Source: an archaeon 13_2_20CM_2_53_6 | GTDB lineage: Archaea > Thermoproteota > Bathyarchaeia > 40CM-2-53-6 | NCBI GenBank assembly: GCA_001915065.1 | Contig: MNDT01000053.1 | Coordinates: 1 to 33,059 of the forward strand | DNA length: 33,059 bases | Direction: 5' to 3' | Shown: positions 1 through 33,059 of the stretch, piece after piece | Position numbering within the stretch: the stretch's first letter is position 1 | Layout: the number at the start of each line of letters is the position of its first letter | Program-made: the position numbers and the translations under genes | Notes under the pieces: model-generated | Database searches by the model: none | The model's input: only the letters and a program-made list of their open reading frames with translations | Told to the model about the DNA's origin: nothing

Positions 1-423
1 CTCGAACGGGTCTGCGCAGCAGCCATGCGCTCATGCTACTCGCCACATCCAGGCTATCAGCTGTTCGCTTACACCTCACCCGACAAGGCACTGGAGGGAG
101 AGAAGGTCTTCGACCATGAACGAATAACGGGGCTGTTGAAGCGCTCTCTGGAACTGGGACACTATGACATCCTAGAGCACAACAGCATAACATGGCTCGT
201 CGAGGCAGGCGAGAAAGACGTTCTCTCCCTCATGAACTCGTCAAAATTCTTCGAGACAAGCAGAGTTGACGAGGAGAGATGGATCGTAACAACAAACCTC
301 AGAGTACTCGTTGAGCTGGCCCGAGCCAAGAACCAGACACTCCTCAGCAAGGAGCTTGTATCCACGCTAAACTCTGCGGCTCCAAACATCGCCTCCGCCC
401 TCGCCCCTACCCTGAAGAGTTGA
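1..423 (+). CDS. ThyX-like protein, N-terminal half (cut by window edge)
   Basis: The reading frame is open to base 1 (LERVCAAAMRSCYS), so the ATG at 25 is not the true start and the N-terminus lies outside the window. The A-A-A-x-x-C-Y-S stretch and the later GHYDILEHNSITW segment match the N-terminal part of flavin-dependent thymidylate synthase (ThyX), which makes dTMP from dUMP using methylene-folate and FAD. The region after the EH motif lacks the RHRxxS signature, ending instead in a helical stretch with NLRVLVELAR. The gene stops in TTGA, overlapping the next ORF, which carries the signature. This could be the degenerate first domain of a two-domain ThyX that has been split into two genes, or one gene broken by a frameshift. 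Family assignment is firm; whether the two chains assemble is inference. Confidence 0.75.
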   Translation, partial: LERVCAAAMRSCYSPHPGYQLFAYTSPDKALEGEKVFDHERITGLLKRSLELGHYDILEHNSITWLVEAGEKDVLSLMNSSKFFETSRVDEERWIVTTNLRVLVELARAKNQTLLSKELVSTLNSAAPNIASALAPTLKS

Positions 424-1157
424 GATCCACGACTACCAAGGTCATACTGTTCAGTTACACCAACTATCCCAGCCTCATCTGCAACCTTGAGAAGGAGGGC
501 GTCAAGATGACCCAGGACGATCTGTTACGCCACGGAAGCTTCACCTTCGACCTCCAAGGCGTCAGCCGCGCCGCGAGCCACCAGATAGTCCGGCATAGGA
601 TAGCCTCCTTCAGCCAACAATCACAAAGATACGTCAAGATAACACGGAGCTACGGATATCTCAAACCATCAGGAATCCCTGAGGATCTCAAGGTCCCGGT
701 CGAGATCCACGGCCGGAAGATGGAGCTGAGCTTTGCCGATGTCATGGACCTGACACGTCAGGCCGAGGAGGGCCTTGTGGCTACGGGAATCAAGGCCGAG
801 GACAGCAGGTATCTCCGACCGAACGCGGCGACGACAAACATTGTCATGAGTATGAGTCCCCGGCAGCTGATCCACTTTTTCAACCTCCGATGCGCCCCTG
901 ACGCCCAGTGGGAGATCCGAGACGTGGCATGGTCAATGTACGGCGCGGTAAGCCTCGCCGCCCCTAGAGTCTTCGGTCCCCTCCCCGCGGCCGAGGAGAG
1001 CGAGTTTGTCAGGAAACGGGTCATGCTGATAAACGAGCTCGTACAGAAACAGGACTCCGCCTTCGAGAAGACACCTCCCGGAGAGCTCTTCCACCTTGAA
1101 CTATCACCACAACTCGACTTTTCCCACCCTGTCGAAAGTTTCGTCCGAAGATACTAG
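420..1157 (+). CDS. thyX: Flavin-dependent thymidylate synthase ThyX, catalytic half
   Basis: The protein carries the ThyX signature RHRIASFSQQSQRY (about residues 59-72) and the surrounding GVSRAASHQ and SQRY motifs that bind FAD and dUMP. A later segment (MSPRQLIHFFNLRCAPDAQWEIR) is the conserved C-terminal ThyX helix. The N-terminus keeps the first strand (VILFSYT) but lacks the CYS and GHxxxLEH segments normally found before the signature; those are present in the overlapping upstream ORF. The start is TTG within a TTGA stop/start overlap, which suggests translational coupling. At 245 aa the length is near that of a single-domain ThyX. It is expected to supply dTMP. Confident for family; it is uncertain whether the two ORFs work as one enzyme. 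Confidence 0.88.
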   Translation: MRSTTTKVILFSYTNYPSLICNLEKEGVKMTQDDLLRHGSFTFDLQGVSRAASHQIVRHRIASFSQQSQRYVKITRSYGYLKPSGIPEDLKVPVEIHGRKMELSFADVMDLTRQAEEGLVATGIKAEDSRYLRPNAATTNIVMSMSPRQLIHFFNLRCAPDAQWEIRDVAWSMYGAVSLAAPRVFGPLPAAEESEFVRKRVMLINELVQKQDSAFEKTPPGELFHLELSPQLDFSHPVESFVRRY

Positions 1158-1160
1158 CCA

Positions 1161-1376
1161 TTGACCCCGAAAGAGCGGGAGCTGCTGACCGGGATGGGCA
1201 ACTGCTACGCGGCATGCCATGCAAACTTTGAGGAGACGGTAGAGATGGTGGGCAACGCGCGAGGATTAAAGCCCGAAGAAGTCAAAAGTACTCTGGCCAG
1301 AATTCGCGAAAAGAATCTCGCTGAGGACGAGTATAGAAAGCTCCGGAGCCGAATGCCCGAAGACTTTCCGGTATAA
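1161..1376 (+). CDS. Small conserved-looking helical protein, unknown function
   Basis: This 71-aa ORF starts with TTG three bases after the ThyX stop and is on the same strand, so it is probably co-transcribed. The protein is charged and predicted helical, with a CYAACH segment near residues 15-20 and a KPEEVKSTLARIREK stretch resembling a small winged-helix or helical bundle C-terminus. No family is recognised. The tight spacing and coherent composition support a real gene. A TATA-like TATAAAC lies over its stop codon and may serve the next gene. Confidence 0.6.
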   Translation: MTPKERELLTGMGNCYAACHANFEETVEMVGNARGLKPEEVKSTLARIREKNLAEDEYRKLRSRMPEDFPV

Positions 1377-1496
1377 ACGGTCGTGATCTAGGACCTGACC
1401 AAGTGTCCCTGCTGCGGCGCCAGTTTCAAGCCCGGCGATACTACCCGGCTAGGTGAACACTTCTATGCTCAAGCGCTTGCGAGCGACGCTGTTCAC

Positions 1497-2294
1497 GTGA
1501 TGTGGCTTAACCGGAACATCACGAAGACAAAGACCGATGCGAAGAGCCTCTCAATGCTCTTTGCAGAATTCTTCAAAGTTCGAAAAGGTGGACTTCAAGA
1601 CTGGGTCAAACGACGGTTCGTTGAGAAGTTTTACGGTTCTCGGCCTCACCCGTTTGTGCTAGCACTTCAGCACCCCAACCGCGGGACCTTGTTGGGCTAC
1701 GTGGTAGAGCACCAGCACTTTCTCAGGCAGTGGGTCCGATCATGCTCGTTCATAATGGCCCGGACCGACGCGACGGACGTGATCTTGTACGAGCTGGACA
1801 ATATCAATACAGAGTTTGGAGGGTCGGGCCCTAAACAGCCCAGCCACTATGAGCTGTTGCTCAGGATGGGCGAGAGCCTGGGTCTCGATAGAACAAAGAT
1901 TCTAGCAACGCCAGCACTGACCGATACTGTCGAGGCGATCCAAGTCTGGGATAATATCTGTCAACAGGATCACTGGGTCGAGGCGATGGTGGCGATGCAC
2001 GGACTGGAGCTTATTGCCAACCGTAATCTCAGGAAGGAAGGAGCAAGGATGCACTATTTCGATCCAACAATCCTGGAAACGAGAGAGGTCACGGACGCGA
2101 CTCGGGCTTTCCTGCGAGAAGGCTACGAGGCCGATGTTGGACACTCCGAAGAAGCGTTGGACCTTGCCGCAAAGTATGCAGACCGATTTAGTATTGTCGA
2201 GCATGTCCAGGCCACCTTCATGAGGTCGATCGACGCCTTCGACCGTTATCTTATGGCCAGACTCGAGAGGGGTAGACAGTTTGAGAGTGCCTGA
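1497..2294 (+). CDS. Haem-oxygenase-like diiron (HDO; PqqC/CADD/TenA-type) protein
   Basis: This all-helical protein of 265 aa has the pattern of the haem-oxygenase-like diiron oxidase/PqqC superfamily. An ExxH pair (EHQH) lies in an early helix, followed by LDNINTEFG...PSHYELL, then HGLE in the middle and DVGHSEEAL near the end; these are the usual positions of carboxylate and histidine iron ligands. Members include UndA, PqqC and CADD, the last making a p-aminobenzoate precursor. The GTG at 1497 follows the ORF track, but the same frame is open back to 1392 and encodes LTKCPCCGASFKPGD, a zinc-ribbon-like motif, so the real protein probably begins near 1383-1395 (see findings). It lies downstream of thyX and overlaps the next gene. 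The exact reaction is unknown. Confidence 0.72.
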   Translation: MMWLNRNITKTKTDAKSLSMLFAEFFKVRKGGLQDWVKRRFVEKFYGSRPHPFVLALQHPNRGTLLGYVVEHQHFLRQWVRSCSFIMARTDATDVILYELDNINTEFGGSGPKQPSHYELLLRMGESLGLDRTKILATPALTDTVEAIQVWDNICQQDHWVEAMVAMHGLELIANRNLRKEGARMHYFDPTILETREVTDATRAFLREGYEADVGHSEEALDLAAKYADRFSIVEHVQATFMRSIDAFDRYLMARLERGRQFESA

Positions 2295-2613
2295 GAAAGG
2301 CTGCGTGCTCTGCGAGGCTACTTGGGGAGACTACTGGGAGGAAGTAGAGGGGCAGAGGATGTTCTTCTGCTGCGACATCTGCGCGGTCGAGTTCAAGAAC
2401 ATGATCCGAGAAATCAAGTCTCGCACAGGATGGAAGAGCATCGACGAGGTCAAGATTGAGGGGGATTATCGGGGACGAGACTGCATCGCTCTGAAAGGTG
2501 ATAAGCGATACGGCTTCTTCGTCAGATTTGATTCAAAGGGTCAAGTCCAAGATTTCAACAATCGTCCGATTACCGAAGCTCGTGTCGGGCCGCAAAAGTC
2601 TAAGGCTGTTTAG
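2281..2613 (+). CDS. Ta0938-like zinc-binding protein
   Basis: The 110-aa protein begins with CVLCEATWGDYWEEVEGQRMFFCCDIC, a pair of CxxC motifs about 20 residues apart that should bind zinc, followed by FKNMI and a basic, mixed alpha/beta region. This arrangement resembles the small archaeal Ta0938 family (structure known from Thermoplasma, function not known). The start is TTG 2281 or GTG 2287; both lie inside the end of the HDO gene, so translation is likely coupled. The 3' end overlaps the convergent GtrA gene by 14 bases. The family call rests on motif memory, not on a search. Confidence 0.6.
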   Translation: MRVPEKGCVLCEATWGDYWEEVEGQRMFFCCDICAVEFKNMIREIKSRTGWKSIDEVKIEGDYRGRDCIALKGDKRYGFFVRFDSKGQVQDFNNRPITEARVGPQKSKAV

Positions 2614-3175
2614 GCCAGATCTTCTTTGCGCTGATCACGAATCTTCCTGCAAAGGTCAACAGAATGCTCTCGAAGTTGGATAGAAGCGCAGGCACGCCGA
2701 GAAACGTTGTAAAGCCCCATAGAATAGGTATTCTTACGAGCAGGTCGGCGGACGCGACTGAATTGAAGAATGCAAAACGTCCCAAAAAGCCGGCCACGCC
2801 CTTCCTACCCCTGAAAACCAATCCTTCGTTGAGGAGGAAGTTGACCATGACTGCGCCTTGGCTGCTGATGATCGCGTAGACGATGTAGAAGGAGCTTCCG
2901 AGTACGCTTGTGAGTAGACCAGTAAGTGCGTTGACCTGGGTAAGGATGTACATGATGTAGACGTTGAGGAATAGCCCGAGTCCCCCTACGAAGCCGAACT
3001 TGAAGACGAGCCAGGCGGCGGGTCTTAGGCGGCTGGGCTTGACGGGGGGATACATTCCGAAACCAGAGGAGAAGCGGGCGTCGGCCAGCGCCGCCCGGTA
3101 CAAGGCGGCCTGAGTGTACGGCCTCCGCGCGATCGTTTGGTCAAACGGGTTGCGGAGACGATCTTCCACTGTCAA
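2600..3175 (-). CDS. GtrA-family membrane protein
   Basis: This 191-aa protein has a hydrophilic N-terminus of about 55 residues followed by four predicted membrane segments. KFGFVGGLGLFLNVYIMYILT is the first and NFLLNEGLVF closes the second or third, the typical pattern of GtrA-like proteins that help flip polyprenyl-linked sugars across the membrane. No sugar transferase is adjacent, so its lipid-linked substrate cannot be inferred. The start is TTG at 3175, with a TATA-like GGTTATATCGC centred about 44 nt upstream on the same strand. The gene is convergent with and overlaps the Ta0938-like gene. Confidence 0.8.
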   Translation of the reverse strand: MTVEDRLRNPFDQTIARRPYTQAALYRAALADARFSSGFGMYPPVKPSRLRPAAWLVFKFGFVGGLGLFLNVYIMYILTQVNALTGLLTSVLGSSFYIVYAIISSQGAVMVNFLLNEGLVFRGRKGVAGFLGRFAFFNSVASADLLVRIPILWGFTTFLGVPALLSNFESILLTFAGRFVISAKKIWPKQP

Positions 3176-3212
3176 GGCTCTATCCGAGCAGATGGGAAGA
3201 GTATCCGCTTAC

Positions 3213-3226
3213 CGCGATATAACCGA
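3213..3226 (-). promoter_or_regulatory. TATA box of the GtrA gene
   Basis: On the minus strand GGTTATATCGCGG is a good archaeal TATA element, centred about 44 nt before the TTG start; transcription would begin around 3190-3195 with a leader of about 15-20 nt. Confidence 0.45.
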
Positions 3227-3339
3227 TACTCCCTCAGCCGATAGTCACGGCCACGGTCATGTGGAATGATCTATACGCTTTCGTAGCTAGAACGTTGATG
3301 TCGTTAGTCAAAGGTTGCGTTGAACAGGGCTGTCGCCGT

Positions 3340-6300
3340 TCAGGATGCGAGTACGGGAATCTCTGGCAGTGGAGGAGTTGAGCCTATCAGCTGCTCAAAG
3401 TCTCGTCTTGCTTTTTCCATCTTTGGATAGATTACTTCTCTGAAGCCGGTGACGGCGAACTCGCTGGGCCTGTAGGGGTCGTTGATGACTCGCAGTCCTC
3501 GGAGGGCAAGCTCATAGCTCTTGTTTGCTGTCTTGAGGAAGAATCCTATCACTTCGTCGTTGTACCAGTCTCGGAATCCCAGCTCTCTCTTGTGCCATCC
3601 CCAGCGGGTAAGGATGCTCCGCGTGAATCTAGCGTGTTTGAAGATGTTCATCAGCCAGTTGTGGGCAAGCCATTGTGGAAGATTGAACCGCACCTGTTTT
3701 CCGAGGATCTCAAACTCGGGACGGTTGAGATGGACGTACTTGATCCTGTCCCCGTTCTCCTCGTCAACGTTGTATCGTATCTTGTCTCTCTCCAGCTTCT
3801 CCTCATCCGTCAGGAGTAGTGGGGTGTAAATCTCATCTTTGATCGCGTTGACCTTGGCCAGGTTCATTATCACCGTTTTGGTCGCTTGGTAATCTTTGTC
3901 GGCGCGATCGACCATGAACACTTCTAGGACCCTGTCAACGTACTTCCGAGCATAGTCTAGGCCTCCCCACATTACCATGTCGTAGACCCGCCGGGCTAGG
4001 TTCCGGTTCGTCTCCTCGTCGAGGTTCATCTTTGACACCGCGTCCTGGACGATGCTCCGGTAGGCTTCGGCGGCTGTTCTGCCTTTCCAGAACATCCAGA
4101 AAGAGTGGAGTATCGTGTCAGACTTTCTGTCCAATAACTGCTGGTAGGTCTCTTTGGCCCCGAAGAGCTGGAGAATCTTCTCGTCAGCAACGATGTTCTT
4201 GAACTCTAACAGTTCAGGCTCCACCACGAGCTTTCGTCCAAGCCGAAACGCTTCCATGTTCCTGTTTCTCTGGCTCGCGCTGACTGTCTCCATGATCGCG
4301 TCGACGAGGTTCTTCTCGCTCACTGGTATGAGGCCTTTCTGGAAGGCCATTCCGAGCAGGATGATGTTTGTGAAGAGCTTGTTACCGTAGAAGAGTTCCG
4401 ATATTTCTCCGATTCTTCCGCTAAAGTACTCGTCCGAGTTTGTATGCTTCCGAATATTGTCCTCCACATCGGATGGATAGTTCATCATTCCCGCAAGCAT
4501 CGGTATGGTTGGTATGATGCTACTGTTTACAACGGCTGTTGTCCGGGCACGGCTGGCGTAGATGAGGCTTCTCTCCGCCTCGAGCATGTCGAGGCCGACG
4601 AGCAGATCTGCTTTACCGTTGGGTACGATTGTAGATATCTTGGCTCTGTCCTTGGCGTAGTTGATGTGGGCGGATACTGCTCCGTTTCTGATGGCGAGTC
4701 CTTTCTTGTCGTTGAACTTTACGGTGTAGCCTTCCTTGGTGCCTGCTCTAGCGAGCGTTGAGGAGAGCACTCCGACCCCCATTCCTCCGATCCCGCTGAC
4801 GAAAGCGCTCCAAGTGTCAGTGAAACCGTGCTGGTTTGGGGGTGGGATATCGTCGAGGGAGATCTTTCTGACGCGGGGTCTCGGAGGCTTGTTTCTTGTG
4901 ACTATCACTTTCTCGAAGCTGGGGCAGGCCATTATCTTGGTGCAGTAGGTGTCGCTGACGCATGTGGACTGGTCTATGCCTATCTTCTCGCCATAGTCCG
5001 TGTCTATGATCGTCAGTCCCGGACAGCCGGTGTTCTTTGTGCACTCGCGACAGTTTTCGCAGACTTCTTGTGATATGTTGACGAACTCTTCGCGGGGGAT
5101 GAATCCCTGCCGATCGATAATCCGGTTTCTCTCGGCGCGTTTTCGTTTGTGGAATGTTATTCCGCATTCCTTGTCTGCGATGACTACTTTGACGCCGGGT
5201 ATGGCGAAGGCCTTGTCGAGTTCTTTCATGTACTTCTCCCGGTTTGAGGGAGGCATCTTCCTGACGTAGATCTGTCCTTGTCCCATTGCTCGGACGATGC
5301 TCTCGATGTCTTGGGCGGTGGTCTTGTCGCCCATGATGTTGTGGCCCGATTCGGGGGTGGGCTGGTGGCCGGTCATGGCCGTGTTCTTGTTTTCGAGTAT
5401 GATGTAGAGGATGTCCTGGGCCTCCTTGATGCTGTTGGAGATGGCTGTCATGCCTCTCCAGAAGAATGTCGAGTCGCCCATCAACGCGTACTGCTTGTTG
5501 GTTACGAACGGGTCCATGCCGCTCCCGGCAGCGCCGCCCAGCGCCATGGCGGTTAGGTTGTGCATCTCACCGAAGGGCGGGAGGAAGCTCATCGAGTAGC
5601 AACCGATGTCTCCGTGGGCGAAGATGTCCTTGTGAGCCGGCTCTTCTCTCATCGAGTGGACTGCGCTGAGCGTCTCTCTATGGGGACAGCCGGCGCAGAA
5701 TCCCGGAGACCGAGGAGGTACCAGTATTCCGTATGCTTTGATCTCTGTCAGGAGATCTAGTTCGCTTTGGATCTTCTTCTCATCATACTTCGCGATCCGG
5801 TCTCCGATATCGAGGATTAGTCCCCCGATCTTCTCGATGAGGGTCGAGGGAGTTAGTCCGCTCTCCTCAGGAAACCCGTCCTCGTCCTTCGGGAATACTT
5901 TTCCCCAGACGTTGGGTTCCTTGGTGATCTTTCCGTCTTGGACCATGTCTCGGAGGATTGTCTTGATCTGGTTCTCGATTATCGGCCCCTTCTCCTCCAC
6001 AACCACGATATTATCGGCGAGTTTCGAGAATTGCTCTAAGATTTCGGGGTCTATGGGGAAGGTTACGGAAAGTTTGAGGATTGGGAACTGTTCGTCGCAG
6101 CCCAGCTCCCAGAGAGCCTGTTCCAGGTAGCTGTAAGAGATTCCCGCAGCGACAAAACCGATGTTATGCTTCTTACCGTCTGAATAGAGAATCTTGTTCA
6201 GAGCATGCTCTCGAACGTACTCGTGGACTCTCGGAAAACGGTCCCGAATAATCTCCCTTTCAAGATCCCACGTGTTGGGTGGGATGCTGACTTTCCGTTT

Positions 6301-6948
6301 GATGTCGACTTTCGAGATGTCGAGGGTGATTGGGTGTTTGAAGCTGATCTCAGGGGATTTGTTCTCGTAGAGCTGAACGTTTCCACCTCCTTCGGCTAGG
6401 TAGGTTGTGATGAGGTAGCCTACGACCAGGTTCGAGTGGGCTGAGAGTCTGAGGGCTTCTCCAATCCAGTCCTTGATCTCCTGCGGATTGCTAGGTTCTA
6501 TGATGGGCATCTTCAGATGCTCCATCAACGCGCGGCTGTCTCCGGCTACCTGGGTACTGGAGGCGTGGGGGTCGTCGCCGCATACGACGACTGCTCCTCC
6601 CTTCATCCCGCTCAGACCGTACTTGTCTGAGTAGTTGATGATGTTGATGGGGTCGGCGGCGACGTTTAGTCCAACGCTCTTCATGACGGCTATCGCGTTC
6701 ACGCCTACATCCATGGCGCCACTGAGGGCAGCCGCACCCTGCGACTCGTCGTTTGTCATCTCGCCCCAGAGTCCAACCTCACGGAGAATGTCCGCGTTCT
6801 CCTCCAGAATCGTGAAGATTTCTGCTACGGGTGATCCAGGGTAGCCTGCTATGAGGCCAACCTGGCTTTCCAGTGCGCCTTTTACTATTAGCTCGTTTCC
6901 GTTAAAGGCGTCGATACCGGACTGTTGGACAAATCGCTTGTCCGACAT
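3340..6948 (-). CDS. Fused indolepyruvate/2-oxoacid:ferredoxin oxidoreductase (IorA-IorB fusion with C-terminal extension)
   Basis: This large single-chain enzyme oxidatively decarboxylates indolepyruvate or related aryl/branched 2-oxoacids to acyl-CoA. In order: a pyruvate-ferredoxin oxidoreductase-like N-terminal domain (YPGSPVAEI), a TPP domain with FCAGCPHRETL (about residue 420) and MGDSTFFWRGM, two [4Fe-4S] motifs (CENCRECTKNTGCPG and CVSDTYCTKIMACP, about 630-665), an IorB-like gamma domain (GIGGMGVGVLSS, about 720), and a long C-terminal region of some 280 residues resembling the DUF6537 tail of the fused family. The ORF track starts at 7047, but ATG 6948 gives the family-like MSDKRF start, and a TATA-like TTCTATACGG lies about 22 nt upstream, so I prefer 6948 (leaderless). 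It is read alone, divergent from the exchanger gene. Confidence 0.9.
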   Translation of the reverse strand: MSDKRFVQQSGIDAFNGNELIVKGALESQVGLIAGYPGSPVAEIFTILEENADILREVGLWGEMTNDESQGAAALSGAMDVGVNAIAVMKSVGLNVAADPINIINYSDKYGLSGMKGGAVVVCGDDPHASSTQVAGDSRALMEHLKMPIIEPSNPQEIKDWIGEALRLSAHSNLVVGYLITTYLAEGGGNVQLYENKSPEISFKHPITLDISKVDIKRKVSIPPNTWDLEREIIRDRFPRVHEYVREHALNKILYSDGKKHNIGFVAAGISYSYLEQALWELGCDEQFPILKLSVTFPIDPEILEQFSKLADNIVVVEEKGPIIENQIKTILRDMVQDGKITKEPNVWGKVFPKDEDGFPEESGLTPSTLIEKIGGLILDIGDRIAKYDEKKIQSELDLLTEIKAYGILVPPRSPGFCAGCPHRETLSAVHSMREEPAHKDIFAHGDIGCYSMSFLPPFGEMHNLTAMALGGAAGSGMDPFVTNKQYALMGDSTFFWRGMTAISNSIKEAQDILYIILENKNTAMTGHQPTPESGHNIMGDKTTAQDIESIVRAMGQGQIYVRKMPPSNREKYMKELDKAFAIPGVKVVIADKECGITFHKRKRAERNRIIDRQGFIPREEFVNISQEVCENCRECTKNTGCPGLTIIDTDYGEKIGIDQSTCVSDTYCTKIMACPSFEKVIVTRNKPPRPRVRKISLDDIPPPNQHGFTDTWSAFVSGIGGMGVGVLSSTLARAGTKEGYTVKFNDKKGLAIRNGAVSAHINYAKDRAKISTIVPNGKADLLVGLDMLEAERSLIYASRARTTAVVNSSIIPTIPMLAGMMNYPSDVEDNIRKHTNSDEYFSGRIGEISELFYGNKLFTNIILLGMAFQKGLIPVSEKNLVDAIMETVSASQRNRNMEAFRLGRKLVVEPELLEFKNIVADEKILQLFGAKETYQQLLDRKSDTILHSFWMFWKGRTAAEAYRSIVQDAVSKMNLDEETNRNLARRVYDMVMWGGLDYARKYVDRVLEVFMVDRADKDYQATKTVIMNLAKVNAIKDEIYTPLLLTDEEKLERDKIRYNVDEENGDRIKYVHLNRPEFEILGKQVRFNLPQWLAHNWLMNIFKHARFTRSILTRWGWHKRELGFRDWYNDEVIGFFLKTANKSYELALRGLRVINDPYRPSEFAVTGFREVIYPKMEKARRDFEQLIGSTPPLPEIPVLAS

Positions 6949-6965
6949 CAGACCACTTGGATATC

Positions 6966-6977
6966 CGTATAGAATGG
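6966..6977 (-). promoter_or_regulatory. TATA-like element before the oxidoreductase
   Basis: On the minus strand CATTCTATACGG lies about 22-28 nt before ATG 6948, the spacing of a leaderless archaeal gene. This supports 6948 over the longer ORF-track start. Confidence 0.35.
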
Positions 6978-7166
6978 AATAGCCACGCTGTAGATAAGCC
7001 CGCCGTTCAATTCTGAACGTAGGACAGGTCCATGGTCCAAAGGTCAACGGTTTCGAGCGACAATCCTTCGTCGCTTCTTCTACTCGACATCAGAGTGTCT
7101 TTCGAAAACTGCCCCAAAGAGTAAAGAAATAGGCCGAGAGTTCGGCGTCGAGAGAGTGCTTCCTGA

Positions 7167-8417
7167 GTGAGCTGGGTTCGAGCTAGCTACGCGATCCTAA
7201 TCCTCACGTCTATAGTTGGAGTGGCTGTTGTCATCACGCTCGAAGAGTTCTCCGCCTCGTACTCTTCCCTGACCTATCTGGTCGCGCTCTTGACATTTGT
7301 CGCTGTGGTTTCCGCCGCTATGATGATTGCCTGGGCGGCAGAGGCTTCCCAGTTCTCGATAAGCCAGGGTCTTGCATTAGCGATAGTTGCTATTGTACAG
7401 ACTCTTCCCGAGTTCTTTGTCGAGGGGGCGATCACGTGGAATGCCGGCAAGGACCCTGCTAACTGGCTTCCCAATGTCACCGCGAACTTCACCGGGGCCA
7501 ACAGGCTGCTGACAGGGCTCGGGTGGCCACTGATCCTGTTCACCGCGATAGTTCAGAGGCGTAGGAATGGGTTGAAGGGTAGCGGCGTGATTGCCCTTCG
7601 GAGAGAACAGAGTGTAGAAATTGCATTCATGCTGACTGCGACCGCCTTCTACGCGATCATCTGGTTCAGAGGAGCCCTGGACCTTCTTGATACAGGTGTG
7701 CTCCTTGCAATCTTCATTGTCTACATGACGATCTTGTCAAGACTTCCCTCTGAAAAGGAGGATCCCGAAGAGGTTTTGGACGCGCCTCCCAAGGCGATAG
7801 TAAGACTCCGTGGAAAACGTACCAGGATAGGGGCTATTGTAGGATTGTTCCTTCTATCTGGTCTGGTTTTCGTGTTCATATCACAACCGTTCGTTGATTC
7901 GATCAACACTATCGCGGTCGCACTTTTCGGCGCGGGAGCTGGCTTCTTCTTCATTCAGTGGATTGCCCCGTTCTTGTCGGAATTTCCCGAGAAAGTGACC
8001 GCTTTTCACTGGGCTAGAAAGATCAAGCTTGCGCCCATGGCATTGCTCAACTTTGTCTCATCTGCTGTCAGCGAGCTGACCGCCCTTGTGGCGATCATCC
8101 CCGTGGTCTTTGCATTTAGTCTCGGTGCATTAGACTCCGTGCCGATTCTGGCGCATCGGGACGAGGTCTTGCTGACGATGACCCAGTCGCTGTACGCGTG
8201 CATGTGTCTCTTGGATCTGGAGTATGATATGAGGAACGCGACAATCCTCTTCGGACTATGGCTCGCCTCTACGGTCCTTGTCCAGATCAGGTTCTGGGTC
8301 GCGATACTCTTTCTAGCCCTTGCCATAGTCGAGGTCCTGATTCACAGGAAGCGGATAACAGTCTTCTCTTCCTTCAAGTATACCCTGACCCGGACCTTTA
8401 CCAAGCCTAAGGAGTAG
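7167..8417 (+). CDS. Sodium/calcium exchanger-like (CaCA) membrane protein
   Basis: This is a polytopic membrane protein of 416 aa with about 11 hydrophobic segments. It contains two copies of the inverted CaCA alpha-repeat: QTLPEFFVEGAITW with NFTGANRLLTGLGWP in the first half, and FLSEFPEKVTAF with NFVSSAVSELTALVAIIP in the second. These acidic PE and S/N motifs form the cation path in Na+/Ca2+ or H+/Ca2+ exchangers. The highly charged middle loop (SEKEDPEEV) separates the halves as in the family. The ion used is not predictable. The start is GTG; the gene ends 9 nt from the convergent DedA gene. Confidence 0.75.
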   Translation: MSWVRASYAILILTSIVGVAVVITLEEFSASYSSLTYLVALLTFVAVVSAAMMIAWAAEASQFSISQGLALAIVAIVQTLPEFFVEGAITWNAGKDPANWLPNVTANFTGANRLLTGLGWPLILFTAIVQRRRNGLKGSGVIALRREQSVEIAFMLTATAFYAIIWFRGALDLLDTGVLLAIFIVYMTILSRLPSEKEDPEEVLDAPPKAIVRLRGKRTRIGAIVGLFLLSGLVFVFISQPFVDSINTIAVALFGAGAGFFFIQWIAPFLSEFPEKVTAFHWARKIKLAPMALLNFVSSAVSELTALVAIIPVVFAFSLGALDSVPILAHRDEVLLTMTQSLYACMCLLDLEYDMRNATILFGLWLASTVLVQIRFWVAILFLALAIVEVLIHRKRITVFSSFKYTLTRTFTKPKE

Positions 8418-8426
8418 CGATTACTA

Positions 8427-9119
8427 TTAGTCTGAACGGTTCTCTTTGGAAGGGTCCGAGTCCTCTTGTGAGCCCCTTTGACGGCCTCTTTGCCGTCGAA
8501 CTAGACTCTTCAGGAGTCGACGGAATGCGCCTTTACGGCCCGCAGCCAGCACTTCTTCCCAGTCTATTCTCATCATGAGTATTGCGATAATGATAACCGC
8601 TCCAGCTGAGGCTATGGAGGCGAAGAGGCTCCCTCCCGTGAGAACGTCGAGGAAGCCGCTGGAGGTCCGAGCGACGTACGCGATCAAGAGGGTGAGGACA
8701 AACTTTCCGGTGAACAGGGAGACGAATGTCTTGACCGGGCTGTATCGCATTACACCGAGCGGGATGAAGATGACGTCGTCCGGCAGAGGCAGTGCGGCGA
8801 ATGCGAAGGCTGCAAGGAAGGCGCTTCCACCGAGCAGTTTTCTGAGCGAGTCAAACTTGGTCTTGCTACCAGAGAAGGCTCGGCCGGCTCCGTATCCAAG
8901 GGTGTAGCTTGTGAACTTTCCGATAGAGGCGCCCAAGGCGGCGATTGTTGCGACCGGTATGAGGCTAAGGCCGGTGTCTGTCGAGGCGACGAAGACGACG
9001 AACAGCAGGTATGGGACGGGAAAGAACGGAATAACATTGCCAATTATGCTGGTGACAAAGATGCCTAGCAGAGGGTTCGTACTGATGAACTGGTTGAGAC
9101 TCTCAATGAGATCAGTCAT
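8427..9119 (-). CDS. DedA/VTT-domain membrane protein
   Basis: The 230-aa protein has the VTT (SNARE-associated/DedA) pattern: a re-entrant N-terminal region with FFPVPYLLFV, then GASIGKFTSYTLGYGAG, and LPLPDDVIFIPLGVMRYSPVKTF before the last helices. DedA proteins act in lipid scrambling and membrane homeostasis. The C-terminal tail is strongly basic (RRQRGRQRGS) then acidic and probably cytoplasmic. It starts with ATG and is divergent from the surface-protein gene. The substrate is not known. Confidence 0.82.
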   Translation of the reverse strand: MTDLIESLNQFISTNPLLGIFVTSIIGNVIPFFPVPYLLFVVFVASTDTGLSLIPVATIAALGASIGKFTSYTLGYGAGRAFSGSKTKFDSLRKLLGGSAFLAAFAFAALPLPDDVIFIPLGVMRYSPVKTFVSLFTGKFVLTLLIAYVARTSSGFLDVLTGGSLFASIASAGAVIIIAILMMRIDWEEVLAAGRKGAFRRLLKSLVRRQRGRQRGSQEDSDPSKENRSD

Positions 9120-9235
9120 CGAAGGACACGGTTCTTTCGCTAGCGGATGAAGTCGCTATTCGACAAATGAGCCGTATAAGAGGCTCTAGGATGCTCATCC
9201 CGCGGCTATCTGAGAATAGTCAGATGTACCCGGAA

Positions 9236-9249
9236 CAGTTTTATGCTTG
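9236..9249 (+). promoter_or_regulatory. TATA box of the anchored surface protein
   Basis: CAGTTTTATGCTTG fits an archaeal TATA box and overlaps the ORF-track TTG start at 9247. Transcription would begin near 9265, so the true start should be TTG 9277 or ATG 9295, not 9247. Confidence 0.4.
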
Positions 9250-9276
9250 TCAGAAGACCCAACCTCGACTACAAAA

Positions 9277-10752
9277 TTGTTCATAAAATCATACATGACA
9301 CTAGTCGGTGCTTTCACTCTCCTGTTGCTCGCGGTAGCTCCCGTCTATGCCGCGCCGCCGTTGAGTCTGGGCTCCTCGGCCTCCTACAATCTGACGGGAA
9401 AGATCCAAGTCAGCCAGAGTTGCACTTCCGATCCGGCAATTTACACACCCCAGGCCTGCGCACCCCCCTCAACGGGTAATCCCACCCTGGCGAACGTCAC
9501 AATCATGGACGACGGTAGCTGCTCATCCAGCGGGGACCCAGCTTGTAGCTTCAGCCCAATGTTCGCCCCTGTATCGCAAGGAGGCATGGTAGTCTGGACG
9601 AATCTGGGGACACTTCAGCATGATGTAAAATCCAACGCTACAGCCAACATCGGTCTTCCCAACTTCTCAGGCAACATCACAAGCGGGGGCAGCCTCCGAG
9701 TAAGCTTCCTGCAACCGGGCGTCTACCAGTACTACGACCTAGCCTACAGTTGGATGAGAGGAACGATAGTCGTTACTCCCGCTGCCTCTGCTCCAGTGGT
9801 CCCGCCCTTGCCAAGTTCGTTCCAAGTAGACCTGGGCGGAAATCTTGGGTGGAATGTAGTGGGTTTGAGCACCAGTCAGGGCAACCTCAACGTCTCTCAC
9901 CAGATCAGCCTGTCCGTGTCGCCCCTCCCCGGAATCAGCTTCACTCCGGTCACAGAATCGGGTAGCTACGAACAGTCCATCAATCTGTCGACACGCGCAG
10001 AGTCACCAAGCACAGCGACTGGCATAGTCGAGTCTTTCTCGACCTCATTAGCCTCAGCACTGGCTGGAGCCACATTCGCGACTGGCGTCACTAGCCCGGT
10101 ATTTCAGAGTACGCTCTTAGCCTCCAATACCCCAGACTATACCACGTGGTGGGTCAACGCACCCTTGTCCCTCGGAAGCCCAGTCCAGATACTGCACGGT
10201 TGGAGTAGCGTCACGGGTAGTGAGAGCTTGAACCTCCCCGGGAGCATCGGGACGAGGTCGGCCTGGATCGTCACAAGCCAACTCTTTCAGTCTATCAACA
10301 TAAGCATACCCGACCCGAGCAATCCGCTCAGCTCTACCACTTCCACAGCGGCCGTGATCCTCAAGCTCCTCTGGAGCTATGACAAGAGCACGGGCCTGCT
10401 ACTCCGCAACGATAATGCGGCCAGTCTGACGACGCACAGCGTGGCCCAAACGACCATCGGCACGATTACAGGTCCAGTCCCAGTTACAGTAACTCGGGAC
10501 ATGGCTCTGACAATCGACATTGCTCTCCGTCTCTCAACGACCAGCCTTAGCCTGCCCAAGTCCCCATCACGGACATCAACTCTCATGGGTCTGCTGTCCG
10601 CCATGCCATGGGTGCCGCTTGGAATAGCGGGACTAGCCGCTGGCGTCGCTGCGGCTCTAATCGTCTGGTTCACTCGAAGAGCCAAGGGAGCGACGCTGCC
10701 CGGGTCCGCCCCAGCCACAGCCCCGATACCTTCTCCAACAACGCCTTCCTAG
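9277..10752 (+). CDS. Secreted, C-terminally anchored protein with degenerate cupredoxin domain
   Basis: The N-terminus is a signal peptide (FIKSYMTLVGAFTLLLLAVAPVYA, read from TTG 9277); the C-terminus has one membrane segment (LGIAGLAAGVAAALIVWF) followed by a basic and proline/threonine-rich tail, giving an extracellular type I protein. Residues roughly 75-165 resemble a plastocyanin-type beta barrel: VVWTNLGTLQHDV keeps the first copper histidine, and GVYQYYDLAYSWMRG aligns with GxYxYxCxxHxxMxG but with Cys replaced by Asp and His by Tyr. The remainder is a serine/threonine-rich beta region. The ORF track starts at 9247, but a TATA box sits over that site. It is probably a cell-surface protein; an electron-transfer role is unlikely. 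Confidence 0.65.
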   Translation: MFIKSYMTLVGAFTLLLLAVAPVYAAPPLSLGSSASYNLTGKIQVSQSCTSDPAIYTPQACAPPSTGNPTLANVTIMDDGSCSSSGDPACSFSPMFAPVSQGGMVVWTNLGTLQHDVKSNATANIGLPNFSGNITSGGSLRVSFLQPGVYQYYDLAYSWMRGTIVVTPAASAPVVPPLPSSFQVDLGGNLGWNVVGLSTSQGNLNVSHQISLSVSPLPGISFTPVTESGSYEQSINLSTRAESPSTATGIVESFSTSLASALAGATFATGVTSPVFQSTLLASNTPDYTTWWVNAPLSLGSPVQILHGWSSVTGSESLNLPGSIGTRSAWIVTSQLFQSINISIPDPSNPLSSTTSTAAVILKLLWSYDKSTGLLLRNDNAASLTTHSVAQTTIGTITGPVPVTVTRDMALTIDIALRLSTTSLSLPKSPSRTSTLMGLLSAMPWVPLGIAGLAAGVAAALIVWFTRRAKGATLPGSAPATAPIPSPTTPS

Positions 10753-10757
10753 AGACT

Positions 10758-10778
10758 TCTCATTTTTTCTCTTCTCTC
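10758..10778 (+). terminator. T-rich terminator after the surface protein
   Basis: A CATTTTTTCTCTTCTCTC pyrimidine tract follows 6-25 nt after the stop codon, in the short gap between two convergent genes; this is the usual archaeal poly-T termination signal. Confidence 0.5.
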
Positions 10779-10845
10779 CGCCCTACGACAGTCTCAAAGC
10801 TCATCGATATCACCTGAGGAAGGATTTCTCAAGATTGTTGCTTTC

Positions 10846-12489
10846 CTACTTTGCAAGTAAAACTACTCGATTTTCAAGATCCTCCTCGATTCTTTGCCTC
10901 TCTCGTTTCTTCGGTCTCCCATAGCCTCCGCCTCCCGCGGTCTTGATTTCGATGATGTCTCCTTCATCGAGGATGACAGTGGTTTTCACTGGTAGTCTAA
11001 TCGTCTCTGACCGGCCTCTCTTTTTCTTGTAGAGAGAAACTTCTGTTCTCGCTCCGGGTCCGCCTCCGGAGAGCCCTTGTGGCCGGTTTCGTCCTCTCTC
11101 TGCAAGAACTGTTACTGTAATCTCATTGGTTAGTGCTTGGTAGGATCTGATGATTCCCGTGCCTCCGCGGTGGCGTCCGGGTCCGGAACTGTCAGGTCGT
11201 AGCTCGTACTGTCTGACGAGTAGTGGGTAGGATCGTTCAATCTCCTCTATCGGCGTGTTCATCGTATTGGTCATGTTTGCTTGTATGCCGTCGATGCCGT
11301 CGCGGTCGCGTTGTGCTCCGAGGCCTACTCCTATTGTCTCGTAGAAGGCCCACCTCCTTCCCCTCCATCTTCCACCCATCATGACGTTGTTCATGGACCC
11401 GCCCGAATCCGCTGGGACCTTGTCCGGGACCGCCTGGCTGAATGTGCGATATAGGAGGTCAGCGTTCCGCTGGCTCGTCTCCACGTTGCCGCCCGCCACC
11501 GGATGGGGATAGGTTGGGTTGAGGATTGTTCCTTCGGGTGCGTGGACTTGGATCGGTGCGAAGGCTCCGTGGTTTGCGGGGACATCGTCTCCTGTCAACG
11601 TTCGGGTGACGTAGTATACGCCTGAGAGGGTTACTCCGAAGACCGCGTTGAGTGGATTAGATACCTGTTTGTCGGTGCCGGTATAGTCAACTTTCAGGCT
11701 CCCTTTGGAGAGCGTGATATTGACCGACAGTAGGATATTCTCTCCGTCCGGGTCTTCGAGATAGTCTTGGGCTTGGTATGTGCCGGTTGGCATCTTTGAG
11801 AGTCGCAGCCGGGCGAGCTGCTCTGTCTTCCTCAACGACTCCGTGCAGGCTTGCCTGAATGTTTCGAGTCCGTGTTTCTTTACAAGTTCGAGGACCCTAC
11901 GTTCTCCTGTAATGTTGGCCGCTGTTTGGGCTTTGAGGTCGCCCATCCGCTCTTTTGGAGTGCGAGATCTTGAGGATAGAACTCTAACTGCGCTTTTGAT
12001 AATCCAGTTTTTCCGGATCAGGTATCGAGGGTCTATGACGACGCCTTCGTCGAAGAGAGTCTTGGCGTCTACGGATATGCTTCCTGGGACTCTGCCTCCG
12101 ACGTCGGAGTGATGAGCCTTGTTGGCGGCGTAACCTACAAGTCTGTTGGAGTGGTAGACTGGCCTGATGACGGTTACGTCGTTCAGGTGTGTCCCGGCGA
12201 TGTATGGATTGTTGACCATTATCATTGACGAAGGTTCGAGATCGATATTTTCTCTTTCGCAGTAGTCGAGTGTCCTAGCGAGTCCCCATGGCAGGGAGCC
12301 TAGATGTACAGGTATGTGTTCCGCCTGGGCGAGTAGTCTTCCCTCCTCGTCGAAGATTGCGGCCGAGTGGTCCATTCTCTCGCGGATATTGGGGCTGTAG
12401 GAGGTGTTTCGGAGGGCTATGCCCATCTCTTCGCTCGAATAGACTAGCGAGTTTCTGACGATCTCCGTCGTCGTCGGGTCCAGAAGCAT
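10846..12489 (-). CDS. hyuB: Hydantoinase B / 5-oxoprolinase-type subunit
   Basis: The 547-aa protein is a full-length HyuB (hydantoinase_B/oxoprolinase beta family): SYSPNIRERMDHSAAIFD at the N-terminus, HLNDVTVIRPVY, NKAHHSDVGGRVPGS, NVETSQRNADLL, and the C-terminal GPGRHRGGTG and AGGGGYGRPKKR. Together with HyuA these enzymes hydrolyse hydantoins, 5-oxoproline or related cyclic amides with ATP; some relatives act as acetone-type carboxylases. HyuA is not adjacent but lies 7 kb away and is damaged. Upstream in the same direction are the zinc-ribbon and S-component-like genes, so an operon with uptake of a related substrate is possible. It starts at ATG 12489. Confidence 0.88.
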   Translation of the reverse strand: MLLDPTTTEIVRNSLVYSSEEMGIALRNTSYSPNIRERMDHSAAIFDEEGRLLAQAEHIPVHLGSLPWGLARTLDYCERENIDLEPSSMIMVNNPYIAGTHLNDVTVIRPVYHSNRLVGYAANKAHHSDVGGRVPGSISVDAKTLFDEGVVIDPRYLIRKNWIIKSAVRVLSSRSRTPKERMGDLKAQTAANITGERRVLELVKKHGLETFRQACTESLRKTEQLARLRLSKMPTGTYQAQDYLEDPDGENILLSVNITLSKGSLKVDYTGTDKQVSNPLNAVFGVTLSGVYYVTRTLTGDDVPANHGAFAPIQVHAPEGTILNPTYPHPVAGGNVETSQRNADLLYRTFSQAVPDKVPADSGGSMNNVMMGGRWRGRRWAFYETIGVGLGAQRDRDGIDGIQANMTNTMNTPIEEIERSYPLLVRQYELRPDSSGPGRHRGGTGIIRSYQALTNEITVTVLAERGRNRPQGLSGGGPGARTEVSLYKKKRGRSETIRLPVKTTVILDEGDIIEIKTAGGGGYGRPKKRERQRIEEDLENRVVLLAK

Positions 12490-12580
12490 TGTCCAAGCGA
12501 TCAGATGGTTCGTGTTGTTTGTTATTCAGTTTGCTAGGGCTCCGCTGGTTGTAGTCAAAGAAAGAATGGAGTTGTGAGAT

Positions 12581-12772
12581 CTAGGCGATCTGCTTTATCC
12601 TAGGCACTTCGAAAAAGGGCGCTATAGTCGCCTTCACAGCCACCTGCGCTTCTGGTGTAAGATCCTCGAAGCCCTTTCCACAGTGAGGACAATCTTCGAA
12701 TTCTCCACGATTGGCCTTCTTGACGAACCATTCTCCACAGTGCCAACACTTCACAACTGGAGTGACACACAT
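12581..12772 (-). CDS. Small zinc-ribbon protein
   Basis: The 63-aa protein contains CWHCGEWF and, 20 residues later, CPHCGKGF, a four-cysteine zinc ribbon, followed by a helical tail. It starts with ATG preceded by GGAG six bases upstream, five bases after the stop of the S-component-like gene, so the two are co-translated. The partner or target is unknown; zinc ribbons of this size often bind nucleic acid or metalloenzyme partners. Confidence 0.7.
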   Translation of the reverse strand: MCVTPVVKCWHCGEWFVKKANRGEFEDCPHCGKGFEDLTPEAQVAVKATIAPFFEVPRIKQIA

Positions 12773-12777
12773 TTCTC

Positions 12778-13479
12778 CTACCTCACCTCCTTTCGGATCC
12801 TCTCTGCTATGTCGAGTCTGCCTCCGAGTGCCGATTTAAGGGCAACGATTCCCGTTGCGCCTCCGAACGTGGCTATTGTCCGTTCCAAGTACATTAGAGG
12901 CGTAATTCCTAGCCATACTGGTCCTGTGAGGCTTAGGAGGCTTATGCTGAGAATGTTGAGTGTGACCTGTTCGGTCATGGCCGTGTAGAATGTTAGTATT
13001 CCGATTCGTGGGTTTTCCTTCAGTCGAAAGGCCGCGGGGAGGGAGATGATCACGAGGAGGTATGGTATGAGCCAGAAGAGTGTTCCGCCTCTGGATAGGG
13101 CGATGTAGTATGTTGCGCCCGCTAGGACGTAGGCCCATGGTAAGATGGGTCCAAGGCCATAGTGGAAAGCAACGCTTCCGGCTCCTGCGGCGATCATGGG
13201 AACCAGGAGTCCTGGTAGCCCGAAGGCTTGGTAGAAACTGGGCTGGCCGAGTGCCATTCCCAGGCTGCCTACGAATGCGGTGGCGAGTGCCGGTATTGGT
13301 CTCAGTACTGCGGCTATTACTGGGAGCATGACGATTTCGAGGGTGATGAAGGCGGGCCCGCCGATGAATGGCGTCAACGGAATGAAGGTAGTGATGACGT
13401 AGGTAGCTGCCAGGCCAGCGGCGAGTGTTAGTTCGGCGGTTCTAGGAATCCATTGTCTTGTGATTGCTTGCGTATGCAT
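12778..13479 (-). CDS. ECF-transporter S-component-like membrane protein
   Basis: This hydrophobic protein has about six membrane segments and the small-residue-rich pattern of energy-coupling-factor substrate-binding (S) components (ATYVITTFIPLTPFIGG, LRPIPALATAFVGSLGMALG). S components bind vitamins or metals and pair with shared ATPases; none is in the window. The ORF track begins at 13536, but ATG 13479 is preceded by a perfect GGGAGG five bases upstream, which decides the start. The leader contains a hairpin whose arm is complementary to this ribosome-binding site (separate entry). It forms an operon with the zinc-ribbon gene and probably HyuB. The family call is moderate; it could be another small transporter type. 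Confidence 0.55.
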   Translation of the reverse strand: MHTQAITRQWIPRTAELTLAAGLAATYVITTFIPLTPFIGGPAFITLEIVMLPVIAAVLRPIPALATAFVGSLGMALGQPSFYQAFGLPGLLVPMIAAGAGSVAFHYGLGPILPWAYVLAGATYYIALSRGGTLFWLIPYLLVIISLPAAFRLKENPRIGILTFYTAMTEQVTLNILSISLLSLTGPVWLGITPLMYLERTIATFGGATGIVALKSALGGRLDIAERIRKEVR

Positions 13480-13482
13480 TCT

Positions 13483-13541
13483 GCCTCCCGACTCCGGGGT
13501 TTTCTTATGGCGCAACGGGTGGGAGGCCCCACTCACGCGCC
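13483..13541 (-). promoter_or_regulatory. Leader hairpin with anti-Shine-Dalgarno potential (candidate riboswitch-like element)
   Basis: In the minus-strand leader GGCGC...GCGCC encloses GTGGG-GCCT-CCCAC, an outer and inner stem with a small internal loop (13509-13541). The segment GCCTCCC in this hairpin is perfectly complementary (7 bp) to GGGAGGC, which is the ribosome-binding site at 13483-13489. The two pairings exclude each other, so the leader could switch translation. It does not match a riboswitch class I know. If the longer ORF start (13536) is used, this is coding and the idea fails. Confidence 0.4.
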
Positions 13542-13570
13542 CTGATGTCCAAGGCGGAGAGAGGGGTTTT

Positions 13571-13580
13571 GTTTTAAGAC
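13571..13580 (-). promoter_or_regulatory. TATA-like element of the S-component operon
   Basis: GTCTTAAAAC on the minus strand would start transcription near 13548-13552, giving a leader of about 70 nt that contains the hairpin. Confidence 0.35.
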
Positions 13581-13586
13581 TTACCT

Positions 13587-13598
13587 GTAGATGTCTAC
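13587..13598. promoter_or_regulatory. Palindromic operator candidate
   Basis: GTAGATGTCTAC is an inverted repeat (GTAGA/TCTAC, 2-bp centre) located just upstream of the minus-strand TATA element and between divergent genes; placement suits an activator or repressor site. Confidence 0.3.
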
Positions 13599-13658
13599 TG
13601 TAGAAACGGTGAGCAGCTAGTGGCTAGGATTATGCAAGCGAGACAATGAGATCTTTGG

Positions 13659-13973
13659 TTGCCGAGAAGCTTGAACGGCAATAAGGATGTGTGGGCAATG
13701 GTCATAGCACCCGGAGGCGAGGCTGGTTATGTGAAGAGGTCTCGCATACATTTTGAGAGAGGCATCTGTTTTGTTGTGGACCCTGGCAGGAACATGTTCG
13801 AGGTGGTTCCGAAGAAAATAGAACGCGTAGACGCAGTAACCCTAGTTGCCTCTACCGGCTTTTGGCATTATGGGGATGTTAGAATGATTTTCGACTCCTC
13901 AGCAGACGCGGATATAATCGAACAAAAGCTGAAATCAGAACTTTCCAAGAGTAAAGGGAAGAACCTAGGCTAG
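13659..13973 (+). CDS. Small hypothetical protein, possible PH-like fold
   Basis: This 104-aa protein starts with TTG (later in-frame ATG codons are possible starts). Its pattern (FVVDPGRNMFEVVPKKIERVDAVTL ... DVRMIFDS then a C-terminal helix DADIIEQKLKSEL) resembles a small bacterial/archaeal PH-like domain: beta strands closed by one helix. No family is firmly recognised. It overlaps the convergent downstream gene by four bases through a shared CTAG stop. Confidence 0.5.
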   Translation: MPRSLNGNKDVWAMVIAPGGEAGYVKRSRIHFERGICFVVDPGRNMFEVVPKKIERVDAVTLVASTGFWHYGDVRMIFDSSADADIIEQKLKSELSKSKGKNLG

Positions 13974-14413
13974 CCCGAAACCGGTGGCACCTCGCCCTGC
14001 GTTGCACCCGGTTTCAGCCAGTCCGCTACTTTACTCGCGTCTTCAGTCGACGCAAAGAACAGAATCATTTTCTTGGAGGCTAGCCTCTCGCCCCAACGCT
14101 CCACATAGAGACTGGTCGGACTGGTAAATTCGACTTTTGAAGCAACCATTATGCCGGAGTCTGCAATACCGGTGATCAGCAGTCTCTCTCCGTCACGCTT
14201 GATCCCGATCGGGATCCATCTACTGCGCAGATAGAATCCGGAGATTGTGGCGGCGGCCAGAGCAAACGCGACAAAAAAGAAAACCCCGAATAGGCTGTTA
14301 GGCAGGTCGGCCCAAGCTCCGGCACCTAAAACTAGAAAGACAAGGCTGGCGACAACCCAGCGCCATAAGGTCATAATGGGCCTCGCTTTCGCGTAGACCT
14401 CATAGCCTGGCAT
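13970..14413 (-). CDS. Two-helix membrane protein with PH-like C-terminal domain
   Basis: The protein from ATG 14413 has two adjacent membrane segments (WRWVVASLVFLVLGAGAWA and SLFGVFFFVAFALAAATI) followed by a soluble beta-rich domain (IKRDGERLLITGI...KKMILFFASTEDASKVADWL) that looks PH-like. The ORF track extends to 14572, which would overlap the end of the helicase gene; those extra residues are low-complexity and charged, and AAGGATC lies 13 nt upstream of 14413, so I prefer the shorter form. It follows the helicase on the same strand. Function is unknown. Confidence 0.55.
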   Translation of the reverse strand: MPGYEVYAKARPIMTLWRWVVASLVFLVLGAGAWADLPNSLFGVFFFVAFALAAATISGFYLRSRWIPIGIKRDGERLLITGIADSGIMVASKVEFTSPTSLYVERWGERLASKKMILFFASTEDASKVADWLKPGATQGEVPPVSG

Positions 14414-14474
14414 GGCATCCCGCTGATCCTTCTTCGCTTTCTTGTTCAAACGGGATACTCGTCCGTCTGACTTC

Positions 14475-15749
14475 TCAGCGTCGTCGGTGGCGTCTGAACC
14501 TGCCAGCGTCCCTGGACCTCTTCTGTCTTCCACGATGGTCTCTCTTCCTTCTGCCTCCCCCGCGACCGCCAAACCTTGCAGGTCGCGAAGGTAGTAGGAA
14601 GCGTGTTCGAGCGGTTCCTTCCAGCGCGAACCTCCCGTCCTGTTCGATGGTAGTCCCCGTCATGTTCTTGATGTTGTTGAAAATATCGTGGTCTTCACGG
14701 CTGACAAGCGAGATTGACGTTCCTTTCTTCCCTGCTCGTGCCGTCCGTCCCACTCGGTGAAAGTACATGAGTGGATCGTCTGGCATGTCATAGTTGACCA
14801 CATGGCTGACCCAAGGTATATCGAGACCTCTGGCGGCAACGTCCGTTGCGACGAGTACGTCGATCCGTCCCTGGCGGAAGGCCTGTGACACAGCGTTTCT
14901 CTGGCTTTGAGACATGTCGCCATGCAGGGCTTCAGCATTGACATTGTTTCTTGCAAGTGCTTCGGCGAGATGAGCTGCTCTGATCTTTGTTGAACAGAAG
15001 ACTAGTGCTCCCTCCATTCTCTCTGTCTTGAGTATGGCGATTAGAACGGGAAACTTTGCGTCTTCTTCTGCCGTGACGTAGGATTGGCGAAGTGATTCCA
15101 CGGCGATCTCCTCGCTGTCGACGAATACTCGCAGAGGGTTGGACAGATACCGTTGGGAGAGTTTGACCACCTCGTTGGGCATTGTGGCTGAGAACAGTGC
15201 CGTCTGGTGGCCTCGGGGTACATTCTCGAGGATCGACTTGACATCGTCTATGAAGCCCATGTCCAGCATCCGGTCAGCCTCGTCGATAACGACGAACTTG
15301 GCACCGTGTAGATCGACGGTTCTACGCTTCAGGTGGTCGAGTAATCTGCCTGGCGTGGCTACGACTATTTTCGCATAACCGCGACGTAACTGCTCGATCT
15401 GCATTCTCATGCTTGAGCCACCATAGATTGGCATCGTCCGTGATGGAAGATGCTTGGCAAGACGTTCGAACTCGCCCGCGACCTGCACAGCAAGCTCTCT
15501 GGTTGGAACTAGTACCAGTCCTTGGATTTCGCGTGAGTGTGGCTCGACCCTCTGCAGCATCGGCAACGCATAGGCCAGTGTCTTGCCGGACCCGGTCTGG
15601 GCTTGTCCGATCAGGTCTCTGCCCTTCAAGAGTGGTGCTATTGCTTCTGTTTGTATCGGGAATGCTTCGTGGAAGCCCATCTCCCGGACGGCCTGGAGGA
15701 GACGCGGATTCAAGCCGAATGATTCGAAGCCTTGAGCCAATTTGTTCAC
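14475..15749 (-). CDS. DEAD-box RNA helicase
   Basis: All core motifs are visible in order: Q motif region (FESFGL...FPIQTEAI), Walker A AQTGSGKT, PTRELA, TPGRLLDHL, the DEAD box IDEADRMLD, SAT, then FCSTKIRAAHLAEAL, ATDVAARGLD and HRVGRTARAGKKG. It is an ATP-dependent RNA helicase that remodels structured RNA or ribonucleoprotein. The C-terminal tail is arginine/glycine-rich (FGGRGGGRRKR...), typical for RNA binding. The start is GTG 15749 with GGAG adjacent. 424 aa is normal for a minimal DEAD-box protein. Confidence 0.95.
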   Translation of the reverse strand: MNKLAQGFESFGLNPRLLQAVREMGFHEAFPIQTEAIAPLLKGRDLIGQAQTGSGKTLAYALPMLQRVEPHSREIQGLVLVPTRELAVQVAGEFERLAKHLPSRTMPIYGGSSMRMQIEQLRRGYAKIVVATPGRLLDHLKRRTVDLHGAKFVVIDEADRMLDMGFIDDVKSILENVPRGHQTALFSATMPNEVVKLSQRYLSNPLRVFVDSEEIAVESLRQSYVTAEEDAKFPVLIAILKTERMEGALVFCSTKIRAAHLAEALARNNVNAEALHGDMSQSQRNAVSQAFRQGRIDVLVATDVAARGLDIPWVSHVVNYDMPDDPLMYFHRVGRTARAGKKGTSISLVSREDHDIFNNIKNMTGTTIEQDGRFALEGTARTRFLLPSRPARFGGRGGGRRKRDHRGRQKRSRDAGRFRRHRRR

Positions 15750-15926
15750 TCCAAAGGATTGCCGACTAAGATGTCTAGTTTGTGATCGTGAATCTGTATC
15801 GGATCCGTTGCGTGCTGGGCATTATCGGGGTAAAAGTTTCCGCGCTCTTCATAAATGTCTTGGCCGTTGATGGGAAACTGAGCGTTCCGTTAGAGGAGTA
15901 ATGCGGCCGGATTAGGATGAGCCATC

Positions 15927-17183
15927 TCAAAGAGCGATCAAGCCAAACCAGGCCATTGCTACAGCTACATATCCGGCCGCGATCAGAAACGTAGTCGGAT
16001 GATTGATTACCCTGCCACGACACTTTGCATGGAACGAAAAAACCGCCATATAGCCCACAGCAGTGAAGAATATCGCGTCGAACGCGAAGGCATACCAGTT
16101 GAGTTCTTGCGAGACGTTCCCGCAACTAAGGATTTCTCGCCAAGTGAATGGAAACCCGTATCCCCAGAATCGAATACAGGTAAGTCCTAGCCAACCTTGC
16201 CATACCAAGATGAGACCTGTGGCAAGTGTGACTATGACTCCGATGGATACGAGGCTTGAAACAAGGACGACGTTCTCGACTATCCGGGTGAACTTGGGGT
16301 TGTTGTTGACTCTCGGAAAGACGATCCCGGTTCCTAGTGAGGATAATGCGACTGCAGCTGAGAGGATTGTAATGGATGACCAAACACTCGGAAAGCATGT
16401 AGGGCAGGCGGGCAGTGGCGGGTCCACAGTGAGTGTCAAGGCTTCCGTATGAGTTATCGAGCCATTGGTGGCTGTTAGAATGCCAGTGTAACGGCCAAGC
16501 GTCGCGTTGGCAGGTACTCGGAACGTGATAGTCGGCTCGACCATTCCAGCCTCGGGAACAATGAGCGTGGATGGCTTGATGGAGACTTTCACATTGAGGT
16601 TGAGGGTTGCGGTCAGGTTTACCTTGCCGGAGAAATGGTTGATGCTCGTCACCCAGCCCCAGGAAGTGTAGTTTTTCACCCGCTGCTACACGGCCCATAT
16701 TCCCATTGCCGAGGGAGAAGCAACAATCGATGCTAAAATCAGCGGGAAGAGGCTGGGCCTCGAAAATTACAGGCACCGAATGAGAGAGCGGGCCGCTTAC
16801 TCCCGTTATGGTTATGGTGAAATTACCGCTAACATACGAGGTTGCGAAGAGGGGTGTAGACGCTGATCCACCCGCCGGCAAGTCTAGGATAACACTCTGG
16901 CTCGAGACGCCACTGGTCAGTGAGACACTAGGACCAGAAGGATAGACAGAGGCTGAAACGTTCACACTGCCCGAGAAACCTCCTAGACTGGTGAGAGTAA
17001 TGGTAGAACTCAACGATGGGCCTGCCACTGAGGACGGATTGGCGGATATACCAAAGTCAGGAACGCCTTCACGGGAACTAGAAACGCCACTAAGACTAGT
17101 ACCCCAACCAGCGGCAGAAAGCGTCCTAGGAACCTCGTCGTCCTCAAAGGCTCATTCAGACTAGCCTTTCTATTCTGACCCAC
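15927..17183 (-). pseudogene. Frameshifted secreted/membrane surface protein
   Basis: Three consecutive minus-strand frames together make one protein. A signal peptide (RFLGRFLPLVGVLVLVAFLVPVKA) starts at GTG 17183; the mature part (DFGISANPSSVAGPSLSSTITLTSLGGFSG, an Ig-like surface repeat) is in a second frame; after NMGRVAAGEK a third frame continues KNYTSWGWVTSINHFSGKVNLTA and ends with four membrane segments. The first shift lies near 17060, the second at a run of five A near 16676, where one extra A (or a -1 slip) restores the frame. Both shifts are in the same direction. It could be a decaying gene, sequencing errors, or slippage expression. ORFs 15927-16679 and 16126-17028 are its pieces. 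Confidence 0.7.
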
Positions 17184-17241
17184 TTGAGTCTGCTGAAACT
17201 CGATTGATCGTTGCGCTGGATATTGAGTGTGTTCTCTGTCT

Positions 17242-17721
17242 CTAGAGGTTTGCCCCGCATTCGGAGCAGACGGCGCTCGACGCGAGGTTTTTGCGCCCGC
17301 AGTATTGGCAGTAAACGTCTTGGCTGATAGTTTCTAGGGCTTTGACGGATGGTTCTGGTATCCAGCCGAGGCTCATCAGGTGGTTGCCCGAGTTCGGGTC
17401 TAGGACCTCGACATGGAAATTCTCGACTGGTTGCGATGACCTGCCCCTCTCGTCACGCCGGGGCGCTTTCGTTACGCGAAGGAAGGACGAGAGACTCTTG
17501 CCTCGGAAGATTTCTCTTGAGATCTGCGCGACGATGCTTCCTTTCTTTACTCTGACGAGTCTGAAGCTTGTTAGATAAAATCGGATACCGCCCTGTATGA
17601 TCCCCTGATAGGTAAGTGGGATTCCGATGATCATGAATAGGAGTCCGAAAGCAGCCATGATTAGCGCTGTGGCGAATACTCCTACGGCTAGGAAGAATCC
17701 TCCGAAGAGGACGAGGACCAT
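17242..17721 (-). CDS. Membrane PH-like domain protein with C-terminal zinc ribbon
   Basis: The protein has two membrane segments (MVLVLFGGFFLAVGVFATALIM, AAFGLLFMIIGIPLTY), then a bPH-like region (FYLTSFRLVRVKKGSIVAQI), and ends in a four-cysteine zinc ribbon (CQYCGRKNLASSAVCSECG). The ORF track starts at ATG 17721, but the frame is open upstream to about 17814 and encodes APPQWLQAHEEIVWVGQTQYG, matching the usual start of such proteins (EEIVWVGQ), so the N-terminus is probably longer with a non-standard start. Function is unknown. Confidence 0.6.
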   Translation of the reverse strand: MVLVLFGGFFLAVGVFATALIMAAFGLLFMIIGIPLTYQGIIQGGIRFYLTSFRLVRVKKGSIVAQISREIFRGKSLSSFLRVTKAPRRDERGRSSQPVENFHVEVLDPNSGNHLMSLGWIPEPSVKALETISQDVYCQYCGRKNLASSAVCSECGANL

Positions 17722-17962
17722 TCCGCCTCCCCATCCTCGGGAGCCGTACTGTGTCTGTCCAACCCAGACTATCTCTTCATGCGCCTGCAGCCACTGCGGT
17801 GGCGCTGACGCAATATTTGACTGGAAGTCTCATCACCTTAGCTGATGCGGACATGATCGATGCGAGGGTCCGCTCTAGCTTAATGATGCGTCAGGAGCTG
17901 ACAGATATTCATTCAGTAACGTCTGCGAATCAGGCTTGAGCACGTTCGAGTAGACTCTCAGA

Positions 17963-19324
17963 ATGTCCGACCCCTGTTGTCCAAAAACGCCAAAGCCTTT
18001 TGGGATTGACTTAGAAACCGGACAGCGCACACTTCGTCCCATGAACGCTCAGGTCGGTCTTGTAGCTTCACAAGACTGGAGAAAGTGGGTGGCGATAGTG
18101 GCTGTTGGTCTCTCGCTGTTTCTCTCCGCTCTCGACGCAACAATCGTAGCGCTTGCGCTACCGCCAATTGCAAGCCGTTTCCAACTCTCGGACAGCATTG
18201 CTGCCGCTATAACACTCTCATATGCGATACCCTTGACCCTGCTAGTTCTTCCGTCAGGAGCGTTGGTTAGCCGATTCCGCGCTCTTCCAACGTTCCTCGT
18301 CTCGATCCTCGGATTTGTGCTCGGGAGTGTTGCATGTGGTTTGGCACCAAACTTCCTCGTCTTACTAACCGGTCGAATAGTCCAGGGCGGATTCGCCGCA
18401 TTGATCGCGACGCAAGGAGTCGCCCTCGCTGCCGCAGTGGTCCTGCCAAAGGAGAGGGGTCGAGCCATGGGAATCGTCGGCACTATTGCTCCTCTCGGAG
18501 GAGTAGCAGGTCCAGGGATCGGCGGCCTGCTCCTAGCTAACTTTGGATGGTCCTCGATCTTCTTCGTAAACGTACCAGTAGGGCTGCTGGCATCATTGCT
18601 TGGCTTTCTTAGCCTACGAGGCGTGAGCCTGGGACATCAGGGACCAGCTAACAACGTCTACCATCAAATGGCTGGGCTATTGCGCAGACCACAGTTCCTG
18701 GTGGCGCTTATCGCGTTTTTCTCGAGCGTATCCGCTAGTGTCGCACTCTACTATCTCTTGCCGTTTGACCTAAGTGAGATACAACACATCGACCCCGCTC
18801 TTTCGGGTCTGGTCCTGCTCTTCGTCCCTCTTGGCATGATGACAATGGGGATAACTGGTGGATATCTTTCAGACCGTTATCACGCTAGGCCGTTCATGCT
18901 TGCTGGGTCTGGACTGCTACTCATTGGCAGCCTCGCTCTTTCACTCGTCGTCTCCTCGACAACCTCTTGGATGGATCTCGCCTGGCGTCTCTTGCTTGTT
19001 GGGATGGGGATCGGTCTCTTCTCAAGTCCTACAATGACTTTGATAATGGGCGTGGGACGGGATATGATGGCAGCCGCAAGCACTGTATCGAATCTTGTAG
19101 CGCGTCTGGGCACCGTCTTTGGTCCCATCGTGATGGGAATTACATGGACGATTGTTACGAGTCTCTCCACTCAAATGGTGGCTGGAATTATAATCGTGGA
19201 CATTCTAGCTTCGGCGACTCTGATCTTCGCTTATCTCTCGGCAAGCTGGCTAGACCGGAATCCAGATCGACCACAGGTCCAAACCGGGACGCCAATGGCA
19301 ATCAAGACTCCAGACCATCACTGA
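17963..19324 (+). CDS. MFS transporter, DHA2/EmrB-like drug exporter type
   Basis: The 453-aa protein has about 12-14 membrane segments. The motif ALDATIVALALPPIASRF (first helix), SGALVSRFR loop, LTGRIVQGGFAALIA and the antiporter motif APLGGVAGPGIGGLL are typical of proton-driven multidrug exporters of the DHA2 group. The first 27 residues (with a CC pair and many prolines) are unusual; ATG 18041 (MNAQVGLVAS) may be the true start. Its stop is 7 nt inside the convergent HyuA fragment. The exported substrate is unknown. Confidence 0.85.
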   Translation: MSDPCCPKTPKPFGIDLETGQRTLRPMNAQVGLVASQDWRKWVAIVAVGLSLFLSALDATIVALALPPIASRFQLSDSIAAAITLSYAIPLTLLVLPSGALVSRFRALPTFLVSILGFVLGSVACGLAPNFLVLLTGRIVQGGFAALIATQGVALAAAVVLPKERGRAMGIVGTIAPLGGVAGPGIGGLLLANFGWSSIFFVNVPVGLLASLLGFLSLRGVSLGHQGPANNVYHQMAGLLRRPQFLVALIAFFSSVSASVALYYLLPFDLSEIQHIDPALSGLVLLFVPLGMMTMGITGGYLSDRYHARPFMLAGSGLLLIGSLALSLVVSSTTSWMDLAWRLLLVGMGIGLFSSPTMTLIMGVGRDMMAAASTVSNLVARLGTVFGPIVMGITWTIVTSLSTQMVAGIIIVDILASATLIFAYLSASWLDRNPDRPQVQTGTPMAIKTPDHH

Positions 19325-21223
19325 CTCTTCGACCGGGTCGTCAGATCAAGATTCTCGTACCCGTCGACAGTCCAAGACCAGTGCTTTCCAATCACTGTGG
19401 TCGAGTCGTATTCTTCAACGATGCACGGGCCTTTACCGTACACTCCTGCCCACAATGTCTCCCGGCTGTAGACTGGAACCTTCTGCCAGGCACCTAGCAG
19501 CGACATTCTTCTCGACGAGATAGCAGCCGGTGGTCTGGATGGTCGGAGACCCTTCTTGGCAAGTCTGGCTTTCGGAGTGGGGATAACGGCTCGTAGTCTT
19601 GCGTTTACCGCTTCCACAGTGTTAGGTCGTAAAGGCTTCTTGTTTCAACGATCTCCTTGCTCGCTCTCTCAGCTGTGTGAATGTTCTTTCGACACTGGCA
19701 GTGACAGGTCTGAGGATAGGTTGCGTGAATGTCCTAGAGAGCTCTGCCGTGAGGAGACCGAAGGCTGAGAAGAGACCTGGGTGCAATGGTATGACTATCC
19801 GCTTGATTCCAAGCTCTTCTGCCAAGTCGCAGGCGTGTAGCGGCCCAGCACCACCGAAACTGATTAGTGTGTATTCTCTCGGGTCTCGGCCGCGTTCTAT
19901 GCTCACGAGTCTGAGAGCTCTGCTCATGTTGTTGTTGACTATCCGGAGAATGCGTTCAGCCATCTTTTCGACTGATATTCCAAGCGTCCGACTCAAACGT
20001 CCGATGGCTTCGACGGCTAGATCATAGTGTAGTTGGAGATTGCCGCTTAGGAGTTGGGTGGGGTTGATTCTTCCGGCGACTATGTTTGCGTCGGTTACTG
20101 TCGCCTGTCGTCCAGCCTTGCCATATGCTGCGGGTCCCGGGTCTGCACCCGCACTCTCTGGTCCCACTTTGAGCCCTCCGGTCTCGTCTATCGATGCGAT
20201 TGTTCCGCCTCCAGCGCTCACTTCTGCCAGGTCGATGAACGGTTGTCTTACTGGGTAGCCGCTGCCCTTGATTGACCTTCCGTGGTAAGTTCTTGCTGCG
20301 GCTTCGAATTCGTAGGCGAGGTCTGGTCTGCCGTTGATGATAGTCCCTGCCTTGGCGGTCGTCCCGCCCATGTCGAAGGTGATTGCTTTCCTGCATCCCA
20401 GAACACTCGCCAAGCTCTTTGAGGCGAGGACTCCAGCTGCAGGGCCGGACTCGATAATGGAGACTGGACGCTGTGAGGCTTGCGTTATGGTACTCGCGGT
20501 CCCGTCAGAATTCATGACGTAGAGGGGACAGTGAAATCCTATCAGTCGCAGCTCTCTTTCCAGCCTTGTCAGATACTTCGAGACTAAGAGGCTGAGTACG
20601 GAGTTGACGACGGTGGTGCTTGTTCTTTCATATTCACGATACTCTGGGTCGATTTCGCTGGAAACATCAACGTGCCCACTGAAGCCTGCCTCTCTCAAGA
20701 CATCGCGCACCTTATTCTCGTGAGCTGGGTACGCGTAGGAGTGGAGCAGTGAGATGGACACTGCTTCGAATCCCGACTGAATTATTCGTTGGGCAAAGGT
20801 TCTGAGATCTTCATTGTTGAGTTGCTCGAGTTGGCTTCCATCCACTCTCATCCTTCCTCTAACAGTAAACCGATCTCTTCTCCGGACCAATGGCACTGGT
20901 CGCTGGGTCCTCAAGTTGTAGAGTTCGGGTCTTCTCTGCCGTCCGATTTCTAGGATATCTCTGAATCCCTGGTTGGTGATGAGTGCTGTCTTCGCGAGTC
21001 CTGTGCGAGTAAGGAGGGCGTTTGTGCCGACCGTTGTGGCATGGGATAGTAGCGAGACACTTTGAGCTTTTCCCTGATACCGTCTTAGCCCTTCGACCAC
21101 TGCCTTTTCCAGCTCGTTGGCGTCTGTGGAGACTTTGACGATCTCAACGTGTTGCGGTGCATTCTCGTCAAAGACGACGGTGTCGGTGAATGTCCCTCCT
21201 ATGTCGACGCCTACGTAGATCAA
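19318..21223 (-). pseudogene. hyuA: Hydantoinase A, broken by internal deletion and frameshift
   Basis: The main ORF (19622-21223, 533 aa, TTG start) has the HyuA/oxoprolinase pattern: [44 protein letters not shown] and SFGGAGPLHACDLAEELG. It stops after RSLKQEAFTT. The normal C-terminus follows at once in another frame (19318-19617): VEAVNARLRAVIPTPKARL ... VPVYSRETL ... GPCIVEEYDSTTV. Compared with the family about 65 residues (including the LRYxGQ segment) are missing at the junction, so there is a deletion as well as a frame change. Either it is a pseudogene or an N-terminal fragment still works. HyuB is 7 kb away. Confidence 0.78.
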
Positions 21224-21267
21224 TTAGCCTTGACTCTCTGGCGCGAACTGAGATTTCGGGGCGTTTG

Positions 21268-21282
21268 TTTGTTAAAAAGGGA
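21268..21282 (-). promoter_or_regulatory. TATA-like element before HyuA
   Basis: CCCTTTTTAACAAAC on the minus strand lies about 50 nt before the HyuA TTG; weak but the most A/T-rich site in the divergent spacer. Confidence 0.3.
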
Positions 21283-21362
21283 CGCGTGGATTGACCGGTC
21301 CCCGGTGGGCGTCTGTAGGTATCTATTTAGCGATCTGAATCATATTCTCTTCTGGGAGTAAG

Positions 21363-21653
21363 ATGGCAAAGAAGGTCGAGGAAGCGAAGAATCCGAAGAA
21401 GCAGAGTGAGGTTGCGAAGGCGGCGAAGGGTCTCTTCTATGGGATGGCTCTGCATGGGATGGTGACCTACGCTTTGAGGTTGAGGATGCATATGGAGAAC
21501 CTGTTCATGCTGATAACCATGGGAGACATGCTGGGAATACCCGTGCTGCCTCCATACTACAGTCTCAGACTCCTGCCTTACGCGGTTCCGTCGTTGAAGA
21601 CTTGGAAGCAGACCCTGCTTAGGGATCGTGACATTACCGACTCATTATACTAG
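21363..21653 (+). CDS. Methionine-rich small protein upstream of Get3-like ATPases
   Basis: The 96-aa protein has a lysine-rich N-terminus (about 22 residues) followed by a hydrophobic/amphipathic stretch with seven methionines between residues 28 and 56 (GMALHGMVTY...RMHMENLFMLITMGDM), a proline-tyrosine segment (LPPYYSLRLLPY) and a charged end. The start ATG follows GGGAG by four bases. It is 14 nt upstream of the first ATPase and surely in the same operon. No family recognised. Met-rich helices are typical of hydrophobic-segment-binding proteins such as the SRP M domain, so client handling is a plausible but unproved role; it may instead be a small membrane protein. Confidence 0.65.
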   Translation: MAKKVEEAKNPKKQSEVAKAAKGLFYGMALHGMVTYALRLRMHMENLFMLITMGDMLGIPVLPPYYSLRLLPYAVPSLKTWKQTLLRDRDITDSLY

Positions 21654-21667
21654 TGAGGTGCCGGTGA

Positions 21668-22672
21668 ATGGCCATGAGCACTACCATCAGGGCGGACATG
21701 GCCGATTACTTTGCATCAAACCCTGAGATCAAGTACATTCTCTTCGGCGGCAAGGGTGGACTGGGAAAGACTACCCTATCAGCGGCGACGGCCTACTGGC
21801 TTGCGCGGAAGGGCAAGAGGGTCTGCGTGTTCTCAACCGATCCCCAGGCCAGTCTATCGGATATTTTCGAAAGGAAAATTTTCGGACAGGGAGAGGTTGA
21901 ACTTGCAGGCAACCTCTACGCTGTCGAGATAGACGCTGACCGGAGGATAGCAGAGTATCAGGACGAGATCAGGAACAAGATCAAGGACATGTACAAGATG
22001 GATACGATTCCCGAGGAAGTCGAGGACTACATCAACTCATCAGCAGCGGAGCCAGCCATGGCGGAATCGGCCACATTCGACGCGATGGTTGAACTGATGA
22101 CCGCTGGCAAATTCGACTATTACGTGTTCGACATGATGCCGCATGGACACGCGATAAGATTCCTGGGCATGGCTGATATTCTGGACCAGTGGGTCGAGAA
22201 AATTGTCAGCGTGAGAAAGAAAGCAGGAGAATATGGCGACGCTGCGACAGTCATGGGCAGCAAGGGAGGCTTGGCCCAAGAAGACCTTGTACTGAAAGAG
22301 CTCGAGTTCATCCGGGGAAGGCTGAACTTTGTAAGCACCATGGTTCGCGACCGCGAACATACCGCGTTCTTCTATGTTCTGATCCCGGAACTCATGCCAA
22401 TCCTAGACACGCGAAAGGCACTGGAGATGTTCCGCGAGTTCAACGTGACAGTCAGTGGAGTGGTGCTCAACCAAGTATACCCGAAGGAGCTGAGAGACCA
22501 GACGGATGTTCCAGGGTTCTTGAAGAATAAGATATCGTCCCAGCAAGAATACATGCAACAAATCCGGAACGAGTTCGGCAGTCTCATCAGAGGAACTGTG
22601 CCGATGCTTGACCGAGAACCGAAGGGCCTCAGCATGATATCGAAAGTAGCGGACATACTGTACGGACCCTAA
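21668..22672 (+). CDS. ArsA/Get3-like ATPase, first paralogue (switch-I Asp intact)
   Basis: The deviant Walker A is GGKGGLGKTT (residues 27-36) with the signature lysine that acts across a dimer; switch I is STDPQASLSDIF with Asp58, the usual catalytic residue; switch II is FDMMPHGHAIRFLG (normally DTAPTGHTLR). The rest has the family's helical client-binding region and the VSGVVLNQVYPKE nucleotide motif. Such ATPases dimerise and either drive arsenite pumps or deliver tail-anchored membrane proteins; no ArsB is nearby. ATG 21668 has GAGGTG upstream. It is six bases upstream of its paralogue. Confidence 0.85.
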   Translation: MAMSTTIRADMADYFASNPEIKYILFGGKGGLGKTTLSAATAYWLARKGKRVCVFSTDPQASLSDIFERKIFGQGEVELAGNLYAVEIDADRRIAEYQDEIRNKIKDMYKMDTIPEEVEDYINSSAAEPAMAESATFDAMVELMTAGKFDYYVFDMMPHGHAIRFLGMADILDQWVEKIVSVRKKAGEYGDAATVMGSKGGLAQEDLVLKELEFIRGRLNFVSTMVRDREHTAFFYVLIPELMPILDTRKALEMFREFNVTVSGVVLNQVYPKELRDQTDVPGFLKNKISSQQEYMQQIRNEFGSLIRGTVPMLDREPKGLSMISKVADILYGP

Positions 22673-22678
22673 TTTACT

Positions 22679-23701
22679 ATGGAGACAGCGAGACCGAGCA
22701 CATCGTTTCCGTCTTTCATAGCCGGAAAGAAGAATCTGAAGTATCTCTTCTTCGGTGGAAAGGGAGGGGTCGGAAAGACAGCAATCGCCGGCGCAACAGC
22801 ACACTATCTCTCAGAGAAGCTAGAGAGGAAGACCCTGATCTCATCCACCAACCCGGTCCACAGCCTGTCAAGCCTCTTTGGCCAAGACTTATGGAAGAAA
22901 GGGACCCAGAGGATTCAGGGAACCAAGAACCTCTATGCGAATGAGATAGACATCTCTTCGACCATAGAGAGATACAAGGGAGAGATCAAGGAACGCCTCG
23001 TCCAGTTCCTGAAGTTCGCAGATATTCCCGTCGACATTGAGCCGTTTATCGAAATCGCGACGACCAATCCTTCCTTCGAAGAGTCTGCCATGTTCGACGA
23101 CATGGTCGACTTGATCCTGAACGAGAAATATGACGCGTACATCTTCGACACAGCACCGGTTGCACATACCTACAGACTGCTGGGTATGTCTAAAGTCTAC
23201 AACCTCTGGCTCAACAAGATGATCAAGAGTCGGGAAGAGTCAATGTCTCTACGAGCAAAGCTTTCTTTCAGGAAGGAGAAGATAATTCAGGAGCTGAGAA
23301 AGGACCCGCTGCTAATCTCGCTTGCCGGGACCAAGAAGAAGACAGAGGAGGCTCGAACGCTACTCACGGACTCAGAGAAAACCGCATTCTTCTTTGTAAC
23401 GCTTCCACTAGCCCTCCCGATCGCGGTGATTGAACGGTTCATCACATGGGTCCAAGCCTTCCAGATTCCCGTCGGGGGAGTCATTGTCAACGAAGTCATT
23501 CCGAAGGCCGACATGGAAAAATTGTCGCCGTATGTCGCGAACCGGATGGAGGAACAGATGGGCTACTTGAAACTGGCCGAAGAGAAGTTTCCCGGGATGA
23601 TCCGGGCGGTATTGCCGCTGTACGAGAAGGAAGTTAACGGTCTGGAGATGGTTTCGAGGATGGCTCAAAGCCTATCTTTAGGCTCGGAAAGCAAAATCTG
23701 A
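22679..23701 (+). CDS. ArsA/Get3-like ATPase, second paralogue (switch-I Asp replaced by Asn)
   Basis: The Walker A GGKGGVGKTA (about 26-35) is normal, but switch I reads STNPVHSLSSLF, with Asn at position 58 where active family members have Asp. Switch II is FDTAPVAHTYRLLG and the nucleotide motif GGVIVNEVIPKAD is intact. It should bind ATP but may hydrolyse it slowly or not at all. Length (340 aa) and region order match the first paralogue, so a heterodimer of one active and one impaired subunit, like the two halves of bacterial ArsA, is likely (inference). The stop is followed by the CstA promoter. Confidence 0.85.
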   Translation: METARPSTSFPSFIAGKKNLKYLFFGGKGGVGKTAIAGATAHYLSEKLERKTLISSTNPVHSLSSLFGQDLWKKGTQRIQGTKNLYANEIDISSTIERYKGEIKERLVQFLKFADIPVDIEPFIEIATTNPSFEESAMFDDMVDLILNEKYDAYIFDTAPVAHTYRLLGMSKVYNLWLNKMIKSREESMSLRAKLSFRKEKIIQELRKDPLLISLAGTKKKTEEARTLLTDSEKTAFFFVTLPLALPIAVIERFITWVQAFQIPVGGVIVNEVIPKADMEKLSPYVANRMEEQMGYLKLAEEKFPGMIRAVLPLYEKEVNGLEMVSRMAQSLSLGSESKI

Positions 23702-23748
23702 ACGCTTTCTCGCCTTTTATACCTTATAAAGCCCCAATTTACCCGGTA

Positions 23749-23760
23749 TTCTTATATTTC
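23749..23760 (+). promoter_or_regulatory. TATA box of cstA
   Basis: TTCTTATATTTC is centred 33 nt before the TTG start, predicting a very short leader. A second A/T-rich stretch (CTTTTATACCTTATAAAG, 23713-23730) lies further upstream. Confidence 0.5.
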
Positions 23761-23787
23761 TGGCCTGATTCGGCCACACGATCCTGG

Positions 23788-25605
23788 TTGTATGAATCGC
23801 TCATAGTAATGCTGAGCGGTATCGTCGTCTACGGTATCGTCTACCAGTTCTATGTGAAATGGTTCGACAGGAGCGTCGTCCAGTCTGACCCGAATCGCCC
23901 CACACCTGCGCACACATATCTCGATGGTGTTGAGTTCTTTCCATCCAATAAGTATGTCATGCTGGGGTGGCACTGGAAAAGCATAGCCGCCCTTGGCCCC
24001 GTAACCGGTCCAGCCCTAGCAATAGTCTGGGGGTGGCTTCCCGGATTTCTCTGGATACTCATCGGAAATTCGCTACTTGGATGGTTACACGATTACAATT
24101 CGATGGTCTCATCCGTCAGGAACGAGGGCGCGTCCCTCGGACCTCTAACATACCAGCTGATAGGAACTAGGGCCAGAAAGGTCCTCGTTGCATTTCTCGC
24201 ATTCTACTCGATTCTCATCTTCTCAGCCTTCCTCGGAGCACTCCTCCCCGTCGTCAAGGGCACGGGCGCCGGAGGCGCTGCTGCGATGGTCTCATTCATC
24301 CTAATCGCAGTAATCGGAGTAGCGTCAGGCTTTTCAATATTCAGGGCCAAGATCAACGTAGTTGCGGTCACTGGAATTTCTCTCGCCGCGGTCGCCCTTT
24401 CGGTATATCTCAGCCAAGTCGTGTTTGGGAGCACGATCAACTCGGCCTTCAACTCGGCCGTTCCGAATGCACAGCTGCAGGAAGATATTCTGTTGATTTC
24501 CATGTTAGGGTTCAGCTTTCTCGGAGCGGTCTTGCCCTTGTGGAGTTTTGCCATGCCGATAAACTATCTGGGATTCTACGTGGCCTACTTCGTTATCGCC
24601 GCGATCATAGGGAGCTCCTTTGTCGCTCCGCAAACTTTCGCTCAACCTCTCTTCACAAACTGGTTCGCGCCGGTCGCGATAGGCGCTAACACGGCCGGCG
24701 CTTCCGCTATCACCTCAATCTCGTTCCCGCTATGGCCTCTCCTCTTCGTTACAATAGCATGCGGAGCATGTTCGGGTTGGCATGGACTAATCGGCTCATC
24801 ACTCTCCTCCAAGCAGCTGGACAATGAGGCTGACGCGCATTTCGTCGGTGGAGGAGGGATGCTACTGGAGGGGATCCTGGGTCTCACGTCGGTTGTAGCG
24901 GTGGGGATAATTGCCAACACGACGGGAATCGGCGCTCTGTCACTCTACGTTAAGGGAGGAGCTATTTACCTGAGCAACCTACTGATCCCGTCAGCGGCGT
25001 CAACGGCTATTATGGCGCTGATGGTCCTAATACTTGGACTTACTTTGACCCAGCTTGCCTTGCGGTTTGCCAGACTTGCAATCTCAGAAATGGTTGGGGC
25101 GCGTTTTCTCAAGAACATCTACGTGACCTCCATCATAGTGTCGATAATTACCTTCGTGCTTACAAGCTCTAGGTTCAGCGCACCGTGGGGTTTCATCTGG
25201 ACACTGTTCGGAGGCTCCAACCAGTTACTCGCAGGAGTAACACTCCTCGTCACAACACTCTGGCTAGCGAAGATAAAGAGGAATACATTCCTGACGGGGA
25301 TACCGGCTATCTTCATGCTGGGCACGACGATCGTTGCGCTGAGCTACACTGCCTATGCTACGCTCGACATTGCCGCCACGACAAACACTCCACTGAAGGT
25401 GTATGGGAATGCTGTTGCTGGTGGAATCGCTGTGATACTCACGATTCTCGGCATAGTTTTGTCCTATGACGGCTTCCGCGCTTACCGGCGGATCAGAGTC
25501 GGGGGCGTGAGCACGCCCTCGATGACTCCGGGACCGGTCCTCGCCAAGGCTGCTGGATCGGAGACGCCTAAACCAGCCTTTACCGGGGAACTCGCTGAAA
25601 CCTAG
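23788..25605 (+). CDS. cstA: Carbon starvation protein A (CstA) family transporter
   Basis: The 605-aa protein has about 16 membrane segments and the CstA N-terminal signature: TPAHTYLDGVEFFPSNKYVMLGWHWKSIAALGPVTGPALAI.. WGWLPGFLWILIGNSLLGWLHDYNSM. CstA-family proteins take up peptides or pyruvate during carbon limitation. The start is TTG, supported by a TATA box 33 nt upstream and the match at MYESLIVM. It is monocistronic or heads a short unit with the next gene. The C-terminal tail is soluble and proline-rich. The substrate is not fixed by sequence. Confidence 0.9.
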   Translation: MYESLIVMLSGIVVYGIVYQFYVKWFDRSVVQSDPNRPTPAHTYLDGVEFFPSNKYVMLGWHWKSIAALGPVTGPALAIVWGWLPGFLWILIGNSLLGWLHDYNSMVSSVRNEGASLGPLTYQLIGTRARKVLVAFLAFYSILIFSAFLGALLPVVKGTGAGGAAAMVSFILIAVIGVASGFSIFRAKINVVAVTGISLAAVALSVYLSQVVFGSTINSAFNSAVPNAQLQEDILLISMLGFSFLGAVLPLWSFAMPINYLGFYVAYFVIAAIIGSSFVAPQTFAQPLFTNWFAPVAIGANTAGASAITSISFPLWPLLFVTIACGACSGWHGLIGSSLSSKQLDNEADAHFVGGGGMLLEGILGLTSVVAVGIIANTTGIGALSLYVKGGAIYLSNLLIPSAASTAIMALMVLILGLTLTQLALRFARLAISEMVGARFLKNIYVTSIIVSIITFVLTSSRFSAPWGFIWTLFGGSNQLLAGVTLLVTTLWLAKIKRNTFLTGIPAIFMLGTTIVALSYTAYATLDIAATTNTPLKVYGNAVAGGIAVILTILGIVLSYDGFRAYRRIRVGGVSTPSMTPGPVLAKAAGSETPKPAFTGELAET

Positions 25606-25641
25606 ATAGCATTCTATCACAGCAATCTCCTAGTATTCATC

Positions 25642-26280
25642 TTGGTCTTCTCAGACATCGAGATCGTCGCTGCCCTAGCAACAGTTCTTGTCGTCGTCTA
25701 TTTTCTCGGGACCTACTGGAAACACAGAACTCTCAGAAGATACGCTCACTGGTTTGATGAAGGATTCTCCCGTAAGGCGAAAGTGAAGTATGCATCCTTC
25801 GGACACGCCGGGCTTAGGATCAAATGTGAGATGAACAGTTCTTCTGACGGCTTCAAAGAGCTAGAATTCGCGCTGACACTCGGCGCGAGAGAGAATCTGA
25901 TCTACTATCCATACCGTGTGGTGACGAGAGATTTTGACAAGCTGAACTGCTGGGCTGCCTTGACGGACCCGGTAAAGTTCCAGGTCGAGATTACGAGGCA
26001 GAGGAAGAAGGTGAAGGTTACCTGGGATACGGCAGGTATTGAAGAGGTCAAGAATCCACAACTCGAGGAGCTAGGCTACAGAGTCTACTCAACGGGCCCC
26101 GAATTCGCAAACCGATTGGTCGAGCGAAGTGGAGTAATTGCGAGGCTGAAAGAACTGAGCAATGTTGAGTCTCTTGAGCTTCAGGAAGAACCGTCGAGGA
26201 TCCATCTCGTGGCGCGGCTGGATATGGACGACTTGGCTAAGGTGATTGATCTTATCTCTCTGGTCGGACGGTCGATCTAG
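25642..26280 (+). CDS. Membrane-anchored protein of unknown function
   Basis: The protein has one N-terminal membrane segment (IVAALATVLVVVYFLGTYW) followed by about 185 soluble residues in a mixed alpha/beta pattern with no recognised motif. The start is TTG, 36 bases after cstA, so it may be in the same transcript. The end shares a CTAG with the convergent thioredoxin-like gene. The soluble part probably faces the cytoplasm. Confidence 0.6.
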   Translation: MVFSDIEIVAALATVLVVVYFLGTYWKHRTLRRYAHWFDEGFSRKAKVKYASFGHAGLRIKCEMNSSSDGFKELEFALTLGARENLIYYPYRVVTRDFDKLNCWAALTDPVKFQVEITRQRKKVKVTWDTAGIEEVKNPQLEELGYRVYSTGPEFANRLVERSGVIARLKELSNVESLELQEEPSRIHLVARLDMDDLAKVIDLISLVGRSI

Positions 26281-26705
26281 CGAGGGACCTGAGTCGAGGC
26301 CAAATGGCCGGAGAGCTCCAACGCTTCTAGTATCTTTGCTCTCAGCTCGTCATAGCTCGGAAGCTTGCTGAATAGCTTCTTTCCCTGAATCAATATGCAA
26401 GGGGTCTTCAGGATTCGGTGTCTGATCGATAACCAGACGCCTTGCGGCGATGCAGAGTCCACTGGGTCGAATACTACCCTGCCGTCGAACTCTGCCTTGA
26501 GCTTCTGGGCGATCTCTGAGAGCTGGAAGTATTGTTTCTTGACATCTTCCGGGTAGCCTTCCAGCTGTTCCGAGTAGGGAGCCATGCCGGTCGCGTGCAT
26601 TACCTGCATACAGTGTTGGCAGTGAGCGAAGAGCGTGGGCATGATGCCGACAAAAGTAACCTTCAAGGGACCACCGCCCCGTGAAGAGTATTGGCCTGAT
26701 CTCAC
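26277..26705 (-). CDS. Thioredoxin-fold protein
   Basis: The 142-aa protein has LKVTFVGIMPTLFAHCQHCMQVM, a strand plus CxxC pattern (CQHC) of the thioredoxin fold, with VVFDPVDSASPQGVWLSIRHRILKTPCILIQGKKLFSKLPSYDELRAKI forming the second half, including the cis-proline (TPCILI). It may act in thiol redox or as a thiol-dependent subunit. The GTG at 26705 is about 27 nt from a TATA element on the minus strand, so the gene is probably leaderless; TTG 26666 is a possible alternative. Confidence 0.65.
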   Translation of the reverse strand: MRSGQYSSRGGGPLKVTFVGIMPTLFAHCQHCMQVMHATGMAPYSEQLEGYPEDVKKQYFQLSEIAQKLKAEFDGRVVFDPVDSASPQGVWLSIRHRILKTPCILIQGKKLFSKLPSYDELRAKILEALELSGHLASTQVPR

Positions 26706-26725
26706 ACTATTCGTTTCTTCGGTCC

Positions 26726-26737
26726 GCGATATAAGTG
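26726..26737 (-). promoter_or_regulatory. TATA box of the thioredoxin-like gene
   Basis: CACTTATATCGC on the minus strand is centred about 27 nt upstream of GTG 26705, supporting leaderless transcription from that codon. Confidence 0.45.
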
Positions 26738-26883
26738 CTCATCACGATACGCGATCTGGCTGTACCTTGGTCGAGTGAGAATCTGAGAATGATGATAACG
26801 CGCCGTGGCGTGGACGTAAGGGTACGGTTTCTTTCGGAGGCGATAGTTACTGCTTAATACATGACGGATTCTACATTCTGCTC

Positions 26884-27027
26884 ATGCCTGATCAGAGCGG
26901 CAACTGGAAGATTCGAGTGAAGAAGGGGAGCTATGAGGTAGAAGTTGAGGGTCCAACTCCCGAGCGTGTGGAAAGGATGTTTGATGAACTCGTGAAGAAA
27001 TATATGAAGAGAATCGCCAAGCCGTAG
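26884..27027 (+). CDS. 47-aa conserved-looking protein (not in ORF track)
   Basis: ATG 26884 to TAG 27027 encodes MPDQSGNWKIRVKKGSYEVE, then VEGPTPERVERMFDELVKKYMKRIAKP. The strand-turn-strand-helix pattern (WKIRVKKGSYEVEVEG, then an amphipathic helix) resembles short archaeal proteins or domains with KGDFEVEVEG. A TATA-like TGCTTAATAC centres about 28 nt upstream, the spacing of a leaderless gene. It is shorter than the 60-aa cutoff and the track shows only a shadow on the other strand. Confidence 0.65.
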   Translation: MPDQSGNWKIRVKKGSYEVEVEGPTPERVERMFDELVKKYMKRIAKP

Positions 27028-27182
27028 CCTGTGCATTATTGGGCCGGCATGGCCCTTCGAATCGTCATGTCTACGAGGCTACTCCGGACCAGAACCCTTC
27101 CATTATGTAGTTTCTAGTTTGTAGAGACGAGGCTTTCGGTCCAGTCTACTGATTCTCCACACGCAGGTACACGGAGTCAGCA

Positions 27183-27193
27183 CTGTTTATCTT
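27183..27193 (+). promoter_or_regulatory. TATA-like element before the DUF47 gene
   Basis: CTGTTTATCTT sits about 38 nt before ATG 27226, giving a leader of about 10 nt. Confidence 0.35.
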
Positions 27194-27225
27194 CCTCTGT
27201 TACGACCTAGTCGGCCTAGATTCGA

Positions 27226-27852
27226 ATGGTGCTTAGAGAACTCCTCATCCCTAGAGAGAAGATCTTCTTCCAGCTCTTGGAGCAGGAATCCAAGAACGTG
27301 CTCGCAGGGGCCCATGCACTGAATGATCTCATCCAGAACTTCGACCGGTTGGCTGAGAAGCGGAACAAGATAAAAGACATTGAGCATGACGGGGACAACA
27401 TCGTTCATTCCATCTGGGACCATCTGGTCAAGACGTTCATCACTCCCATCGACAGAGAGGATATCAGCAAACTCGCCTCCCTCTACGATGATGTTCTCGA
27501 CTACATCGAGGCAGTCGCCAACCGTCTGTACCTGTACGAGGTCCGCTCTCCAACCGAACCCATGAAGAGGTTTACGGATATAGTGGTAAAGTCCGTGCAG
27601 GAGATCGACTTCGCCTTTGCGAGCATTCAGAAGATCAAGGCGCCCGAGGTGGAGAGCAGGATCATCGAAGTGGACAGGTTAGAGAATGAGGCTGATGTGG
27701 TACTCAACGAGTCAGTCGCAGCACTTTTCAAGACCAATGATGCGATAGCGATCATCAAGCTGAAGGAGATCTATGAGCTGATGGAGACGATCACGGACAA
27801 GTGTGAGGACGTTGTGCAGGTGATCCGCGACATCATTCTCGAATACTCCTAA
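27226..27852 (+). CDS. DUF47/PhoU-like phosphate transport regulator
   Basis: The 208-aa all-helical protein has the DUF47 (PhoU-related) pattern: FFQLLEQESKNVLAGAHAL, IEHDGDNIVHSIWDHLVKTFITPIDREDI and DLL/ENEAD segments, ending ELMETITDKCEDVVQVIRDIILEYS. It regulates or gates the adjacent low-affinity phosphate transporter (13 nt downstream), a widely conserved gene pair. No PstSCAB is in the window. Confidence 0.9.
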   Translation: MVLRELLIPREKIFFQLLEQESKNVLAGAHALNDLIQNFDRLAEKRNKIKDIEHDGDNIVHSIWDHLVKTFITPIDREDISKLASLYDDVLDYIEAVANRLYLYEVRSPTEPMKRFTDIVVKSVQEIDFAFASIQKIKAPEVESRIIEVDRLENEADVVLNESVAALFKTNDAIAIIKLKEIYELMETITDKCEDVVQVIRDIILEYS

Positions 27853-27865
27853 CCGAGAAAACCCG

Positions 27866-28879
27866 ATGTCGACGGTAATAGTTCCCTTCGCGATAGTTGT
27901 ACTGGTCGTTATTGTCGCCCTGTTTTTCGATTTCATGAACGGCTTTCATGACGCCGCCAACTCGATAGCAACCGTAGTCTCAACCCGGGTCCTTACGCCT
28001 AGACTAGCAGTGCTCTGGGCCGCCTTCTTCAACTTCGTCGCCGCCTTCCTCTTCGGTGTAAACGTTGCTTCTACAATCGGAAAGGGGACGATCGATCCGA
28101 GTATCGTGACAGCCTGGCTTCTCCTAGCAACCCTGCTAGGCGCGACCGCCTGGGACATCATAACTTGGTGGTTCGGCCTACCCACGAGCTCTTCACACGC
28201 GCTAGTCGGCGGGCTCATCGGGGCAGGCGTCGTAAAGGGAGGATGGGGAGTAGTTCAAGTTGCGGGAGTGAACAAGATACTCCTCTTCATCATCCTCTCT
28301 CCACTCATCGGCCTATTGGCCGCGATAGGCCTCGTCCTTTTGACGGCTCGAATCGGAATGCATTTCCACCGTTCAACAGCGGACCACGCTTTCCGTCGCC
28401 TCCAACTCGTATCCGCAGCCCTCTACAGTCTGGGACACGGAACGAATGATGCTCAAAAGACGATGGGCATCATCGCCGCACTACTTTTCGCGCAAGGTAT
28501 CCTAGGCCCGAGCTTCTACGTTCCGTACTACGTCATAATAATGGCTGGAGTCGCCATGGGCTTGGGAACATGGTTTGGAGGCTGGAGAATAGTCCGGACT
28601 ATGGGCATGAAGATAACAAAGCTCCACCCTTTCGGCGGCTTCAGCGCCGAGACCGCGGCGGCATCTACCCTCTTCGCCACCGCATCTCTGGGCATTCCGG
28701 TGAGTACGACTCACACGATCGCGGGAGCCATAATGGGCGTTGGTGCCACTAGACGACTGTCAGCGGTAAGATGGGGAGTGGCAAGGAGAATAGTCTACGC
28801 ATGGGTCTTGACAATACCAGCAGCGGCCGCGATCGCAGCACTCCTTTACTCTCTCCTGTCCCTTGTAGGGTTGAGATAG
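27866..28879 (+). CDS. PiT-family inorganic phosphate transporter
   Basis: The 337-aa protein has two copies of the PiT signature: FDFMNGFHDAANSIATVVSTRVL near the start and GHGTNDAQKTMGI in the middle, with SSSHALVGGLIGAGV and STTHTIAGAIMGVGA as the paired helical hairpins. It imports phosphate (or metal-phosphate) with H+ or Na+. It is co-transcribed with the DUF47 gene. Confidence 0.95.
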   Translation: MSTVIVPFAIVVLVVIVALFFDFMNGFHDAANSIATVVSTRVLTPRLAVLWAAFFNFVAAFLFGVNVASTIGKGTIDPSIVTAWLLLATLLGATAWDIITWWFGLPTSSSHALVGGLIGAGVVKGGWGVVQVAGVNKILLFIILSPLIGLLAAIGLVLLTARIGMHFHRSTADHAFRRLQLVSAALYSLGHGTNDAQKTMGIIAALLFAQGILGPSFYVPYYVIIMAGVAMGLGTWFGGWRIVRTMGMKITKLHPFGGFSAETAAASTLFATASLGIPVSTTHTIAGAIMGVGATRRLSAVRWGVARRIVYAWVLTIPAAAAIAALLYSLLSLVGLR

Positions 28880-28941
28880 AGAGAAGTCCGGGCGGTAGCG
28901 AATCCGAGCGGAAGAGGTTACGGGATTCCGCGCAGGTCAAT

Positions 28942-28951
28942 CATATTATAC
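28942..28951 (+). promoter_or_regulatory. TATA box of the F420-dependent reductase-like gene
   Basis: CATATTATAC lies about 38 nt upstream of ATG 28985, with a predicted leader of roughly 10 nt. Confidence 0.5.
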
Positions 28952-28984
28952 TCGTTCATTGAACCCACGGAAGCAGGTTTAGAG

Positions 28985-29623
28985 ATGAAAGTGGGTATTC
29001 TGGGCAGCGGTGATGTGGGCAAGACCCTGGGTAAGGGATTTGTGAGCCACGGCCACAGTGTCAAGCTGGGATCTCGAACACCTGATAGCGAGAAGCTGAA
29101 GGTCTGGCGGAAGGAGGCTCAAGGAGAGAGCTCGACCGGAACCTTTTCGGAAGCAGCATCCTACGGAGATATGCTAGTCTTTGCCCCGCTAGGATCAGCA
29201 GTTGACGACGTGATCGGTCTAGCGGGCGCCAAGAACTTTGCCGGCAAGATAGTCATTGACACGACGAATGCTCTTGATTTTTCGAAGGGAATGCCCCCGG
29301 GACTTTTCACTGGACTCGCGGATTCTCTCGGTGAGCAGATTCAGCGGAAACTTCCCCAAGCGAAGGTTGTAAAGTGCTTCAACACGGTGCCCAACTCGCG
29401 TATGATCAGCCCTGGCGATAAGACTGCGGAGATGTTGATCTGCGGGAATGATACTGAGGCGAAGCATAAAGTTACTCAGATTCTGAAAGAGTTCGGATGG
29501 GCTGGCGCGATAGACATCGGCGGAATCACTGAAGCCAAGTGGCTGGAGGCTCTCGTGCCATTATGGGTAAGAGCAGCTGTCTCTCTAAACTCGTGGAACG
29601 CCATGTTCAAAGTACTGCACTAG
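28985..29623 (+). CDS. F420-dependent NADP reductase-like / NAD(P)-binding protein
   Basis: The 212-aa protein begins MKVGILGSGDVGKTLGKGF, a Rossmann GxGxxG fold, followed by HGHSVKLGSRTPDSEK (the position that selects NADP) and VVKCFNTVPN. It belongs to the F420-dependent NADP oxidoreductase/NADP-binding family (COG2085 type). Reduction of NADP with F420H2 is possible, but the family has many other dehydrogenases. Start ATG with TATA box about 38 nt upstream. Confidence 0.8.
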   Translation: MKVGILGSGDVGKTLGKGFVSHGHSVKLGSRTPDSEKLKVWRKEAQGESSTGTFSEAASYGDMLVFAPLGSAVDDVIGLAGAKNFAGKIVIDTTNALDFSKGMPPGLFTGLADSLGEQIQRKLPQAKVVKCFNTVPNSRMISPGDKTAEMLICGNDTEAKHKVTQILKEFGWAGAIDIGGITEAKWLEALVPLWVRAAVSLNSWNAMFKVLH

Positions 29624-29773
29624 GAGAATTGGGCTGAAACGATTGACAAATGCTGACAGTTTTTACCTGACACTGGTTCTTGTCGATTAGCCTCAAACAA
29701 CCGACTGGTCTGTGAAAGATAATGATCTTTTCTTGAACCCTCCAGTCACTCACCATCATGACGTAGACGTGAA

Positions 29774-30352
29774 TTGAAGGAAACTCCTGCCAGCAGGTGT
29801 GAGTGGGCGACCTACAGCAACAGTCCGCTCATGATTCACTACCATGATAAGGAATGGGGAGTCCCGGTGCATAACGACAGAATCTTGTTCGAGTTCCTTA
29901 CACTGGAGGGGGCTCAAGCAGGACTCAATTGGCAAACCATTCTCAACAAACGTGAGAACTATCGCAAAGCTTTCCACGCCTTCGACCCCGCGAAGATCGC
30001 GCGCTACAACAAGAAGGATGTCCAACGACTCCTCCATGACTCTGGCATCATACGCAACCGTCTCAAAATCGAGGCGACTATCACAAACGCTAAACAATTC
30101 CTGGAGACGCGGAAAGAATTCGGTTCTTTCGATGGTTACATGTGGCGATTTGTCGGCGGTAGGCCGATCAGGAACGCGGCCAAATCGCTCAGTGAGATTC
30201 CTTCGACTACTAGAGAATCCGATGCTATGAGTAAAGAGCTGCGTAAAAGAGGCTTCAGGTTCGTCGGCCCGACTATCTGCTACGCGTTCATGCAGGCAGT
30301 TGGAATGGTAAACGACCACACTACGAAATGCTTCAGATACAACAGAGTATAG
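29774..30352 (+). CDS. tag: DNA-3-methyladenine glycosylase I
   Basis: The 192-aa protein matches Tag: RCEWATYSNSPLMIHYHDKEWGVPVHND at the start (Cys and His zinc ligands), GLNWQTIL, and NDHTTKCFRY near the end (second His and Cys ligands). It excises 3-methyladenine from DNA in base-excision repair. The start is TTG 29774. A 255-aa ORF covers it on the other strand but is a shadow. Confidence 0.92.
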   Translation: MKETPASRCEWATYSNSPLMIHYHDKEWGVPVHNDRILFEFLTLEGAQAGLNWQTILNKRENYRKAFHAFDPAKIARYNKKDVQRLLHDSGIIRNRLKIEATITNAKQFLETRKEFGSFDGYMWRFVGGRPIRNAAKSLSEIPSTTRESDAMSKELRKRGFRFVGPTICYAFMQAVGMVNDHTTKCFRYNRV

Positions 30353-30530
30353 CCGGAGGCTTCGAATCCCTTTCCCGAGTCTTGTGAAGTCCACGCACTC
30401 ACGGGTCATGAGACTTGTCTTGATGAATGGATCCTGCTGACGAAAGCCGAGGAAAGATGGTAGCATTGCTCCATTCCGTCGATCTCCTCCCAGCATCTCA
30501 GGTCCGTAACGGCGTTCGAGCATACTACAA

Positions 30531-30543
30531 GTCTTATAATACG
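30531..30543 (+). promoter_or_regulatory. TATA box of the cupin gene
   Basis: GTCTTATAATACG is centred about 25 nt before ATG 30562, the classic spacing for a leaderless archaeal gene. Confidence 0.55.
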
Positions 30544-30561
30544 GAATGCTAACGGCGCATC

Positions 30562-30936
30562 ATGCCTTCAGCCAAGATGGAAGTGAAACATCTCAATTCT
30601 CCAGACGAGGTCCGAAAGTTCGAGAAGGGCAAGATCGACCTTGTCAAGATCGGCGGAGCTACTGTGGGCCGAGCACGGTTCGAGCCTGGATGGAAATGGT
30701 CCAAGCATGTGAAGCCGATAGCGAACACGGAGAGCTGCGAGGCACCCCACTTTCAATACCATATATCCGGCGTACTTCACATTGTAATGGATGACGGTAC
30801 CGCGAAGGATGTCGGACCCGGAGAAATATCACTGGTGCCCACGGGCCACGATGCGTGGGTCGTCGGAAATGAGCCAGTCGTCGTAGTCGATTTCCAAGGC
30901 ATGGTGGACTACGCGAGACAATCCTCCAAGAAATAG
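30562..30936 (+). CDS. Cupin-domain protein
   Basis: The 124-aa protein is a single cupin barrel: ARFEPGWKWSKHVKP, HFQYHISGVLHIVMDDG and DVGPGEISLVPTGHDAWVVGNEP. Histidines at WSKHVK, HFQYH and GHDAW suggest a metal site. It could be an enzyme or a small-molecule sensor; the substrate is not known. Leaderless start at ATG 30562. Confidence 0.82.
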   Translation: MPSAKMEVKHLNSPDEVRKFEKGKIDLVKIGGATVGRARFEPGWKWSKHVKPIANTESCEAPHFQYHISGVLHIVMDDGTAKDVGPGEISLVPTGHDAWVVGNEPVVVVDFQGMVDYARQSSKK

Positions 30937-30986
30937 AGCTTCGAAGCACATTCGCCCGACACTAGCCGCATGGACCCGTAGCCTCG

Positions 30987-31005
30987 TCAGGCTTCGTCAG
31001 CCTGA
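30987..31005 (+). terminator. Hairpin after the cupin gene
   Basis: TCAGGCT-TCGTC-AGCCTGA is a 7-bp stem with 5-nt loop, 51 nt after the cupin stop. No T run follows, so it may protect the RNA 3' end rather than end transcription. Confidence 0.3.
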
Positions 31006-31014
31006 GTAGTCAAA

Positions 31015-31071
31015 CAATCATATTTGATTGGCCAATGTTGGTCGGAGTCAGGATCAGTCTAATCATATTTG
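31015..31071 (+). promoter_or_regulatory. Promoter region of the methyltransferase with repeated TATA-like motif
   Basis: AATCATATTTG occurs twice (31016-31026 and 31061-31071). The first copy lies within an inverted repeat CAATC-ATATTT-GATTG (31015-31030). The second copy is about 20 nt from the GTG start at 31088 and probably is the TATA box; the first may be an operator or second promoter. Confidence 0.4.
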
Positions 31072-31087
31072 CAAATAGGAACGCTGG

Positions 31088-31732
31088 GTGGAAAGAATAG
31101 TGAACGATGATCAGGCGCGTCACTCTACCAGTCTGGACCCTTCGATGAAGAAGTCGTCGGACCCTGCGGACATGGTTCTGCGAGAGATCGAGGAGATGGG
31201 CAAGAAATCCTTCATCCCATCAATCGGCCCCCTCAAGGGACGGATACTCGCCGATATCGTCAGAGAGCACAAGCCGAGGCTGATCCTCGAAGTAGGTGCT
31301 CTCTACGGATACTCGGCCATCCTCATCGCCAAGAACAGTCCAGCCCATGCACAAATCACAACTGTCGAGAAAGACCCGAAGAACGCCCGCATTACCCAGG
31401 AAAACGTCGCGCGTGCTGGCCTGGACGACATGATCGAGGTCATTCAGGGAGACGCGATCATAATTCTCCCCGAGCTCCCCGGACCCTTCGACCTAGTATT
31501 CCTGGATGCCGAGAAGATCCAGTACCTAGCGTACTTGAAAGCGATTGAAGCGAAGCTGCACCAGGGCAGCGTCATAGTAGCCGATAACGTAGGCGTATTC
31601 CGTGACCAGATGATGGACTATCTCAACTATGTCAGAACCACCGGCCGATACAGGAGCCGTACAGTAGAGACCCTGCTGGAATTCTCAGAGACAACAAAGG
31701 ACGCAATGGAGATCAGCGAAAAACGATACTAG
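31088..31732 (+). CDS. O-methyltransferase, COMT-like class I
   Basis: The 214-aa protein has the class I SAM fold: PRLILEVGALYGYSAILIAK (motif I), ITTVEKDPKN (acidic ribose-binding loop), IQGDAI, and FDLVFLDAEKIQY. This is the catechol/caffeoyl-CoA-type O-methyltransferase family; the acceptor is unknown. The last part after VADN carries the usual metal-site D/N positions. Start GTG 31088. Confidence 0.82.
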   Translation: MERIVNDDQARHSTSLDPSMKKSSDPADMVLREIEEMGKKSFIPSIGPLKGRILADIVREHKPRLILEVGALYGYSAILIAKNSPAHAQITTVEKDPKNARITQENVARAGLDDMIEVIQGDAIIILPELPGPFDLVFLDAEKIQYLAYLKAIEAKLHQGSVIVADNVGVFRDQMMDYLNYVRTTGRYRSRTVETLLEFSETTKDAMEISEKRY

Positions 31733-32305
31733 AAGATCATTGCCGAGACCCTCGCAGGACCCGAGTCGGGATCTTAAGCTCCACTGCAACATTCCGCTCG
31801 GAGACTACCTGCCAGTCCATCCGACGCGGTTCATCAAGTCCTGAAATCCCCGAAATAGTTGGCGCAAGAGCCGAGACAGGCGCAGAACACGCCCTGATCG
31901 GAAATCCGGGCGGCCGATTTGACCTCGCGCAGTTTTCACGCTGACCTGCACGCTGGCCTCCACGATATCCAAAACGCTCGACCAGCCGATTCTGCGCGAG
32001 AAACAGGAATCAAAGCGCAGACCGGGTTCAACTGGCGGAGACCCCCTCCAGAAAATCTCAAAAGCAGTTGCTCCCCGCGACACAAAGGTGCTCTTTGGGC
32101 GTCCTCCGGAAAGAGAATGATCAGTTTCCATCCATATTCCCATAATGGCAGACAAGCTTTCGGTTGGAATCGATCATGACAGACCCAGCGAATCCTAGAA
32201 TGAGAAATTATTCCACTTTCCCACTATCTCTTCTCTTTCTGTTATCTATTTCTCGACCCCCCCGGGGAGCATACATTCTCTCCAGAAACCCTTCATACTT
32301 TTGAT
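31733..32305. other. Gene-poor spacer
   Basis: No convincing gene is seen. Two overlapping ORFs (31805-32155 minus, 31919-32179 plus) lack start signals and family resemblance. A CCCCCCCGGGG tract lies at 32257-32267. I found no tRNA fold. Confidence 0.5.
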
Positions 32306-32637
32306 GGGTGGCGTGTCGGCCGTAACCCACCTTCTGTTCGTAGCAGCATCTGTCTAATCGGGGAACCCGCGCCTCCGGCGGAGGATCACAGGCGTCTACA
32401 TCCCCTTTCACAGCGCAGCAGGAGCCCGTTTCATCCCGCGTCCAGCCCTCCATCAGGGACGCCCGGGAGAACATCCCATCATCGTCACACGGTACCGGCC
32501 GGGTATCGTTTCTGCGCTCCCACACAGGCTCTCGCCAGACACGTTACGTGTTACGCTTCCGCCATGTGGGTGGAGTTTCCTCAGAACAACGCCGTGTTAT
32601 CGACGCTGTTCTGCGACTGCTCACCGACTCGCCACCC
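32306..32637 (-). ncRNA. rnpB: RNase P RNA (archaeal)
   Basis: The catalytic RNA of RNase P, which trims tRNA 5' ends. The minus-strand RNA begins GGGTGGCGAGTCGG and ends CCGACACGCCACCC, a P1 stem of 13 pairs with one A-A mismatch. P3 is the CAGAACA/TGTTCTG hairpin, followed by conserved GAGGAAAC. P4 forms between AAC-U-CCACC and GGTGG-GTT with the universal bulged U; relative to the usual AAG/CTT both strands have changed together, a covariation that supports the call. AGCAG/CTGCT forms P2. CAGAAACGA, GATGAAACGG and ACAGAAGGTGGGTTACGG match conserved regions. About 332 nt, normal for the family. Confidence 0.93.
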
Positions 32638-32754
32638 AAACCGGAAAACACGAGACCTGCTAATAGACTGATCAGAACAAGCACACAGAATAATCATGAG
32701 AGATGCCGTGTAGATTCCGCCTCAGACGTTGATATCGCTCCGAACGTGGGCTCC

Positions 32755-33059
32755 ACCAGGGACCAGCACCTTGGGCGATTGGGGATCGCGGGCTGAACGT
32801 CTCGACCGAAGTCTCGACGCGTACACCCCGATTCCATCAACCCCATCTTCTGTGGGAGCCCTCGTCCAGTCCGAACACGCTGTCGCCAGCGTGCCAAGTG
32901 GACCGGAATGGTTGCCTATTTTCGGGAGAGGTTTCAGGCTTAGATGCTTTCAGCCCTTATCCTCGATAGCGTGGCGGCCCGGCAGTGCCCTGTCGGACAA
33001 CCGGTAAACTAGAGGCTACGATACCCCGTTCCTCTCGTACTAGGGGCGCCTTCCCCTCA
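32755..33059 (-). rRNA. 23S rRNA, 3' end (cut by window edge)
   Basis: Read on the minus strand, CTAGTACGAGAGGAAC near 33040 is the sarcin-ricin loop, followed by ACCGGTTGTC, GGGCTGAAAGCATCTAAGCCTGAAA and, near the end, AGCCCGCGATCCCCAATCGCC. These are the universal 3'-terminal landmarks of 23S rRNA, with archaeal character. The exact 3' end is estimated within 20 nt. Genes of the 5' part and 16S would lie beyond the right edge. ORFs in this range are shadows. Confidence 0.93.

Follow-up and report, generated by a model that had tools for sequence, protein, structure and literature searches.

Gene Organization of the Locus

In the window, that is, the whole analysed stretch of 33,059 nucleotides of DNA from a soil archaeon, three closely spaced open reading frames lie on the + strand at 21363–23701, where the initial annotation had placed three genes, and their presence is borne out by open reading frames and family profiles. 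The first, cstX/cory-1 (21363–21653, +), encodes a small protein of 96 aa that appears to be a divergent relative of the cory-CC-star family; it contains 8 Met in 96 residues, in keeping with its description as Met-rich. The second, A1 (21668–22672, +), encodes a single-domain ArsA/Get3-like ATPase of 334 aa that carries STDPQAS and is predicted to be a hydrolysis-competent subunit, and the third, A2 (22679–23701, +), encodes a sister ATPase of 340 aa that carries STNPVHS and is predicted to be an ATP-binding, hydrolysis-deficient subunit; the two ATPases had been described as equal in length, and they are near to each other in this respect but not identical. In a Pfam scan, these two larger proteins matched PF02374 with E-values of 2e-70 and 5e-62, and both also match TIGR00345, each exceeding the curated cut-off. 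A1 and A2 are the sole strong ArsA/Get3 proteins in the source genome, which is about 80% complete.

The unit exceeds these three genes, and two further genes belong to it. The gene for CstA, a protein of the carbon-starvation/pyruvate-peptide transporter family (23788–25605, +; PF02554, E 4.5e-96; TTG start as called), begins 86 bp past A2 in the same direction; the substrates of E. coli CstA are pyruvate or peptides. It is followed by a gene for a CstY-like protein of 212 residues (25642–26280, +), which has one hydrophobic helix, with its hydropathy maximum of 2.4 at the N terminus, and whose homologues adjoin the unit in most loci, of the pair type (two ATPase genes) as well as of the single type. 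On the opposite strand, a convergent thioredoxin-like gene with a CQHC motif (26277–26705, −) gives a weak match to NF047660, and its membership of the unit is uncertain. In several families of archaea, thioredoxin-like relatives also stand beside the unit (loci L006, L047, L062, L063, L065, L069, L070, and L146), often convergent with an overlap of a few bases; CQHC is the motif of the source archaeon's group, and the thioredoxin-like protein may be a further partner of the CstA–ATPase unit.

Among the 19 window proteins scanned with Pfam, none is ArsB, Acr3, ArsR, or ArsD, and the remark in the initial annotation that no arsenite pump gene is nearby holds within that set; the absence of such a pump masked a different transporter next door, CstA. 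The metalloid-binding cysteines of E. coli ArsA are residues 113, 172, and 422, while A1 contains a single Cys, at residue 53, A2 contains none, and there is no conserved Cys column in either clade. A role in arsenic resistance is ruled out by the absence of these cysteines and of ars genes among the proteins scanned.

Elsewhere in the window, hydantoinase A-like (19622–21223, −) and hydantoinase B-like (10846–12489, −) genes share a strand and are separated by about 7 kb, and a protein of 1235 aa (3340–7047, −), with TPP-enzyme C-terminal, pyruvate-ferredoxin-oxidoreductase gamma-type, and DUF6537 domains, resembles a fused indolepyruvate ferredoxin oxidoreductase. At 27226–28879 (+), a gene for a PhoU-like protein (DUF47) precedes one for a PHO4-family phosphate transporter, and the two form a small protein-plus-carrier pair adjoining the CstA unit.

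The Small Protein of the CstX Type

The small protein matches NF041419 with an E-value of 9e-8 and 32 bits against a curated cut-off of 80, and it ends in ...DSLY, with no C-terminal Cys-Cys. Judged by its sequence, it is a divergent cory-CC-star/CstX relative and no formal member of the family. It aligns with bacterial cory-CC-star proteins that adjoin CstA, and 36 of its 44 archaeal relatives match NF041419 (E up to 1); size and position suggest that CstX and the NF041419 family are one and the same. Bacterial cory-CC-star proteins and YbdD, the short partner of E. coli CstA, share a Cys-Cys at their ends. Profile comparison gives no support for homology between the small protein and YbdD, with hhalign probabilities of 0.9 and 1.6%.

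Orthologues of the small protein lie upstream of A1 in every pair-type locus, and most pair-type operons contain two forms, cory-1 (beside A1) and cory-2. In the small-protein tree, cory-1, cory-2, and the proteins of single-ATPase operons form separate groups, with weak support of 63–92. When searched with a cory-2 profile, the source genome and five other unit-bearing genomes of its genus lack the second gene; as a control, the profile found two copies in a genome from the same order, and each of the six genus genomes yielded one. Orphan cory-2-type proteins were also observed (L053, 7671–7955; L064, 6822–7208), where the stretch analysed has neither an ATPase nor CstA, and each of the two genomes has a complete or partial unit elsewhere.

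Residues 47–65 of the protein are moderately hydrophobic (1.36); this stretch is central and has conserved Asp, Pro, and Arg within or beside it, and there is no C-terminal anchor. It is possible that the small protein acts as an adaptor and unlikely that it is a client.

Division of Asp and Asn Between the Two ATPases

STDPQAS and STNPVHS both begin at residue 56 of their proteins, which places Asp58 in A1 and Asn58 in A2, exactly as first noted. In a survey of 84 aligned ATPases, comprising A1, A2, and single-copy proteins, STDPQAS is found in 29/29 A1 orthologues and S[TLF]NPVHS in 34/34 A2 orthologues, while every CstA-linked single-copy ATPase that was read keeps the Asp, as do two bacterial ATPases read from Pseudochrobactrum and Cytobacillus plasmids. 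The initial annotation had named Asp in close relatives of A2 as the sign of a sequencing error; Asp occurs in 0 of the 34 A2 proteins, and since Asn is universal in A2 and Asp in A1 and in the singles, the substitution is not such an error. Sequencing error and recent decay are both ruled out by the fixation of Asn across 34 orthologues with a mean pairwise identity of 56% (minimum 41%) and by the occurrence of both Asn codons, AAC and AAT, among them. Because 68 of the 320 A2 columns are invariant at this mean identity, one invariant site is not extraordinary by itself; from the alignment, the significance of this one is that it marks a fixed shift away from the catalytic letter.

Switch II differs as well. 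Its canonical form, given by Castillo and Saier (2010), is DTAPTGH (PMC2963123), and A1 retains its Gly-His, while A2 reads FDTAPVAH in the source archaeon's group and mostly FD[TMC]AAVAN elsewhere. Both A1 and A2 retain the P-loop, signature Lys included, and an Asn whose role is adenine selection (PMC10248533), so that of the two Get3 landmarks, the P-loop Lys and the switch I Asp, A1 has both and A2 has the Lys, with Asn in place of Asp. It has been reported that yeast Get3 D57N binds ATP and does not hydrolyze it (PMC12506534). Since the P-loop and the adenine-selecting Asn are kept and switches I and II are both altered, A2 should, by homology, bind ATP yet hydrolyze it poorly, and there is good reason to expect a hydrolysis-deficient subunit.

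In the ATPase tree, which comes from a quick search with long branches flagged, all A1 proteins form one clade (SH-aLRT 99), all A2 proteins form another (100), and the two are sisters (94), with the single-copy ATPases falling outside both. In this tree the pair goes back to a single duplication: A1 and A2 represent two ancient sister clades, for which one duplication and one Asp-to-Asn change would suffice. Within the source archaeon's genus the unit occurs unevenly, being present in 6 of 18 sampled genomes (the source genome included; some of the others are incomplete). Elsewhere, one genome, G129, has the single-ATPase form, while several members of the genus group to which G129 belongs have the pair. 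A1 is broken into two reading frames in the otherwise complete units L048 (2984–3984) and L061 (7284–8289), as is the single ATPase of L112 (7562–8553), also in an otherwise complete unit; these split frames are either assembly errors or true disruptions.

Genomic Linkage to CstA

The order small protein–A1–A2 recurs across Thermoproteota, an outcome that the initial annotation had proposed to check. Thermoproteota were sampled with 250 genomes; when the small protein is called by its NF041419 match, it is present in 28 and CstA in 54, and all 28 genomes with the small protein have CstA (hypergeometric P about 2e-22, a figure that ignores relatedness); the two genes are nearly always a few kilobases apart or less. 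Across about 60 loci, the gene order places CstA beside the small-protein and ATPase genes in pair-type and single-ATPase operons alike, and the same CstA–CstX–ArsA linkage is found in bacteria. Because this linkage survives several gene orders and orientations, which vary among loci, it argues for function rather than mere inherited order. CstA is linked at all pair-type loci with enough flank except one (L060, in genome G200), where it lies about 35 kb from the pair in the same genome; the other exception among the pair loci is L149, where the contig ends. Most CstA genes without an NF041419 match have as neighbors a single ATPase gene and one for a small protein of greater divergence, and a minority of Thermoproteota CstA genes (for instance L120, L122, and L123) have neither an ATPase nor CstX nearby. 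It is very probable that the unit works with CstA.

Proposed Mechanism and Alternative Explanations

The three genes would make up the ATPase half of an operon for the CstA transporter, cstX(cory)–A1–A2–cstA–cstY. A1 and A2, derived from one old duplication, would be obligate partners in a heterodimer that resembles the two halves of ArsA in shape, with ATP bound at both sites across a common interface and hydrolyzed solely at the A1 site (Asp58), while A2 (Asn58) would hold ATP in a structural or allosteric role, in the manner of ABC transporters that have one degenerate site. The heterodimer would act on CstA at the membrane through the small CstX protein as a link, and the outcome would be that uptake of the CstA substrate is driven or gated. 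Taken as a whole, this reading seems reasonably likely. An asymmetric heterodimer had already been suggested in the initial annotation, and it is the best reading of the pair because the intact and the Asn-substituted copies are always found together; on this pattern in the sequences, A1 and A2 probably do form a heterodimer.

Since A1 and A2 share one frame, the stop between them could be read as a residue to give a single chain of 677 aa for structure prediction, a computing device only. The resulting model (mean pLDDT 72.7, pTM 0.53; alignment of 19 rows) aligns over its full length to ArsA in Foldseek, with the closed, ATP-bound 9nbo as the best match (TM 0.78 by target, rmsd 7.6 Å). The resemblance of the model to the ArsA pseudodimer is of low confidence, and the fit is weak because fusing the chains favors such a pose. 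In a model of a CstA homologue with the small protein, CstA was well predicted, the small protein had a pLDDT of about 30, and no usable contact was obtained between them; contact of the unit with CstA is putative. A fold search with the CstA homologue model found LeuT-type transporters as the nearest solved folds.

What the ATPases would do to CstA can be read in more than one way. The pair could regulate or assemble CstA, with ATP binding gating or stabilizing a proton-coupled carrier and supplying no energy. E. coli CstA requires the 65-aa partner YbdD for pyruvate uptake and functions with no ATPase (PMC5847655); hence the CstA family does not depend on ATP drive. The CstA genes of L120, L122, and L123, which stand apart from any ATPase or CstX, point the same way, as does the predicted LeuT-like fold, which is common among ion-coupled carriers. 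Against this stands the precedent of ArsA–ArsB, in which a carrier is made ATP-driven (PMC2963123). A pair with a purely regulatory or assembly role is rather unlikely. Direct energizing of CstA, as opposed to its regulation, is a guess that falls a little short of an even chance. The fuller version, in which a heterodimeric ArsA-type motor with two diverged CstX proteins turns a LeuT-fold CstA into a primary transporter, is a tentative and rather doubtful proposal. The source archaeon's lineage lacks the second small protein, and this counts against the explanation preferred here.

A GET-like machine for membrane-protein insertion, in which the small protein serves as client or adaptor, had been offered in the initial annotation and is now improbable. 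The closest solved structures to A1 and A2 by sequence are indeed archaeal Get3 (3zq6, 3ug6), and the small protein is moderately hydrophobic, but its hydrophobic stretch is not a tail anchor, CxxC occurs in none of the aligned A1, A2, or CstA-linked single ATPases, and the close and conserved genomic tie is to CstA. The absence of CxxC is shared by some Get3 relatives (PMC5382584). Separate A1 and A2 homodimers with distinct jobs, A2 being a pseudo-ATPase in some other role, would agree with the homodimers or tetramers of archaeal Get3 relatives and with the homodimers suggested for ArsA homologues by Castillo and Saier (PMC2963123), but they are likewise improbable, given that A1 and A2 always occur side by side with one Asp and one Asn, and that the singles, which must self-pair, always retain Asp.

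If the favored obligate Asp/Asn heterodimer exists, it would be a natural, evolutionarily stable counterpart of the D57N trap employed in GET studies, and it would offer a ready means of testing what each ATP site contributes in Get3/ArsA machines. Because single and paired forms occur in related organisms, a symmetric and an asymmetric machine can be compared, and the 2010 proposal that ArsA energizes CstA becomes directly testable. Were the two-CstX primary transporter to prove true, it would amount to an ArsAB-like solution whose parts come from separate genes and in which labor is inherently divided between an active and an inactive subunit.

Comparison with Known Systems

The link between CstA and ArsA is already known, and the conserved unit is a variant of the operons of Castillo and Saier, not an insertion system. 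As described in the available part of their 2010 paper, ArsA homologues occur in operons with CstA and CstX (about 90 aa), archaeal versions add CstY (about 210 aa, one transmembrane segment), and ArsA was proposed to energize CstA with CstX as a linker (PMC2963123). The present unit is alike in having single-domain ArsA proteins of about 330 aa (here 334 and 340 aa) beside cstA, a CstX-sized protein (96 aa), and a CstY-sized protein (212 aa) with an N-terminal hydrophobic segment. In the same part of the paper, adjacent ArsA pairs are reported in cluster 15 from Pyrobaculum arsenaticum (334 and 327 aa), which has two CstX paralogues, and from Symbiobacterium, and it is said that only Asn may replace the motif Asp; the text available there does not tie Asn to the second member of a pair, and it reports cluster 15 without CstY, whereas the ATPase pairs found here come with CstY (PMC2963123). 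No later study of the ATPase pair was found in the open-access literature, and, within that scope, what seems to be new is the invariant Asp/Asn division, the single origin of the pair, the duplication of the small protein in parallel with the ATPases, and the presence of CstY next to ATPase pairs.

ArsA of the ArsAB system likewise has two ATPase units, one interface, and a separate carrier protein, but it is one fused chain with metalloid-binding cysteines, whereas here two genes encode proteins that lack them. Get3/TRC40 shares the ATPase fold, a P-loop that carries the signature Lys, and the switch regions; it differs in its CxxC zinc dimer motif, while A1 and A2 have no CxxC, carry Asn in one subunit, and are linked to CstA. 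The E. coli CstA–YbdD system also combines CstA with a short partner, but no ATPase is present there. Mycobacterial BagA–BagB (Rv3679–Rv3680), which form a complex, with both chains in PDB 6bs3, are similarly encoded by two adjacent Get3-like genes, with weak sequence similarity to A1 and A2.
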